NCBI RefSeq assembly: GCF_021654855.1
Contig: NZ_AP024202.1
Location: 496,001-560,000, forward strand
Length of the DNA stretch: 64,000 bases
Reading direction: 5' to 3'
DNA from: Thiomicrorhabdus immobilis
GTDB taxonomy: Bacteria; Pseudomonadota; Gammaproteobacteria; Thiomicrospirales; Thiomicrospiraceae
Part shown: piece by piece, positions 1-64,000 of the stretch
How positions within the stretch are numbered: position 1 is the first letter of the stretch
Layout of the letters: every line of letters begins with the position of its first letter
Translations under genes and position numbers: made by a program
The notes under the pieces: model-generated
Told to the model about the DNA's origin: nothing
The model's input: only the letters and a program-made list of their open reading frames with translations
Databases searched by the model: none

Positions 1-357
1 ATTATTATAATCATGGAGGGATAATACGTAGGTTAAGCAGCCAGTTCGAGATAAAAGTTTACATAGGTCGATAAGCACCATTTATAAGTTGTTATAAGCC
101 GTACTGATTTTGAGTGAATGGCTTTTATATTTGATGGTTGTAATCAGGTCGGTAATGGCTAAACGCTTGGTAGTAATTTATGGAAGGGGGTGCAATAGCC
201 TTGTAAGGCTTCAGTCAAGAGATGGACTGTTGTTGGTTACATTGATGATTGCATGGATGAATGAGGGAATAATTTCATTGCGAAATTATCCCCATTTTGG
301 AATTGACGTGTTTTGGTAACTGCCATCAATCAATAAGAAAATCGATAACGGGTAAGC
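1..357. other. Gene-free left edge of the window
   Basis: No convincing gene is visible in these 357 bases downstream of the first chemoreceptor gene. Short open frames on the plus strand give low-complexity translations with no recognisable motif. The only structured element is a strong hairpin near 265-293. The stretch may include the 3' flank of a gene lying outside the window. Confidence 0.5.
265..293. terminator. Hairpin downstream of chemoreceptor gene
   Basis: GGGAATAATTTC (265-276) and GAAATTATCCCC (282-293) form a 12-bp stem with one mismatch and a 5-base loop. On the plus strand it is followed by ATTTT, on the minus strand by no T-run. It may end transcription of the minus-strand chemoreceptor operon or of a plus-strand gene outside the window. 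The direction is unclear. Confidence 0.4.
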
Positions 358-2331
358 TTAGCGCAACTTTGGAACCGTTGCCGTCGTTTCAAATTGGCGC
401 ACGCTGTCCGATAAAGACTCAACTTCTTGCACCACGGTATTGGCGGAACCCAAAGCTTGGTTGGCGACGTGAACATTGTGTTGTGTGGTTTTATCCATTT
501 CTGAAATTTGCTGATTCAGGTTTGCAATACTGTTCGCTTGTTCCAAACTCATTGAGGCCATTTCTGAAATCAGCTCACTTACACTGTTAATACCAGTATT
601 GATTTCACCTAAAGCATCGCCCGATTTTTCAACCAGCTGGGTTCCTGACTCAATCGCATTCACTGTATTATCTATCAGGCCTCTAATCTCTTTAGCGGCA
701 TCTGCTGATTTTTGGGCAAGGGTGCGAACTTCACCCGCCACCACGGCAAAACCTCTACCTTGTTCACCCGCTCGAGCGGCTTCAACCGCTGCGTTTAACG
801 CCAATAAGTTGGTTTGGAAAGCAATGCTATCAATCAAGCTTACAATCTCAGCAATTTTCTGGCTTGAGTTTTGAATGCTACGCATGGAATCTATCGTACT
901 ATTCATGACCGAGACGCCATCTTGTGCTTGTTGGCGCGCTCTGTCGGAGAGTTTATTCGCCTCAATGGCGCTATCTGCCGATTGTTTTACTTCATGGGTT
1001 ATGCGTTCCATGGTATCGGCAGTATGCTGAAGTTGCGAAGCCTGGCTAGATAGACTATTCGATAAAGAGACACTGTCTTTAGAAATGCTTTGCGAAGCTT
1101 GTTCTAATTTGCCATTCATATGAGTGACATTGTTTATCAGGATGTTCAAACTCTGGAAAGCCGAATTCATACCTTGTTTGATGGTATCCAGTTCACCTTT
1201 GTATTCGCCTTCAATCATCTGGTTCAAACGCCCGACCCTCAAGCGTTCGGATGCTTGGTTTATTTCAGTAAAGGCGTGTTGAACATCGTCTAATGCTTTA
1301 TTCACATCATCTTTAAGCAATCCAAGCTGGCCTTGAGCCTCTATCTGGATGCGCTGGCTAAAGTCCCCATTGGATAAGCCTTCCATTACGCTGATTAAAC
1401 GTGAGATAAGCGCTTCGGTTTGCTCCATTGCATGGTCCACTTTGACTTTAAGTTGGCCTTGTACCTTTGGATTCATCCGCACAGAGAAATTACCTTGGTT
1501 TAAACCATCCATGATCTCTTCTAAGCTGTTCATGGTATGGGTAACACTTTCTGCACTATGGTTCACGGCTGTTTTGAGTGTATTGATGTCACCAGCGAAC
1601 TCTTGTTTGATGCGTTGATCGAATTGTCCTGCAGCAATCGCACTCATGACATTGTTGATTTGTGAGAAGGCGGCCTGAATTGAGCTTAACAGTGTGTTGG
1701 TGGCAACCACTGAAGGGTGGGATTCATTTTCTGTAATGCGGGCAGAAAAGTCGGAGTCTTTAGAGACTTGATTGATGGTCTGCATCACACTGTTAGAAAC
1801 ATCCGCTTCACGTTTCATAATAACCGAGTAGTAAATCAATACGGCTGATTCAATCACCACAAACAACGCATGGAGAAAGGTGATGCCCCAACTGCAGTCA
1901 TAGTTGAATAACATAATGGGCATGCCGGCTATTTCAACTTGATTGAGTTGTAAATAAGTCACCAATAGGTGGTGAACGGCACCCACTGCCGCCGCTACAA
2001 CCACCACCAGCCAGTCTTTATAAAGTAGTAGGAAAGCCAATGCGACAAAGATGTGAAAGTGCATTTCGATGCGCCCCATCTCGGTTTGAATGAGAGTGGC
2101 GGAATAGAGCATAAGAAACACACCACTTAAAATACCAAAACCTCGCGTCCCTTTTAAGGTGAAAAAACTTAGTAAGATTAAAGTGGCAATCACCGCGGTC
2201 ATAGGAATGGCAAAACTGAAGGTGTCATAACCCAATGGCGCTAATAATGCGACAAATGGGATATGAGCCAGTAATATCAGCAACATTTTTTTATCTGCTG
2301 AAAGTAGCACAGGGTCTTTGGCGGTACTCAT
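358..2331 (-). CDS. Methyl-accepting chemotaxis protein with multi-helix membrane sensor
   Basis: This is a 657-residue chemoreceptor. Residues 15-185 are several closely spaced hydrophobic helices with little periplasmic domain. They carry conserved-looking histidines (MHFH and VHHL segments) that could bind a metal or haem, which is inference. HAMP-like and coiled-coil repeats fill about 190-400. The cytoplasmic signalling domain follows, with the hairpin tip ([20 protein letters not shown]) near residues 500-520, the site that contacts CheA/CheW. No CheR-binding pentapeptide is present at the C-terminus. Its ATG overlaps the stop of the upstream Sco-family gene by four bases (ATGA) and follows AGGAGAG, so the two are almost certainly co-translated. 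The ligand cannot be read from the sequence. Confidence 0.93.
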   Translation of the reverse strand: MSTAKDPVLLSADKKMLLILLAHIPFVALLAPLGYDTFSFAIPMTAVIATLILLSFFTLKGTRGFGILSGVFLMLYSATLIQTEMGRIEMHFHIFVALAFLLLYKDWLVVVVAAAVGAVHHLLVTYLQLNQVEIAGMPIMLFNYDCSWGITFLHALFVVIESAVLIYYSVIMKREADVSNSVMQTINQVSKDSDFSARITENESHPSVVATNTLLSSIQAAFSQINNVMSAIAAGQFDQRIKQEFAGDINTLKTAVNHSAESVTHTMNSLEEIMDGLNQGNFSVRMNPKVQGQLKVKVDHAMEQTEALISRLISVMEGLSNGDFSQRIQIEAQGQLGLLKDDVNKALDDVQHAFTEINQASERLRVGRLNQMIEGEYKGELDTIKQGMNSAFQSLNILINNVTHMNGKLEQASQSISKDSVSLSNSLSSQASQLQHTADTMERITHEVKQSADSAIEANKLSDRARQQAQDGVSVMNSTIDSMRSIQNSSQKIAEIVSLIDSIAFQTNLLALNAAVEAARAGEQGRGFAVVAGEVRTLAQKSADAAKEIRGLIDNTVNAIESGTQLVEKSGDALGEINTGINSVSELISEMASMSLEQANSIANLNQQISEMDKTTQHNVHVANQALGSANTVVQEVESLSDSVRQFETTATVPKLR

Positions 2332-2981
2332 AAACTCTCCTTTGAGTGGCTTTGAGGTTTTTCAGTGTCATTTTTCAGTGATTTGCTTCTTAGTTTATTT
2401 AAGTCTTCAATCACTTTGTCATAACGTAAATAGGTGTTTTGGTAAACCAAACGGATTTGACCATTCGGGTCAATCAAAAAAATATTACCGGGGTGGGATA
2501 TCTCATAATCCTTACCGAGATTGGTACCGCCATCCGCAAAAAAGTAGGCTTTATATAAGCTGGCTACTTTTTGGATTTGGGCCATTGACTCAGCGGTTAA
2601 GGCATAAAAATTTTGTCCAAACTGGTTGAAGTAGTCATTCAGCATGCTGTTTGAATCGCGTTTAGGGTCCATGGTGACAAAGATAAAATCTAAGTCGCTA
2701 TTATCCGTTTGATGATTGATGTTAAACATCACCCCAACTTGATTATGACAAACCTCGTTGCAGTTCAGATAACCGAAATACAAGAAAGTGAATTTCCCCT
2801 TATGTTCAGCCAAACTATGCGGCTGGTTTTGGGTATCCCTTAAAGTAAAGTCGGGCGCGGTTTCATCCACTTTTCGTCCATAATACTCTCCGGTTGTAAT
2901 CAAGTAAAATGCCATAGGCATGATAATCATGACAAGAAGAGTAAGAGTCAGCAGTCCAAAGAATAATGGTCTATGCGTCAT
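2328..2981 (-). CDS. SCO1/SenC/PrrC family thioredoxin-fold protein
   Basis: This 217-residue protein has one N-terminal membrane anchor (about 7-29) and a thioredoxin-fold domain facing the periplasm. The family signature is intact: C74 and C78 in the CNEVC motif and a distal histidine, H163, in ISHPG. These are the three ligands Sco proteins use to bind copper when helping assemble the CuA centre of cytochrome oxidase. Some relatives act as thiol-disulfide reductases or redox sensors. No oxidase gene is adjacent. Instead the gene overlaps the following chemoreceptor by four bases, which suggests a role in redox or copper-linked chemotaxis (inference). Confidence 0.9.
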   Translation of the reverse strand: MTHRPLFFGLLTLTLLVMIIMPMAFYLITTGEYYGRKVDETAPDFTLRDTQNQPHSLAEHKGKFTFLYFGYLNCNEVCHNQVGVMFNINHQTDNSDLDFIFVTMDPKRDSNSMLNDYFNQFGQNFYALTAESMAQIQKVASLYKAYFFADGGTNLGKDYEISHPGNIFLIDPNGQIRLVYQNTYLRYDKVIEDLNKLRSKSLKNDTEKPQSHSKESL

Positions 2982-2996
2982 CGGTTTTTTTCATCA

Positions 2997-3025
2997 TTTT
3001 TATATAAACCTTTTTTATATAAACC
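2997..3025. repeat. 14-bp direct repeat upstream of the Sco gene
   Basis: TTTTTATATAAACC occurs at 2997-3010 and again at 3012-3025, one base apart. It lies 16-44 bases upstream of the Sco gene start, where a promoter or leader would be expected. It may be a tandem duplication or a pair of operator half-sites on the same DNA face (period 15, not 10-11). Confidence 0.6.
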
Positions 3026-3149
3026 TTCCCTGAACAACGTCTTAACGCTTTTATATGATGGTGATTGAACTTTATCAATAACAAAGTTGTGACTTTGAAA
3101 GCCGTATTTCAATTATGTATTTTAATTGAAAACCAAGCGAAAATTGTGC

Positions 3150-3839
3150 CTACAGTTGCCAGTCGATACCTTGTTTTTGATGCTGTTTTAGATAGTGGTT
3201 CACCTTAGAAAAGGGTTTGCTGCCAAAAAAACCACGATAGGCTGACAGCGGAGAAGGGTGCGGGCTTTCAATCACCAAGTGTTTTTGTCGATCAATCATC
3301 TTGCCTTTTTTCTGAGCATAGGCTCCCCACAAAATAAATACCGTATGTTCGGTCTTTTGATTGACTGTGGCGATAATGGCATCGGTGAATTGCTCCCATC
3401 CTTTGTTTTGATGGGCGTTGGCCTTGCCTGCTTCGACCGTTAATACCGCGTTGAGTAACAAAACACCTTGTTCTGCCCAGGGCTGCAAATAACCCGTATG
3501 GTCATTATTAATGCCTAAGTCATCTTGTAGTTCTTTATTGATATTCAGCAATGATTTAGGTAACGGCTTAACGTGTTTTTGCACAGAAAAACACAATCCA
3601 TGGGCATGCCCAGGTGTTGGATAGGGGTCTTGTCCCAAAATAACCACCTTAACTTGATCAAGCGGCGTGCTATTGAGGGCGTTAAACCATTCATTGCCTT
3701 TAGGTAAAATCTGTTTTCCCTGTTGTTTTTCAGCAAGTAAAAAAGCCTTTAGCTGTTGCATATAGGGTTTGGAAAACTCGGCCTCTAGATAAGGTAGCCA
3801 GCTACTGTCCAGTTTTATCTGTGAATTATCTTGAATCAT
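3150..3839 (-). CDS. ung: Uracil-DNA glycosylase, family 1
   Basis: Ung removes uracil from DNA arising by cytosine deamination or dUTP misincorporation, starting base excision repair. The 229-residue protein carries the water-activating loop GQDPYP (69-74, catalytic Asp71) and the minor-groove intercalation loop HPSPL (194-198) with the catalytic histidine. The frame is open upstream to 3890, which would overlap pdxH by 11 bases. I prefer the ATG at 3839 because the protein then starts at the normal family position ([10 protein letters not shown]) and length. It follows pdxH by 40 bases on the same strand and is probably co-transcribed. Confidence 0.95.
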
Positions 3840-3879
3840 ATATTTCGAGTTACATTGACTATGTTTGTATACGGAAAAT

Positions 3880-4536
3880 TTAAGGCGCAAGCCTGTCTAT
3901 TGACCAGGCCTGGTGACTTTCTGCCGGTTGTTTTTCAAAGACAAAACGGTCATGTAAACGGTTAGGGCGACCTTGCCAAAATTCAAAACGATTCGGGATA
4001 AGGCGATACCCTCCCCAAAGTTCGGGGCGCTTGACCTCCACAAGTTCGTAAAGCTGTTCTTGAATGGCATAGTTTTGCTCTAGGGTTTTGCGTCCAGGGA
4101 CAACAGCGCTTTGCTGAGAACTGGCCGCGGCTAATTGACTATCACGAGGGCGAGAATGAAAATAACGTTCGGATTGTTCAACGGAGACTTTTTCAAGCGT
4201 CCCTTCTATGCGTATTTGGCGATCCATCTGTGGCCAAAAAAACAGCAACGCCGCTTTGGCGTTTTGAGCAATTTGCTGGCCTTTATCACTGTCGTAATGG
4301 GTATAGAATACCAAGCCGGTATCATCGCTTTCTTTGAGTAGAACTACACGACTATGGGGTTGCCCGGCGTTATCAACGGTAGACACCGACATGGCAGTAG
4401 GGTCAAGGATTTGATTGGCCAACGCTTGATCCATCCAGTGAGTGAATTGCTTGAAAGGATCGCTAGAAAGTTCATCTCTAGAGAGTTCAGTATAGTCGTA
4501 TTCACGACGTTCTTGATGGTAGTCTCGATTTGGCAT
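3880..4536 (-). CDS. pdxH: Pyridoxamine/pyridoxine 5'-phosphate oxidase
   Basis: PdxH uses FMN and oxygen to oxidise pyridoxine or pyridoxamine 5'-phosphate to pyridoxal 5'-phosphate, the last step of vitamin B6 synthesis and salvage. The 218-residue length is typical. Family segments are present throughout: the N-terminal DPF..F..W substrate region, the FMN-binding stretch [12 protein letters not shown], the [13 protein letters not shown] helix, ELWGGYRL, and the C-terminal RPNRLHDR through RLAP. It is divergent from parE, with 64 bases between their starts that must hold both promoters. A full copy of the iterated palindrome encodes QAW near its C-terminus. Confidence 0.97.
3903..3914. repeat. 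ACCAGGCCTGGT palindrome, exact, in pdxH
   Basis: Exact copy, read on the minus strand as codons CAG GCC TGG (Gln-Ala-Trp) in the C-terminal region of PdxH. Confidence 0.95.
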
Positions 4537-4600
4537 AATAATGTGATATCATTTTGAATTGAATTATCTTTCAGCCCATTTTATCACTAGGAATTTTTCT

Positions 4601-6487
4601 GTGAGCGAAAACTATAACGCATCCGAAATCGAAGTCTTAACCGGACTAGATCCTGTCCGCAAACGTCCTGGAATGTATACCGATACGACTCGTCCCAACC
4701 ACTTAGCGCAAGAGGTAATCGACAATAGTGTGGATGAAGCGATTGCAGGTTTTGCAACGGAGATTAGCGTTATCCATTACAAAGATGGTTCCATGAGTAT
4801 TCAAGATAACGGCCGAGGTATGCCTGTGGATATTCACCCTGAAGAGGGAGTGCCTGGTGTCGAGGTCATCATGACACGATTACATGCCGGGGGGAAATTC
4901 TCCAACAAGGCGTATCAGTTTTCGGGTGGTTTGCATGGTGTGGGTATCTCTGTGGTGAATGCCTTATCCAAGAAAGTGGAAATTCAAATCAAGCGCGATT
5001 CTAAATTACATGCCATCAGTTTTGCCAATGGCGACTTGCTTGAACCCTTAAGTGTTATCGGCAAGGTCGGCAAGAAAAATACCGGAACCTATGTACGCTT
5101 TTGGCCGGATGCGTCGTTTTTTGATTCCCCCAAATACGCCTTAGGACGTTTAACCCATCTATTACGCGCCAAAGCGGTGTTAAGTCCTGGCTTAAAGATC
5201 AGCTTTACCGATGAAGTCACTGGAGAAACCCAAGAGTGGTTTTATGAAAATGGTTTAAAAGACTATTTAAATGATGCGTTAGATGGTCAAGACAGAGTGC
5301 CGATAGAAGGTTTTATCGGCAGTAGCCTATCTGAAAATGAAGGGGTGGAGTGGGCGATTACCTGGTTGGTTGAGCCGAACGAAAGTTTGATGGAAAGTTA
5401 TGTCAACCTGATTCCCACGCCGCAAGGTGGTACCCATGTAAATGGTTTACGTGCCGGGGCGACTGATGCGATTCGAGAGTTTTGCGAGTTCCGCAATCTG
5501 ATCCCACGCGGTGTGAAAATCACACCGGAAGACGCTTGGCTCAATGTGGCATTTGTTCTTTCCGCTAAAATCAGAGAGCCGCAGTTTGCCGGGCAAACCA
5601 AAGAGCGCCTGTCCTCGAGAGAGTGTGTGCCGTTTATCTCCGGAGTGGTCAAAGATGCCTTGAGTCTGTGGTTGAACCAACATACCGAAGTGGCTGAAAA
5701 AATTGCCGAGATGGTGATTAACAATGCCTCAAACCGCAGTAAAAAAGCCAAAAAAGTCACCCGTAAAAAAATCACCTCGGGCCCGGCATTACCAGGTAAA
5801 TTAGCCGATTGTACCGAAAACGATTTAACCCGTACCGAACTGTTTTTGGTTGAGGGTGACTCTGCGGGTGGTTCTGCCAAACAAGCGCGAGATAAAAACT
5901 TCCAAGCGATTATGCCGTTACGCGGTAAGATTTTAAATACCTGGGAAGTCGAGTCCGGCCAGGTATTGGCTTCGCAAGAGATTCACGATATCAGTGTCGC
6001 CATCGGGGTTGATCCAGGTTCGGAAGATTTAAGTGGCTTACGTTACGGTAAAATCTGCATTTTGGCCGATGCCGACTCCGATGGTCTGCATATCGCCACG
6101 CTGATTTGTGCGCTATTTGTGCGTCACTTTTCTAAGTTGGTAGAAGAGGGGCATATCTATGTGGCGATGCCGCCTTTATATCGTGTGGATGTGGGCAAGC
6201 AGGTGTTTTATGCTTTGGACGAACCCGAGCGACAAGGTATTTTAGACCGCATCCAAGCAGAGAAAATGACCGGTAAAGTGTCGGTCACCCGATTCAAAGG
6301 ATTGGGGGAAATGAATCCTTCACAGTTAAGAGAAACCACCATGCTGCCAGAAACCCGTCGATTGGTGCAATTACAGCTGCACGGCACGGAAGATGTGAAT
6401 GAGGTTATGGATAAGTTATTGGCTAAAAAGCGCGCCAGTGACCGTAAGGTTTGGTTGGAAGATAAAGGCGACCTAGCCGAGGTTTGA
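4601..6487 (+). CDS. parE: DNA topoisomerase IV subunit B
   Basis: ParE is the ATPase subunit of topoisomerase IV, which decatenates daughter chromosomes together with ParC (encoded at 12885). The protein has the GHKL ATPase domain (EVIDNSVDEA, DNGRGMPVDIH, HGVGISVVNALS), a transducer domain, and the TOPRIM domain with EGDSAGG and the metal-binding DADSDG motif. An ATG at 4559 is in frame, but I choose the GTG at 4601. It is preceded by AGGA at eight bases, and SENYNASEIEVLTGLDPVR matches the usual ParE N-terminus, giving 628 residues. EGDSAGGSAKQ and the length favour ParE over GyrB. A strong terminator follows at 6575. Confidence 0.96.
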   Translation: MSENYNASEIEVLTGLDPVRKRPGMYTDTTRPNHLAQEVIDNSVDEAIAGFATEISVIHYKDGSMSIQDNGRGMPVDIHPEEGVPGVEVIMTRLHAGGKFSNKAYQFSGGLHGVGISVVNALSKKVEIQIKRDSKLHAISFANGDLLEPLSVIGKVGKKNTGTYVRFWPDASFFDSPKYALGRLTHLLRAKAVLSPGLKISFTDEVTGETQEWFYENGLKDYLNDALDGQDRVPIEGFIGSSLSENEGVEWAITWLVEPNESLMESYVNLIPTPQGGTHVNGLRAGATDAIREFCEFRNLIPRGVKITPEDAWLNVAFVLSAKIREPQFAGQTKERLSSRECVPFISGVVKDALSLWLNQHTEVAEKIAEMVINNASNRSKKAKKVTRKKITSGPALPGKLADCTENDLTRTELFLVEGDSAGGSAKQARDKNFQAIMPLRGKILNTWEVESGQVLASQEIHDISVAIGVDPGSEDLSGLRYGKICILADADSDGLHIATLICALFVRHFSKLVEEGHIYVAMPPLYRVDVGKQVFYALDEPERQGILDRIQAEKMTGKVSVTRFKGLGEMNPSQLRETTMLPETRRLVQLQLHGTEDVNEVMDKLLAKKRASDRKVWLEDKGDLAEV

Positions 6488-6574
6488 TATTTGTCATATT
6501 GATAACGCCTTCATGGTTTTGTCAGCTATCTATTGTGCGTTTTAATCTACAATAACGTTACAAAATTTTATTTT

Positions 6575-6613
6575 AAAGCCCTAAGTTTCTAGAATTTAGG
6601 GCTTTTTGTTTTT
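6575..6613 (+). terminator. Rho-independent terminator of parE
   Basis: AAAGCCCTAA and TTTAGGGCTTT form a 9-10 bp stem around a 10-base loop, followed by a T-rich tract. It lies 88 bases past the parE stop and just upstream of the next gene. Confidence 0.85.
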
Positions 6614-6624
6614 AGGGAACTCTC

Positions 6625-7218
6625 ATGTATCAGTCGTCTTATCCGTTGTTTTCAAGCCCGTTCAAGTTGTTTTATGGCGTTGTTTTTAGTGTTTTGGTTT
6701 TGTCACCAGGCCTGGTGAGTTCAGCGGAAACTCAAGTGAATCAAGACTATCATTTGAGTTTGTATAAGGATGTTCAGGATTCGGTTGATGCCTTGGAACT
6801 GTTTACCAAGGCTGAGCAGACACGTGAGTTTTTTGGCATTAGCTGTTCAATGCAGTCACCGATGCCGCTCATTCAGGTGATTTTATTCGATGATGAAATC
6901 ATGAGTGAAACGACTAAATTACTGTCGGTAAAGCTGTTTGTAGACGGCGTTGAGCAAGAAGGGGTGATGAATGGGGTTGTTAAGGTGATTGATACTTCTG
7001 AAGAGTTATCCAATAAAATACGCCTTGAGTTAGTGGCTGAGAGGGGAACTTCGTTACAAAATCTGCAGCAGCAATATAAAGATTTACTTAATCGTTTACA
7101 ACAAGGTCAAGAATTAACCATTCAATTAAGGCATAGAAGCTTAGAGCCAAAGAGTCTCAATTTTTCTTTGCACGGCTTGAAAGAGTTGCTAAAGCCCCAT
7201 CAATCCGTATGTTTTTAA
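6625..7218 (+). CDS. Exported protein of unknown function
   Basis: I do not recognise this 197-residue protein. It begins with a hydrophobic segment (about 14-33) ending in VSSAE, consistent with a Sec signal peptide, so it is probably periplasmic. The rest is soluble, with a single internal cysteine (FGISCSMQ), a C-terminal cysteine and a Q/L-rich, possibly coiled stretch around 145-165. It lies alone between the parE terminator and a convergent chemoreceptor gene, with AGGGAA upstream of the ATG. An exact iterated palindrome encodes PGLV inside its signal peptide, so that sequence is set by the DNA word as much as by the protein. Confidence 0.7.
   Translation: MYQSSYPLFSSPFKLFYGVVFSVLVLSPGLVSSAETQVNQDYHLSLYKDVQDSVDALELFTKAEQTREFFGISCSMQSPMPLIQVILFDDEIMSETTKLLSVKLFVDGVEQEGVMNGVVKVIDTSEELSNKIRLELVAERGTSLQNLQQQYKDLLNRLQQGQELTIQLRHRSLEPKSLNFSLHGLKELLKPHQSVCF
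6705..6716. repeat. ACCAGGCCTGGT palindrome, exact, in signal peptide
   Basis: Exact copy read as CCA GGC CTG GTG (Pro-Gly-Leu-Val), a different frame from the pdxH copy. Confidence 0.95.
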
Positions 7219-7264
7219 AATAACCATATAACGTCAAAACAGATTTGTTGTTAGAAAACCAAAT

Positions 7265-7294
7265 TGGTGAATGAGCTCATTCACCAGGCCTGGT
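7265..7294. repeat. 22-bp palindrome fused to an iterated palindrome
   Basis: A perfect 22-bp palindrome with arms TGGTGAATGAG and CTCATTCACCA spans 7265-7286. It shares its last four bases with an exact ACCAGGCCTGGT at 7283-7294. It sits between the convergent unknown exported gene and the PAS chemoreceptor gene. It could be a bidirectional transcription barrier, but there is no T-run on either strand. Confidence 0.85.
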
Positions 7295-7303
7295 TTGTTG
7301 GTA

Positions 7304-9694
7304 TTAAAACTCACTCCATTCATCTTCATTACTGTTTTTAGCGGGTTCAGAATTTATTGTAGGAGCCGTTGCTTGAGGTTTGTGTCTCGTTTGTTCACTC
7401 TTCGATGGGGCTGGGGATGCTGAGTGAGCTATTTGTGGTTTGTTCTGCTCTGGTTTGATGTCAGCTGAAGCAATAGTGACGCCGTTGCTTTGGTTGTCAA
7501 ATTTGAAGTGGCTGATAAACTCCGCTTGTTTGGTGGACTCTTCACTCATATTCCCTGCGGTGGCTGAAAGTTCCTCTACAAGTGCGGCGTTTTGCTGAGT
7601 GACTTCATCGAGTTGTCCTATGGCAAGGTTGACTTGTTGAATGCCTTGGGATTGTTCATTGGTTGTTGTATACACTTGAGAGACAAGGTCTTCGACTTCT
7701 TGAATGCTGTGAACCATTTTTTCAAATACGCTGTTGGTCTCTTCAACTAAGCTAGTACCCGTGGTAATTTGTTGTATCGCTGAGCCAATAAGGGTTGAGA
7801 TGTCTTTAGCGGCTTCGGCCGATTTACTGGCAAGGTTTCGGACTTCTCCAGCAACCACGGCAAAGCCGCGACCATGTTCGCCTGCTCTTGCCGCTTCAAC
7901 GGCGGCATTAAGTGCTAATAGATTGGTTTGGAAGGCAATGCTATCAATCACCGAAGTGATTTCACCAATTTTTTTACTCAGTTCAGTAATGCCTGCCATC
8001 GCTTCAAGGGTTTTGTTCATTACATCAATACCGCTACTGGCTTGTGTAACTGTTTCATGGGCAAGTTTATTCGCCTGAATCGAGTTATCGGTTGAATTTT
8101 TAAGTGTTGCGGTCAGCTCTTCCATGCTTGCCGCCGTTTCTTCAAGCGAGGCGGCTTGCTCCTGGGTTCTTTGAGATAAATCCTCACTGGCTACCGCGAC
8201 TTCTCTCGCCATACCGCCAATTTCTTGTGCACCGGTATTTACTCGGCTTAAGGTGTGACTGAAACTTTTTATAGCATCGTTTGTGGCGGTCTGCATTTCT
8301 AATAGTTCCGCTTGATATTCACCTGATAAACGATGGGTCAGGTCTCCTGTCGCCATGTTGGATAAAATGACATTCAGATTTTCTGTGATTTGAGAAAAGT
8401 TTTCCAACAGTAGGTTGATGGATTGTGAAATCTGTAATTCAAATCCATGCAGTTTCGTCTCATCTATACGACGTGATAGGATGCCTTTAGCGGCATCGGC
8501 AATAATGCTTTCAATGTTCTCTTCGATAGCCAATTGATCGGTCATATTTTTCCATTCGGCTACTGTCCCAATACGATTATTGTTTTCATCAAAAATCGGA
8601 TCAACAATTAAATCAATGATGGCGTTTCCCACATGGATTCTCGATTGATAACTTTCTTTTAGGTTGTCTAGTAGGGAAGCCTGGTGTTCCGGGTGTTGGT
8701 GAAATACATCAATGCTTTGACGTATCAATTTGTCACTATCAAAGTTAGGAAGGTCTTTTTTGATTTCATTCTCAACACTTTTAAGCATCTGAATAACGGA
8801 ATCATTCATAAATATAATGCTACGGAATCGGTCGATAACCATGATATTGGACGATGCGGCTTTAAGTGCGCTTTCAACACGCATGGAGTTCGCTAACGCC
8901 GCCTTAACATCATCCAAGTCCGCACCGAGCTTGATTTGCATCGACTTCAAACGACCGAAAGTCTTGGATACCAGGCTGTTGCCCCTTGAGTCGATTTCTC
9001 CGTGAAAGTTCCCCTCGGAAATAGCCGTGATTTTTTCAGACAACAGATTGAGGCGTTTACCATTTAGCCAGCTGCTCAAGACAATTAGAAAGACCAGCGC
9101 GATATCAATAACTTCAAATACGACTGTGGGAATGACGCTTTCAATTTCAGGGAACAGTAGGGTGGTAAAAATCGATACGAGTAGAAGTGTGGATAATATA
9201 AAGGCAATCGCAGATTGATTGAGTTGCAAAAGAGGGTTGAAAGTTTCGGTCAGGTTTTTAACATTACCGTTGCGAAGGGCTATTTTGCCTTTAGCGATCA
9301 GTCGGTAGGCATTTTCAGCGGCGGAAATCTGTTCTCTGGTTGCCGGAGTTCTTACCGACATATAACCAGTCATTTCGCCATGTTCAAATATTGGCGTCGC
9401 ATTTGCAATTACCCAATAGTGGTCGCCGTTTTTTCTACGGTTTTTTACGGTTTGCGACCAGGGTTTACCTTCTTTTAAGGTTGACCAAAAATCCTCAAAT
9501 ACAGCAGCGGGAACATCAGGATGGCGCAAGATATTGTGAGGTTGACCGACCAGTTCACTCCAGGAAAAACCACTTGCTTCAATAAAGGCTTCATTCGCGG
9601 ATATGATATTGCCGCGCAAGTCGGTCCTTGAAACAATCGTAGTATCTTTAGGTAGATTGAATTCTTTTTGGGTAACAAGTCCATTGTCTCGCAT
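7304..9694 (-). CDS. PAS-domain methyl-accepting chemotaxis protein (Aer-like)
   Basis: This 796-residue receptor starts with a cytoplasmic PAS domain (about 15-125) of the Aer type, including [22 protein letters not shown]. Two adjacent membrane helices (about 163-210), a HAMP domain, a second PAS-like region (about 275-390), and the signalling domain with [20 protein letters not shown] follow. The Aer-like layout suggests redox or energy sensing through a bound flavin (family knowledge). The C-terminus DEWSEF fits the xWxxF pentapeptide that tethers CheR or CheB, so it is a high-abundance type receptor with its own adaptation docking site. A c-di-GMP-I riboswitch precedes it at 9790-9865. 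AAAGG lies upstream of the ATG. Confidence 0.95.
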
Positions 9695-9765
9695 GCTACG
9701 TTTACCTTTATTGGATTTGGTTGTTTTTTATCTATTCTGATTCTATTTTAGGAAGCCTGTTCTAT

Positions 9766-9865
9766 GCCAGGGGGCGGTGGTGTTGTATTTTTAAGCAACC
9801 TGGCGGTCTTAAGGTTGTTAAGATCCATGGCTTTCCGTCCTTGTTTCGCAACAAGTTTGGCTAAA
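9766..9865 (-). promoter_or_regulatory. c-di-GMP-I (GEMM-I) riboswitch upstream of chemoreceptor
   Basis: Read on the minus strand, the aptamer (9865-9790) shows the whole GEMM-I layout. P1 pairs TTTAGC (9865-9860) with GCTTAAA (9796-9790). A CCAAAC segment comes next. P2 is CTTGTT/AACAAG capped by a GCGA GNRA tetraloop, then the conserved GGACGGAAAGCC. P3 pairs TCTTAA with TTAAGA, with a bulged A, and the 3' signature is GCCAGGTTGC. The aptamer ends about 95 bases before the chemoreceptor start. A CCTGGC at 9771-9766 can pair with the aptamer's own GCCAGG, a possible alternative fold for the expression platform. No intrinsic terminator is evident, so control may be at translation. Confidence 0.86.
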
Positions 9866-10024
9866 TCTAATGTAGTGTTTTTATCAAGTAGGGTTCAATA
9901 TCATTTGAATAAAAATAAACCCCTTAATCTCAGTATGTTATTGATTTTAAAAAAAGGATATTCAAATAAAATGATATCTAAATAGAAGAAGTTTATAAGG
10001 TTTAATCAAGTTAGTATTGAGAAA

Positions 10025-10372
10025 CTAATCGCTATGATGGCGTTTTCCCATATCGATTAAGCGTTTTTTATAGGCGAAAAAATCTTCCAAGGCTTCTTGT
10101 TCAAAATGACTGAGTGATGCAAATTCTAGCTTTAGGTAGATTTTATCTTCGGTGTTATGCCGGTGAGTAACTGAGGTGTTAATCGATAAGGTGGTGAACT
10201 CGCCTAATGCGGGAATTTCAAACTCTAACTTGAGCTCGGTACCCTCTTTAGCCCCACGGGGAGTGATGACCCCCGCTTCGAATAAAGACAAGTCTACCAA
10301 TGTGGCTTCTGCCGATGCGTTTTTACCGATCAGTAAGGCCTTGCGATCTGTTTTGTAGATAGGGCTTTTCAT
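10025..10372 (-). CDS. PilZ-like domain protein
   Basis: This 115-residue single-domain protein looks like a PilZ domain, the common c-di-GMP receptor fold. It has a basic N-terminus (KTDRKALLIG), a VDLS segment, then beta strands with LKLEFEIP and IYLKLEFASL, and a C-terminal helix rich in basic residues. The two ligand motifs are degenerate. The usual RxxxR reads RKALL, and the D/NxSxxG motif is stretched to DLSLFEAG. It may bind c-di-GMP weakly or act as a type II, non-binding PilZ protein. It stands alone but next to the riboswitch-controlled chemoreceptor, consistent with a motility role (inference). Confidence 0.72.
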   Translation of the reverse strand: MKSPIYKTDRKALLIGKNASAEATLVDLSLFEAGVITPRGAKEGTELKLEFEIPALGEFTTLSINTSVTHRHNTEDKIYLKLEFASLSHFEQEALEDFFAYKKRLIDMGKRHHSD

Positions 10373-10513
10373 TGTCTTGGAAACCAGTCAAGTGAGATTG
10401 TTCAATGTCTTTATTGGTGGATTATGCATCAAAACGTTTGTGAAAGTTTGAAAATTCTTCAATTGTCAGTATGCGGTATCGACTTAACTACATGAATATT
10501 AATCAATAAAGAT

Positions 10514-10650
10514 TATGATTAACAGGGCGGGTGGATAATTCTTAACCCATAACAGGGGATGTCGGCCATCATTACAGGAAGCGAGATGGCCTTCAGGATG
10601 AGAGTTGCCAGGTTATTGAGAGGGGGCGCTCCGTGCAACGCCATCTTTTA
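10514..10650 (+). ncRNA. Candidate CsrA/RsmA-binding small RNA
   Basis: A TATGAT box (10514-10519) could start a transcript near 10526. The following 120 bases hold four GGA motifs at 10533, 10557, 10577 and 10596, spaced 19-24 bases. The first lies in the loop of GGGT/ACCC (10529-10548). The third is ACAGGA in the 14-base loop of the perfect 7-bp stem GGCCATC/GATGGCC (10564-10591). The second (ACAGGGGATGT) and fourth (TTCAGGATGA) are linkers close to the CsrA consensus. A short GGCG/CGCC hairpin followed by ATCTTTT may end it. This is the architecture of CsrB/RsmZ-type RNAs that titrate CsrA, but the -35 box and terminator are weak. Confidence 0.4.
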
Positions 10651-10691
10651 GTTTACTTTATGGTTGATTTTAAAAGAGGTTACGGTGGTGT

Positions 10692-12158
10692 TTACGAGGA
10701 GCAGCTTAAGGCAAGCCCTTTATTATGCTTGTGCGGGGGTTGCAAATAGTGACGATGGCTTTGCTCAAGAAAAACCTCAGCTGGATTATAGGGCTGCCTA
10801 AGCCATTGCATCCAGTTTTCCAATGGTTTTACATTGCCCTGGGTGGTGGATTCGATAACCTCTTGAGCGATATAGTTGCGTAAGGTCAAAAGCGGCACGT
10901 TTTCTTTTAAACACTGTTGGCGCTGTGTTTTAGATTGTTCAGATATGCGTTCACGATAGCGCTTTTGCCAGTTTTGCCATGCTTTTGAGTCCAAAAGGTA
11001 GTCGGTGAACAGATGGTGTTGTTCTGTATCGAAGTGGGTCAGTAGCGTAAAGAAATAGTGAAAGTCGAGCTGAGATTCGTCCATTAAAATCAGTGTGTCA
11101 GCAATGAAATGTTTGTCTTCTTCAACCGGGTCGACCAGTCCGAATTTGCGCCCCATCTTAAGAAGATATTCCTGGTTGAATGTTTCAATATAGTGGTCGA
11201 TCGCATGTTCGATATCTGCACTTGAAACTAGGTTGATAAAAGCTTGTCCGAGTACTTGGCAGTTCCATAGGCCGATATTGGGTTGTTGGCTGTATGCATA
11301 GCGACCTTCAGTGTCGGAGTGATTGCAAATATAGTGGATTTTGCAATCATCCAAAAAGGCATAAGGGCCAAAATCGAACGTTTCACCTGCTACCGACATG
11401 TTATCGGTGTTCATCACCCCGTGACAGAAGCCCACACTTTGCCAACCGGCAATCATGCTTGCGGTGTTTTGCATGATGGTTTTCAAGAGTGTGGCATAAC
11501 GCTGTTTTTCATCTTTAATACAACTTAGTTCAGGGTAGACCGTTTCAATGACATACTCAGCGAGTTGTTTTTGTTGTTCAATATCGCCTTGTTGGGCTAG
11601 CCATTCGAAATGCCCAAAACGGATATGCGTTTTTGCGATGCGAATATAAGTGGCCCTTGGTTCAGATTGCTCCCTCTGAACACTTTCTGGACTACCGCAA
11701 ATACTTAAACAGCGAGTGGTCGGAATGCCAAGCGCATCGAGTGCTTCACCTATTAAATATTCCCTGATTGCGGAGCGAAGTACCGCACGCCCATCACCTC
11801 GTCGAGAGTAAGGTGTTCTGCCGCAGCCTTTAAGGTGTAAATCCCAGTATTGGTTGTCTTTATCTTTGATTTGCCCTAGTAATACGCCACGTCCATCACC
11901 AAGGTCGGGGTTGTAATAACCAAATTGATGTCCGGTATATTTTTGCGCCAAAGGCTCGAATTCATTAGGAAAAGTTTGGCCAGAGGTCATTTCAAATAGC
12001 TGTTTTTCTGAGAGTTTAATGCCTAACTCATTGCATAAATTTTGGTTGAAGTGCAGTAAATTGGCTTGCTGCATCGCCTCAGGTCTGATTCGACTATAAA
12101 AACTATCGGGAAGTTTTTTGTAGTTCTGCTGAAATAGGGTTTTGTTTGAGTTGGGCAT
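10692..12158 (-). CDS. selO: Protein adenylyltransferase SelO (YdiU family)
   Basis: SelO is a pseudokinase-fold enzyme that transfers AMP from ATP to hydroxyl residues of target proteins and is linked to redox homeostasis. The 488-residue protein shows the family core LHLKGCGRTPYSRRGDGR, REYLIGEALDALGIPTTR, and a DFGPYAFLDDC segment with the metal-binding Asp. It ends in Cys-Ser-Ser. In eukaryotic SelO the residue at this antepenultimate position is selenocysteine, so this is the cysteine form. It is monocistronic, convergent to the candidate small RNA region. Confidence 0.93.
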   Translation of the reverse strand: MPNSNKTLFQQNYKKLPDSFYSRIRPEAMQQANLLHFNQNLCNELGIKLSEKQLFEMTSGQTFPNEFEPLAQKYTGHQFGYYNPDLGDGRGVLLGQIKDKDNQYWDLHLKGCGRTPYSRRGDGRAVLRSAIREYLIGEALDALGIPTTRCLSICGSPESVQREQSEPRATYIRIAKTHIRFGHFEWLAQQGDIEQQKQLAEYVIETVYPELSCIKDEKQRYATLLKTIMQNTASMIAGWQSVGFCHGVMNTDNMSVAGETFDFGPYAFLDDCKIHYICNHSDTEGRYAYSQQPNIGLWNCQVLGQAFINLVSSADIEHAIDHYIETFNQEYLLKMGRKFGLVDPVEEDKHFIADTLILMDESQLDFHYFFTLLTHFDTEQHHLFTDYLLDSKAWQNWQKRYRERISEQSKTQRQQCLKENVPLLTLRNYIAQEVIESTTQGNVKPLENWMQWLRQPYNPAEVFLEQSHRHYLQPPHKHNKGLALSCSS

Positions 12159-12275
12159 GTTTTGGATGTATTTTCATAGAGTAAAACGATGGTTAGGATT
12201 TTATCACTAGATAGTCTTAAAAGAATGAAATAACCGATTAAATTGCTAGGTTATTTTCGGGTTCTTTTTAAAGTC

Positions 12276-12287
12276 ACCAGGCCTGGT
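12276..12287. repeat. ACCAGGCCTGGT palindrome, exact, intergenic
   Basis: Exact copy in the 297-base interval between the divergent selO and heavy-metal protein genes. I see nothing else distinctive in that interval. Confidence 0.95.
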
Positions 12288-12455
12288 CATTGCCAAACGA
12301 TTTTATTGCCGGCTTGAGTGCTTGCCATTATCACGGATTACGACATACTAAAACTTATGGTAAATTAGTGATAGTTTAAGTTGTTAAGTCATTCTAATTG
12401 GTCGTGCTGAGTCAGCATTCCTAATCGCTTTCTTTAAATATAAAAGGTGAGTCTT

Positions 12456-12779
12456 ATGGCAATTTCTATAGCGGTAGAGAATATTAAATGTGGCGGTTGT
12501 GCAAATAGCATTAAACAGAAGTTAACTGCAATTGAAGCGGTTCAGGCGGTTGATGTGGATATTGAAGCAGGCCTGGTGAGTTTTGAGATAGATGATCAAC
12601 AAGTCAGTCAAGAAAATAGCGAACAAGTGCTGTCAGCGGTAAAGCAGCAACTGGCTTCCATGGGCTATCCTGAAGTTGGCAGTGTGGAGGGCTTGAAAGC
12701 CGTGGGTGCCAAAGCGAAATCTTTTGTGTCTTGTGCGGTCGGAAAAATGACGGATTCTTCATCGGATGCAGACAAATAA
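12456..12779 (+). CDS. Heavy-metal-associated (HMA) domain protein
   Basis: This 107-residue protein begins with a ferredoxin-like HMA domain. Its metal-binding loop KCGGCANSI carries C12 and C15, as in CopZ/Atx1 copper chaperones and P-type ATPase N-termini. The domain ends near residue 75. A 30-residue tail with one further cysteine (FVSCAVG) follows, longer than a minimal chaperone. I prefer the ATG at 12456, preceded by AAGGTGA at a good distance, over an in-frame GTG at 12447 that falls within that ribosome-binding site. No copper ATPase is adjacent, so partner and metal are unassigned. The nearby Sco protein also suggests copper handling. Confidence 0.85.
   Translation: MAISIAVENIKCGGCANSIKQKLTAIEAVQAVDVDIEAGLVSFEIDDQQVSQENSEQVLSAVKQQLASMGYPEVGSVEGLKAVGAKAKSFVSCAVGKMTDSSSDADK
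12566..12577. repeat. Iterated palindrome, one mismatch, in HMA gene
   Basis: AGCAGGCCTGGT, read as GCA GGC CTG GTG (Ala-Gly-Leu-Val). Confidence 0.8.
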
Positions 12780-12884
12780 AGTAGAATCACTAAGATTATA
12801 AATTTCAAGTAAACGACAGAGCAATTTTTGGACGGAAGTTGTTGTGTTTATGTCAGTCAAAAAGTCAAAGTCAGGAGAGGATGA

Positions 12885-15113
12885 GTGACCCAGCAGACCA
12901 TGAACTATGAAGGGATAGAGCAAAAAAGCGTTGCTGAATTTACTGAAAAGGCATACCTGGATTATGCCATGTACGTTATTTTGGACAGAGCTCTTCCGCA
13001 TATTGGTGACGGCCTCAAACCGGTTCAACGCCGTATTATTTATGCCATGTCAGAATTGGGTTTAAAGGCCACTGCAAAATATAAAAAGTCGGCACGTACT
13101 GTGGGGGATGTATTAGGTAAATTCCATCCACATGGCGACAGCGCATGTTATGAAGCGATGGTGCTGATGGCGCAAGATTTCTCGTTTCGTTATCCATTGG
13201 TCGATGGTCAGGGCAACTGGGGGTCTATGGATGATCCTAAATCGTTTGCCGCCATGCGTTACACCGAGGCTAAACTCTCCAAATTTAGCCAGCTTCTGTT
13301 GGAAGAAGTCGGGCAAGGAACGGTTGATTGGACACCGAACTTTGATGGCTCTTTAGATGAACCATTGGTTTTGCCTGCTCGTGTGCCGCATGTGTTGTTG
13401 AACGGGACTTCGGGGATTGCCGTAGGGATGGCGACCGATATTCCGCCGCATAATTTACGTGAAGTGGTCGATGGGTGTATTGCTTTGCTGAGTAACCCTA
13501 ATCTCACGATTGCTGAGTTGGTCGAGATTATTCCCGCACCCGATTACCCAAATTCCGCCCAAGTGATTACCCCCAAGGCAGAGTTGTTGAAACTCTATGA
13601 AACCGGACGCGGATCGATTCGACAACGTGCCAGTTACCGTGTTGAAGATGGTGTAAATGTGGTGATCGATGCGCTGCCTTATCAAGTGTCTGGTGCCAAG
13701 TTGATGGAGCAGATCGCTTCACAAATGCGAGCAAAAAAACTACCGATGGTAGTGGATTTACGTGATGAATCCGATCATCAAAATCCGGTGCGTTTTGTGA
13801 TTGAACTGCGTTCTAAACGTGTTGATGTCGAAACCGCGATGTTGCATCTGTTCGCTACCACTGATTTAGAAAAAAGTTATCGTGCTAACTTCAATGTCAT
13901 TGGTTTGAATGGCCGTCCTCAAGTTAAAAACCTCAAGGTCATGCTGGCTGAATGGCTGGTTTATCGAGTGGAAACGGTTCGCCGCCGCTTGCAGTATCGT
14001 TTGGACAAGGTTTTGGCGCGTCTGCATATTTTGGACGGGATGCTGATCGCCTTCCTGAATATCGATGAAGTCATCGCCATCATCCGTGAAGAGGATAAGC
14101 CGAAACCAGCCTTAATGGAGCGTTTTGGATTGACGGATATTCAAGCCGAAGCGGTCTTAGAACTTAAGTTGAGACACTTGGCGCGTCTTGAAGAGATGAA
14201 GATTCGTACGGAACAGGCCGAATTGGAAGCTGAACGTCAAAAACTGGAAAAGTTGCTTGGTAGTGAGGCACGTTTGAAAACCTTGGTAAAAAAAGAGCTT
14301 CTGCAAGATGCTGAAATGTATGGTGATGAGCGTAAATCTCCATTGATTGAAGGGCGTTCCGCGCAAGCGATGAGTGAACAAGACTTGTTGCCATCAGAAG
14401 CGGTCACCGTTGTCTTATCTGAAAACGGTTGGGTGCGTGCCGCAAAAGGGCATGATGTCGATGGTAAAGCCTTGGGTTATAAGTCGGGTGATGCTTTCTG
14501 TTCCCAAGCATCCGGTCAAAGCCGACAGATGACCGTGTTTTTAGATTCGACAGGACGTGCTTATGCCTTGCCCGCCCATAGTCTGCCATCCGCACGTTCG
14601 CATGGTGAGCCCTTAACCGGGCGTTTGAGTCCGCCAATGGGCAGTGCGTTCACTCAGGTGTTAATGGGGCAGCCGAATGATAAGATTATTCTAGCTTCAA
14701 GTGCCGGTTATGGGTTTATTACCCAGTTGGAAAACCTTTATTCAAAAAACAAGGCGGGAAAAACCTCTATTTCTCTGCCTGCCGGAAGTTCTGTGTTGAC
14801 GCCGGTTTATGTCGAGGCCGAGCAGTGGGTTATGGTGGTGACCAGTGAACCACGTATGTTGGTGTTCAAGGCTGAAGAACTACCAGAACTTGCCAAAGGT
14901 AAAGGGAATAAACTTATCCAATTGCCAAAAGGTGAAACCGTGCAAGCCGTTTTTGCCTTTACGCCAGGACAAAAAGTGGCGGTTCAAGCGGGCAAATATG
15001 AAAAGGTTTTTGGTCCTACCGCCATTGAAGAAGCCTTTTCCAGCCGCGCCAAAAAAGGCATTGTTCTGCCAAGAACCTTAAAACAAACCACACAAATATC
15101 CATTGCGGACTAA
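12885..15113 (+). CDS. parC: DNA topoisomerase IV subunit A
   Basis: ParC is the DNA cleavage and religation subunit of topoisomerase IV, partner of ParE at 4601. The 742-residue protein has the winged-helix breakage domain with the catalytic tyrosine Y126 in AAMRYTEAK. Its quinolone-determining region ([10 protein letters not shown]) carries Ser86 and Glu90, equivalent to the sensitive-type residues Ser80 and Glu84 of E. coli ParC. A coiled-coil segment (about 430-470) and a C-terminal beta-pinwheel follow. Translation should start at GTG 12885, seven bases after AGGAG. A 10-codon frame opens at ATG 12881, one frame away, and overlaps this start. Confidence 0.96.
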
Positions 15114-15337
15114 TTGCTCGGGTTGTCAAAATACATTGGCAACATCTATTTTGGTATAGGTGTTGCTTAAGTGTCTCTAAGTTAAAATCTGTCATAAAAC
15201 CGTCAGTTATCAAATTTCATAAGATTATGATTTATATTTAATAGCTAGGTTTACAAAAAAATGATGGTTTATCAATTGTTTATAATGCAGATTGCCAGTG
15301 TTTAGTCTGTTTTTAACCCCAGTGATAAGTGAAATAT

Positions 15338-16177
15338 ATGTTTGCAAAACCGTTTGCTATTCTTGTTATATCGTTAAGCTTCTTCGGAGGCTTTTTGCTT
15401 ATGGGCGGCAATTTAGTTTCTTTATGGCATCCGTCTGAATTAGTGGTGATTTTAGGAATCGCGTTAGGTACGTTTTTAGCCTCCACCCCGGTTTATGTCT
15501 GGAAAAGGACTATGGGGTTTTTGGGGCGGTACTTTACGGGTGATAGGGTGTCCAAAAAACTGTATGCGGAAACGTTAGGTTTGCTGGAAGAGTTGGCCAG
15601 ATTGTCGCGTTCTTCAGGGGTTTTGGCTTTGGAAAAGCACATTATCAACGCGGAAAACAGTCCGATATTCCAGCACTACTCTAGTGTTTTAAAACATAAA
15701 GATTTAAAGAAATTTATTGTCGATAATTTCAGTTATCTATTGCTCAACCCGCCTCAGAGTCAAAGTTTTGCACATCATTTGGAAAACCAGATTTACGATA
15801 TTTTCGACTCAATGAGTGAAGTGCCTAAATCGGTGGGTAAGGTTGCCGATTGGTTGCCTGGTTTTGGTATCGTAGCCGCTGTTTTAGGGGTGATTCTAAC
15901 TATGGAACTACTTGGTGGCGATATGGATGTTGCCAAAATCGGTACGGCAATCGGTGCCGCCTTGGTTGGTACTCTGACCGGTGTGTTTTTCGCTTTCGGC
16001 GTTTTAGCGCCTTTTGTGCATGCGGTTGAAGTGATGATTCGCCAAGATAAGTCATTGCTTGAGATGACAGCTTCGTTTTTAGAGGCATATTCCAATGGCG
16101 TGTCGCCTAATTTGGCTGTAGAGATCGGTCGACAGCGTGTTCCTCCAGAATTTGAAGTTCCACGTGAAGCTGAGTAA
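15338..16177 (+). CDS. motA: Flagellar motor stator protein MotA
   Basis: MotA forms, with MotB, the ion-conducting stator that drives the flagellar rotor. The 279-residue protein has four hydrophobic helices, two near the N-terminus (about 4-22 and 28-48) and two in the second half (about 168-190 and 200-225). The large cytoplasmic loop between them is the rotor-contacting region. WLPGFGIVAAVLGVILTMEL is the conserved third-helix segment. The frame extends to GTG 15329, but ATG 15338 has AAGTG upstream at proper spacing. TATAAT at 15281 is a likely -10 box. Only 51 bases separate it from motB. Confidence 0.93.
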   Translation: MFAKPFAILVISLSFFGGFLLMGGNLVSLWHPSELVVILGIALGTFLASTPVYVWKRTMGFLGRYFTGDRVSKKLYAETLGLLEELARLSRSSGVLALEKHIINAENSPIFQHYSSVLKHKDLKKFIVDNFSYLLLNPPQSQSFAHHLENQIYDIFDSMSEVPKSVGKVADWLPGFGIVAAVLGVILTMELLGGDMDVAKIGTAIGAALVGTLTGVFFAFGVLAPFVHAVEVMIRQDKSLLEMTASFLEAYSNGVSPNLAVEIGRQRVPPEFEVPREAE

Positions 16178-16228
16178 GCAAGGGAATTGGCTTATGTGCT
16201 GTGTTAACGATTATCAGGGTATTCAATA

Positions 16229-16933
16229 ATGTCACGCAGACGAGGACATGATGAAGGGGGTGCCCACGGCGGTTCTTGGAAAATCGCTTTAGCCGATTTA
16301 ATGACGGTTTTAATGGTCTTTTTTTTGGTGATGTGGCTCATCTCTGTTGTCGACCCTGTTGAAAGGCAAGCGTTCATTAACAGTATTGTCGGTGAACCTC
16401 CTATCGGTGCTGAAATTCAGGATGAAAAACTACTACCTCCACAGACTGAACTCATTCAATTGGATTTGAAACCACCAGCTTCCCAGGCTGAAATCGAGGA
16501 AGCGATGAAAGAGGTCGACCCTAAAGACATTAAAATTGAAGAGACCCCAGAGTTTACCAAGATTACCCTGCGTTCAGATAGTTTCTTTGAAAGTGGGCGT
16601 GCCACCATCAGCGATAAGACTCGAGAAAATCTGGAGATTTTAGGTGAGACCTTGAAAGGCCGACAGCAACCGATTACCGTGACCGGTTATACCGATAGTG
16701 TACCCATCAATAATTTTCAGTTCCCTTCGAACTGGGAATTGTCGGCGGCTCGTGCCGCGATGGTCGCCCGGGTTTTTATCGATATGGGGATGAATAAAAA
16801 AGTCTTGACGATTGAAGGTAAAGGCGACAATGAAGAGGTGGCATCCAACGCCACGGCGTATGGTCGTTCACTGAATCGTCGAGTCATTATTTTGGTTGAT
16901 AAACGTCCTGAGTCAGCCATTGAATTGAATTAA
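16229..16933 (+). CDS. motB: Flagellar motor stator protein MotB
   Basis: MotB anchors the stator to peptidoglycan and supplies the ion-binding residue. This 234-residue protein has one N-terminal membrane helix, ALADLMTVLMVFFLVMWL. Asp23 is at the position of the essential E. coli Asp32. A plug/linker region follows, and then an OmpA-like peptidoglycan-binding domain (about 115-228) with VTGYTDSVPI and GYGRSLNRRVIILVD-type segments. It is shorter than E. coli MotB (308 residues), chiefly in the tail. Whether the pair uses protons or sodium cannot be settled by eye. No other flagellar gene lies in the window. Confidence 0.94.
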   Translation: MSRRRGHDEGGAHGGSWKIALADLMTVLMVFFLVMWLISVVDPVERQAFINSIVGEPPIGAEIQDEKLLPPQTELIQLDLKPPASQAEIEEAMKEVDPKDIKIEETPEFTKITLRSDSFFESGRATISDKTRENLEILGETLKGRQQPITVTGYTDSVPINNFQFPSNWELSAARAAMVARVFIDMGMNKKVLTIEGKGDNEEVASNATAYGRSLNRRVIILVDKRPESAIELN

Positions 16934-17002
16934 TTCAAAACGTTTTTGTGATTTTATCGCCAGCTTGTTAAGAGTTTTTGTGTCTTGTCCTATCCATTCT
17001 TG

Positions 17003-17779
17003 TTATTGTTGGCTGCAGTGATTGCAGTTGCTGTCTTTTTTCAAATTCAATGTTCTAATCATCATCGTGTAAGCATCGATAATCATCAGCTTTCCGGTTA
17101 AGGTCGGTAACTTAAGCAGGGCTTTAACCGCCTCGATGGCCTGCATTGAACCTACCATGCCCACTACTGGCGAAAGCACGCCATTTTGGCTGCAGGTGAG
17201 TTCCTGTCCAGAATCTTCAGGGTATAAACATTGGTAACATGGGCTGTTTAAGTCTCGAAAGTCGTAGGTTGAAAGTTGTCCTTCCCAGCGAATGGCCGCT
17301 CCAGAAACCAGCGGGACTTTGGCTTGAAAGCAGGTGCGGTTAAGGGCGAAACGTGAAGCGAAGTTATCGGTACAGTCTAAAACCACATCGGCGCTTTTAA
17401 CCAGTTCAGCCACTTCCGCTTCATCTAACTTGTTGGCAATGGTTTGAATTTCAATGTGGTGGTTAAGCGCGGTCAGGTTCTGTTTGGCTGACTCGACTTT
17501 GGCTTGGCCGATATTGTTTTCCCTATGGACGATTTGGCGCTGCAGGTTGGAGTCGTCGACTTCATCAAAGTCAACCAAAGTCAGTTTTCCAACCCCTGCT
17601 GCGGCAAGATAAAGTGAAGCCGGAGAGCCTAATCCTCCCAAGCCAAAGATAATCGCATGGGATTGAGCAAGTTTGAGTTGTCCTTCATAGTCGATTTCAG
17701 GCATCAGGATTTGGCGACTGTAGCGTGACAGTTCAGCGTCATTTAATTCGGTTTTGCTTGCGATGTTATCTGTAGTCAT
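17003..17779 (-). CDS. moeB: Molybdopterin-synthase adenylyltransferase (MoeB/HesA/ThiF family)
   Basis: These enzymes adenylate the C-terminal glycine of a ubiquitin-like sulfur carrier such as MoaD or ThiS. The 258-residue protein has the nucleotide loop GLGGLGSP (46-53), an ELSRYSRQILMPE start, the DCTDNFASRFALN segment with the Mg-binding Asp, and two zinc-binding CxxC pairs (CYQC and CNHC). It lacks a C-terminal rhodanese domain, which fits MoeB rather than MOCS3 types. ThiF remains possible because no molybdenum or thiamine gene is next to it. It follows prmC on the same strand by 57 bases, a neighbourhood seen in many gammaproteobacteria. Confidence 0.88.
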   Translation of the reverse strand: MTTDNIASKTELNDAELSRYSRQILMPEIDYEGQLKLAQSHAIIFGLGGLGSPASLYLAAAGVGKLTLVDFDEVDDSNLQRQIVHRENNIGQAKVESAKQNLTALNHHIEIQTIANKLDEAEVAELVKSADVVLDCTDNFASRFALNRTCFQAKVPLVSGAAIRWEGQLSTYDFRDLNSPCYQCLYPEDSGQELTCSQNGVLSPVVGMVGSMQAIEAVKALLKLPTLTGKLMIIDAYTMMIRTLNLKKDSNCNHCSQQ

Positions 17780-17836
17780 TTGGGTATCTTCGATTGTGTA
17801 TTTTTAACGAGAAATTGCCGGAATCGTTTTATTCAA

Positions 17837-18688
17837 CTAAGGTTTTTGTCCGAGGCTGACCCTAGGATTCCCACCTAAATCTTTGCAAAGAGTGCGGTTC
17901 TGAAAGCCTGTTTCTTTGAAAAGTTCGGCAATGCTTTCCGCTTGATTATAACCATGTTCAATCACAAGCCAACCCTGGGAAACTAAATGTGACCAGGCCT
18001 GGTTGATAATCAAACGAATATCGTCCAAGCCATCTTCACCTGAAGTTAATGCACTCAAAGGCTCAAAGCGCACATCCCCTTGATTCAAGTGAGGGTCATC
18101 TTCTTCTATATAGGGCGGGTTGGAGACAATGCAGTGGTATTGTTTTTGACCGATGGCCGAAAACCAGTCGCTTTGCATGAATTGAACGTCAAGTTGGTTT
18201 GATATGGCGTTTTCCCGAGCAATCTCCAGTGCGGCCTGGCTTTGGTCGATTGCGGTGATGTCGCAGTGTGGAAGCTCAGATTTTAACGCTAGGGCGATTG
18301 CGCCGCTACCGGTCCCCAAATCAAGAATCGTACATTCGGCCTGTTTGTTTTTGATGCCATCAAGGTTTAATACGGCTTCGATTAAGGTTTCGGTATCCGG
18401 ACGGGGGATTAACGTATTATTACTGACTCTAAGGTTGAGTCCCCAAAACTCACGCTGCCCGATAATATGCGCGATAGGATGTCCGGCAAGACGCAATTGT
18501 AAATCGTTTTGAAAGGCATGGGTTTGCTCAGCGGTTAGTTCTTTCTCCGGCCAGGTGAAAAGATAGCTGCGGTTGACATCAAGGGTGTGGCATAAAAGCA
18601 GCTCGGCATCAATTTTTGGCGAATCCACCAGGCCTGCTTGTATCAGCTGTTCTTGTGATGCTTGTAAGGTTGCTTGAATACTTGCCAT
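17837..18688 (-). CDS. prmC: Peptide chain release factor glutamine methyltransferase
   Basis: PrmC methylates the glutamine of the GGQ motif in release factors RF1 and RF2, increasing termination efficiency. The 283-residue protein has a helical N-terminal domain and a Rossmann SAM-binding domain with LDLGTGSGA (122-130) and the catalytic NPPY motif (190-193). It lies 80 bases downstream of prfA, the gene for its substrate, in the classical hemA-prfA-prmC order. Two iterated-palindrome copies sit in this gene, encoding QAW and AGLV. Confidence 0.96.
   Translation of the reverse strand: MASIQATLQASQEQLIQAGLVDSPKIDAELLLCHTLDVNRSYLFTWPEKELTAEQTHAFQNDLQLRLAGHPIAHIIGQREFWGLNLRVSNNTLIPRPDTETLIEAVLNLDGIKNKQAECTILDLGTGSGAIALALKSELPHCDITAIDQSQAALEIARENAISNQLDVQFMQSDWFSAIGQKQYHCIVSNPPYIEEDDPHLNQGDVRFEPLSALTSGEDGLDDIRLIINQAWSHLVSQGWLVIEHGYNQAESIAELFKETGFQNRTLCKDLGGNPRVSLGQKP
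17992..18003. repeat. ACCAGGCCTGGT palindrome, exact, in prmC
   Basis: Exact copy, minus-strand codons CAG GCC TGG (Gln-Ala-Trp). Confidence 0.95.
18627..18638. repeat. Iterated palindrome, one mismatch, in prmC
   Basis: ACCAGGCCTGCT on the plus strand. On the minus strand it reads GCA GGC CTG GTG (Ala-Gly-Leu-Val). Confidence 0.8.
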
Positions 18689-18768
18689 AAATTTGACCGC
18701 TTGCTCAATACAGGTTGTTCGATGTTATTCTGCGCTGGTGACCAGGCTACTACATCCGTTATTGATTG

Positions 18769-19857
18769 TTAATTTTCGCTACTTAAGTTCGCTAGCTGTT
18801 CCGCTTGATGCTCTTGAATCAGTGGGCCGACAATTTGATCCAAACCACCGTTCATGACCTCATCCAATTTATACAGGGTTAAGTTGATACGGTGATCGGT
18901 AACACGGCCTTGCGGATAATTATAGGTGCGGATGCGGTCGGAACGGTCTCCCGTACCCACCAAGCTTTTACGTTCTTGAGCAATCTCGGCGTCATGCTTT
19001 TGTTGGCGAGCATCCATGATACGTGCCGCCAATAATGACATGGCTCGGGCACGGTTTTTGTGTTGAGAGCGTTCATCCTGGCATTCCACGATGGTTCCGG
19101 TTGGAATGTGGGTGATACGAATCGCCGAATCGGTTTTGTTGACGTGCTGACCACCCGCACCCGAAGCGCGGAAAGTATCGACTTTTAAGTCGGCTGGGTT
19201 CAGCTCGATTTGCTCAACATCGGGCGCTTCGGCCATGATGACAACGGTCGCCGCAGAGGTATGAACGCGCCCCTGTGTTTCTGTAGCAGGTACACGCTGT
19301 ACACGGTGTGCGCCGGATTCAAATTTCAGTTTTGAATAGGTGCCGTCACCGATAATACGGGCAATGATTTCTTTATAACCACCGTGTTCACCTTCATTGG
19401 TGTTGATGACTTCCACTTGCCACTTCATTTTCTCAGCAAAACGGCTGTACATCTTAAACAGGTCACCGGCAAATATCGCGGCTTCATCACCACCGGTTCC
19501 GGCACGAATTTCCAAGAAGGTATTCGAGTCGTCACGAGGGTCTTTAGGCAGCATCATGGTCTGCAAATCGGTTTCATAGGATTTGATTTTTGCTTCAAGT
19601 TCAGGCAACTCTTCTTGTGCCATCTCTTTTAGGTCAGGGTCGCCAGACTGCATCATCTCTTTGGCTTCGGCAATGTCGGCTTCAGCACCTAAAAACGCAT
19701 TGAAGGTTTCAACCACAGGAGTGATTTGCGCATACTCTTTAGTTAAAGAAGTGAATTTCTTCTGATCGTTGATGACTTCCGGATCAGAGATCAAGGCATT
19801 TACTTCATCTAAGCGTTCAACTAAAAGTTCTAGTTTTGAGCGAATGGAATCTTTCAC
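18769..19857 (-). CDS. prfA: Peptide chain release factor 1
   Basis: RF1 recognises UAA and UAG in the ribosomal A site and triggers peptide release. The 362-residue protein has the PAT anticodon-mimic tripeptide (190-192), diagnostic for RF1 rather than RF2 (SPF). The GGQ motif at 235-237 ([12 protein letters not shown]) sits in the catalytic domain and is the target of the adjacent PrmC. Translation starts at GTG, preceded by GAGAAAG. It lies 74 bases after hemA in the same operon. Confidence 0.97.
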
Positions 19858-19931
19858 GGGGCTTTCTCAGTATTGGGTTAATTTGGTGGTATCGCTTACA
19901 TTGCTGAATGCCAACCAAAGGTTGATTTTGG

Positions 19932-21212
19932 CTATTTGTGTGAAGGTTTTGAATGCTCTTCACAAATTAATAGGGTTTCAGCGGCTTCGATTAAGGCGGT
20001 ATCGCCATTCATGCCTGCTTGGTTGAGTTGTTTGGTCGGTGTGTGAATCAGACGGTTGGTGAGCTGGTTCGCTAAACGTTTAATGATCTCTTCTGAATTC
20101 ACACCTTGTTCGAGTTGGTGTAAAGCGTGTTCTAATGCCGCTTCTTTAATGTGCATGGATTGTTGGCGATACGCTTGAATAACCGGCTTTATCTGCTGGG
20201 TTGCTTGCATTTGCGTAATAAAATGCTGAGCTTGCAGTTCGATAATCTCCTCGGCTTCTAACGCCGCGCTTTGGCGAGACTGTTTGCTGGTTTCAATGAT
20301 TTCCTGCAAGTCATCCACGGTATAGAGATAAACATCGTTTAAGTCACCGATTTTAGGCTCGATGTCGCGCGGCACTGCGATATCGACCATGAACATCGGT
20401 CGATTCTTACGTTTTTTCAATGCGGCTACAACAGAGTTTTTCATCAAGATGGCGTTTGGACTGCCGGTTGAGCCAATAACGATATCGGCTTCATGCAAAT
20501 GGTTGTCGATTTCATCAAGTTGGATGGCGTAACCAGCAACACTTTCTGCCAGTCTATGGGCGCGCTCAAAAGTACGGTTGGCGATAATCAAATTGCCGAT
20601 ATGATTCTCTTTAAGGTGGCGGGCGACCAGTTCAATGGTTTCCCCCGCACCCAATAGCAGTGCCGTCTGTTGTGACAGGTCGCCAAAAAACTGCTTGGAG
20701 AGTGATACCGCCGAAAAGGCAACCGAGATTGGACTGTTACCGATAGCGGTGTCGGTACGAACCTGTTTTACGGTTTTGAAAATATGTTGAAACAGATTCT
20801 CTAGATTCTGATGAATGCTTTCGGTTTTATGCGCCGCATTGTAAGCATCTTTGATTTGTCCAAAAATTTGCGGTTCACCTAAAACCAATGAGTTCAAGCC
20901 GCTTGCCACACGCATGATGTGTTTAACCGCGTCTAAATCACGGTGGCTATATAAATAGGGCATCAACGATTTGGGTTCTAGATTAAAGAATTGATGTAAC
21001 CATTCGTGAACTTGAGTTTCAAGGTGGTTTTCTTTAAGAATGCAATAGAGTTCTGTGCGGTTGCAGGTGGAGAGGATAACGCACTCTGATACAAGCGCTT
21101 GCGATTTTAGCTGTTCAATCGCTTGGCAAGCGGAATCGGCTGAAAATGAAACTGTTTCACGGATGTCGACAGGTGCCGTTTCGTGATTTACGCCAAGGGT
21201 ACATAGTTTCAT
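19932..21212 (-). CDS. hemA: Glutamyl-tRNA reductase
   Basis: HemA reduces glutamyl-tRNA to glutamate-1-semialdehyde with NADPH, the committed step of the C5 tetrapyrrole pathway. The 426-residue protein begins MKLCTLGVNHETAPVDIRE and carries the catalytic cysteine C50 in STCNRTELY. The NADPH-binding region includes LLLGAGETIELVARHL and IGSTGSPNA, and a C-terminal dimerisation helix follows. It is first in the hemA-prfA-prmC-moeB run and divergent from the TPR lipoprotein gene. Confidence 0.97.
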   Translation of the reverse strand: MKLCTLGVNHETAPVDIRETVSFSADSACQAIEQLKSQALVSECVILSTCNRTELYCILKENHLETQVHEWLHQFFNLEPKSLMPYLYSHRDLDAVKHIMRVASGLNSLVLGEPQIFGQIKDAYNAAHKTESIHQNLENLFQHIFKTVKQVRTDTAIGNSPISVAFSAVSLSKQFFGDLSQQTALLLGAGETIELVARHLKENHIGNLIIANRTFERAHRLAESVAGYAIQLDEIDNHLHEADIVIGSTGSPNAILMKNSVVAALKKRKNRPMFMVDIAVPRDIEPKIGDLNDVYLYTVDDLQEIIETSKQSRQSAALEAEEIIELQAQHFITQMQATQQIKPVIQAYRQQSMHIKEAALEHALHQLEQGVNSEEIIKRLANQLTNRLIHTPTKQLNQAGMNGDTALIEAAETLLICEEHSKPSHK

Positions 21213-21591
21213 AGAGTTAGGGCTTTACCGTTATTCAGATTATGCAAAATTTATCTGCAACCAAAGAGGCGTAATTTTGCTAAAAATTAAGGGTAATTGC
21301 AAGTTTTTGACGTAAATAGCACGATAATAGACCGATAAAAACAGGCCATAAAGGAATCGTTGCTGAACAACGAAGCCATTTTGTATCGGTTTTTAAATTT
21401 AAAAGTAAATAAGCTTAGTCGAATTATGCGGGGAGATTCTCGCAAATTAACCTCGAAATGTCCTAGAATGTGAAGCATTATTGATTGTTTTTTTAAGGAA
21501 TAATCCGACTGTGCATCAATTTGGCTTCAAATTCAATCCGCTGGCAAAAGCGAGTAAGGTGATGAATCTAACTTTGGATAAAAGAGCATCC

Positions 21592-23385
21592 TTTATGCAA
21601 CCAAGATCGGCAGTGGTCAAATGGAGCTTTTTTGCCGGGCTGGCATTGATTTTGTCCGGTTGTGCTTTGACTTCAGAACTCAAAGAGAATGAATCAACGA
21701 CGGCGGATATTGAAAAACAAACAGTGGTTGAAACACCAGCAGAAAAAGATTCAGCAGCAATAAAATATACCAAGTTGGACTCGCCTACCATGTTCGAGAT
21801 CTTGGCGGCTGAAATGATGGTGCAAAAAGGTCAAATGGCTCCCGCGTTTGAGATTCTTTACCCTCTAGCGCAAAAAACACAAGATAAGGCGCTTGCCGAA
21901 CGTGTTTTTCAAATCTCAATGGCCACTTATGATATAGACAATATTGAAAAAGCCACCGAGCTTTGGAGAACGGTTTCACCTGAATCCGCAGTCGCTTGGC
22001 GCGCCTCTTTTTTATTGTCGTTAAGAAACAATCAAATCCCTTTGGCCTTAGAACAGTGGGAAACCTTTCACTCGTTATCGAAAACGGATCTGTATGAAGA
22101 TTTAACCACCTCGGTGGGTAAGGTGGTCGCAAGTGTTCCCAAAGATGCGGGGCTTGAGTTTTTCCGGAAGTTGTCTGAAAAATATGACCAGGCCTGGTCG
22201 TCTTATTACGCTTTGGCCATGGCTGCGGCAGTTTACCAAGAGCCACAAATCGGTATTTCAGCCGTGGAGAAAGCCAGGTCTCTTCTTCCACGGTCCGAAC
22301 GAAAAACCTCTGAATCACAGATTTACCACTTGATGTCAAAACTCTATTTACTGGGAGAGGAACCTTTAAAAGGTATTGAGGCTTTAGAATCTTATGTGGA
22401 TGAGAATCCCCAGGATTTGTTGCTGCAAGAGCGTTTTGCAAGGTTGCAAGTGCAAGCTAAACAATATGAGGCAGCTGAACAGCGTTACCAGTCTATTATT
22501 AAAGCAGAGCCTAAGGCTTATACCTCTCGGCTTTCTTTAGCATTGATTCAATTGGAGCGTAAAGCTTTTGATGAAGCTGAACAGAATTTACTTAAAGTGA
22601 TTGAAGAGCCGTCTTATATCGCTGTCGGAAATTATTACTTGGGTATTCTCTACCAGGACAGTAATCGTTTTAAACTTGCCGAAACGGCCTTTAAGAAAGT
22701 GGTTTCGCCTAGCTATTATGTAGATGCTCAATTACATCTGTCTGAGATTTATTTTGCGCAGGGAAATGCCTCCAAAGCCTATGCAACACTTGACGCGATG
22801 CCGGTGACGGATAAGCTGGATAGAATCAAGGTGTTGCGTGCTAAGGCGATATTTTATGGGGCGGAAGCCAAATATTTCTCGGCGATCGATTTGTATGATC
22901 AAGCGTTGAAGATCGAACCGAATAATATAGATGTACTTAAAGCGCAGTCGATGTTGTTTTTTAAAGTTGAAAAGTTCACCGAGTATGAGGCCAATTTACT
23001 CAAAGTCTTGAAGCAGGATGACAATGATGTGGATGTGTTGAATGCTTTAGGGTATTTCTATGTAGAGCAGCATGTTAAGCTTGAGCAAGCCTATACCTTG
23101 TTAACAAAGGCTTTGTCGCTATCTCCGGATAGTTACTATATCTTGGATAGTCTGGGTTGGTACTACTACCAGCTTAAACAATACGACCAAGCTTTGGATT
23201 ATCTTAATAAAGCATTTAAAGTAGAAGAAGATGAAGAGGTGTTGATTCATCTGGTGACTGCTTATTGGCACAATAATCAAATTAACCGAGCGAAATCATT
23301 ATGGCAAAAATATCATCAGAAATTTTCGCAAAATGAAAGAGTTCAGAATTTAATCAATGAGTTGGAGTTGAAAGGAAGTCAGTAG
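21592..23385 (+). CDS. TPR-repeat lipoprotein
   Basis: This is an outer-membrane-type lipoprotein of about 597 residues. From ATG 21592 it has a compact signal peptide (MQPRSAVVKWSFFAGLALIL) ending in the lipobox LSGC. The mature protein is almost entirely tetratricopeptide-like helical repeats, clearest in the second half (ALSLSPDSYYILDSLGWYYY). Earlier starts in the same frame (ATG 21562, GTG 21511) are possible but lengthen the signal n-region. A TPR lipoprotein next to hemA and upstream of lolB-ispE-tRNA-Gln-prs is common in Pseudomonas-like genomes. Here lolB and ispE are absent from that slot. The role is probably protein scaffolding at the envelope. Confidence 0.88.
   Translation, partial: FMQPRSAVVKWSFFAGLALILSGCALTSELKENESTTADIEKQTVVETPAEKDSAAIKYTKLDSPTMFEILAAEMMVQKGQMAPAFEILYPLAQKTQDKALAERVFQISMATYDIDNIEKATELWRTVSPESAVAWRASFLLSLRNNQIPLALEQWETFHSLSKTDLYEDLTTSVGKVVASVPKDAGLEFFRKLSEKYDQAWSSYYALAMAAAVYQEPQIGISAVEKARSLLPRSERKTSESQIYHLMSKLYLLGEEPLKGIEALESYVDENPQDLLLQERFARLQVQAKQYEAAEQRYQSIIKAEPKAYTSRLSLALIQLERKAFDEAEQNLLKVIEEPSYIAVGNYYLGILYQDSNRFKLAETAFKKVVSPSYYVDAQLHLSEIYFAQGNASKAYATLDAMPVTDKLDRIKVLRAKAIFYGAEAKYFSAIDLYDQALKIEPNNIDVLKAQSMLFFKVEKFTEYEANLLKVLKQDDNDVDVLNALGYFYVEQHVKLEQAYTLLTKALSLSPDSYYILDSLGWYYYQLKQYDQALDYLNKAFKVEEDEEVLIHLVTAYWHNNQINRAKSLWQKYHQKFSQNERVQNLINELELKGSQ
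22187..22198. repeat. ACCAGGCCTGGT palindrome, exact, in TPR gene
   Basis: Exact copy, codons GAC CAG GCC TGG TCG (Asp-Gln-Ala-Trp-Ser). Confidence 0.95.
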
Positions 23386-23430
23386 TAGGGGGCTTTATGA
23401 ATTTTTTTTAACAAACTTGAGTTTTTTTTC

Positions 23431-23458
23431 TTGAACTTGTTAGAAATAAATGGATAAT
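23431..23458 (+). promoter_or_regulatory. Sigma70-type promoter of tRNA-Gln
   Basis: TTGAAC (23431-23436) and GATAAT (23453-23458) are separated by 16 bases, about 30 bases upstream of the tRNA. The transcript probably continues into prs, because no terminator follows the tRNA. Confidence 0.6.
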
Positions 23459-23489
23459 ACGCACCTGTCTTTAACGACATCGATATTAA

Positions 23490-23564
23490 AGGGCTGTAGC
23501 CAAGCGGTAAGGCATCTGGTTTTGATCCAGTGTACCGCAGGTTCGAATCCTGCCAGCCCTGCCA
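23490..23564 (+). tRNA. tRNA-Gln (TTG)
   Basis: A cloverleaf can be drawn by hand. The acceptor stem pairs AGGGCTG with CAGCCCT, with discriminator G and an encoded CCA (23562-23564). The T-arm is GCAGG-TTCGAAT-CCTGC. The anticodon loop TTTTGAT carries TTG at 23522-23524, reading CAA. The outermost anticodon-stem pair is mismatched (T-T). Its place just before prs matches the conserved gammaproteobacterial order. Confidence 0.95.
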
Positions 23565-23615
23565 ATATCCTTCCGAATTCTCAAGTCATTTTTTCCTCGA
23601 ACAGGAGCGCCTTAA

Positions 23616-24572
23616 ATGGCTAACAAAAATGTCATGATCTTTGCAGGTAATGCAAATGTCAGTCTCGCTGAAAAAATCTCTCAATATCTCGACATCCCTT
23701 TAGGTAAAGCCGATGTAGGCCGTTTTAGTGATGGCGAAATCATGGTGGAAATTAAAGAATCCGTTCGTGGTCAAGATGTTTACGTTCTACAACCAACCTG
23801 TACGCCAGAACCAGCCGTCAACTTAATGGAAATGCTGGTGATGATTGACGCACTTAAACGTGCCTCAGCAGCGCGTATTACCGCAGTTATCCCATATTAT
23901 GGTTTTGCACGTCAAGATCGTCGTCCTTATTCAGCTCGTGTACCAATTACAGCACGTCTAGCGGCAGATATGATTACTGCGGCCGGTGCTAACCGTGTGG
24001 TAACGGTTGATTTACACTCAGACCAGATTCAAGGTTTCTTTGATATCCCTGTGGATAACATCTATGGATCTCCTTTATTGGTTGAAGATATGCATGCCAA
24101 CTGTGATTTGGCCAATACCACGATTGTCTCTCCGGATATGGGTGGGGTAGTCCGTGCCAGAGCTGTTGCAAAATCAATTGATGCCGATATGGCCATCATT
24201 GATAAGCGTCGTCCTAAAGCGAACGTGGCTCAAGTCATGAATATCATCGGTGACATCGAAGGCAAAGATTGTATTATCGTCGATGATATGGTCGATACAG
24301 CGGGCACTTTATGTAAAGCGGCTCAAGCTTTGATGGATCGTGGTGCAAACAGCGTTTCGGCCTATGTAGTACATGCCGTACTTTCTGGACCAGCGGTTGA
24401 AAACATCAAAAACTCTGTGTTGAAAGAATTGGTGGTAACGGATTCTATCCCAGAGAGTGCTGAAGCGAAAGCTTGCGATAAAATCCGTCGTGTGAGTATC
24501 TCTAGTATGCTAGGTGAAACGATTCGTCGCGTAAACTTGGAGGAGTCGGTGACTGCTCTAATGCAGCACTAA
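23616..24572 (+). CDS. prs: Ribose-phosphate pyrophosphokinase
   Basis: Prs makes PRPP from ribose 5-phosphate and ATP, feeding purine, pyrimidine, NAD, histidine and tryptophan synthesis. The 318-residue protein has all family segments: [15 protein letters not shown], the FSDGE substrate loop, [11 protein letters not shown], the catalytic [12 protein letters not shown] region, and the PRPP-binding [10 protein letters not shown] loop. AGGAGCG precedes the ATG. The gene begins 51 bases after tRNA-Gln and ends at a strong hairpin terminator. Confidence 0.98.
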
Positions 24573-24873
24573 GATTCTTTTTGGTTTATTGGAAAAGCAC
24601 TCTTTTTAGGGTGCTTTTTTGTTTTTATGGTTTAGAAAAAATATTTATGGTTTTAACGTCAGCGTTATATGAGCTTTATATTGCCTTTGATTCATGCGTT
24701 TGAGTAAGCTAAATACTCAATAAAAAGAGTGGTAAATTGTTGAGTTTTAAGTATAATGCCCGCTTCCCTCATGTTTGGTCGCGAACGTGAGATGTTTTAA
24801 TTTAGTGGTTTGAATAGGCGATTAAGCCCTACGTATCGATAAAATACGAAAACTGCATATTTGGAGAATAATT
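24573..24873. other. prs-rplY intergenic region
   Basis: These 301 bases hold the prs terminator near the left end and a TATAAT (24752-24757) that probably serves rplY, with no obvious -35 box. About 115 bases of leader precede rplY. No further gene or conserved RNA motif is evident. Confidence 0.5.
24594..24621 (+). terminator. Rho-independent terminator of prs
   Basis: AAAAGCAC and GTGCTTTT form the stem around TCTTTTTAGG, followed by a T-run, 22 bases past the prs stop. Confidence 0.85.
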
Positions 24874-25461
24874 ATGAGCCAGAATTGGACAGCAGAAATC
24901 CGTACTGAAGAAGGGAAAGGTGCGAGCCGCCGCCTTCGTCACGCGGGTAAAGTACCAGCAATCATTTACGGTGCTGGAAAAGATGCAGTATCTGTATCTT
25001 TTGCAGGAAACTTCATTAAGAAAGCATTTCAAGACAACGATAACTTCAACACGGTTTTAACTGTTGAAGTTGCTGGTGGTGCTTCTGAATCTTGTGTTGT
25101 TAAAGACGTTCAGCGTCACCCAGCTACAGGTGAAGTTTCACACATCGATTTCCAGCGCGCTGGTACTGAAAACAAACTTACTAAGAAAATCCCTCTTAAC
25201 TTCGTTGGTAAAGCGATCGCTCCTGGTGTTAAAGCCGGTGGTCTTATGTCTTTCCTACAGTCTACTGTTGAAGTTAGCTGTTTAGCTAAAGACCTACCTA
25301 CTAAGCTTGATGTTGATGTTTCATCAATGGAAGCGGGTACAAGTATGCGTCTTTCTGAATTAACAGTTCCTGCTGGTGTTATCATCACTGCACTTTCTCA
25401 CGGAAATGCGGATTATGACCAAGCGGTTGTTAACATTGGTAAACCAAAGCGTAAAGGTTAA
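24874..25461 (+). CDS. rplY: 50S ribosomal protein L25, long (CTC/TL5) form
   Basis: L25 binds 5S rRNA. The 195-residue length shows the long general-stress CTC/TL5 version: an N-terminal L25 domain (KGASRRLRHAGKVPAIIYG) plus a C-terminal beta domain. E. coli has only the short form (94 residues). TTGGAGAA precedes the ATG. It sits in the conserved prs-rplY-pth-ychF run, and its codon use looks optimised, as expected for a highly expressed gene. Confidence 0.96.
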   Translation: MSQNWTAEIRTEEGKGASRRLRHAGKVPAIIYGAGKDAVSVSFAGNFIKKAFQDNDNFNTVLTVEVAGGASESCVVKDVQRHPATGEVSHIDFQRAGTENKLTKKIPLNFVGKAIAPGVKAGGLMSFLQSTVEVSCLAKDLPTKLDVDVSSMEAGTSMRLSELTVPAGVIITALSHGNADYDQAVVNIGKPKRKG

Positions 25462-25519
25462 TTAGTATTGAGGTAACACTCAAAACTAGTTGAATTTACT
25501 GTAAAGAGAGCCGGCGTTT

Positions 25520-26095
25520 ATGTCATCTGTTCAATTAATTGTTGGCCTGGGTAATCCAGGCGATAAATATGAGCAGACCCGACATAACGCCGGTTTTTGG
25601 TTTGTGGACGAAGTTGCTAGACAATATGGTGTAGAGTTCCGTCCAGAAACCAAATTTCTCGGTTTTGCCGCCAGGGTTCAATCCAATGGATTGGACTTCT
25701 GGTTGCTCAAGCCTACTACGTTTATGAATCGTAGTGGCCAATCGATTCAAGCGTTGGCTAAGTTCTACAAAATCCCGGTTGAATCGATTCTTGTGGTGCA
25801 CGATGAGTTGGATCTTCCTGCCGGAGTGGCGAAACTCAAAGTAGGTGGTGGTCATGGAGGTCACAATGGCCTGCGAGATACCATTGCCGCCATGGGTAAA
25901 GAGTTTATGCGCTTGCGCTTAGGTGTTGGACACCCAGGACATAAAGACTTGGTTGTGGATTATGTGTTAAAGAATCCTTCAAAATCCGATCGCCAATTAA
26001 TCGACGATGCCAGTTATGCCGCTAGCAAGGTGGTACCGGATTTGGTTAAGGGTGACTTAGCTAAAGCAATGCAAGAGCTGCACACCAAAGCATAA
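25520..26095 (+). CDS. pth: Peptidyl-tRNA hydrolase
   Basis: Pth cleaves the ester bond of peptidyl-tRNAs that drop off ribosomes, recycling tRNA. The 191-residue protein has the start [20 protein letters not shown] with catalytic His22, [11 protein letters not shown], the HDELDLPAG motif with the catalytic Asp, and [12 protein letters not shown]. Length and order are standard. It lies 58 bases after rplY. Confidence 0.97.
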
Positions 26096-26186
26096 TCTTG
26101 AGTCATGGCCAATGATGTCATTGAGCTGCTCAAACAATCAAAATTTCAAACTATTCAAATTACATTCCGTTTTCAGGAGACACAGC

Positions 26187-27278
26187 ATGGCTATCAAATG
26201 CGGTATCGTAGGATTACCAAACGTCGGTAAATCAACTTTGTTTAATGCATTAACTAACGCGGGCATTGAATCTGCAAACTATCCATTTTGCACTATCGAG
26301 CCAAACGTCGGTGTGGTGCCTGTACCTGACGCCCGTGAAAAAGCGTTGGCGGAAATTGTTAACCCTGAACGTGTACTTTCAGCCACGGTAGATTTTATGG
26401 ATATCGCGGGCTTGGTGGAAGGGGCTTCCAAAGGTGAAGGTCTAGGGAATAAGTTCCTGGCAAACATCCGTGAAACCGATGCGATTGTGCAGGTGGTACG
26501 TTGTTTTGAAAACGACGACATTGTGCATGTTGCAGGCAAGGTTGATCCTCTAAGCGATATTGAAATCATCAATATGGAACTGATTCTTGCAGATATGGAA
26601 TCAATTGATAAAGCCATTCAAAAAGTTCAGCGTATTGCGAAAAGTGGTGATAAAGAGGCTTCAGCACGTTTGGCTTTATTGCAAAAAGTGTCAGCTGAAA
26701 TTGAAACGGGTAAATTGGTTCGTTTGATTGGCCTTAATGAAGATGAGCTTAAGGAATTAAGTGACTTACACTTGTTGACAGTTAAGCCAATGATGTATGT
26801 GGCTAATGTCAACGAGAATGGGTTTGAAAACAACCCGTTGCTGGATTCAGTGAGAGCTTTAGCCGAAGAACAGGGTGCATCTGTGGTAGCGATTTGTGCC
26901 TCTTTGGAAGAAGAGATTGCCCAATTGGATGATGAAGATAAGGCGGATTTCTTGGAAGAGATGGGGCAAGATGAGCCTGGCCTAAACCGTGTGATTCGTG
27001 CTGGTTACGAGTTGCTTGGGCTACAGACTTATTTTACCGCCGGTGTTAAAGAAGTGCGCGCTTGGACGGTTAAGAAAGGCGCGACCGCACCTCAAGCGGC
27101 AGGTGTGATTCACACAGACTTCGAAAAAGGCTTTATCCGTGCAGAAGTTACCGCCTATGAAGATTTTGTTCAATACAAAGGCGATGCCGGAGCGAAAGCG
27201 GCTGGTAAACAACGTCTAGAAGGTAAAGAGTACATCGTGCAAGACGGAGACGTCATGCATTTCAGATTTAACGTATAA
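26187..27278 (+). CDS. ychF: Redox-regulated ATPase YchF (Obg-family)
   Basis: YchF/OLA1 is a ribosome-associated P-loop NTPase that prefers ATP and affects translation and oxidative stress responses. From ATG 26187, preceded by AGGAG, the protein is 363 residues, the same as E. coli YchF. It has the G1 loop [29 protein letters not shown] as G3, and the C-terminal TGS-like domain ([13 protein letters not shown]). The frame is open to 26112, but those residues have no counterpart in the family. It follows pth, as in most gammaproteobacteria. Confidence 0.97.
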
Positions 27279-27305
27279 ATCTGATTCTTGTTGAGTCATT
27301 AAGTT

Positions 27306-27317
27306 ACCAGGCCTGAT
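27306..27317. repeat. Iterated palindrome, one mismatch, intergenic
   Basis: ACCAGGCCTGAT between ychF and the tRNA-Met promoter. Confidence 0.75.
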
Positions 27318-27355
27318 AGATTGTAAAAAAATTGTCAAATAGTCGTGCGATTAGG

Positions 27356-27383
27356 TTGACATATTTCTCTCAGGTTTTATAAT
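27356..27383 (+). promoter_or_regulatory. Strong sigma70 promoter of tRNA-Met
   Basis: Consensus TTGACA (27356-27361) and TATAAT (27378-27383) with a 16-base spacer, ending 13 bases before the tRNA. Confidence 0.85.
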
Positions 27384-27396
27384 ACGCGCACATTTT

Positions 27397-27473
27397 GGCT
27401 ACATAGCTCAGCTGGTTAGAGCACATCACTCATAATGATGGGGTCCCAGGTTCAAATCCCGGTGTAGCCACCA
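27397..27473 (+). tRNA. tRNA-Met (CAT), elongator type
   Basis: The acceptor stem GGCTACA pairs with TGTAGCC, with discriminator A and an encoded CCA. The anticodon loop CTCATAA, held by CATCA/TGATG, gives CAT at 27431-27433. The sequence closely resembles E. coli elongator tRNA-Met, including the A37-containing loop. The first acceptor pair is a normal G-C, unlike initiator tRNA. A lysidine-modified tRNA-Ile is less likely. Confidence 0.94.
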
Positions 27474-27479
27474 TATTTT

Positions 27480-27516
27480 AAAGCCCGTACTTATTCATTA
27501 AGTACGGGCTTTTTTG
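27480..27516 (+). terminator. Terminator after tRNA-Met
   Basis: AAGCCCGTACTT and AAGTACGGGCTT form a 12-bp perfect stem around ATTCATT, followed by a T-run. Confidence 0.92.
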
Positions 27517-27557
27517 TTTTTGGTATGATGGTTTCTATTTTTATTAGGTTTTAGTCG

Positions 27558-28121
27558 ATGAATAGTGTTCGTATTGTATTGTTTTCTTGGTTTGCTTTAT
27601 ATAGCTACCAGGCCTGGTCGTTTGCTGAGCCGTGTCAGTTAGTGGCGCAAATGGCGGGTAATAATGAATATCAACAGCAGCCAACACGTATTGCGAGCCT
27701 GAACTCGGCGCAGCAGCTTCCTAAGCAATGGAACCTTCAATTATTGGAGAACCATGGTGCTTGGTATGTTTATCAAACGGAAAAGCCTTGGTTCAGCAAA
27801 GAGGGCTGTGCGCCATTAACCAAAAAGTCGTCACTTGATGGTTCAACGGTTTTGTTTATGCCGGTTTTACTGAATAAAAAAACCGGACATAATGCGGTGA
27901 TTACCGGTACATTTATTATAAAAACCTACCGTCAACGTGACTTGGCTAAGGTGGTCAATCGTTACCGTTTTATGCCGATGAGCCCATTACCTAATCCAAA
28001 TTCGATGATTGTGGATGTGAAGCCTACTCAGTCGTATGATTTGTTGATACAAGCGCTGGATAGAGATAAAGACGTTGAGTTGGCCTTGCCGCTTTTAAGT
28101 GAGCCGCATCCAAAGCGTTAA
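27558..28121 (+). CDS. Exported protein of unknown function
   Basis: This 187-residue protein is not recognised. It starts with a signal peptide (about residues 1-23, cleavage after WSFA) and has only two cysteines in the mature part (AEPCQL and EGCAPL), which could form a disulfide. The C-terminal half (TGTFIIKTYRQRDLAKV, then DLLIQALDRDKDVELA) faintly resembles the pro-region fold that precedes some subtilases, but no protease gene follows. It is flanked by the tRNA-Met terminator and its own bidirectional terminator, so it is monocistronic. An exact iterated palindrome falls within the signal peptide and encodes QAW. Confidence 0.7.
   Translation: MNSVRIVLFSWFALYSYQAWSFAEPCQLVAQMAGNNEYQQQPTRIASLNSAQQLPKQWNLQLLENHGAWYVYQTEKPWFSKEGCAPLTKKSSLDGSTVLFMPVLLNKKTGHNAVITGTFIIKTYRQRDLAKVVNRYRFMPMSPLPNPNSMIVDVKPTQSYDLLIQALDRDKDVELALPLLSEPHPKR
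27607..27618. repeat. ACCAGGCCTGGT palindrome, exact, in signal peptide
   Basis: Exact copy, codons TAC CAG GCC TGG TCG (Tyr-Gln-Ala-Trp-Ser). This is the second signal peptide in the window that holds a copy. Confidence 0.95.
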
Positions 28122-28157
28122 ACAATCGTTAACTCAAACATCAAATAGCATAAAACA

Positions 28158-28186
28158 AAAGGCCTCTAAATTAAGAGGCCTTTGTT
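28158..28186. terminator. Bidirectional terminator between convergent genes
   Basis: AAAGGCCTCT and AGAGGCCTTT form a 10-bp stem around AAATTA. Flanking A- and T-rich tracts serve both the unknown exported gene and the convergent thioredoxin-like gene. Confidence 0.8.
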
Positions 28187-28219
28187 TGTTAATGGGGTTT
28201 GATAGCTTTAAAAAGTGAA

Positions 28220-28750
28220 TCAGTATTCGATTTTGCTCTCTTCAACCATTTTGTAGATGTCCACACGTTTGTCATTCCCCAAGGCTTTTAGGCCCTGGTT
28301 AATCGCTTTTTCTAGATTGCCTGGATAGAACTCTTCCAAGGTTAAACCCAAAATAGGTTCAGCAATCAAATCGCCTTTAGAGTTGTAAACATAAGTGGTT
28401 GGAGCCACTTTGACTTTTTGGGATGGCGCGAAGCTTTTCATCTCAATAGCCTGGCCTGAAAAGTCCTTCATCTGCCAGTGCGCCTTATCCATAACGATTT
28501 GTCTGAACTCGGCATAGTTTTCGATATCAGTTCTTTCTAGAAGAGGGTGGATAATGTTCTCTTCCAGTTTCTTGCAATAGTTACACCAGGTAGCCGTAAA
28601 GAAAACCACAACCGGTATATTGTGTTTTTCCGCGGTTTTACCGGCTTTCTGTAAGTCGACGGCAAGCGGTAAAATCTCGCCTGCCTTGACGTTGGTCATG
28701 GAAAATAGCAGAGCCGCAGAAAGGCTTAAGCTTAATAGTTTTGACATCAT
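28220..28750 (-). CDS. Periplasmic thioredoxin-like protein
   Basis: A signal peptide (MMSKLLSLSLSAALLFSMTN, ending near VKA) is followed by a thioredoxin fold with the redox motif FFTATWCNYCKKLE and the cis-proline segment VKVAPTTYVY. This matches the DsbD-gamma/SoxW/thioredoxin_2 class of periplasmic thiol-disulfide reductases, which resolve disulfides of specific partners. I take the start at ATG 28750, seven bases after AGGAG. The frame is open to 28810, but those residues would lengthen the signal peptide awkwardly. It is downstream of ubiB on the same strand, with a 216-base gap and probably its own promoter. The partner is unknown. Confidence 0.87.
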   Translation of the reverse strand: MMSKLLSLSLSAALLFSMTNVKAGEILPLAVDLQKAGKTAEKHNIPVVVFFTATWCNYCKKLEENIIHPLLERTDIENYAEFRQIVMDKAHWQMKDFSGQAIEMKSFAPSQKVKVAPTTYVYNSKGDLIAEPILGLTLEEFYPGNLEKAINQGLKALGNDKRVDIYKMVEESKIEY

Positions 28751-28966
28751 CTGAAGGCTCCTAAATTTATGAATATGTTTTGTCTGTTGTTTAACGCTTA
28801 ATAGTGACATCTTTGTAAATTACAATGGCTTTAAGGATTCTTTTAACAAATACACGTAAATCAGTCGCCGTCATGCAATGCTGAAAATAACGGTGTAGTT
28901 GCTTTGTGCCAGGCCTATTAGGTTTAAAAAATCCTGAATTTTTGTAGCTTGCTAGGAACCTTTAAA

Positions 28967-30580
28967 TTACTTTTTAATTAAAAATAATCCACCAGTAATC
29001 AGTAACCCAAGCTGAATCCAGTCTTGGTATTGCGATTCCATTGGCAGCAACAAACCGAATAGAATCAGAACAAAACCAATCGCTCTTTGGCGTTGTTGGC
29101 GATTCTGTTGTTCAAGTTGTTTTTCAATTTTGGCAATCTGTTGCGATTGAATGCTCAGACCTTGATGCGATAATTTATTCAAAGTGCTGTAGAGTAGGCC
29201 AGGTATCTCTGGCGCTTGCTCCATCCAGAACGGTAAATTGCTTTTGATTTTCTTGGCTAAGCCTTTTGGCCCAACACGTTCTTGCATCCAATCTTCTAGG
29301 AACGGTTTTGCGGTATCCCATAGATCCAATTCATCATCCAGCTGTCGGCCTAAACCTTCAATATTGAGTAAAGTCTTCTGCAATAATACCAGTTGCGGTT
29401 GTACCTCCATACCAAAGCGGCGTGCAGTTTGGAACAGACGCATCAGCACTAAACCAAAAGAGATCTCTTTCAGTGGTCTATCCCAAATGGGCTCACAGAC
29501 CGAGCGAATCGCCGACTCCAATTCATTCACTCGAGTCTCTCTTGGCACCCATTCCGATTCGATGTGCAGTTCAGATACACGCAGATAATCGCGGTTAAAG
29601 AACGCTAAAAAGTTCTCTGCCAAATAACGCTGGTCTTCAGGGGTTAAGGTGCCCATAATCCCAAAGTCGATGGCGGCATAACGGCCGTCAGGCAACACAA
29701 AGATATTTCCTGGATGCATATCGGCATGGAAGAAGTTGTGCTTGAAAACCTGTGTGAAGAAGATGATGACCCCTTTGGCACTCAAATCGGTTAAATCAAT
29801 CCCGGCTTCAATCAGTTTTTCGGTTTCGCTGATACGGATTCCTCGAATGCGCTCCATGGTCATGACACTTTCAGAGGTGTGTGACCAATAGACTTCAGGC
29901 ACATACAATAAATCAGAGCCTTCAAAGTTACGCTTTAGTTGGCCGGCATTCGCGGCTTCCCGAATCATATCGAGTTCATCGAGAATGGTTTTTTCGAATT
30001 CGGCCACCACTTCAACCGGGTGCAAACGGCGTGCTATCTTAACCGCCGCCTCGAGCAGTTTTGCCAGACTGAACATAATGGAAACATCTTGCTCAATGAC
30101 GGGTTTGATGTCTGGACGAACCACTTTAACCACCACTTCAGTACCCGAATGCAAGGTCGCTTCGTGCACCTGGGCAATCGAAGCCGAAGCCATTGGTACC
30201 GGATTAAAGCTGGAAAAAGCCTCTTCTACCGATTGATTCAGACCTTTTTCAATCAACGCCAATGAGTGGTTTTCATCAAATGGCGGGCAGTCATCTTGCA
30301 GTTTGGCGAGTTCAAGGGAGATATCGTGCGGTAATAAGTCCTTACGGGTGGATAACGCTTGTCCGAATTTAATGAAAATGGGCCCAAGTTCCTCTAAAGA
30401 GAGGCGAATGCGCTCTCCACGTGAAGCATTTGAACGCACACTCCAGTTCCACGGAAAGATTTTGTTTACCAGAATGAGCCAAGCATATTTGGTATCGGTC
30501 AAAATCATCTTATCGATTTGGTAGTGGGTGAGTACACGGTTGATTTTGATGATGCGCGAGATTTTTTTAAATAGCTTCAT
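28967..30580 (-). CDS. ubiB: Ubiquinone biosynthesis accessory kinase-like ATPase UbiB
   Basis: UbiB is an atypical kinase/ATPase (ADCK/Coq8 family) needed for ubiquinone synthesis, probably by extracting or organising intermediates at the membrane. The 537-residue protein has the KxGQ motif (FIKFGQALSTRKDLL), the Ala-rich nucleotide loop (MASASIAQVHEATL), HADMHPGNIFV and IDFGIMG. It ends with two hydrophobic segments that anchor it in the inner membrane. It is the third gene of ubiE-ubiJ-ubiB, 24 bases after ubiJ. Confidence 0.96.
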   Translation of the reverse strand: MKLFKKISRIIKINRVLTHYQIDKMILTDTKYAWLILVNKIFPWNWSVRSNASRGERIRLSLEELGPIFIKFGQALSTRKDLLPHDISLELAKLQDDCPPFDENHSLALIEKGLNQSVEEAFSSFNPVPMASASIAQVHEATLHSGTEVVVKVVRPDIKPVIEQDVSIMFSLAKLLEAAVKIARRLHPVEVVAEFEKTILDELDMIREAANAGQLKRNFEGSDLLYVPEVYWSHTSESVMTMERIRGIRISETEKLIEAGIDLTDLSAKGVIIFFTQVFKHNFFHADMHPGNIFVLPDGRYAAIDFGIMGTLTPEDQRYLAENFLAFFNRDYLRVSELHIESEWVPRETRVNELESAIRSVCEPIWDRPLKEISFGLVLMRLFQTARRFGMEVQPQLVLLQKTLLNIEGLGRQLDDELDLWDTAKPFLEDWMQERVGPKGLAKKIKSNLPFWMEQAPEIPGLLYSTLNKLSHQGLSIQSQQIAKIEKQLEQQNRQQRQRAIGFVLILFGLLLPMESQYQDWIQLGLLITGGLFLIKK

Positions 30581-30604
30581 GGATTTCTGTCTTATGGAAG
30601 GGGG

Positions 30605-31213
30605 TTATTGATGATTATTGACAAGCGTTTCGATACGCTCGGCCATCTGCTGGACGTCGTTGTTGATTTGCTCAACGTCTTTCACAAAATGCTCAACTTG
30701 ATTGCGGGTTGGCAAGGCATTGATTTCAAATTGCAGGTATTCACGCAGGGTATCGCCCGCATATTGTTTGGCGTTTTGTTTTCGTTCAAGCAAAGAGCGG
30801 ACACCGTGCCCAATTTTAAACGCGACTAAATCACCGGTGTAATGTGACAGGTGTTCTTCCCAATCGATTTCCAAGTGGCTGATTGCGTTTATGAACTGTT
30901 GTGCAAGCTGTTGGTCGCCAGCGGTGATTTTCGCGGTCAGGTCATGGCTAAACGGTAGGCTAAGCAGTTCAGAAATATCGGTTTGAATCGCAGCGTCAGC
31001 AACACCGGCCAGCTCTCGTTGAACAGCAATGCTTCTTTGGTTGATCAGGCAGAATAAGGTTTGCTGAAACGGTGTAATGGTAATGGCAATCACTTTAGCG
31101 TCCAAGGCATCAAAAGCTTGTCCTTTTTCCTCATCTAAATAAATGGCGGTATTCACCGCTATCTCAAAAGATTTTGAAAACGTAATATCTACCAGGCCTG
31201 GTTGTTTAGTCAT
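30605..31213 (-). CDS. ubiJ: Ubiquinone biosynthesis accessory factor UbiJ
   Basis: UbiJ carries an SCP2-type lipid-binding domain that holds polyprenylated intermediates in the soluble Ubi complex. The 202-residue length, the N-terminal SCP2-like region, and the C-terminal coiled segment (VKDVEQINNDVQQMAERIE) match the family. Primary sequence conservation is low, so position between ubiE and ubiB is much of the evidence. An exact iterated palindrome encodes PGLV at residues 5-8. Confidence 0.88.
   Translation of the reverse strand: MTKQPGLVDITFSKSFEIAVNTAIYLDEEKGQAFDALDAKVIAITITPFQQTLFCLINQRSIAVQRELAGVADAAIQTDISELLSLPFSHDLTAKITAGDQQLAQQFINAISHLEIDWEEHLSHYTGDLVAFKIGHGVRSLLERKQNAKQYAGDTLREYLQFEINALPTRNQVEHFVKDVEQINNDVQQMAERIETLVNNHQ
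31191..31202. repeat. ACCAGGCCTGGT palindrome, exact, in ubiJ
   Basis: Exact copy near the 5' end of ubiJ, minus-strand codons CCA GGC CTG GTA (Pro-Gly-Leu-Val). Confidence 0.95.
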
Positions 31214-31264
31214 AACATAAGTCCAAATTTAAATTGCCGCTTGAGTTAATACCTTTCTAAATAA

Positions 31265-32017
31265 TCAATATTTCCAGGCGCGGTGGAGAGCCACGATGCC
31301 TTCGCTCATATTGATGTATTCGGCTTTATCAAATCCAGCATCCAGCATCATCTGCTTAAGTGTCTCTTGGTCCGGGTGCATACGAATCGATTCGGCTAAA
31401 TACTGGTAGCTGGCTTCGTCATCGGCAATGAATTTACCCATTTTCGGCAGGATATTAAAAGAGTAGAAGTCATACAGTTTTGCCAACATGGGTTGAGTGA
31501 CTTTGGAAAACTCCAAGACCATCAATTGTCCACCTGGTTTCAACACTCGGCATAACTCTTCAAGCGCCTTGTCTTTATTGGTGACGTTGCGTAATCCGAA
31601 GGCAATGGTCGCTACATCAAAAGTGTTATCGGGAAAACCCAGGGCTTCGGCATTGGTGATGGTGTAATCCACATTGCCCACAATCCCTTCGTTGATTAAG
31701 CGGTCGCGGCCAACACGAACCATGCTCTCGTTGATATCGGCCAAAACCACCTTTCCATCTTTACCCACACGTTTAGCAAACGCTTTGGTCAGGTCACCCG
31801 TACCGCCCGCTAAATCCAACACGGTATGCCCAGGACGTACACCACTTAATTCAATGGTTTTACGTTTCCAAATTCGGTGAATTCCCATCGACATCACATC
31901 GTTCATAATGTCGTAGTTGCCTGCTACCGAGTCAAAAACGCCTTTGACCTTTTTGACTTTTTCTTCTAACGGAACTTCCGTAAATCCAAAATCGATGGTT
32001 TTTTTATCTTGACTCAT
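31265..32017 (-). CDS. ubiE: Ubiquinone/menaquinone C-methyltransferase
   Basis: UbiE performs the SAM-dependent C-methylation of the quinone ring in ubiquinone (and menaquinone, if made) synthesis. The 250-residue protein shows the SAM motif [16 protein letters not shown], the family signatures [17 protein letters not shown] and [13 protein letters not shown], and [15 protein letters not shown]. It follows the DUF971 gene by 75 bases and precedes ubiJ by 51. Confidence 0.97.
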
Positions 32018-32092
32018 AACAGAACCTTTTTAGTGTGAGCACAATGTGAGTGTGGTTAGTATTCGTTGGTTTGGCTTGATATCAAAGCGATT

Positions 32093-32479
32093 CTATGTAT
32101 TTTTAATACTCTGCTTCAACTTGTCCAATTCTGGATGTTGATGGCCGGCGCGCATCACACGGCGCAGATAATCCACCCAATAATCTTGTTGGTGTTTGCC
32201 TAAATCGTAAAGACGTTCCCAGGTATAAAGTCCGGTATCGTGGCCATCATCAAAATGCAGTTTTACCGCGTAGTTGCCCACTGGGGTGATATCGGCAATA
32301 TTGACATCCTGTTTGTCCAATTGCAGTACTTCTTGACCAGGGGTGTGGCCGGTTACTTCGGCCGACTGTGAGTAAACCCGCAAGAATTCACAGCTGAAGC
32401 TAAACTCCTCTCCGCTATCAAAAGCCACATCTAGCGTTTTTGATTTTTGATGAAGTTTAATATCAGTAGGATGTGGCAT
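32093..32479 (-). CDS. DUF971 domain protein
   Basis: This 128-residue protein is a stand-alone DUF971, the N-terminal domain of gamma-butyrobetaine hydroxylases and a domain found near some Fe-S or Mrp proteins. It has the usual PTDIKLHQKSKTLDV start, FSCEFLRVYS, and the DDGHDTGLYTWERLYDLG segment. No function is established. It lies 11 bases downstream of hslU and upstream of ubiE, an order also found in Pseudomonas-type genomes, so it is a reliable marker of conserved gene order here. Confidence 0.9.
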   Translation of the reverse strand: MPHPTDIKLHQKSKTLDVAFDSGEEFSFSCEFLRVYSQSAEVTGHTPGQEVLQLDKQDVNIADITPVGNYAVKLHFDDGHDTGLYTWERLYDLGKHQQDYWVDYLRRVMRAGHQHPELDKLKQSIKNT

Positions 32480-32490
32480 AAAATCAACCG

Positions 32491-33810
32491 TTACAGAATA
32501 TATTGTGATAAATCTTGGTCAACCGCCAGTTCACCTAGGCGTTCGTCAACCATAGCCGCATTCACCACGATATTGGCCCCAGGCATGGTCGGCGCTTCGA
32601 AAGAGACATCTTCCAATAAACGCTCAAGAACCGTGTGCAAACGGCGCGCTCCGATGTTCTCGGTACTCTCGTTAACCTGGTAAGCGATTTCCGCCAAACG
32701 CTGAATACCATCTTCAGTAAAGCTTAAATCGACCCCTTCGGTTTTCAGCAGGGCGATGGCTTGCGTGGTTAATGCGGCTTTTGGCTCGGTTAGGATGCGG
32801 ACAAAATCCTCAACACGTAATGACTTCAATTCCACACGAATCGGTAAACGACCTTGCAACTCAGGAATTAAATCCGAAGGTTTAGATAGGTGGAACGCAC
32901 CCGAGGCGATAAATAGGATATGGTCGGTTTTAATCATGCCATACTTGGTTGAAACCGTACTGCCTTCAATAAGAGGTAATAGGTCACGTTGAACTCCTTC
33001 TCGTGACACTTCACCGCCACCAGCATCCTGGCGTTTGGCAACCTTATCGATTTCATCGATAAACACAATACCGTTTTGCTCAACACTCTCTATCGCTTGG
33101 GTTTTGATGTCTTCTTCATTCACCAAACGCTGCGCCTCTTCTTCGGTTAAGGCTTTAAGCGCTTTTTTAATGCTGAGTTTACGTTTCTCTTTTTTGTTTT
33201 TACCTAAGCCTTCAAACATGCCTTGCAGTTGTTGCGTCATCTCTTCCATGCCTGGAGCGCCTAAGATTTCGACATGCGCGGGTGCCGCAGCTAGGTCGAT
33301 TTCGATCTCTTTATCATCCAGGTCTCCCTCACGCAGGCGTTTACGGAATTTTTGACGAGTCTCTGACATATTGTCATAACTCTCTTCTTCACGACCGCGA
33401 GCCGGTGGCAACAGAATGTCTAAAATACGCTCTTCGGCTTTATCTTCGGCTTGACGCTGGACATTTTTGATGGCGTTTTCACGCATCATTTTCACCGCGC
33501 TTTCGGCTAAATCGCGAATGATCGAATCGACATCTCGGCCGACATAACCGACTTCGGTAAACTTGGTCGCTTCGATTTTCAAAAACGGTGCATTCGCCAA
33601 TTTGGCTAAACGGCGGGCAATTTCAGTTTTACCCACCCCGGTCGGACCAATCATCAGAATGTTTTTTGGAGTGACTTCCGTACGTAGATCATCAGACAAT
33701 TGACTGCGTCGCCAGCGGTTACGCAGGGCAATGGCAACCGCACGTTTGGCTTCGGCCTGACCAACAATATGAGAATCTAAACTATGAACGATTTCTTTTG
33801 GTGTCATCAT
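32491..33810 (-). CDS. hslU: ATP-dependent protease ATPase subunit HslU
   Basis: HslU is the AAA+ unfoldase that feeds substrates into the HslV peptidase. From ATG 33810 the protein has 439 residues. It shows Walker A GPTGVGKT (55-62), the pore loop with [14 protein letters not shown], an intermediate domain, and Walker [15 protein letters not shown]. The frame is open 45 codons further upstream, but [20 protein letters not shown] matches the normal family start and AAGGA lies ahead of it. Its partner hslV is 3 kb away on the other strand, which is unusual because the two normally form one operon. Confidence 0.97.
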
Positions 33811-33959
33811 CGAAAAAATGGTCCTTAAAAATTTATATGAAAATAAAGCCAACATTATAAAGGAAAAGTCCTCGCTTTGTGTGTAGATGGTTTGCGTATC
33901 GACTACATGCGTGATAAATTCAGCGCTATATAAAAACCAGCACAATTTTAAGGATAAAC

Positions 33960-34823
33960 ATGTCAGTTCAATCTATTGATACAGGGGTAGTGCAACCAAC
34001 CATTAAGTTCACCAAGATGCAGGGGTTGGGAAATGACTTTATGGTGATCGATGCGATCCATCAGTCAGTCGAGTTCAGTGTCGACAAAATCCAGCTGTGG
34101 TCGGATAGACATTTTGGGATTGGCTTTGATCAACTGTTGGTGGTCGAGCAAGCGAGCCAAGCGGGGGTGGATTTTCGTTACCGCATTTTTAATGCAGATG
34201 GTTCAGAAGTTCAGCAGTGCGGCAATGGCGCGCGTTGTTTTGCACGTTTTGTGTATGACAAAGGTCTGACCGATAAAACCGAAATCAAGGTGGAAACCGC
34301 ATCCGGTGTGATTGTGCTTTATATTGAAGCGCAGGGTTTGGTACGTGTGAATATGGGGCTGCCCAATTTTGAACCCAGCAGCCTGCCTTTTTTGGCTTAC
34401 AGCAGACAAGATGAGTATGCGTTGAGTGTTTTGGGTGAAACTTTATTGATTGGTGCCGTTTCAATGGGCAATCCTCATGCGGTCTTACCGGTGGATGATA
34501 TCAACAGCGCACCGGTCGAAAAGTTTGGCGCTGCGATAGAGTCCCATTCCAGTTTCCCTGAAAGGGTGAATGTGGGTTTTGCTCAACGAGTCGACCGTAA
34601 TCATATTCGGCTGAGAGTCTATGAACGTGGCGCGGCAGAAACCTTGGCTTGCGGGACCGGAGCTTGTGCGGCAATGGTGGTGTTAAGGCAGTGGCAACAA
34701 GTGGATGATGATGTGACCGTCAGTTTGCCTGGCGGAGATTTATTGATTCAATGGAATGGTCAGGCAGGCTCTCCAGTATGGATGAGTGGACCGGCGGTCA
34801 CGGTCTTTGAAGGAGAGATTTAA
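33960..34823 (+). CDS. dapF: Diaminopimelate epimerase
   Basis: DapF interconverts LL- and meso-diaminopimelate for lysine and peptidoglycan synthesis. The two catalytic cysteines are in [13 protein letters not shown] and [28 protein letters not shown] is the N-terminal signature. There are about 13 extra residues before it; I keep the ATG at 33960 because AAGGA lies seven bases upstream. It is divergent from hslU across 149 bases and runs directly into the next gene. Confidence 0.97.
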
Positions 34824-35522
34824 ATGAGTAATAGTGCAGTCACAGGCCCTTTAAGCAAAACTAAGATTTCTGCAGAGGAAGTCGCCAATTATTTGAACCA
34901 GAACCCAAAGTTTTTTCATGTTTTCCCAAGACTGTTAGACGATTTGAGCATACCGCATCCAAAATCGGGTCAAGCGGTTTCCTTATTGGAAAGACAGGTT
35001 TTTCAACTTCGTGAACAGCGTGATACCTTAAAGATTGAAGTGGATAATCTGGTGAACGTGGCGACTGAAAACGGCCAACTGTTTTATAAGGTTCAACAGT
35101 TTACCAAGGCGTTGATGGCCACCCAGAGTGAGCAGGCTTTGGTCTCCGCGGTTTATGAACAGATGCATGATTTGTTTGAAGTCGACCAGGTGGCGATGGT
35201 GTCATGGGATGTGCCTAAAACCAGTTTAGAGGGCATAACCCAATTAGGTGTCAGTCAATCTTGGTCGGACGCCTTGAAAACGTCACTTAAACCGCATAAG
35301 CCGGTGTGCGGTTTATTAGAGAACGAGTGGCAAATTGGCTTGTTCCATACTTCCGAAGCGATGCAATCTGTCTGTTTATTGCCAATGGGTGATGATGCGG
35401 TTTGGGGGGTATTGGCTTTGGGGAGTAAAACCAATCGTTTTCATCCAGATTTAGGCACTTATTTCTTGAATATGATGGCGGAATTGATTGGTGCCCGCCT
35501 TAATCCGTTGTTTGAAAAGTAG
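34824..35522 (+). CDS. DUF484 family protein
   Basis: This 232-residue protein belongs to DUF484, a GAF-like domain family nearly always encoded between dapF and xerC in gammaproteobacteria. The start includes the typical VANYLNQNPKFFHVFPRLLDDLSIPHP. A short coiled region (about 53-80) precedes the GAF-like part, which ends with LLPMGDDAVWGVLALGS. Its ATG immediately follows the dapF stop codon, implying translational coupling. No molecular function is known. Confidence 0.92.
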   Translation: MSNSAVTGPLSKTKISAEEVANYLNQNPKFFHVFPRLLDDLSIPHPKSGQAVSLLERQVFQLREQRDTLKIEVDNLVNVATENGQLFYKVQQFTKALMATQSEQALVSAVYEQMHDLFEVDQVAMVSWDVPKTSLEGITQLGVSQSWSDALKTSLKPHKPVCGLLENEWQIGLFHTSEAMQSVCLLPMGDDAVWGVLALGSKTNRFHPDLGTYFLNMMAELIGARLNPLFEK

Positions 35523-35527
35523 ATATC

Positions 35528-36505
35528 ATGTCTTTCAGTGCGTCAGAAAATCACTTTATCGGTCAGTTTATCCGCCATCTGCAGGCGCAAAATAAATCGG
35601 TGCACACCGTGTCTAACTACCAGCGAGATATCGAGGATTTTCTGGGTTTCTATTTGGCGGATGAGTTGGCAGTGACGGATGCCAGTCGCGATGAAACACA
35701 AGCCGACCATGAATTGAGAGGGATTATTGGCGCATTCAATGATTGGCGCTTAATCGATTCGCAAACTATCCGTGCGTTTATGGCTTATCGTGTACAGCAT
35801 GGTATCAGCGCTCGAACCTTGGCAAGGCAACTCTCGGCGATCCGTTCTTTTTACGATTATCTATTACAAAAAAAAGTTGTGGTTAAAAACCCGGCAAAAG
35901 GGGTTAAAGCGCCTAAACAACCCCAGCCATTACCCAAAAGTGTCGATGTCGATTGGATGCAGAGATTGCTGGATCAGCCATTGGAAACTTGGCAAGATAC
36001 ACGTGACCAAGCGATGTTTGAGTTGCTCTATTCGGCGGGGTTGCGTGTTTCGGAATTAGCGGAATTAGATATTTCACCAGGCCTGGATGAAGCCGAATCG
36101 GGCTGGGTTCGAGTTTTGGGTAAAGGTCAAAAGGAGCGTCTGGCTCCGGTTGGTTCTAAGTCTTTATTGGCATTAAAAAATTGGCTGGCAATACGTGCAG
36201 ATTACGCCAAAGAGGATGAGCAGGCGGTCTTTGTCAATCAACGGGGTAATCGTTTGAGTGTGCGTTCCATTCAAAACCAGTTGGATAAAAGAACCCTGCA
36301 AGCCGGTTTGCCAACCAAAATGTCACCGCATAGATTACGCCATGCTTGCGCCACACATGTCTTGGAATCCAGTGGTGACTTGCGTGCGGTGCAAGAAATT
36401 TTAGGGCATGCGAATTTATCGACCACCCAGATTTACACCAAACTCGATCTGCAACATCTCGCACAGGTCTACGATCAGGCCCATCCACGAGCCAAAAAAC
36501 ATTAA
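35528..36505 (+). CDS. xerC: Tyrosine recombinase XerC
   Basis: XerC resolves chromosome dimers at dif with XerD. The 325-residue protein has the N-terminal SAM-like core-binding domain and the catalytic domain. Its active residues are in SAGLRVSELAEL (Arg), HRLRHACATH (His-x-x-Arg), GHANLSTTQIYT (His/Trp position) and the nucleophile Tyr. It is about 25 residues longer than usual because of an insertion around residues 37-75. Position after dapF and DUF484 supports XerC over XerD or an integron/phage integrase. A one-mismatch iterated palindrome lies inside the gene. Confidence 0.93.
   Translation: MSFSASENHFIGQFIRHLQAQNKSVHTVSNYQRDIEDFLGFYLADELAVTDASRDETQADHELRGIIGAFNDWRLIDSQTIRAFMAYRVQHGISARTLARQLSAIRSFYDYLLQKKVVVKNPAKGVKAPKQPQPLPKSVDVDWMQRLLDQPLETWQDTRDQAMFELLYSAGLRVSELAELDISPGLDEAESGWVRVLGKGQKERLAPVGSKSLLALKNWLAIRADYAKEDEQAVFVNQRGNRLSVRSIQNQLDKRTLQAGLPTKMSPHRLRHACATHVLESSGDLRAVQEILGHANLSTTQIYTKLDLQHLAQVYDQAHPRAKKH
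36076..36087. repeat. Iterated palindrome, one mismatch, in xerC
   Basis: ACCAGGCCTGGA, codons CCA GGC CTG GAT (Pro-Gly-Leu-Asp). Confidence 0.8.
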
Positions 36506-36885
36506 CAGCTACTGCGAACACCAATCTCTGCGTAAAAAAACCATTTTTGCTTGGATGAACCACAAAGGCACGAAGACACGAAGGAAAAAAATTTTAGTAT
36601 TTGTTTGGCTTCGAATTCAGTACATACAATCTAAAATATTTTTTGCTTACATTTCTAGATTGCTTCGCTTTGTTATCGTCTCTACAGCCGAGTTCTTTGT
36701 TTCGCAATGACAGTGTGAACGGCCTTTTCTTTAAAATCTTCGTGTCTTCGTGGTCAATCGAATTTTTGCATCCGCTACGTGGTTAAATTTTAAACATCGC
36801 ATTAAAAACAATTTCTGTCTTATCGAAATCAATTTCCTTTAAAATAGCCAGATTAAAAAGTAAGTTACAAATAAAAAGGAAAGAT
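36506..36885. repeat. Noncoding repeat island between xerC and hslV
   Basis: These 380 bases hold no gene. ACGAAGACACGAAG at 36570-36583 recurs in perfect inverse orientation at 36738-36751, each copy flanked outward by an ACCAC-like word and inward by A/T-rich tracts. The 154 bases between contain an inner pair, ATTGCTTCG near 36658 and TTCGCAAT near 36701. The composition is unlike the neighbouring genes. It looks like a degenerate MITE or a REP-like palindromic element that entered between xerC and hslV. No transposase lies inside. Confidence 0.6.
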
Positions 36886-37422
36886 ATGTCTTTTCACGGA
36901 ACAACGATTTTATGTGCAAAGCGTGGCGGCCAAATGGTGATTGGCGGCGATGGTCAGGTGACATTAGGTCATGTGGTGATGAAAGGTAACGCTCGCAAGG
37001 TGCGCCGTTTATACAATGGCCAGGTGATTGCTGGTTTTGCAGGGGCAACGGCCGATGCCTTTACCTTGTTTGAACGTTTTGAAGGGCGTTTACAAACCCA
37101 TAATGGCCAGTTGATGCGTGCCGCGGTAGAGATGGCTAAAGACTGGCGTACCGACCGTGCTCTGCGTAAGCTGGAAGCGATGATGTTGGTGGCCGACAAA
37201 GACAATATGCTACTGATTTCCGGAACAGGCGATGTCATTGAACCGCAAGATGACTTTATCGCGATTGGTTCGGGTGGCAGTTACGCTCATTCAGCGGCAC
37301 AAGCGTTAATGGAAAACACCGAGTTGTCGGCTCGTGATGTGGTGGAAAAATCACTGCATATTGCTGGAGATCTATGTATCTATACAAACCACAATTTAAC
37401 CATTGAAGAATTAAGCGAATAA
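36886..37422 (+). CDS. hslV: ATP-dependent protease peptidase subunit HslV
   Basis: HslV is the proteasome-like threonine peptidase of the HslUV complex. The 178-residue protein begins MSFHGTTIL. Cleavage after Gly5 would expose the catalytic N-terminal Thr6, the propeptide form seen in many proteobacteria. GGDGQVTLG and [16 protein letters not shown] are family hallmarks. AAGGAAAG precedes the ATG. Here it stands alone, 381 bases after xerC and far from hslU. Confidence 0.96.
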
Positions 37423-37457
37423 ATATAGATTTAAATTATCAGACTCTATGAAGTCTA

Positions 37458-37469
37458 TACAGGCCTGGT
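37458..37469. repeat. Iterated palindrome core, two mismatches, intergenic
   Basis: TACAGGCCTGGT between hslV and the YqhA-like gene. It retains a 10-base CAGGCCTGGT core. Confidence 0.6.
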
Positions 37470-37494
37470 AGATTGAATTAAATAGGAGAGTTTT

Positions 37495-38079
37495 ATGGCC
37501 AATCATGAAGTTGAGCAAAAGAATGATGAACAAGAATTGGTTTGTACAGTAAAGAATCAAGGTATGGCTGAAAAGGTCATAGAGTCGGCATTATGGAACA
37601 GTCGATTTGTGGTGATGGTGGCTGTAGTGGCAAGTTTGTTTACGGCATTTGCTATTTTTTATACAACCTCGGTTGATGTGTTTTACACCATTAGCCATTT
37701 GACGCATTACCATTCAATGGATGATGAGGGTCGTGCATTATTAAAAGCGCAAACAGTTGCTCATGTGGTCGGCTCAGTAGATGGTTTCTTACTGGGTGCC
37801 ATTATGCTGATTTTCTCATTAGGTTTATATGAGCTATTTATCTCTAAGATTGATACGGCTGTCGATAATGTTGGTGCAAGTAAAATTTTAATGATTAACT
37901 CGTTAGATGACTTAAAAGACAAATTGGCGAAAGTGATTTTAATGATCTTAATTGTTATGTTCTTTGAGCAAGCGATTTTCTTAAAACCAACGCAACCTCT
38001 TGAGCTTTTATACTACTCTTTAGCGATTATGATGATTGCTTTAGCGTTGTATCTATCGCATAAGGCTTATGAACACTAA
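37495..38079 (+). CDS. UPF0114/YqhA-family membrane protein
   Basis: This 194-residue protein has a polar N-terminus and four hydrophobic helices (about 38-62, 95-118, 140-160, 166-185), fitting the YqhA/UPF0114 family of inner-membrane proteins of unknown function. Family-like segments are WNSRFVVMVAVVASLF, VGSVDGFLLGAIMLIFSLGLYELF and KILMINSLDDLKDKLAKVI. TAGGAGAG precedes the ATG. Its terminator, just downstream, has been split by the IS element, so transcription may now run into the IS. Confidence 0.88.
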   Translation: MANHEVEQKNDEQELVCTVKNQGMAEKVIESALWNSRFVVMVAVVASLFTAFAIFYTTSVDVFYTISHLTHYHSMDDEGRALLKAQTVAHVVGSVDGFLLGAIMLIFSLGLYELFISKIDTAVDNVGASKILMINSLDDLKDKLAKVILMILIVMFFEQAIFLKPTQPLELLYYSLAIMMIALALYLSHKAYEH

Positions 38080-38131
38080 GGTCTACAACCTATATCAATA
38101 ATACAAATTAAAAAGCCCCGTTATGAAGTGA

Positions 38132-38166
38132 CCCCCAAATGTTGGACACCAACTTTGGGGGTTTTT
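38132..38166 (+). terminator. Hairpin at IS left end covering orfA ribosome-binding site
   Basis: CCCCCAAATGTTGG and CCAACTTTGGGGG form a near-perfect stem around ACA, followed by TTTTT. The ATG of orfA comes one base later. The GGGGG that would serve as Shine-Dalgarno is inside the stem. Transcripts entering from outside would form this structure, stopping transcription or hiding the start. This is a known way IS elements avoid activation by read-through. Confidence 0.8.
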
Positions 38167-38167
38167 C

Positions 38168-38680
38168 ATGTCCAAATACAATCGAGAATTTAAACTGGCG
38201 ATTGCTAAGCAATGCCTTTCTCATGAATCCAGTCTGTCCATTTCCAAGCGACTCGGTATTCCAGATCGCTATATCCGTTACTGGACACAAGTCTATCGTT
38301 TCCATGGTCAAAATGCGTTTATCAAACGTAACACACCATACTCTTTTGAAGACAAATATCGTATCCTAAAACACATGCGTGAAAATCACTGGTCTATTAG
38401 TTATACCAGTATTGTCTATAACATGAGTTCTGCGGGTACGATTTCTACTTGGCTCACTCAATTCGAACGGTTCGGCCTTTCAGGCTTACAACCTAAAAAG
38501 CAGGGTAGAAAAATGAAAAAAAACCAAAAACAAGAAATGGTTAAGCCAACTGAAAAAATGAGCCTAGAGGAGTTACGAGAAGAACTCGAATACCGTCGAG
38601 CGGAGAATGCCTATTTAAAAAAGCTCGATGCCCTGCTACAGGAAAAAGAACGCCAAACCAAGAAAAAGCAGGGCTCATAG
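38168..38680 (+). CDS. IS3-family transposase OrfA
   Basis: This 170-residue DNA-binding subunit has two helix-turn-helix units (AIAKQCLSHESSLSISKRLG and IVYNMSSAGTISTWLTQFER). A C-terminal leucine-zipper-like coil (SLEELREELEYRRAENAYLK) follows. The lysine-rich end contains the frameshift site. OrfA alone normally represses transposition, and OrfAB made by frameshifting is the transposase. Confidence 0.93.
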   Translation: MSKYNREFKLAIAKQCLSHESSLSISKRLGIPDRYIRYWTQVYRFHGQNAFIKRNTPYSFEDKYRILKHMRENHWSISYTSIVYNMSSAGTISTWLTQFERFGLSGLQPKKQGRKMKKNQKQEMVKPTEKMSLEELREELEYRRAENAYLKKLDALLQEKERQTKKKQGS

Positions 38681-38742
38681 ATCAGCTTAGAACGTTCTAT
38701 CCACTTAAACATCTTCTCAAGGCCGCCGGGCTTGCACGAAGT

Positions 38743-39516
38743 GTGTTTTATTACCATCAGGCGCGCAGTGCGCTGCCTGATCGTTATGCGGACGTTAAAA
38801 GAGCGATTCAACAACTCTTTAATGAGCATAAAGGTCGTTATGGGTATCGACGTATGACCTATGCGTTAAGACGCTTAGGTCACTTTTTAAACAAGAAGGC
38901 CGTTCAACGTTTAATGCAAGAACTGAACTTGAAGTCATTCGTCAGGCCAAAGCGTTACCGATCCTATAGAGGTCAAGTAGGCCGAATTGCCGAGAATGTG
39001 CTTCAAAGAAACTTCCGTGTTGATGCACCGGATAAAAAATGGGTAACCGATGTCACGGAGTTTAAAGTCGGAGAACAGCGAGTTTACTTATCCCCGGTGA
39101 TTGACCTGTTTAACCAAGAAGTGATTAGTTATCGAGTGGCCAAGAGTGCACGGCTACCGCTGGTGACCGACATGCTAAAAGAAGCAATCAATAAGTTAAC
39201 AGGCAAAGTCAAACCGATATTCCACAGTGATCAAGGCTGGCAGTATCAGCATAGTGATGTACAGAAGTTACTGAAAGAGAATGGATTAACTCAGAGCATG
39301 TCAAGAAAAGGGAACTGTTTAGATAATGCGGTTGCTGAGAACTTTTTTGGAATCCTAAAAACCGAGATGTATCATCGTAAGAAGTTCAATAGTGCTGAGC
39401 ATCTAATGGAAGAAATTAAAGACTATATTGAGTATTACAATACAAAACGAATCAAGGTGAAACTAAAAGGCCTGACTCCGATAGAATATCGAAATCAGGC
39501 CTTAAGTGCCGCTTAA
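38743..39516 (+). CDS. IS3-family transposase OrfB (DDE integrase domain)
   Basis: From GTG 38743 this is 257 residues, but the frame is open back to the slippery site near 38665 in the -1 frame and there encodes LIDQLRTFYPLKHLLKAAG. So the natural product is probably the OrfAB fusion of about 450 residues. The HTH_21 segment (HKGRYGYRRMTYALRRLG) and the rve integrase core with DDE residues are present: WVTDVTEF, FHSDQGWQYQ, and the Glu in NAVAENFFGILKTE. The frame is intact. Confidence 0.94.
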   Translation: MFYYHQARSALPDRYADVKRAIQQLFNEHKGRYGYRRMTYALRRLGHFLNKKAVQRLMQELNLKSFVRPKRYRSYRGQVGRIAENVLQRNFRVDAPDKKWVTDVTEFKVGEQRVYLSPVIDLFNQEVISYRVAKSARLPLVTDMLKEAINKLTGKVKPIFHSDQGWQYQHSDVQKLLKENGLTQSMSRKGNCLDNAVAENFFGILKTEMYHRKKFNSAEHLMEEIKDYIEYYNTKRIKVKLKGLTPIEYRNQALSAA

Positions 39517-39602
39517 CTAAAATGTCCAACTTTTTGGGGTCACTTCATTAATATGAGTTTAACGGGGCTTTTTTTGTTTAGAAACCGCAAAAAATGGCTT
39601 TG

Positions 39603-39614
39603 ACCAGGCCTGGT
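39603..39614. repeat. ACCAGGCCTGGT palindrome, exact, intergenic
   Basis: Exact copy between the split terminator and the 3' end of waaA, extended by one base pair each side to GACCAGGCCTGGTC. Confidence 0.95.
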
Positions 39615-39669
39615 CATTTTAAAAATCTGTTATCGAGATTTTCCCGTTCAGCTCTTTACTTCAATGCCA

Positions 39670-41001
39670 TTAAGCGTCTAAATAGGGTTTTAAAGCCTGC
39701 ATGGTTCTCTCTAAGGCGCCGGTTTGTTTGGCAAAACATTGATGGCCTTGATTGGCGAGCTTTGTGGCTTGTTCTTTATGGGTGAGCAGTTGTTCTAAGG
39801 TGGCGGCCAGTTGATGACTATCGTCTACGATTTTTACCCCGTTTTCGGCAACAAAAGGGTCGAATAACGCTTGTAGGTTTTGATAATGTGGACCCGATAA
39901 TACCGGCTTATTCAAAGCAGCGGGTTCCAATATATTGTGTCCACCAAACGGCACCATGCTGCCGCCAATAAAGGCGATATCGCTGACAGCAAACCATAAC
40001 ATCAGTTCTCCCACACTATCGGCTAGATAGACTTGAGTGTCCGGCTGAATTTCTGCATCTTGACTGCGCTGTTGCCAATTCAATGGCTTCGATTCCAATA
40101 ATTCGGTCACTTTCTGAAAGCGGTCGGCATGTCTGGGTACCAGAATCAGCAATGCATTTGGATGAGTTTGCAGTAGTTTTTTATGCGCATCCAGCATGAG
40201 TTGTTCTTCACTCGCCATTAAATCGCCATTCTCTGGATGGGCGTGGGTACTGGCGGCCACCCAAATAGGGCGTTGGTTGAGGTGGTTTTGTTGTTTCCAA
40301 ATGTGAGCTTGTTCTGCTAAGTCATCAGCGATGGTTAAATCGAATTTCAAATTCCCCAGGGTTTTCACTTTGTTCTGGTTTGCGCCCAGGGTTTTGAAGT
40401 GTTCGGCATCGGCAGGAAATTGCGCCGCAATAAATTCGGTTTGGTTCAAAGCATCGCGAATCAATTGACCGCCCCATTTTTGATAGGCGTTGAAAGAGGC
40501 GGTTTTCAAACGTGCGTTGATTAACACAATGGGTATGTTGTTATCGACACAGGCCTGGTAAAGATTCGGCCAAATTTCGGTTTCGACCATAATCACCAGT
40601 TTAGGTTGAATTTGTTGTAAAAACCGTTTGACGGCAAAAGGGTAATCATAGGGCAACATTTGGTGTTGGATGGTTACCGGAGAAAACTGTAAAGCCTGCA
40701 GCGCACCTTGGGTTGAACCATTGGTAACCGTTAAGGGAAGCTCGGGATATTGTTGGTGAAGACGGCTGAGTAACGGAAAGATGGAACGGGTTTCGCCCAC
40801 TGAAACCGCATGAATCCACACTCCGCCTGTTTGGTATGCGGTTGAGTTGAAACCAAATCGGCTTTTGAAACAGTCATGAATATCCGGTAGGGAGTTGTCG
40901 TGTTGTTGCTGTTTTTGATGTTTACGGCATCGTTTCCAACCCGAATAGGCAATCAACGGCATTGCCAAAAAGGTAAGAAGTCGATAACTGAATAAATTCA
41001 T
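39670..41001 (-). CDS. waaA: 3-deoxy-D-manno-octulosonic acid (Kdo) transferase
   Basis: WaaA (KdtA) transfers Kdo from CMP-Kdo to the lipid A precursor at the inner membrane. The 443-residue GT-B enzyme has an N-terminal membrane anchor (about 4-22), WIHAVSVGETRSIFPLL, VMVETEIWPNLY, and the C-terminal substrate-binding segment GGSMVPFGGHNILEPAALN. The start overlaps no gene. The 33-base gap to kdsD holds an exact palindrome that reaches within 4 bases of the ATG and takes the place of a normal Shine-Dalgarno. Confidence 0.96.
   Translation of the reverse strand: MNLFSYRLLTFLAMPLIAYSGWKRCRKHQKQQQHDNSLPDIHDCFKSRFGFNSTAYQTGGVWIHAVSVGETRSIFPLLSRLHQQYPELPLTVTNGSTQGALQALQFSPVTIQHQMLPYDYPFAVKRFLQQIQPKLVIMVETEIWPNLYQACVDNNIPIVLINARLKTASFNAYQKWGGQLIRDALNQTEFIAAQFPADAEHFKTLGANQNKVKTLGNLKFDLTIADDLAEQAHIWKQQNHLNQRPIWVAASTHAHPENGDLMASEEQLMLDAHKKLLQTHPNALLILVPRHADRFQKVTELLESKPLNWQQRSQDAEIQPDTQVYLADSVGELMLWFAVSDIAFIGGSMVPFGGHNILEPAALNKPVLSGPHYQNLQALFDPFVAENGVKIVDDSHQLAATLEQLLTHKEQATKLANQGHQCFAKQTGALERTMQALKPYLDA
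40548..40559. repeat. Iterated palindrome core, two mismatches, in waaA
   Basis: CACAGGCCTGGT. On the minus strand it reads CAG GCC TGT (Gln-Ala-Cys). Confidence 0.6.
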
Positions 41002-41004
41002 TTA

Positions 41005-41016
41005 ACCAGGCCTGGT
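41005..41016. repeat. ACCAGGCCTGGT palindrome, exact, at the waaA start
   Basis: Exact copy in the kdsD-waaA gap, ending three bases upstream of the waaA ATG on the minus strand. Confidence 0.95.
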
Positions 41017-41034
41017 AGGTTGCGGTTGTGAGAG

Positions 41035-41976
41035 TTAACCATTTAAATCGTAAATCTGAATGACACCGACCACTTGGCTGTTCTCTGTTACCAATAAAGA
41101 GGTGATTTTATTTTCATTCATCAGCTCTTCGGCTTCATTCAAACGTGCTTCGGCATCTATGGTTTTGGGATTGACGCCCATTAAATCCGCCGCTTTGAGT
41201 TGCATAAAGTTGGCCGAATCGGTTTCCATGTGACGGCGCAAATCACCATCGGTGATAATGCCTTTACCGTTATCGACGATACATAAACCTAAGCGGCCTT
41301 CGTTCATGGTGTGGATGACATCTTGAACCGATGAGTTTGCAGAAACCATCGGTAGGTTTTTGCTGGTCATCTCATGTTTTACTCGAGTTAATAGTTTACG
41401 TCCAAGACTTCCACCAGGGTGGAAACGGGCAAATTCATGCGGCTGAAAGTCACGCGCTTCCATCAAGGCGACCGCTAAAGCATCTCCCATCACCAAGGTC
41501 GCAGTGGTTGACGACGTGGGTGCCAATTGGTGTGGGCAAGCTTCTCTTGGTACGGCAATATTCAGGTGGAAATCGGCATTGGTCGCCAATGTTGAATCAG
41601 GACGCCCGGTCATGGAGATGACAATATTGCCATTGTCTTTCAGAAACGGCAGGAGGCGAATCACTTCTTCGGTTTCCCCTGAGTTAGACAAAGCTAAAAA
41701 CACATCTTTAGGAGAGACCATGCCCAAATCCCCGTGAAAGGCTTCGCCCGGGTGCATAAAGAAACATGGAGTCCCTGTGCTGGCAAAGGTCGCCATAATC
41801 TTTTTACCGATTAGCCCTGACTTACCCATACCACAAATCACGACTCGGCCTTGGGTGTTCAAAATCGCATCAACACTGCCTGAAAAGTTATCATCGATCA
41901 GGGTTTTTAAATGCAAAACGGCTTCGGCTTCAATATCGAGTACTTGTTTGGCGATGGCTTGATAGTCAATTGACAT
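41035..41976 (-). CDS. kdsD: Arabinose-5-phosphate isomerase
   Basis: KdsD converts ribulose 5-phosphate to arabinose 5-phosphate, the first step toward Kdo. The 313-residue protein has a SIS sugar isomerase domain (VVICGMGKSGLIGKKIMATF, SNSGETEEVIRLLP, TSSTTATLVMGDALAVALM). Two CBS domains follow (about 200-313), ending VVGVIQIYDLNG. It is upstream of waaA on the same strand, placing Kdo supply and Kdo transfer together. KdsA, KdsB and KdsC are not in the window. Confidence 0.96.
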   Translation of the reverse strand: MSIDYQAIAKQVLDIEAEAVLHLKTLIDDNFSGSVDAILNTQGRVVICGMGKSGLIGKKIMATFASTGTPCFFMHPGEAFHGDLGMVSPKDVFLALSNSGETEEVIRLLPFLKDNGNIVISMTGRPDSTLATNADFHLNIAVPREACPHQLAPTSSTTATLVMGDALAVALMEARDFQPHEFARFHPGGSLGRKLLTRVKHEMTSKNLPMVSANSSVQDVIHTMNEGRLGLCIVDNGKGIITDGDLRRHMETDSANFMQLKAADLMGVNPKTIDAEARLNEAEELMNENKITSLLVTENSQVVGVIQIYDLNG

Positions 41977-42047
41977 AAAATTCTTTAACCTTTTTTCTAA
42001 TGGGGTTTGTTCAGTAGGGTTTGGCTTGTTTCAGTCTCAATTTCGCT

Positions 42048-42707
42048 TTAGAAATGATAACCTACATGCAAGTTATGGATGTCGGTACCTGGGTTTGGCA
42101 TCTCTATCCCCGCGTTGGAAATGTGCAAATAACGGTAGCTGACTTCAAAGGCATCCCGTTTTACCCCTAAACCAAAAATGCTGCCAAACTGGAATTGTGT
42201 CGACTTGTCCTCGTTTTCGATTCTAATATCGCTCAATAGGTGTGGACCACCACCCATTTCTATAAAAGGGGTATAGGCGAAGTGTTTAAGTTGATATTGG
42301 AATACCGGAGTTAACCCGATGATATAACCAGAGTCGTTGGCGACATTCTTTTCATCGGAGTTCCAAGCGTGAAAGCTAGCATCCCAGCGGCCGGTGATTT
42401 GCCAATCTTTGGCTTCATAGACTTTTTCATCCCAATCCGCACCTATGGCAACTCGTAGATGTTTTAATTTATTGTCTGAACCAATGTCAGTACTGAAGGT
42501 TAGTTCATCGGTATTGATATGAGGGCGTAAAACACAAGGTGCGGTACCTTGAAAACAAGCAAAACCTAAAGAACCAATCGCGCCTAAAATGGCAAAGGAC
42601 ATAGGACCATTGTTTGAGTTTTCGGCATAACTGGTGGAAGGGGTTAAAGCAATTGAAAGAATTAATGTGCTTAAAACACCAGAAAAAATGGTTTTTGAAT
42701 TTTGCAT
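42048..42707 (-). CDS. pagL: Lipid A 3-O-deacylase, PagL-like outer-membrane protein
   Basis: PagL removes the 3-O acyl chain of lipid A in the outer membrane, altering endotoxin and barrier properties. The 219-residue protein has a signal peptide (about 1-28, ending TSYA) and alternating hydrophobic beta strands, and it ends in the aromatic VGYHF. The catalytic region YRYLHISNAGIEMPNPGTD near the C-terminus supplies the His and Ser, with an acidic residue after them, as in the Pseudomonas enzyme. The sequence family is weakly conserved, so the catalytic motif is the main evidence. It sits beside kdsD and opposite hldE. AGGAATCC precedes the ATG. Confidence 0.8.
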   Translation of the reverse strand: MQNSKTIFSGVLSTLILSIALTPSTSYAENSNNGPMSFAILGAIGSLGFACFQGTAPCVLRPHINTDELTFSTDIGSDNKLKHLRVAIGADWDEKVYEAKDWQITGRWDASFHAWNSDEKNVANDSGYIIGLTPVFQYQLKHFAYTPFIEMGGGPHLLSDIRIENEDKSTQFQFGSIFGLGVKRDAFEVSYRYLHISNAGIEMPNPGTDIHNLHVGYHF

Positions 42708-42775
42708 GCTGGGGATTCCTGATAAACTGTACGCACATTTTAATCTATCTATAAATGCTTTTGGTAAGGAATCTT

Positions 42776-44224
42776 ATGCACGACTTTTCGCAATCTAAAA
42801 TTCTAGTGGTTGGTGATGTAATGTTGGACCAATATTGGAATGGTAGGGCGGGAAGAATCTCTCCTGAAGCACCTGTTCCGGTGGTAAAAGTCGCCAATGA
42901 GGAGATGCGTGCCGGTGGTGCCGCCAACGTGGCGTTGAATGTGGCCGCTTTGGGCGCTAAAGCTTGTCTTTTGGGTGTGGTCGGTAAACTGGCCAATGGC
43001 GGTATGGATGCGCATGGCCAGCAGTTGACCCAGCTGATGCAACAGGCCAATGTGACAACCGATTGGGCGCTGTCGGAAAGCGGTACTATCTGCAAGTTAA
43101 GAGTGTTAAGCCACCACCAGCAATTGATTCGTATGGATTTTGAAAATCCTGTCCCTGCCGAGCCAGCCCAGGCTTTGGTTGAATTGGTTAAAAAGCATAT
43201 TGCCGATTATGACGTTTTGGTGATTTCCGATTACGCCAAAGGCGCTCTGCAGTTTGTTGAGCAAATGATTGCTGTGGCGGTTGAAAAATCCATCCCGGTG
43301 TTGGTTGATCCTAAAGGGTTGGATTTTGAGCGTTACCGTAATGCAACTCTAATCAAGCCGAATCAGAGTGAGTTTGAGGCGATTGTGGGTGAGGCGTCAA
43401 CTGAAGCGGCCGTTGTAGAAAAAGCCACTCGATTAATTGATGATTTGTCGTTGCAAGCCTTGTTGGTTACCCGTAGCGAGCATGGTATGGCGTTGGTTAG
43501 CCAGCAAGATAAACCTTATCTGCTGAAGTCGCAAGCACAGGAAGTCTACGATGTGACGGGGGCGGGTGATACGGTTATGGCGGCATTGGCTACCGGGTTT
43601 GCCAGTGGCTTGTCGTGGCAGAATTCGGTGCATTTGGCCAATCAGGCCGCGAGTGTGGTGGTTCGAAAAGTCGGAACTTCAACGGTTTCCAAAGCGGAGT
43701 TGGACGAGGCGATTAAAGCCGATATGCGCCATAAAGGTTATGTGGCGATGAATGAAGATGAGTTGCTTGAACTGGTGCGGTTGGCCCAACAAAACGGTGA
43801 AAAAGTGGTGTTCACCAATGGTTGTTTCGACCTATTGCATAGTGGCCATGTGCGTTATTTAAACGAGGCGGCTAAATTAGGTGAGCGTTTGATTATCGCG
43901 GTGAACTCGGATGAGTCGGTCAAAAAATTAAAAGGCGATTCGCGCCCGATCGTTGGTTTGGAAGGTCGTATGGAACTGCTTTCAGCATTGAGTTGTGTTG
44001 ACTGGGTGGTCGCTTTCAATGAGGAAACCCCAGAGCGCTTGATTTGTAAATTAAAACCGGATGTTTTGGTCAAGGGCGGTGATTATAAGCCTGAAGAGAT
44101 TGCCGGTTCTGCTTGTGTTTGGGATGCCGGTGGGCAGGTTGAAGTTTTGTCTTTTTGGGATGGTTATTCAACCACAAAATTAGTGGATAAAATTCAAACC
44201 GAAGAGAATGCGAAAAAATTATGA
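42776..44224 (+). CDS. hldE: Bifunctional heptose 7-phosphate kinase / heptose 1-phosphate adenylyltransferase
   Basis: HldE makes ADP-heptose for the LPS inner core. The N-terminal domain is a ribokinase-type kinase (GRISPEAPVPVVKV, DVTGAGDTVMAALATGF). The C-terminal domain is a nucleotidyltransferase (FTNGCFDLLHSGHVRYL, KGDSRPIVG). I take ATG 42776, five bases after AAGGA, giving 482 residues, over an in-frame ATG at 42755. The stop overlaps the gmhA start by four bases (ATGA), coupling the isomerase and kinase steps. GmhB is not seen here. Confidence 0.96.
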   Translation: MHDFSQSKILVVGDVMLDQYWNGRAGRISPEAPVPVVKVANEEMRAGGAANVALNVAALGAKACLLGVVGKLANGGMDAHGQQLTQLMQQANVTTDWALSESGTICKLRVLSHHQQLIRMDFENPVPAEPAQALVELVKKHIADYDVLVISDYAKGALQFVEQMIAVAVEKSIPVLVDPKGLDFERYRNATLIKPNQSEFEAIVGEASTEAAVVEKATRLIDDLSLQALLVTRSEHGMALVSQQDKPYLLKSQAQEVYDVTGAGDTVMAALATGFASGLSWQNSVHLANQAASVVVRKVGTSTVSKAELDEAIKADMRHKGYVAMNEDELLELVRLAQQNGEKVVFTNGCFDLLHSGHVRYLNEAAKLGERLIIAVNSDESVKKLKGDSRPIVGLEGRMELLSALSCVDWVVAFNEETPERLICKLKPDVLVKGGDYKPEEIAGSACVWDAGGQVEVLSFWDGYSTTKLVDKIQTEENAKKL

Positions 44225-44793
44225 GCGAAATGAATATTGATTTTGAACACGCATTGGCCGAAAATCAAAAAGCGATCCTGTCGGTAATAAAGCAAGCAGG
44301 CCTGGTAACAGAGGTGGTTGAAAAAATTCAAGCTTCTGTCGACGCCGGCGGTAAAGTGATTTGGCTGGGCAATGGCGGCAGTGCGGCAGATGCCCAACAC
44401 ATGGCGGCTGAGTTGATGGTGCGTTATGTAAAAAATCGTCAGCCGATAGCTTCCATTGCGTTAACGACAGATAGCTCGATTTTAACGGCGCATACCAATG
44501 ACTATGATTTTGACAGTGTGTTCTCACGTCAAATCGAAGGATTGGCCAGGCCTGGTGACGTGGTGATTGCGATGTCTACTTCGGGCAATAGCCATAATGT
44601 CGTTAAAGCGATTCAGGTCGCGAAAACGTGTGGTTGTGTTACCGTGGCGTTAACGGGTAAAAAAGACAGTGCTATGAGTGAACAAGCGGATTATTGTTTA
44701 CAAGTCGATTCAGTAGAGACCGCGCGTATTCAAGAAGCACATAGTTTTTTCAATCATTTGATTTGTGAAGGTTTGGATACTCTTTATGACTAA
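44221..44793 (+). CDS. gmhA: Sedoheptulose 7-phosphate isomerase
   Basis: GmhA converts sedoheptulose 7-phosphate to D-glycero-D-manno-heptose 7-phosphate, the substrate of HldE. The 190-residue SIS-domain protein has WLGNGGSAADAQHMAAELMV, the TDSSILTAHTNDY loop, MSTSGNSHNVVKAI, and QEAHSFFNHLICEGLD with the zinc/catalytic His and Glu. It is translationally coupled to hldE. Two one-mismatch palindrome copies lie within it, one of them read in the third frame as Arg-Pro-Gly. Confidence 0.96.
   Translation: MSEMNIDFEHALAENQKAILSVIKQAGLVTEVVEKIQASVDAGGKVIWLGNGGSAADAQHMAAELMVRYVKNRQPIASIALTTDSSILTAHTNDYDFDSVFSRQIEGLARPGDVVIAMSTSGNSHNVVKAIQVAKTCGCVTVALTGKKDSAMSEQADYCLQVDSVETARIQEAHSFFNHLICEGLDTLYD
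44295..44306. repeat. Iterated palindrome, one mismatch, in gmhA (first)
   Basis: AGCAGGCCTGGT, codons GCA GGC CTG GTA (Ala-Gly-Leu-Val). Confidence 0.8.
44545..44556. repeat. Iterated palindrome, one mismatch, in gmhA (second)
   Basis: GCCAGGCCTGGT, codons GCC AGG CCT GGT (Ala-Arg-Pro-Gly). This is the third reading frame, using the rare AGG codon. Confidence 0.8.
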
Positions 44794-44866
44794 ATGTAAT
44801 CTTGCATATTGGCGAAGCGGTACCGAGCCCGAAATGGGCCGTAAACCCAAAATGTTGGGGTGGTAA

Positions 44867-45973
44867 ATGTATTATCTGGCTGGAGATATAGGAGGAACTA
44901 AAGCTTTACTTCAACTTATCCAAGTTAGGCCAGAAAATCGTAGCTCTTCAGCTATTGGCCAGCAGCGTTTCTTATGTAATCAATTCGATTCTTTGCAATC
45001 GATTGTCTCTCGTTTTTTATCTTCCTTCGATATCCCTAACTTAACCATAGAGTCCGCCTGTTTCGGTTTGCCGGGGCCGGTTCATTCGCGTCAAGTTCAA
45101 TTGACTAATTTGCCTTGGATTGTCGATGCAGACCAAATCGAACAGGCCTGTTCCATTAATAGGGTGCATTTTGTAAATGATTTTTACGCCGCCGCTTTGG
45201 GCGTGGACACCCTTTCCAGCAGTGAGCTGATTTCTCTCTATCTTCCTGTAAACAGTCAAACTAATGGCGAACCAATAAAGGGCAATAGGCTTGTTATTGG
45301 TGCAGGAACGGGTTTGGGTGTGGCTCCGGTTTTTTATGATGGAGAGGCTTTTTTGCCTCAAAGTTCTGAAGGTGGGCATTTTGAATTTGCTCCAATCTCT
45401 GAAACACAGCAGCTTTTATTACAATGGTTGTGGCAGCAATGGGAACATGTTTCTTATGAAAGAGTGCTTTCCGGACCTGGGCTAGAGGCACTTTACCAGT
45501 TCTTTTCAGAGCATGCAGTGGTCACTTCTTATTCTCAAATAAGTTCACAAATTCTTAATAAAAATAAGTTGTTTACAAAACAAAATAACCCTGTAGGCTT
45601 AAATTTTGCTCCTACTGATTTTAACTTATCTAAGAGGTTACTCAACGCAGAGCAAATAAGCCAAGCGGCCGATGCTGGCGATCCTGTCGCTATTCAGGCG
45701 TTAACCGAATTTGTAACAATTTATGGCGCATTTGTTGGCGCAGTTGCACTCATTTGGCCTGCACCAAATGGAATTTATTTGGCGGGTGGGATTGCAGTCA
45801 AAATCTTAAATTGGATGCAAAAGCCCTATTTTCAAAAAGCCTATCTAGAGAAAGGCCGAATGACTCAGATTGTTGAAAATATCCCTGTTTATTTGGTGGC
45901 AGACGAGTCGTTAGGTTTAAGAGGGGCGATGCGACAAAATCAAATCTTGGCGCACAGTAAGCGAATATCGTGA
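44867..45973 (+). CDS. glk: Glucokinase
   Basis: Glk phosphorylates glucose with ATP. It opens the glycogen operon, where it would recapture glucose released by the alpha-glucan enzymes downstream. The 368-residue protein has the phosphate loop YLAGDIGGTKALLQL, the ACFGLPGPV segment, FVNDFYAAALG with the catalytic Asp, VIGAGTGLGVAP, and EGGHFEFAP. It is longer than E. coli Glk (321) because of an insertion around residues 220-265. GGGGTGG precedes the ATG. A two-mismatch but still palindromic AACAGGCCTGTT lies at 45141. Confidence 0.93.
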   Translation: MYYLAGDIGGTKALLQLIQVRPENRSSSAIGQQRFLCNQFDSLQSIVSRFLSSFDIPNLTIESACFGLPGPVHSRQVQLTNLPWIVDADQIEQACSINRVHFVNDFYAAALGVDTLSSSELISLYLPVNSQTNGEPIKGNRLVIGAGTGLGVAPVFYDGEAFLPQSSEGGHFEFAPISETQQLLLQWLWQQWEHVSYERVLSGPGLEALYQFFSEHAVVTSYSQISSQILNKNKLFTKQNNPVGLNFAPTDFNLSKRLLNAEQISQAADAGDPVAIQALTEFVTIYGAFVGAVALIWPAPNGIYLAGGIAVKILNWMQKPYFQKAYLEKGRMTQIVENIPVYLVADESLGLRGAMRQNQILAHSKRIS

Positions 45974-46091
45974 CTGTTGCATGTAATTTAAACGTAATCA
46001 AATAGCCATAATTTCATGTCGGTTATCTGAATTGTTTTATTGTCTTAGTTCATAACAAACACCAACAATAGGTGTGATAGAGGAATACGGA

Positions 46092-47360
46092 ATGAAATAT
46101 TATTGTGAAACCAAGTCTTCAACGGATTTAACCCGTCAAACCTTAGCGATTGTTTTGGCCGGAGGCGAGGGAAGTCGTTTAAAGGATTTAACCCGCTGGA
46201 GAGCTAAACCCGCGGTGCCTTTTGGCGGTAAGTACCGCATTGTCGATTTTGTATTGTCCAATTGTGTGAATTCCGGTATCCGTAAAATTGGCGTGTTGAC
46301 CCAATATAAATCACACTCTCTGATTCGCCATATTCAGCGTGCCTGGAGTTTTATGCGTTATGAAGTGGGTGAGTTCGTAGAATTGCTTCCTGCCCAGCAA
46401 CGTGTTGATAAGGATTGGTATAAAGGCACGGCGGATGCTTTATATCAAAACTTGGATATTATGCGTCGTCATACCCCTGAATATGTCATGGTATTAGGGG
46501 GTGATCATATCTATTCGATGGACTACAGCAAGATGTTGGTCGAACACGCCAATTCAGGCGCGGATGTCACTATCGGGTGTATTGAAGTACCTCGTATGGA
46601 GGCGACCGGTTTCGGAGTGATGTCGGTCGACGAGACCTTTAAGATTACCAAATTCACAGAAAAACCTGCTGACCCTGACTCCATGCCCGGTAAACCTGAT
46701 AAGGCTTTGGCTTCTATGGGGATTTACATTTTCTCAACCGAATTCCTGTTTCAAAAGCTGATTGAAGACAGTGATAACCCAAATTCTTCACGTGACTTTG
46801 GTAAAGATATTATTCCCTCAATCATTGAAGATTGGAAAGTGCAGGCGTACCCCTTTGTGGATGAAAAGGACGAGCCTGTCTATTGGCGAGATGTGGGGAC
46901 AATCGAGTCTTTTTGGAAAGCCAATTTGGATTTGTGCTCTATTGAACCGGAGTTGAATTTGTATGACCGTGATTGGCCGATTTGGACTTATCAAGCGCAA
47001 ATGCCGCCGGCAAAATTCACTTTTGATGATGAAGGGCGTCGTGGCGAAGCAATCGATTCGATGGTAGCGGGTGGTTGTATTATTTCCGGAGCTCGCATCA
47101 AACGTTCGGTAGTGGGTAGCGGTTCACGGATTCATAGTTATTCCCATATCAAAGATTCGGTGCTCTTGCCCCGTGTAGAGGTAGGGCGAAATTGCCGTAT
47201 TCAAAACGCCGTTATCGACAAGGGCGCTAAAATCCCAGACAACACCATTATCGGTGAAGACCCAGTTGAAGATGCAAAACGATTTTATATTGAAGAGTCG
47301 TCAGGCATTGTTTTGGTAACACCGGAGATGCTCGGGCAAAAGTTACATACCTTGCGATAA
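46092..47360 (+). CDS. glgC: Glucose-1-phosphate adenylyltransferase
   Basis: GlgC makes ADP-glucose, the committed and allosterically regulated step of bacterial glycogen synthesis. From ATG 46092, seven bases after AGGA, it has 422 residues. It carries the nucleotide motif [20 protein letters not shown], the substrate loop [39 protein letters not shown], and a C-terminal left-handed beta-helix. The N-terminal region with several arginines probably binds activators. An in-frame GTG at 46074 is less likely as start. Confidence 0.97.
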
Positions 47361-47421
47361 ATTACGTTGACTTGAGTGTGTTGCATCATAAGAATCCAAT
47401 TAAAAGCAAAAGAATAAGACT

Positions 47422-49140
47422 ATGAATAAGAAAAAGATAAAAGTCGTTTTATGTTGGCATATGCACCAACCGCACTATCGAGATGGCCTAGATGGAGTTT
47501 ATCGTTTGCCGTGGGTGTATTTGCATGCCATTAAAGACTATTCGGACATGGTTTGGCATTTGGAGAACTGTCCTGAAGCGAAAGTAGTCGTGAATTTTGC
47601 ACCGGTTCTGCTAGAACAATTGGATGATTATGAACAACAGATGCGTGCTTGGTTGGATAACGGCGCTGAGATGAATGATCCGTTGTTAAATCTGGTTGCT
47701 GGGGTGACTCCCATTCCTAAGAGCGCTAAAGAGCGTGAAGAGGTGGTGAGTGTTTGCCAGCGTGCTTATGCGCCGACCATGATCAATGTCTTGCCACATT
47801 TCAGAGAGTTGCTGGATATGGTGCGATGTAATGACTCGAAAGAAGGGTTAGACAATATTTGTGTCAGTTATGTGAACGATCAATTCTTTACCGATTTATT
47901 GGTTTGGTATCACTTGGCTTGGATGGGCATGAGCGTTAGGGAAACCGATTATAGAGTGGATGCCTTGATGGATAAGAAATCGCACTTTACGGTTGAAGAC
48001 CAACGGACATTGATGGAAATTATGACTGACTGTGTGGCCAGTATTATTCCGCGCTACAAAGCCTTAATGGAACGTGGCCAGATTGAAATCTCGATGACCC
48101 CTTATGGCCATCCAATCGTACCGTTGTTGATAGATTTTGCCAGTATGCGTGATGCGTTGCCGGATGCTCCAGCACCTAAGTACAACGGTTACCCGGATGG
48201 TTATGAACGTTCTAAATGGCACATGGAACACGGCTTAAAGGTTTATCAACAGCATTTTGAAGCTAAACCTAAGGGGGTTTGGTTGTCCGAAGGAGCCATC
48301 AGCAGTGCGGCTGTAGGCCTTTTGGATGAGTACGGTTTTAAATGGACGGCATCCGGTGAAGGGGTCTGGCGACACTCTTGTGAAGCGTCTTGCATTGATC
48401 AGCATGATTACCATAGCAAAAGAGCTTTGTATCAGCCTTTACAGCATGGGTCACAAAAGTGTGCCATGTTCTTTAGGGATGATGGTTTATCGGATATGGT
48501 CGGTTTTCAATATAAAGATTGGCACCCGACCGATGCCGCTAATGATTTCGCCCAACACATGGAAAACATAGCCAATTTTTTAGGCGACAAGGTTGAAGAG
48601 CATGTGGTATCGGTCATTTTGGACGGGGAAAATGCCTGGGAGTATTATTTTGATAATGCCAGCCATTTTTTGAAAGAGATGTACTCGAAGTTATCCAGTC
48701 ATCCACGTGTTGAGATGACTACGTTTTCCGAGGCTTTGGAAAGTGGCGCCAAGATTAGACATCTGCCCGTTTTGAAATCGGGTAGTTGGGTGTATGGCTC
48801 TTTCTCGACTTGGATTGGAGACCCAGACAAAAACCGTGGTTGGGATTTGTTGGTTGAAGCCAAGCAGTGTTTTGACAAGGTGGTTAAGTCTGAAAAACTC
48901 TCCGCGATAGATTTGCAACAAGCGACCGAGCAATTGGCGGTTTGTGAAGGTTCGGATTGGTTCTGGTGGTTTGGCGGCTACAATCCATCGGATAGCGTGC
49001 AGGATTTTGACCGTTTATACCGTAGACACCTAAAAAGACTCTATCAACTGTTGGGTGAAACCCCGCCAGAAAGTCTGGATATTCCGATTTCCATGGGTGG
49101 TGGTGATATGGAAAACGCAGGGACGATGCGTCGAAATTAA
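47422..49140 (+). CDS. Glycoside hydrolase family 57 alpha-glucan enzyme
   Basis: GH57 enzymes act on alpha-1,4/1,6-glucans with a retaining mechanism. This 572-residue protein begins with the family hallmark LCWHMHQPHYRDGLDGVYRL. The likely nucleophile is Glu290 in GVWLSEGAIS, and the likely acid/base is Asp401 in VILDGENAWEYYF. It may be an amylase, a glucanotransferase or a debranching-type activity. The last would be useful, since no glgX is present between glgC and glgP. It is in line with glgC (61-base gap) and malQ (47-base gap), so co-transcription is likely. Confidence 0.92.
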   Translation: MNKKKIKVVLCWHMHQPHYRDGLDGVYRLPWVYLHAIKDYSDMVWHLENCPEAKVVVNFAPVLLEQLDDYEQQMRAWLDNGAEMNDPLLNLVAGVTPIPKSAKEREEVVSVCQRAYAPTMINVLPHFRELLDMVRCNDSKEGLDNICVSYVNDQFFTDLLVWYHLAWMGMSVRETDYRVDALMDKKSHFTVEDQRTLMEIMTDCVASIIPRYKALMERGQIEISMTPYGHPIVPLLIDFASMRDALPDAPAPKYNGYPDGYERSKWHMEHGLKVYQQHFEAKPKGVWLSEGAISSAAVGLLDEYGFKWTASGEGVWRHSCEASCIDQHDYHSKRALYQPLQHGSQKCAMFFRDDGLSDMVGFQYKDWHPTDAANDFAQHMENIANFLGDKVEEHVVSVILDGENAWEYYFDNASHFLKEMYSKLSSHPRVEMTTFSEALESGAKIRHLPVLKSGSWVYGSFSTWIGDPDKNRGWDLLVEAKQCFDKVVKSEKLSAIDLQQATEQLAVCEGSDWFWWFGGYNPSDSVQDFDRLYRRHLKRLYQLLGETPPESLDIPISMGGGDMENAGTMRRN

Positions 49141-49187
49141 ATTTATGTGAGTTTTAATATCCGTGTAATCAACGTTGAGATAAATGT

Positions 49188-50579
49188 GTGAATAAAAGAC
49201 AAGCTGGTGTACTGTTGCACCCAACTTCGTTACCAAATCAAGATGGCAAACCCGGCCAATTAAATGACCAGGCCTGGTTGTTTTTAGATTGGATGCAATC
49301 GGCTGGTTTAAGTATTTGGCAAATGCTACCGCTTACTGAACCGCATGATGATTTATCACCTTATCAAGCGGTTTCGGCATTTGCTTTAAACCCTGCGTTG
49401 TTACCGGATGATTGGCAAAAGCATTTTCAGGCGGAAGAGTTTTCTTATTACCTAGAAAATCCACCGCATTGGTTGGAGGATTATGCGCTGTTTATGGCCA
49501 TTAGGGCACACCAGAATCATGCCTCATGGTCCGAATGGCCAGATGATTTCAAACATCGCCAGTCTGCCGCGCTAAAGGTGTTTTCTGAGCAGAATTCGGA
49601 TGTGATTAACAAGCTGAAAAAGCAGCAGTTTGTTTTATCGGCTATTTGGCACAAACTTAAAGCTGATGCCAATCAGAAAGGAATCGAGTTATTTGGTGAT
49701 ATGCCCATTTTTGTGGCGTTTGATAGCGCGGATGTTTGGGCGAATCCACAGCAGTTTCAACTGGATGAAGATTTAAATCCAACTGTGGTGACAGGTGTGC
49801 CTCCCGACTATTTCTCTGAAACTGGGCAACGTTGGGGAAACCCCCACTACAACTGGCAAGTCATGCAGGATGATGGTTTTAGTTGGTGGCGTAAACGTGT
49901 TGCCGAAGCGTTGAGTCAATTTGATTTGGTGCGGATTGACCATTTTAGAGGGTTGGAAGCTTCTTGGGAAATTGATGCCAAAGAGGAGACCGCGATGAAC
50001 GGCAAGTGGGTCAAAATCCCTGGAGATGAACTTTTAGCCGTTTTAAAAGAGGACTTTCCGGATTTACCGCTGGTTGCAGAAGATTTGGGAATCATCACCG
50101 ATGAAGTGGTCGCCTTAAAAGAGAAGTACGGCCTGCCGGGGATGTCCGTTCTGCAGTTTGGTTTTAACGGCTTGCCGGATAATCCACACTCTTTACATGA
50201 ACAGGTTGTCAATTCGGTGACCTATACCGGCACCCATGATAACGATACGACGATTGGCTGGTTTGAAAGTTTGGATGAGGGTGCAAAAAATTGGGTTATG
50301 GAGCAGTTGCGACCTTTGGCAAAATCAATCGTTGCAGAAAAGGGACTGGATGACCGTTTAGGTTATAGCATGCCTTGGCCTTTAATCATTGCAGGACTAG
50401 AGTCAGTTGCTCAACGTGTGATTGTACCGATGCAGGACTTTTTGATGTTGGATGGCCCGCATCGCATGAACGTACCAGGTACTTCAGAAGGGAATTGGAC
50501 ATGGCAATTCAGTTGGCAACAAGTCCCTGAAGATTTAGCTGATACCATTTATAGCTTGGTGAAACAGTCTCGGCGGTAA
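49188..50579 (+). CDS. malQ: 4-alpha-glucanotransferase
   Basis: MalQ (amylomaltase, GH77) transfers alpha-1,4-glucan segments between chains, remodelling glycogen-derived maltodextrins. The 463-residue protein is the compact type, with GVLLHPTSLPNQDG, GDMPIFVAFDSADVWANP, DLVRIDHFRGLEASWEI (nucleophile Asp), LVAEDLGIITDEV (acid/base Glu) and TGTHDNDTTIGW. It starts at GTG 49188 with only a weak Shine-Dalgarno. An exact iterated palindrome lies near its 5' end. Confidence 0.94.
   Translation: MNKRQAGVLLHPTSLPNQDGKPGQLNDQAWLFLDWMQSAGLSIWQMLPLTEPHDDLSPYQAVSAFALNPALLPDDWQKHFQAEEFSYYLENPPHWLEDYALFMAIRAHQNHASWSEWPDDFKHRQSAALKVFSEQNSDVINKLKKQQFVLSAIWHKLKADANQKGIELFGDMPIFVAFDSADVWANPQQFQLDEDLNPTVVTGVPPDYFSETGQRWGNPHYNWQVMQDDGFSWWRKRVAEALSQFDLVRIDHFRGLEASWEIDAKEETAMNGKWVKIPGDELLAVLKEDFPDLPLVAEDLGIITDEVVALKEKYGLPGMSVLQFGFNGLPDNPHSLHEQVVNSVTYTGTHDNDTTIGWFESLDEGAKNWVMEQLRPLAKSIVAEKGLDDRLGYSMPWPLIIAGLESVAQRVIVPMQDFLMLDGPHRMNVPGTSEGNWTWQFSWQQVPEDLADTIYSLVKQSRR
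49267..49278. repeat. ACCAGGCCTGGT palindrome, exact, in malQ
   Basis: Exact copy, codons GAC CAG GCC TGG TTG (Asp-Gln-Ala-Trp-Leu). Confidence 0.95.
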
Positions 50580-50630
50580 CGCAGTGATAGAAATATAGAA
50601 ACAGCAAATAAATTAGCGGTGAATAATACT

Positions 50631-52847
50631 ATGCAAATCAGTTGGCAAACTCTCGGTAAAGTCTTGCAGGGCAATATCAATGTCTTAGCGCAAGGCCGTC
50701 ATCATGACCCATTTCTCTTTTTAGGTTGTCATCCTGTCGATATTTCAGAGGAAAACAAGCATAAAGAGAATGGCTGGAGTTTGAGTGTGTGGTTGCCAAC
50801 CGCAGAAAAGGCCGAAGTGGAAGGCCATGAACTGCAAAGGGTTGAGAACAGTGATTTGTTTATGGCCTTTATCACCGATAAACAAAAATTAGCATTGCCT
50901 AAACATTATGCCGTGAAATGGATTGAGGCTGACGCTTCCGAACATGAGATGGTTTCGCCCTATACGTTTCTGCCGCAGCTTGGTGAGTTGGATTTGCACC
51001 TGTTTTCAGAGGGGCGGCATTGGCAAGTCTATGATGTGTTGGGTGCACACCCAAAAGTCATAGATGGTATTTCCGGCGTACAGTTTGCGGTTTGGGCTCC
51101 TGCGGCGGAAAGGGTTTCAGTAGTGGGCGATTTCAACGGCTGGCACGGTTTAAGACACCCCATGCGGGTCAATGGCGGCTCGGGGGTGTGGGAACTGTTC
51201 ATACCCGGTCTACATGCCGGCGACATCTATAAGTTTGAGATTCGTAACCGCCAATCGGGTCATTGTTTCACCAAAACCGACCCTTATGCGGTTTCCATGG
51301 AACATCGTCCTAAAACCGGTTGTGTGGTTTACCAAAGTGACTATCAATGGAATGACCAGGCCTGGTTGAAACAACTGGCGGAATTTGATTGGCAAAAATC
51401 GCCCATCAATATCTATGAAGTGCATTTAGGTTCGTGGCAAAGAGCGGATGATGGCGGTTTCTTAAGTTATCGAGAGATTGCACACCGTTTGGTGGAATAC
51501 GTTCAGTGGATGGGCTATACCCATATTGAATTATTGCCGATTTCAGAACATCCATTGGACGAGTCTTGGGGGTATCAAACCACCGGTTATTTTGCACCAA
51601 CCAGCCGTTTTGGCTCGCCGGACGATTTCCGTTATTTTGTGGATTATTGCCATCAACATAATATTGGGGTGTTTTTGGATTGGGTGCCGGCACACTTCCC
51701 AAAAGACGAATTTGCCTTGGGGCGCTTTGATGGCAGTGCTCTTTATGAACATGAAGATCCGCGTAAAGGCGAACATCAGGATTGGGGTACTTACATCTTC
51801 AATTTCGGACGCAATGAAGTTAGAAATTTTTTAATCAGTAATGCTTTGTACTGGATAAAAGAGTTGCATATAGATGGGTTGAGGGTCGACGCGGTCGCCT
51901 CCATGTTGTATTTGGATTACTCTCGTGAGGACGGGCAGTGGCTTCCCAATGAGCATGGCGGACGAGAAAACCTAGAAGCCATTGATTTTATGCGAAACCT
52001 CAATGAACAAGTTCACGCGCAATGCCCGGGTGCGGTGGTGATGGCAGAGGAGTCTACCTCGTGGCCAATGGTTTCACGACCAAACTGGATGGGGGGCTTA
52101 GGCTTTTCCATGAAGTGGAATATGGGTTGGATGAACGATACTTTGGACTACTTTGAAAAAGAGCCTATCTATCGTCCTTATCACCATAATCAACTGACGT
52201 TCAGTCAAGTGTATGCCTATTCAGAAAACTTTGTATTGCCACTTTCACATGATGAAGTGGTGCATCTTAAAGGCTCTTTGATTGCCAAAATGCCGGGAGA
52301 TGACTGGCAAAAAGCAGCTAATTTACGATTATTGTTGGCGTATCAAGGTTTGCATCCAGGTAAGAAATTACTCTTTATGGGCTGTGAATTCGCTCAATGG
52401 GGCGAGTGGAGTGAAGCACGCTCGTTGGATTGGCATTTATGTGATGATGCCTTAAACCGTGGTGTGCAGTTATTGGCAAAGTCGGTCAATGAGCTTTATA
52501 AAACTCATCCGGCATTGTATGAACGAGATTTTGAATCAAGCGGTTTTGAATGGATTGACTGTCATGACTACCAACAATCGATTTTGAGTTTTATTCGTCA
52601 AGCGGATAATCAAAAGTTGATTTGTGTATTTAACTTCACACCGGTTCCAAGGGAAAATTACCGTATTGGTTTACCGCAAGCGGGGCAGTATATCGAAGTC
52701 TTGAATTCTGACTCGGAGTTGTTTGGTGGAAGTAATAAGGGCAATGCCGGTTATGTCTTCAGTGAAGACTTTGCATGGATGAACCAGCCTTATTCTGCTG
52801 AATTGACTTTACCGCCATTAAGTGTGGTCGTGTTAAGGCTAGGTTAG
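50631..52847 (+). CDS. glgB: 1,4-alpha-glucan branching enzyme
   Basis: GlgB (GH13) cuts alpha-1,4 chains and rejoins them as 1,6 branches. The protein of about 738 residues has two N-terminal carbohydrate modules ([19 protein letters not shown]), then the barrel with [16 protein letters not shown] (nucleophile Asp), [11 protein letters not shown] (Glu) and [10 protein letters not shown] (Asp), and a C-terminal beta domain. ATG 50631 has GGTGA eight bases upstream; GTG 50619 is the alternative. An exact iterated palindrome encodes DQAWL, the same peptide as in malQ. Confidence 0.96.
51355..51366. repeat. ACCAGGCCTGGT palindrome, exact, in glgB
   Basis: Exact copy, codons GAC CAG GCC TGG TTG (Asp-Gln-Ala-Trp-Leu). 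Confidence 0.95.
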
Positions 52848-52877
52848 AGCTTAATAGACTTGTCTGAATCAGACATG

Positions 52878-52900
52878 AAAACAGTGGTTTGCTGTTTTTA
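52878..52900 (+). terminator. Weak hairpin between glgB and glgA
   Basis: AAAACAG and CTGTTTT form a 7-bp stem around TGGTTTG, followed by a short T-run. It may attenuate rather than stop the operon transcript. Confidence 0.4.
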
Positions 52901-52944
52901 TATTTGTACAAATTAATCATTAATTATTGAAATTAGGACGCGGA

Positions 52945-54462
52945 ATGAAAATTCTTTTTGCTACATCTGAAGCTCACCCATTTATCAAAACTGGTGGTTT
53001 GGCAGATGTTTCAGGTAGTTTGCCTAACGCTTTAGTGGCTTTAAAACATAAAGTGCGTTTAGTGTTGCCAGCTTATCAATCGGTACTTAAAAAGGTCGCC
53101 AACAAAGGCATCAAAAAAGTGGCCGAGTTAACCGTGAACGGTTGCGGGAAAACTTTTCAAGCGCGTGTCTTGCAGCTTAAAACCGGTGCGATTGAGGGGG
53201 TTGAGTTTCCGGTTTGGTTGGTTGATATTCCTGAGTTGTTTGACAGGCCTGGTAATCCTTATCTGGCGGAAAATGGCACTGATTGGTGGGATAACGGTGA
53301 ACGTTTTGCGGTGTTCTCCATGGTGGTGGCCGAGCTGGCAATGAATCGAGCGGGTTTAAAATGGCAACCTGATGTTGTGCATAGCAATGACTGGCAAACC
53401 GGCCTGGTCCCGGCCCTGTTGAGTCTTGAAAAAGATGCTCCCAAAACCGTGTTTACTATCCATAATATGGCCTATCCTGGGAATTTCCCGAAGTCATTGT
53501 TTGACTCTCTAAGGCTACCTTGGCAGTTGTGGGGAATGGAAGGGGTCGAGTTTTACGGACACTTTTCAATGCTGAAAGCGGGTTTGATCAAAGCGGATTG
53601 GGTTTCCACGGTGAGCCCGACTTATGCGAAAGAGATTTGCTATCCAGAATTTGCCTATGGCATGGAGGGTGTTTTACAAAAGCGCGAGGAAGAAGGTCGT
53701 TTAGTTGGCATCATCAATGGAATTGACGAACATATATGGAATCCAGCTACTGATAATCTGATTGTGGAAAACTATTCGGCCAAAAAAGGTCGAATCGCCG
53801 GAAAATTGGCCAATAAACAAGCCTTGTTAAGCGAGCTTTGCCTGTTACGTGGTGAAAAAGAAAAGAGGTCTACTGAAAGGTTAACCAACTGTGTGGATAA
53901 GCCTTTGATTGGTTTGGTGGGACGTTTGGTTGAGCAAAAAGGCATGGATTTAGTGCTGGAAGTGATGCCGGAAATCATTCATCAAACCAGTGCCAATTTT
54001 GTCATAGTGGGCACGGGCGATAAGGTCTTTGAAGCCAAGGTCAAATTACTGGCACAAAAATATCCAACCCGAATTTGGGCGTTTATCGGATATTCAGAAT
54101 CTTTAGCGCATAGGGTAGAAGCGGGGGCGGATATGTTCTTGATGCCGTCACGTTTTGAACCCTGTGGGTTAAATCAAATGTATAGCTTAGCGTATGGCAC
54201 GCCTCCGATTGTTCATCACACCGGTGGACTGGCTGACACTGTTGTTAATGCCACGGATGAAAACATCAAAGCGGGAACGGCAACCGGGTTTGTGTTCTAT
54301 GACCCAAGCCGCCACGCATTAAAATCAACAATCTTGCATGCATTGCATCTATTTGGCAAAAAACGTACCTGGCAGAAAATACAGAAAACCGGGATGGAGC
54401 AGTCTTTGGACTGGAAAAATAGTGCAAAAAAATATGTAGAAATGTATTCGGAGAAAAAGTAA
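52945..54462 (+). CDS. glgA: Glycogen synthase (ADP-glucose type)
   Basis: GlgA (GT5) elongates glycogen from ADP-glucose supplied by GlgC. From ATG 52945, after AGGACGCGGA, it has 505 residues. It has the ADP-glucose-binding KTGGL (15-19), VHSNDWQTGLVPALL, TIHNMAYPGNFP, VGRLVEQKGMDLVLEVMPE, and the C-terminal MPSRFEPCGLNQMYSLAYGT. The stop codon is followed immediately by the glgP ATG. Two degenerate palindrome cores lie at 53242 (RPG) and 53397 (GLV). Confidence 0.97.
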   Translation: MKILFATSEAHPFIKTGGLADVSGSLPNALVALKHKVRLVLPAYQSVLKKVANKGIKKVAELTVNGCGKTFQARVLQLKTGAIEGVEFPVWLVDIPELFDRPGNPYLAENGTDWWDNGERFAVFSMVVAELAMNRAGLKWQPDVVHSNDWQTGLVPALLSLEKDAPKTVFTIHNMAYPGNFPKSLFDSLRLPWQLWGMEGVEFYGHFSMLKAGLIKADWVSTVSPTYAKEICYPEFAYGMEGVLQKREEEGRLVGIINGIDEHIWNPATDNLIVENYSAKKGRIAGKLANKQALLSELCLLRGEKEKRSTERLTNCVDKPLIGLVGRLVEQKGMDLVLEVMPEIIHQTSANFVIVGTGDKVFEAKVKLLAQKYPTRIWAFIGYSESLAHRVEAGADMFLMPSRFEPCGLNQMYSLAYGTPPIVHHTGGLADTVVNATDENIKAGTATGFVFYDPSRHALKSTILHALHLFGKKRTWQKIQKTGMEQSLDWKNSAKKYVEMYSEKK

Positions 54463-56955
54463 ATGCCTACCCAAATAGAAGCGAAAAGAATGGAAGTCAT
54501 TATCGATATGTTGCAGCATATCGGTATGGAAAAAGAGGATATTGAAAGCGATTTTTTACGATACCTTTGTCACACCTTGGGTAGAAATATTACCTCTGAA
54601 GATTATTACCTATATAAGGCCTTGTCTTATGCGATACGTGATCGCTTGATGACGCATTGGAAAAAAACCTGGGAAGCCTATAACGAAAAGAAATTGAAAA
54701 AAGCCTATTACCTCTCGATGGAGTTTTTGATTGGTCGTTCTTTAACCAATAATCTGCTGAACCTCGGTGTTGAATCTGAGACTGAAAAAGCCATGTATGA
54801 TTTAGGTTTGAATCTAGAGGAAATCGAAGAGGCCGAGCGAGATGCTGGTTTGGGTAACGGTGGTTTAGGTCGATTAGCCGCTTGTTTTATGGATAGTTGT
54901 GCCACATTGCAGTTACCGGTTATGGGTTATGGGCTACGTTACGAATATGGAATGTTTCGCCAATTGATTCAAAACGGTTACCAAATCGAAGAGCCTGACC
55001 ATTGGTTGGGTGTCGGCCCGTATCCATGGGAAATCGAACGCGCGGAATATACTCGAGTGATTAAGTTCGGCGGTGAAACCCGCGAGTATGTCGACCCGCA
55101 TACCGGACAGCTGATTGTACATTGGGAGCATGCTGAAGTAGTGGAAGCGGTGCCTTTTGATGTGCCGATTCCCGGTTTTAAAAACAGCACGGTAAATACC
55201 TTACGCTTATGGTCTGCACAGGCACAAGAAGGTTTCAACTTATCGCAATTCAATGCGGGTTCATACCATGAAGCCGTCGCTGAAAAAGCGGGCGCTGAAA
55301 ATATCACTATGGTGTTATACCCAAATGATAGCAGTGAAAACGGAAAAGAACTTCGTTTAAAACAACAGTACTTTTTGGTTTCGGCCAGTTTGCAAGATGT
55401 GGTGGAACAGTGGAAGTCAAAGTACAAAGATTTCACCGATTTTGCTAAGTTTAATGCCTTTCAGCTCAATGATACCCATCCAAGTTTAGCGGTGGCTGAA
55501 TTGATGCGCTTATTGGTTGATAAAGAAGGTTTGGATTGGGATGACGCCTGGCAAATAACAACCAAAACCATGGCGTACACCAACCATACCTTGTTGCCTG
55601 AGGCGCTTGAAAAATGGTCGGTTGGCTTGTTTGAAAAATTGTTGCCACGCCCATTAGAAATCATTTATGAGATTAACCACCGTTTCCTGACTCAAGTATC
55701 GATGAAGTGGCCTGCTGATGTTGAAAAGCAGCGTCGTATGTCGATTATCGATGAGCATAATAACGTGTGTATGGCCTATTTGGCGATTGTAGGTAGTCAC
55801 TCTGTGAACGGGGTGGCGGCTTTGCATTCGGAACTGTTGAAAGAAGGGTTGTTTAATGATTTTTATCAACTATGGCCTGAAAAGTTCAATAACAAAACCA
55901 ATGGGGTCACTCAGCGACGATGGTTGGCGGGTTGTAATCCTGAATTAAGAGCCTTGTTAAAGGAGAAAATCGGTGAGGACTGGATTACCAAGTTGACCGA
56001 TTTAGAGAAAATTGAACCTTTGGCAATGGATGCTAAATTCCAGCAGGCCTGGTATGAGGTCAAACAAAACAATAAACAGCGTTTGGCGGAGATGGTCGAG
56101 CGTGAAACGGGTGTTAAGTTATCGATTGAGTCGATGTTTGATGTGCAAGTTAAGCGTATCCATGAGTACAAACGCCAGTTGTTGAATGTGTTACATGTTA
56201 TCCATCTATATGTCCGTATTAAGAATGGCGATACCCAAAATTGGACCAACCGTAGCGTGATTTTTGGTGGTAAAGCGGCTCCTGGTTATGCCATGGCAAA
56301 AAACATTATCAAACTGATTAACAATGTGGCGCAAATCGTCAATGCCGATCCCGATGTAGGCGATAAATTGAAAGTGGTGTTCTTCCCTAATTATCGTGTT
56401 TCCGCAATGGAAGTGATTTGTCCGGGTACCGATTTGTCTGAACAGATCTCTACCGCGGGTAAAGAGGCTTCTGGAACCGGTAATATGAAGTTCATGATGA
56501 ATGGTGCCCTAACGATTGGTACTTTAGATGGCGCCAATGTCGAGATTCGTGAAGCGGTGGGGGATGAGAACTTCTTCCTATTTGGTTTGCAAACCCCAGA
56601 GGTAGAAGAGTTACGTCACCATTACCAGCCGCAAAATTACATCAACGACAGTCATGCATTACAGTCGGTGATGTCATTGCTAGAGTCAGGGCATTTCAAT
56701 CAATTTGAACCAGGTATCTTTAACGATATTATCAACTCGATTAAGAGTCCAACGGATCCTTGGATGACCTTGGCGGATTTCCAAAGTTATATCGAAGTGC
56801 AAGAGCAAGCTGCGCAGGCCTATCAAAACCGCAGTAATTGGCTAAGGATGAGTATTATCAACTCGGCAAGAAGCGGTATCTTCTCAACCGATAGAACCAT
56901 GAAAGAGTACAACGATGATATTTGGAAGTTAGAGCCGATTACCATTAAAAATTAA
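54463..56955 (+). CDS. glgP: Glycogen phosphorylase
   Basis: GlgP (GT35) releases glucose 1-phosphate from non-reducing ends, the degradative counterpart to GlgA. The 830-residue protein has YYLSMEFLIGRSLTNNLLNL, GLGNGGLGRLAACFMDS, and the pyridoxal-phosphate lysine region EASGTGNMKFMMNGALTIGT. The two enzymes of opposite direction are translationally adjacent with no spacer, so glycogen turnover must be controlled allosterically or by GlgC. Two tandem palindromes follow the stop. Confidence 0.97.
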   Translation: MPTQIEAKRMEVIIDMLQHIGMEKEDIESDFLRYLCHTLGRNITSEDYYLYKALSYAIRDRLMTHWKKTWEAYNEKKLKKAYYLSMEFLIGRSLTNNLLNLGVESETEKAMYDLGLNLEEIEEAERDAGLGNGGLGRLAACFMDSCATLQLPVMGYGLRYEYGMFRQLIQNGYQIEEPDHWLGVGPYPWEIERAEYTRVIKFGGETREYVDPHTGQLIVHWEHAEVVEAVPFDVPIPGFKNSTVNTLRLWSAQAQEGFNLSQFNAGSYHEAVAEKAGAENITMVLYPNDSSENGKELRLKQQYFLVSASLQDVVEQWKSKYKDFTDFAKFNAFQLNDTHPSLAVAELMRLLVDKEGLDWDDAWQITTKTMAYTNHTLLPEALEKWSVGLFEKLLPRPLEIIYEINHRFLTQVSMKWPADVEKQRRMSIIDEHNNVCMAYLAIVGSHSVNGVAALHSELLKEGLFNDFYQLWPEKFNNKTNGVTQRRWLAGCNPELRALLKEKIGEDWITKLTDLEKIEPLAMDAKFQQAWYEVKQNNKQRLAEMVERETGVKLSIESMFDVQVKRIHEYKRQLLNVLHVIHLYVRIKNGDTQNWTNRSVIFGGKAAPGYAMAKNIIKLINNVAQIVNADPDVGDKLKVVFFPNYRVSAMEVICPGTDLSEQISTAGKEASGTGNMKFMMNGALTIGTLDGANVEIREAVGDENFFLFGLQTPEVEELRHHYQPQNYINDSHALQSVMSLLESGHFNQFEPGIFNDIINSIKSPTDPWMTLADFQSYIEVQEQAAQAYQNRSNWLRMSIINSARSGIFSTDRTMKEYNDDIWKLEPITIKN
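56042..56053. repeat. Iterated palindrome, one mismatch, in glgP
   Basis: AGCAGGCCTGGT, codons CAG GCC TGG (Gln-Ala-Trp). Confidence 0.8.
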
Positions 56956-56960
56956 AATCC

Positions 56961-56995
56961 ACCAGGCCTGGTAAAAGAAAACAACCAGGCCTGGT
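56961..56995. repeat. Two exact ACCAGGCCTGGT palindromes in tandem
   Basis: Exact copies at 56961-56972 and 56984-56995, 23 bp from start to start (about two helical turns). They lie right after the glgP stop and at the end of the glycogen operon. Confidence 0.95.
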
Positions 56996-57226
56996 AAAAT
57001 CAAATTCCTTTCACTCTTTGTTGTCATGGCTTACTTTGACTTGGCAATCACACATCCTCACTTGTAACCTCCGTATTCATTGTTATTACCCATGCATCAG
57101 CACTATTTGATGAGATTATGTATTCAATCTCATGAAAATCTTTTTGACATCTGATTTGTAGTTGAATACTTATTAATATAGTATAAATACTTAATTTATG
57201 GTTAAGGCTTTGACTTGGGAGTAAGT

Positions 57227-57745
57227 ATGAATCAGAAACAGTTCGGATTTACTTTGGTTGAGTTGAGTGTGATTCTTGTGGTTATCGCGTTGTTGATTGC
57301 TGGCGTTTTAAAAGCCCAGGCGATGATTGAAAACGCTCAGATTCGTGCGGATATCAAAAAACTGAAAGAATTTAAAATGATCTCTTTGCTCTATAAGGAT
57401 AAGTTATCAAAGCTGCCGGGTGAGGACGCTAGCCACCCTGGTCGCCTTAAAACCGTTTTTTCGTCCGACTCTGCACCAAGTGAAGGTTATTTTTACGATG
57501 TCTATCAAGCGGGGTTGAGTAAAAGAATGAATCCGTTACCTGCTATCGGCTCGGCCTTTAAAGCGACTTGGGGTGGAAGCAGTGGCACAAATTATGGATT
57601 GATTGCCGGAGAAAATCAATTGTGTATAACTGATATAGATGTCGACTTAGCCAAATCTATAGAAAGACAGCTAGATGAAGGTTCAAGAACAAGCGGAGAA
57701 GTTGAGTACACATTAAATGGTTCTCAGCTATGTATGAAGTTATAG
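57227..57745 (+). CDS. Type IV prepilin-like / pseudopilin protein
   Basis: The 172-residue protein has a class III signal: the short leader MNQKQFG is followed by FTLVELSVILVVIALLIAG, with Glu5 of the mature protein as needed for PilD cleavage, N-methylation and assembly. A helical alpha-1 extension (about 25-60) precedes a small globular domain with two late cysteines (ENQLCITD and GSQLCMKL), typical of minor pilins and pseudopilins. ATG 57227 follows GGGAG at good distance. No pilus assembly gene is adjacent, so it is an orphan. It might serve a competence pilus, which is relevant if the iterated palindrome is an uptake sequence (speculative). Confidence 0.85.
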   Translation: MNQKQFGFTLVELSVILVVIALLIAGVLKAQAMIENAQIRADIKKLKEFKMISLLYKDKLSKLPGEDASHPGRLKTVFSSDSAPSEGYFYDVYQAGLSKRMNPLPAIGSAFKATWGGSSGTNYGLIAGENQLCITDIDVDLAKSIERQLDEGSRTSGEVEYTLNGSQLCMKL

Positions 57746-57835
57746 CTTATGACTCTTTAGCGCTAGGTTATGAAAATAACACCTGGTTTCATAATTTAAA
57801 ATGAATGATTCAAAATCAAAAAATACTACTTACGG

Positions 57836-57844
57836 TGTTATAAT
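57836..57844 (+). promoter_or_regulatory. Extended -10 promoter of glmS
   Basis: TGTTATAAT (TGn plus consensus TATAAT at 57839-57844) lies about 37 bases before the glmS start. There is no clear -35 box, as is usual for extended -10 promoters. Confidence 0.55.
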
Positions 57845-57880
57845 TCCGTTTTTAAATTAGTGTTAGATAAAAGAGCGTTT

Positions 57881-59734
57881 ATGTGCGGAATTGTTTGCGG
57901 CGTTGCGGAAAGAAATATTGTTCCCATTCTTTTGGAAGGTTTAAAACGCCTTGAATATCGCGGGTATGATTCATCAGGTATTGCACTGTTGGATGCAAAT
58001 TCACAATTTCAGCGTGTTCGTTCTTTAGGTAAAATCGTTAATCTAGAAGAGCGTATTCAGTCGCAACAAACGGATTTTAGCGGCAATATCGGTATTGCCC
58101 ATACCCGCTGGGCAACCCATGGTGTACCTGCTGAAAACAATGCGCATCCACATGTCTGTAATAATCAAGTGGCCGTGGTTCATAACGGGATTATCGAAAA
58201 CTATCAAACATTAAAAGCCCAACAGCTTGCAGAGGGGTATCGTTTCACCTCAGAAACCGATACCGAAGTGGTTGCTCATTGTGTGCATAAAGAACTGCAA
58301 ACTTCAGAAACCCTGTTAGAAGCGGTTCAAAAAGCGGTTAGTCATTTTCATGGCGCCTATGCTTTGGGTGTTATAGCACCTAGTCATCCAGATTTTTTGA
58401 TTGCCGCCAGAAAAGGTAGCCCATTGGTTATCGGAGTTGGAATCGGTGAGCATTTTATCGCCTCAGATGTGTCCGCTTTACTGCCGGTAACACAAAACTT
58501 TATTTTCTTGGAAGAGGGCGATATTGCCGAAATCACTCGTCAAGAAGTCAAAATTTACGATATTGATGGCAACTTAGTTGAACGTCCTATTAAGCAGTCG
58601 CAATTAACCGCCAATGCAGTGGAACTTGGCGAGCATCGTCACTATATGCACAAAGAGATTTTTGAGCAGCCACAAGCGGTTATCGATACTTTAGAAGGAC
58701 GAATCACCAAAGACACCGTGCTCACTTCAGCCTTTGGTTTTCAGGCCGAAGAAATTTTTAAAAGCATTCAACAAATCCAAATCATCGCCTGTGGAACTTC
58801 TTATCACTCAGGTTTAGTTGCTAAGTATTGGTTTGAAGATATTATCGGTCTACCGTGTCAGGTAGAGGTCGCCAGTGAATACCGTTACCGTAATCCTGTG
58901 GTGCAAAACAATACTTTATTTGTGACTATCAGCCAGTCGGGTGAAACGGCGGATACCTTAGCAGCATTACAACAAGTAAAACAGCTAAAAAATAAATTCA
59001 ATATCCCAACTTTGACTATTTGCAATGTACCTGAATCCAGCCTTACCCGAGAAAGTGATTTAACCTTTCTCACTCATGCAGGCCCAGAAATCGGGGTAGC
59101 GTCAACTAAGGCGTTTACCACTCAGTTAGTTGCCTTATCTTTACTATTGACCTCGGTAGGTAAGACTCTTGGTTTAATGGACTTTAAGCAAGAGCAAAAA
59201 ATCGTACACGGCTTATTAAAACTACCAGGCCTGGTGAAACAAGCATTGGAGCAAGAAGATACAATCCAAGAGATAGCGAACTGTTTTGCCGATAAGCATA
59301 ATGCACTTTTCTTAGGGAGAGGAACTATGTATCCCATCGCAATGGAAGGTGCGTTAAAACTTAAAGAGGTTAGTTATATCCATGCCGAAGCTTATCCAGC
59401 AGGTGAATTAAAGCATGGCCCTCTAGCCTTGATTGATGATCAGATACCTGTGGTTGCCATCGCACCAAAAGATGATCTACTGGAAAAGTTAAAATCCAAT
59501 CTTCAAGAAGTCAAAGCTCGCGGTGGGCAAATGATTGTCTTTGAAGATGAAGAGTCCGATATCAGTTCAGATAAAGAGTTTAAAGTAGTAAAAACCACCA
59601 CCAACGTGGGTCGTATCACAGCGCCTATTACCTTTAATATCCCTTTGCAATTATTAAGTTACCATGTGGCATTGATTAAGGGTACCGATGTGGATCAGCC
59701 TAGAAATTTAGCAAAATCGGTAACTGTTGAATAA
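57881..59734 (+). CDS. glmS: Glutamine-fructose-6-phosphate aminotransferase
   Basis: GlmS makes glucosamine 6-phosphate, the entry to UDP-GlcNAc for peptidoglycan, lipid A and, here, pseudaminic acid. The start is ATG 57881 so that Cys2 becomes the N-terminal nucleophile (MCGIVCGVAERN). The glutaminase domain has HTRWATHGVP and HNGIIENYQ. Two SIS domains follow (ACGTSYHSGLV, SQSGETADTLAAL, HAEAYPAGELKHGPLALI), and the protein ends in DQPRNLAKSVTVE. It is 617 residues, immediately upstream of pseB (30 bases), placing precursor supply next to the pathway. Confidence 0.97.
   Translation: MCGIVCGVAERNIVPILLEGLKRLEYRGYDSSGIALLDANSQFQRVRSLGKIVNLEERIQSQQTDFSGNIGIAHTRWATHGVPAENNAHPHVCNNQVAVVHNGIIENYQTLKAQQLAEGYRFTSETDTEVVAHCVHKELQTSETLLEAVQKAVSHFHGAYALGVIAPSHPDFLIAARKGSPLVIGVGIGEHFIASDVSALLPVTQNFIFLEEGDIAEITRQEVKIYDIDGNLVERPIKQSQLTANAVELGEHRHYMHKEIFEQPQAVIDTLEGRITKDTVLTSAFGFQAEEIFKSIQQIQIIACGTSYHSGLVAKYWFEDIIGLPCQVEVASEYRYRNPVVQNNTLFVTISQSGETADTLAALQQVKQLKNKFNIPTLTICNVPESSLTRESDLTFLTHAGPEIGVASTKAFTTQLVALSLLLTSVGKTLGLMDFKQEQKIVHGLLKLPGLVKQALEQEDTIQEIANCFADKHNALFLGRGTMYPIAMEGALKLKEVSYIHAEAYPAGELKHGPLALIDDQIPVVAIAPKDDLLEKLKSNLQEVKARGGQMIVFEDEESDISSDKEFKVVKTTTNVGRITAPITFNIPLQLLSYHVALIKGTDVDQPRNLAKSVTVE
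59224..59235. repeat. ACCAGGCCTGGT palindrome, exact, in glmS
   Basis: Exact copy, codons CTA CCA GGC CTG GTG (Leu-Pro-Gly-Leu-Val). Confidence 0.95.
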
Positions 59735-59755
59735 TAATCAAAATATATAAATTAG

Positions 59756-60766
<1,011 letters not shown>

Positions 60767-60774
60767 GCACAGAT

Positions 60775-61932
60775 ATGATCCCTTACGGAAAACAAGATAT
60801 TAACCAAGACGATATTGCCGCCGTTTTGGATGTACTTAATTCGGACTTTCTAACCCAAGGCCCACAAGTGCCTTTGTTTGAAAAAACAGTCGCCGACTAT
60901 TGTGACGCGCAATTTGGTGTTGCTGTTAATAGTGCGACTTCCGCATTGCATATTGCCTGTTTGGCTTTGGATCTAGGTGAAGATGATATTATATGGACGT
61001 CACCAAACACCTTTGTTGCTTCAGCCAATTGCGGGTTATATTGCGGCGCAAAAGTGGATTTTGTGGACATTGACCCACAAACTTACAATTTATGTGCGGA
61101 TAAACTGGAACAAAAGCTTATTAAAGCCAAATCACAAAACAAACTTCCTAAAATTGTGATTCCAGTACATTTCGCCGGACAGTCGTGTGACATGAAGCGT
61201 ATTCATCAGCTGAGCCAAGAATATGGTTTTAGCATCATTGAAGACGCTTCTCACGCTATTGGCGGTAAATACTTAGATAAACCCATTGGCGACTGTCAAT
61301 ATTCCGATATTACGGTATTTAGCTTTCACCCAGTTAAAATCATTACCACAGCAGAAGGCGGTTTGGTGACCACTAATCAACCAGGCCTGGCAGAAAAAAT
61401 GCAACTGTTGCGATCTCATGGCGTCACCCGTGACCCAAAATTAATGACCAAAGAATCTGAAGGTGGTTGGTATTATCAACAAGTTGATCTTGGGTTTAAT
61501 TATCGCATGACTGAAATGCAAGCGGCTCTAGGTGTGTCTCAAATGCAGCGCTTAGATGAATTTGTGGCCAAAAGGCACCAATTGCAACAACGATACGATG
61601 AATTATTGCAAGATTTTCCAGTCATTACACCATATCAAAGTCTGGACGCTTATTCCGCGCTACACCTTTATCCTATTCAGATTGAATTAGATAAGGTTAA
61701 TAAATCGCATAAGCAGATTTTTAAAGACTTAAGACAAAACGGTATTGGCGTAAATCTTCACTACATTCCGGTGCATACCCAGCCCTATTATCAAAACATG
61801 GGCTTTAAACTGGGTGATTTTCCCAATGCAGAGAACTATTATAGCCGTGCAATCAGTATTCCAATGTTTCAAGGCTTAACCTTTGACATGCAGGACCAAG
61901 TGGTCGATACGCTGAAAAAGGTATTGGCATGA
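60775..61932 (+). CDS. pseC: UDP-4-amino-4,6-dideoxy-N-acetyl-altrosamine transaminase
   Basis: PseC is the PLP aminotransferase for the second step of pseudaminic acid synthesis. The 385-residue DegT/DnrJ-family protein begins MIPYGKQDINQDDIAAV and has NSATSALHIACLALDLG, the PLP lysine in FSFHPVKIITTAEGG, and YRMTEMQAALG. I take ATG 60775, which matches the family start. A GTG at 60763 overlapping the pseB stop is possible. The next gene overlaps by four bases (ATGA). Confidence 0.94.
   Translation: MIPYGKQDINQDDIAAVLDVLNSDFLTQGPQVPLFEKTVADYCDAQFGVAVNSATSALHIACLALDLGEDDIIWTSPNTFVASANCGLYCGAKVDFVDIDPQTYNLCADKLEQKLIKAKSQNKLPKIVIPVHFAGQSCDMKRIHQLSQEYGFSIIEDASHAIGGKYLDKPIGDCQYSDITVFSFHPVKIITTAEGGLVTTNQPGLAEKMQLLRSHGVTRDPKLMTKESEGGWYYQQVDLGFNYRMTEMQAALGVSQMQRLDEFVAKRHQLQQRYDELLQDFPVITPYQSLDAYSALHLYPIQIELDKVNKSHKQIFKDLRQNGIGVNLHYIPVHTQPYYQNMGFKLGDFPNAENYYSRAISIPMFQGLTFDMQDQVVDTLKKVLA
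61380..61391. repeat. Iterated palindrome, one mismatch, in pseC
   Basis: ACCAGGCCTGGC, codons CCA GGC CTG GCA (Pro-Gly-Leu-Ala). Confidence 0.8.
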
Positions 61933-62630
61933 AGCTTTGTGTGATTCCTGCGCGGGGTGGCAGTAAACGCATACCGCGAAAAAACATAAAAGAGTTTTGC
62001 GGTAAACCGATGATTGGCTATTCCATTGAGGCGGCATTGCAATCCAATTGTTTTGATCAGGTGGTGGTTTCTACGGATGATAAAAAAATTGCCGAGATGG
62101 CAAAATCATTTGGTGCATCTGTGCCGTTTATGAGGCCGGATGAACTGGCGAATGATTATGCAGGAACCATTCCGGTCATTAAACATGCGATTGAATGGTT
62201 TGAAGAACAAGGTGAAACACCAAGTGTAGTTTGCTGTCTATACGCTACGGCCCCCTTTGTTCAAGCAGGTGTGATTCAACGAGCCTATGAACAGCTTCAG
62301 GAAACCCAAGCGGAATACTGTTTTACGGTGACTAGCTTTGCATTTCCCATCCAAAGAGCCATTAAATTAACAGAAGAGAGACGTGTGGAAATGTTCTATC
62401 CAGAACATTTCAGTACACGATCGCAAGACCTAGAAGAAGCCTATCACGATGCTGGACAGTTCTATTGGGGTAAAGCGATGGCATTTAAGCAACAAAAACC
62501 TTTATTTTCGGGGGATGCCAGTCCTTATATTTTACCACGCCATTTAGTACAAGACATCGATACAGTTGAAGATTGGAAAAGAGCAGAATTGATGTATCAA
62601 GTGCTAAAGCAAAATGGAGATATTGCTTGA
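61929..62630 (+). CDS. pseF: Pseudaminic acid cytidylyltransferase
   Basis: PseF activates pseudaminic acid as CMP-Pse. The 233-residue protein has the CTP-binding start CVIPARGGSKRIPRKNIKEF, IGYSIEAALQSN and VVSTDDKKIAEMAKSFGA, shared with NeuA-type enzymes. Context (pseB, pseC, pseG) decides for PseF rather than NeuA. It overlaps pseC by four bases, and the pseG TTG start overlaps its stop. Confidence 0.93.
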   Translation: MKLCVIPARGGSKRIPRKNIKEFCGKPMIGYSIEAALQSNCFDQVVVSTDDKKIAEMAKSFGASVPFMRPDELANDYAGTIPVIKHAIEWFEEQGETPSVVCCLYATAPFVQAGVIQRAYEQLQETQAEYCFTVTSFAFPIQRAIKLTEERRVEMFYPEHFSTRSQDLEEAYHDAGQFYWGKAMAFKQQKPLFSGDASPYILPRHLVQDIDTVEDWKRAELMYQVLKQNGDIA

Positions 62631-63706
62631 AACTTGTATTCCGAACCGACGCTTCAATTACAATCGGCACGGGTCATGTAATGCGTTGTTTGACCTTGGC
62701 CAAAGCTTTAGCTAAAAAGGGTGCAGACGTTCAGTTTATTTGTCGTGATCATGTAGGCAATTTAATCGCAAAAATTCGCCAAGAAGGGTTTATCGTTCGT
62801 ACGCTTAACACAAGGTCTAGTCATTCTGAACAAACAGAATCAAAAGAAGCGCCGAGGTTATTTCATTCAGAATGGCTTGGTGTCACGCAACAACAAGATG
62901 CAAACGACTGTCATTCAATTTTGGAAGCAATCCAGCCGGATTGGTTGGTTGTGGATCATTACGCAATTGACCAGGCCTGGCAGAAAGCCTTAAAACCTAA
63001 TTATCAAAATCTTATGGTGATTGATGACCTGGGTGATAGACAACACATTTGTGATTTGTTGCTGGATCAGAACTATGGCGCAACAGCCGATAAGTACCAA
63101 AGCCTTGTGCCCGAACATTGCAAAATTCTTGCTGGTGCACAGTATGCCTTGTTAAGACCTGAGTTTGCAAAGTGGCGGCAAGTCAGCTTAAAACGTCGTG
63201 AATATGAACAGAAGGTTAAAAGCATTTTAATCACATTAGGTGGTGTTGATCCAGACAATTACACTGGAAAAATACTTCACCAATTGGCTAAAACAGAGTT
63301 AGACCCTAATCTTGAAATAACAGTGATCATGGGCGCAACTGCCCCACATTTTGAAACAGTAAAACAACAAGCTGAAAGCATGAATGTCAAAACCCGTGTT
63401 AAAACTAATGTTATCAATATGGCTGAGCTAATGGCGAATGCGGATTTAGCCATCGGTGCCGCAGGGGCAACCACTTGGGAACGTTGTTGCTTAGGGTTGC
63501 CAACAATCCAGCTAGTGATTGCTGACAACCAGCGGCAAATAGCGCAAGCTTTGGCAAAAGACAATGCTATTAAGCTATTGGTGAATATCCAAGAACTACC
63601 AGGCCTAGTGAAAACTGCTAAAGATTGGAAGAGTGCAGTTTTTCATACTTGCAAGAATCTAACTGATGGTTTGGGTTGTCAAAAAGTAATCGAGTTAATC
63701 AGATAA
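62627..63706 (+). CDS. pseG: UDP-2,4-diacetamido-2,4,6-trideoxy-beta-L-altropyranose hydrolase
   Basis: PseG removes UDP from the nucleotide sugar before condensation with PEP. The GT-B-like protein has FRTDASITIGTGHVMRCLTL, the catalytic-His region WLVVDHYAIDQ, VIDDLGDRQHICDLLLDQN, and GAAGATTWERCCLGLPTI. I start it at TTG 62627, overlapping the pseF stop (TTGA) and seven to eight bases after GGAG. This gives 359 residues and the family N-terminus (M-KLVFRTDAS). Frame-open sequence upstream has no family match. Two palindrome variants lie inside. Confidence 0.92.
   Translation: MKLVFRTDASITIGTGHVMRCLTLAKALAKKGADVQFICRDHVGNLIAKIRQEGFIVRTLNTRSSHSEQTESKEAPRLFHSEWLGVTQQQDANDCHSILEAIQPDWLVVDHYAIDQAWQKALKPNYQNLMVIDDLGDRQHICDLLLDQNYGATADKYQSLVPEHCKILAGAQYALLRPEFAKWRQVSLKRREYEQKVKSILITLGGVDPDNYTGKILHQLAKTELDPNLEITVIMGATAPHFETVKQQAESMNVKTRVKTNVINMAELMANADLAIGAAGATTWERCCLGLPTIQLVIADNQRQIAQALAKDNAIKLLVNIQELPGLVKTAKDWKSAVFHTCKNLTDGLGCQKVIELIR
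62970..62981. repeat. Iterated palindrome, one mismatch, in pseG (first)
   Basis: ACCAGGCCTGGC, codons CAG GCC TGG (Gln-Ala-Trp). Confidence 0.8.
63598..63609. repeat. Iterated palindrome, one mismatch, in pseG (second)
   Basis: ACCAGGCCTAGT, codons CCA GGC CTA GTG (Pro-Gly-Leu-Val). Confidence 0.8.
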
Positions 63707-63707
63707 A

Positions 63708-64000
63708 ATGAAAATAACCATATTAAACAGTTCAGAAACTCATCCAATTAACCCATGGTTGAAACGTTGGATGGAAGAAAAATCTTCAGAACATGAGCTT
63801 ACTCTAGTTAGACAAAAAAATAAGCTCATTGGTGGGGATTTACTTTTTTTGATTTCATGCAGTGAAATCATTAACGCAGTAGATAGAGAAAAGTTTAAAC
63901 ACGTATTAGTTATTCATGCCAGTGATTTGCCTAAAGGGCGTGGCTGGAGTCCGCATATTTGGGAAATTGTGAATGGCGCTTGTGAAATGACGGTGAGTTT
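63708..64000 (+). CDS. Formyltransferase-family protein, partial (cut by window end)
   Basis: The 98 visible residues begin MKITILNSSETHPINPWL and include VIHASDLPKGRGWSPHIWEI. That segment is the counterpart of the HPSLLPxxRG loop of methionyl-tRNA formyltransferase and other N10-formyl-tetrahydrofolate enzymes. Position one base after pseG suggests a sugar N-formyltransferase working on a pseudaminic acid intermediate, in the slot where the acetyltransferase PseH is usual (inference). The 3' part lies outside the window. Confidence 0.8.
   Translation, partial: MKITILNSSETHPINPWLKRWMEEKSSEHELTLVRQKNKLIGGDLLFLISCSEIINAVDREKFKHVLVIHASDLPKGRGWSPHIWEIVNGACEMTVS

Follow-up and report, generated by a model that had tools for sequence, protein, structure and literature searches.

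Among the closest described systems is the Bc1 c-di-GMP-I riboswitch of the Bacillus cereus group, which is often located upstream of methyl-accepting chemotaxis protein (MCP) genes and has been studied at mcpE (PMC11218506). The locus described here resembles Bc1-mcpE in having a class I aptamer before an MCP gene. It differs in that Bc1 has a long expression platform with two Rho-independent terminators (PMC11218506), whereas we saw none in our leader, and in that our receptor is Aer-like. In Azospirillum brasilense, oxygen sensing is mediated by a PilZ-containing chemoreceptor (PMC6406031); there the PilZ domain lies within the protein, while here the c-di-GMP element lies in the mRNA leader. 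In a literature search on riboswitches, aerotaxis, and c-di-GMP, no title returned mentioned riboswitch control of an aerotaxis gene. Chemoreceptor genes with a c-di-GMP-I riboswitch in front have been described before, and the present locus is a solid fresh example of a known device. Our main reading, to which we give a probability of roughly 0.87, is that the leader of an Aer-like energy-taxis receptor gene here contains a c-di-GMP riboswitch of class I. The basis is sequence evidence: the aptamer is intact, belongs to a covarying family, has the c-di-GMP pocket, and lies on the strand of the receptor, directly 5' of its gene.

We scanned the whole window (the 64-kb stretch of DNA analyzed) with cmscan, which returned a single riboswitch match at 9870-9790 of the minus strand, 81 nt long and covering 80 model positions. 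The aptamer is flanked by a PilZ-like gene upstream and the receptor gene downstream, with 95 nt from its 3' end to the receptor ATG (9694-9692). The preliminary description had placed the element at 9766-9865; the aptamer begins 5 nt earlier, at 9870, and 9766 is the end of a downstream CCTGGC segment. The aptamer, its parts, and the two flanking genes are as follows.

9790 to 9870, minus strand: c-di-GMP-I (GEMM-I) aptamer (RF03167, 60.7 bits; RF01051, 60.3 bits; covariance model of the genus, built with the window row included, 83.6 bits).
9835 to 9860, minus strand: P2, with a GCGA tetraloop (9849-9846) and outer pairs C21-G46 and C22-G45 (Rfam alignment, genus pair counts, and the bases themselves).
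9797 to 9832, minus strand: P3, with a bulged A (9828), the receptor C59-G79 (9822, 9808), and G83 (9804) (Rfam alignment, pair counts, and bases).
9861, minus strand: G20, the ligand-selecting base (present in all 30 aligned genus aptamers, that of the window among them).
9834, minus strand: A47, which stacks between the ligand's two guanines (role from PMC3764141; position from the Rfam and genus alignments).
9795, minus strand: C92, a ligand contact (PMC4744006, PMC3764141; 30 of 30 aligned genus aptamers).
7304 to 9694, minus strand: Aer-like chemoreceptor, 796 aa (Pfam PF08447, PF13188, and PF00015; structure match 8dik).
10025 to 10372, minus strand: upstream PilZ-like protein, 115 aa (PF07238, 20.8 bits, below the cut-off of 22.5).

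The top Rfam label was RF03167 (c-di-GMP-I-GGC; E value, 7.7e-12), which the aptamer reached with a margin of 1.7 bits over the gathering cut-off of 59. The GEMM-I model that the preliminary description had suggested as a check, RF01051 (c-di-GMP-I), scored well above its own cut-off of 35 bits. The two labels tie, with RF03167 ahead by 0.4 bits. By these scores, the match is no chance event.

The published ligand contacts of c-di-GMP-I riboswitches are G20, A47, and C92, and the conserved bases are C22, A23, A25, G32, A35, G42, C44, G45, A47-A49, C59, G79, and G83 (PMC4744006, PMC3764141). All of those conserved bases were found in the window, with A23, A25, G32, A35, and G42 read by hand from the Rfam alignment. 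The published set also includes a G90, which lies beyond the mapped positions because the window P3 is not of the same length as that of Vc2. The aptamer has the mapped ligand and tertiary-contact bases and the P2/P3 architecture in common with RF01051. The GNRA loop on P2 (GCGA), its P3 receptor C59/G79, and the inter-helix pair C44-G83 are all kept. Of the GEMM-I elements that had been described on the minus strand, we recovered P2 with its loop, GGACGGAAAGCC, P3 and its bulged A, and GCCAGGTTGC. P1, described alongside them, is weak: it has three model pairs (one G.U), at most four contiguous pairs by hand, and is missing from the minimum free energy folds of the 5'-terminal 90 and 100 nt. 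Every P2 pair is intact, and the single nonstandard P3 pair of the Rfam model is an A.C.

Position 20 had been read as a G that fits c-di-GMP rather than cGAMP, and this holds both at 9861 and across the 30 genus aptamers. Since G20, A47, C92, C44-G83, and the tetraloop with its receptor are kept, the ligand is most likely c-di-GMP. A20 marks cGAMP (GEMM-Ib) riboswitches, and a signature base-contact residue in the GGDEF domain identifies cGAMP synthases. Riboswitches for cGAMP (c-AMP-GMP) do exist and share the fold (PMC7266159, PMC8835794), but it is scarcely credible that the window aptamer is one of them, with G20 rather than A in 30 of 30 genus aptamers and with Asp as the signature residue in 50 of the 51 GGDEF stretches of the genome (40 by strict motif and 10 by eye). 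Besides these 51 GGDEF matches, the genome has 29 EAL matches, 28 of them above the cut-off; this wealth of c-di-GMP enzyme domains favors our main reading. One GGDEF stretch, L286, has a Ser near the signature place (by eye), and its protein looks inactive because RLEEHIF replaces the GGDEF motif. As a separate observation, a related aptamer in another family (L024, G047:C83) has an A at the place of position 20 (AAACCAAACC), which we take to be a cGAMP-type mark.

The RF03167 label, on which the preliminary description was silent, raises the question of a c-di-GMP-I-GGC variant with an altered or unknown ligand. The lead over RF01051 and the passed cut-off favor such a variant, whose name is presumably linked to a G at position 47. 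The RF03167 consensus has G there; the window has A, as do all 30 genus aptamers. Moreover, four matches above the RF03167 cut-off (L001, L005, L006, and L007) all carry A47 by eye, so this model also catches A47 aptamers. We therefore class the window aptamer as c-di-GMP-I on its A47 and consider the variant quite unlikely.

RF01051 matched 31 sites in 16 of 32 Thiomicrorhabdus genomes, and 30 of these aptamers, window included, were aligned (one had no locus). G20, C21, C44, G46, A47-A49, C59, G79, G83, and C92 were invariant in all 30. Two-sided changes occurred in 13 of the 19 pairs, and 99.5% of the 560 cells were paired; these counts lean toward pairing, as the sequences were chosen by covariance search and the structure was taken from the same search. 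Values as high were reached in 0 of 500 shuffles, and with the pairing partners shifted by 1 to 3 columns, at most 3 two-sided pairs remained. When run across the whole family, the genus model matched in 27 of 62 genomes and in 2 of 7 genera.

The first P2 pair is G21-C46 in Vc2 and C21-G46 in the window. This flipped pair is fixed in the 30 genus aptamers and common elsewhere, with at least 124 pattern matches in at least 115 stretches, and we rejected it as the mark of a new variant because it is too widespread. Among the matches listed, flipped-pair aptamers were not found before Aer-like receptors elsewhere, as 0 of 115 first downstream ORFs had an MCP motif. L149 and L161, which had been flagged for a PAS-like motif downstream of such an aptamer, proved to be short frames without one.

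We took the first frames 3' of each aptamer as the downstream genes in the genus. The window species has two aptamers, one before the Aer-like receptor and a second copy before a DUF2202 protein, and other genus aptamers precede proteins resembling the latter. Further aptamers precede PEP-CTERM-tailed proteins (one of them tested with Pfam), the Pfam-tested 4HB/HAMP receptor of G005, a similar receptor of G020, and, in G024, an apparent subtilisin-like protease (read from sequence). G027 has two intact aptamers before two Aer-like receptors, with PAS domains confirmed by Pfam.

Some arrangements stand apart from the receptor locus. Tandem aptamer pairs (L008/L026, L009/L027, and L025) start approximately 165 to 195 nt apart and precede an apparently secreted protein of 106 to 114 aa with no Pfam match (G017 protein tested). 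Contig G007:C125 has three aptamers approximately 1 kb apart (L022, L032, and L054). Two of them each precede a secreted protein of their own that ends in a PEP-CTERM-like tail (one Pfam-tested), and the third has no frame with such a tail within the stretch examined. A different genus of this family has aptamers of the class approximately 320 to 600 nt before a release-factor-3-like GTPase gene, which we take to be prfC. This link was found in 5 of the 11 genomes from that genus (L224, L226, L227, L230, and L231 in G066, G067, G065, G062, and G036, respectively), with one locus per genome examined (10 loci). The protein downstream of L226, the sole one domain-tested, has GTP_EFTU and EF-G_D2 domains. 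A literature search for a c-di-GMP riboswitch at prfC gave, judged by title, nothing on this subject.

The receptor consists of a PAS domain, a membrane segment (read from sequence), a second PAS (PF13188), a weak HAMP-like stretch (HAMP_2, below its cut-off), and an MCP signaling domain. The first PAS (PF08447) scored 61 bits and MCPsignal (PF00015) 167 bits, and residues 1-118 matched the aerotaxis-receptor PAS structure 8dik with an E value of 9.1e-43. We assume that 8dik is the Aer of E. coli. With an Aer PAS and an MCP signaling domain in one protein, the Aer-like PAS receptor of the preliminary description was confirmed, and going by these domain matches, the protein is an Aer-like, putatively oxygen/energy-sensing chemoreceptor, for which FAD binding and a role in aerotaxis would be predicted from sequence similarity. 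It is like E. coli Aer in its N-terminal PAS and MCP signaling domain, while the 796-aa protein has an extra PAS_8 match that, to our knowledge, E. coli Aer lacks after its first PAS. The genome has 18 MCP-domain matches, this receptor among them.

The upstream PilZ-like gene had not been mentioned before. PilZ domains bind c-di-GMP through D/NxSxxG and RxxxR motifs. In the window protein, DLSLFEAG departs from the usual D/NxSxxG and there is no clear RxxxR, so it may not be a c-di-GMP binder.

Three features of the leader bear on how the aptamer might act.

9766 to 9771, minus strand: CCTGGC, the exact complement of GCCAGG (9804-9799) in P3 (complementarity and folding).
9751 to 9757, minus strand: GGCTTCC, the complement, with one bulge, of GGAAAGCC (9836-9829) in the aptamer core (folding).
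9692 to 9709, minus strand: Shine-Dalgarno-like AAAGG and receptor start codon (same predicted pairing in both folds).

At 90 nt, the best fold was the aptamer fold (-17.5 kcal/mol). For the full leader, a competing fold with CCTGGC/GCCAGG and GGCTTCC/GGAAAGCC was 6.9 kcal/mol better than the fold constrained to P2/P3. A gap of this size was matched by 9 of 500 leaders with shuffled downstream sequence and by 6 of 200 in a repeat. When 14 leaders were put through the competing-fold test, only the window and L033 fell under 5%, and with that many leaders tested, one low shuffle count is unsurprising. As for the other Aer-like leaders, the gap was 0.0 in L053 (200 of 200 shuffles as strong) and 6.5 in L059 (26 of 200), and neither keeps the CCTGGC and GGCTTCC segments. 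The simple CCTGGC-GCCAGG switch of the preliminary description, which did not include the GGCTTCC complement, therefore has an exact complement and plausible folding in its favor and this lack of conservation in two related intact leaders against it.

In our model, c-di-GMP would bind the aptamer and keep P2 and P3 together. With no ligand, the P3 3' arm GCCAGG and the core GGAAAGCC would pair with the downstream CCTGGC and GGCTTCC. We found no masking of the Shine-Dalgarno region, which pairs alike in both predicted folds. Nor did we find an intrinsic terminator in 9600-10100, a blank that says little because the scan gives 0.5 sites per shuffle. The same interval had 0 sigma-70-like promoters versus 1.6 in shuffles. 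Two 8-of-12 sigma-28-like matches with 15-nt spacing before the aptamer were rejected as meaningless, with 696 of 128,000 window positions reaching 8 or more. The first 40 nt after the aptamer contain 16 C and 6 G, a base composition that may hint at Rho control of the leader. Our guess is that the ligand-bound fold would leave this C-rich, G-poor, unstructured leader exposed to Rho and that the free fold would hide it. High c-di-GMP would then mean less receptor; the opposite sign is possible.

Control could alternatively run through a 26-codon upstream ORF (9828-9748, minus strand) with its AUG in P3, whose ribosomes would unfold the aptamer. By hand, this ORF (which contains PPPPG) covers P3 and both competing segments and ends just after GGCTTCC. 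However, the AUG belongs to P3, L053, L059, and L057 preserve neither its frame nor its length (also by hand), and such a length is not rare by chance. We regard control of this kind as very unlikely and the ORF as probably incidental.

For the history of the locus, orthologues were defined as the best receptor match in 21 genomes; window aside, they were 53-70% identical to residues 1-473. Adding the second G027 gene (L059) gave 22 receptor genes; the second G013 copy was left out. A PilZ-like gene lies upstream in 10 of the 21 loci, window included (two of the 21 had less than 700 nt of upstream sequence), and also before L059. By the genus model, an aptamer precedes 3 of the 21 orthologues, namely, those of the window, G027, and G007. 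Over all 22 genes, three aptamers are intact. A fourth, that of G007, is decayed (43.1 bits): 6 of the 19 model pairs no longer form, five of them in P3 and one in P2. It occupies the same PilZ-receptor spacer as the intact aptamers of the window and of L059. The closest orthologue, in G015 (70% identical), is without an aptamer, and a search with filters off found no relic before it (best, 4.9 bits). In a receptor tree without outgroups, the window grouped with G015 (91/93) and G007 with L059 (100/99); the interrupted G003 and G018 orthologues were cut at the first stop, and the L059 row ends where its locus ends. From these comparisons, the PilZ-receptor locus is old and the aptamer patchy, a distribution that had gone unremarked. 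The aptamer was either present ancestrally with losses or gained repeatedly.

Such patchiness, the decayed G007 copy, and the weak P1 could also mean that the window aptamer is a relic that was functional once but now drifts and leaves the receptor unaffected. We find this quite unlikely, as the mapped pocket and tertiary-contact bases and all P2 pairs are intact, with one odd P3 pair (the A.C). A broader form of the main reading, of a working c-di-GMP riboswitch, is possible but doubtful: RNA-level c-di-GMP control of an energy-taxis receptor would have come and gone at an old PilZ-receptor locus of Thiomicrorhabdus, acting through Rho or the upstream ORF and without an intrinsic terminator or ribosome-site masking.

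The series of intact, decayed, and absent aptamers at a single locus lets the gain and loss of a riboswitch be studied. If our main reading is true, then in a genus that has named strains, the abundance of an Aer-like sensor would depend on the messenger behind the choice to swim or to stick.
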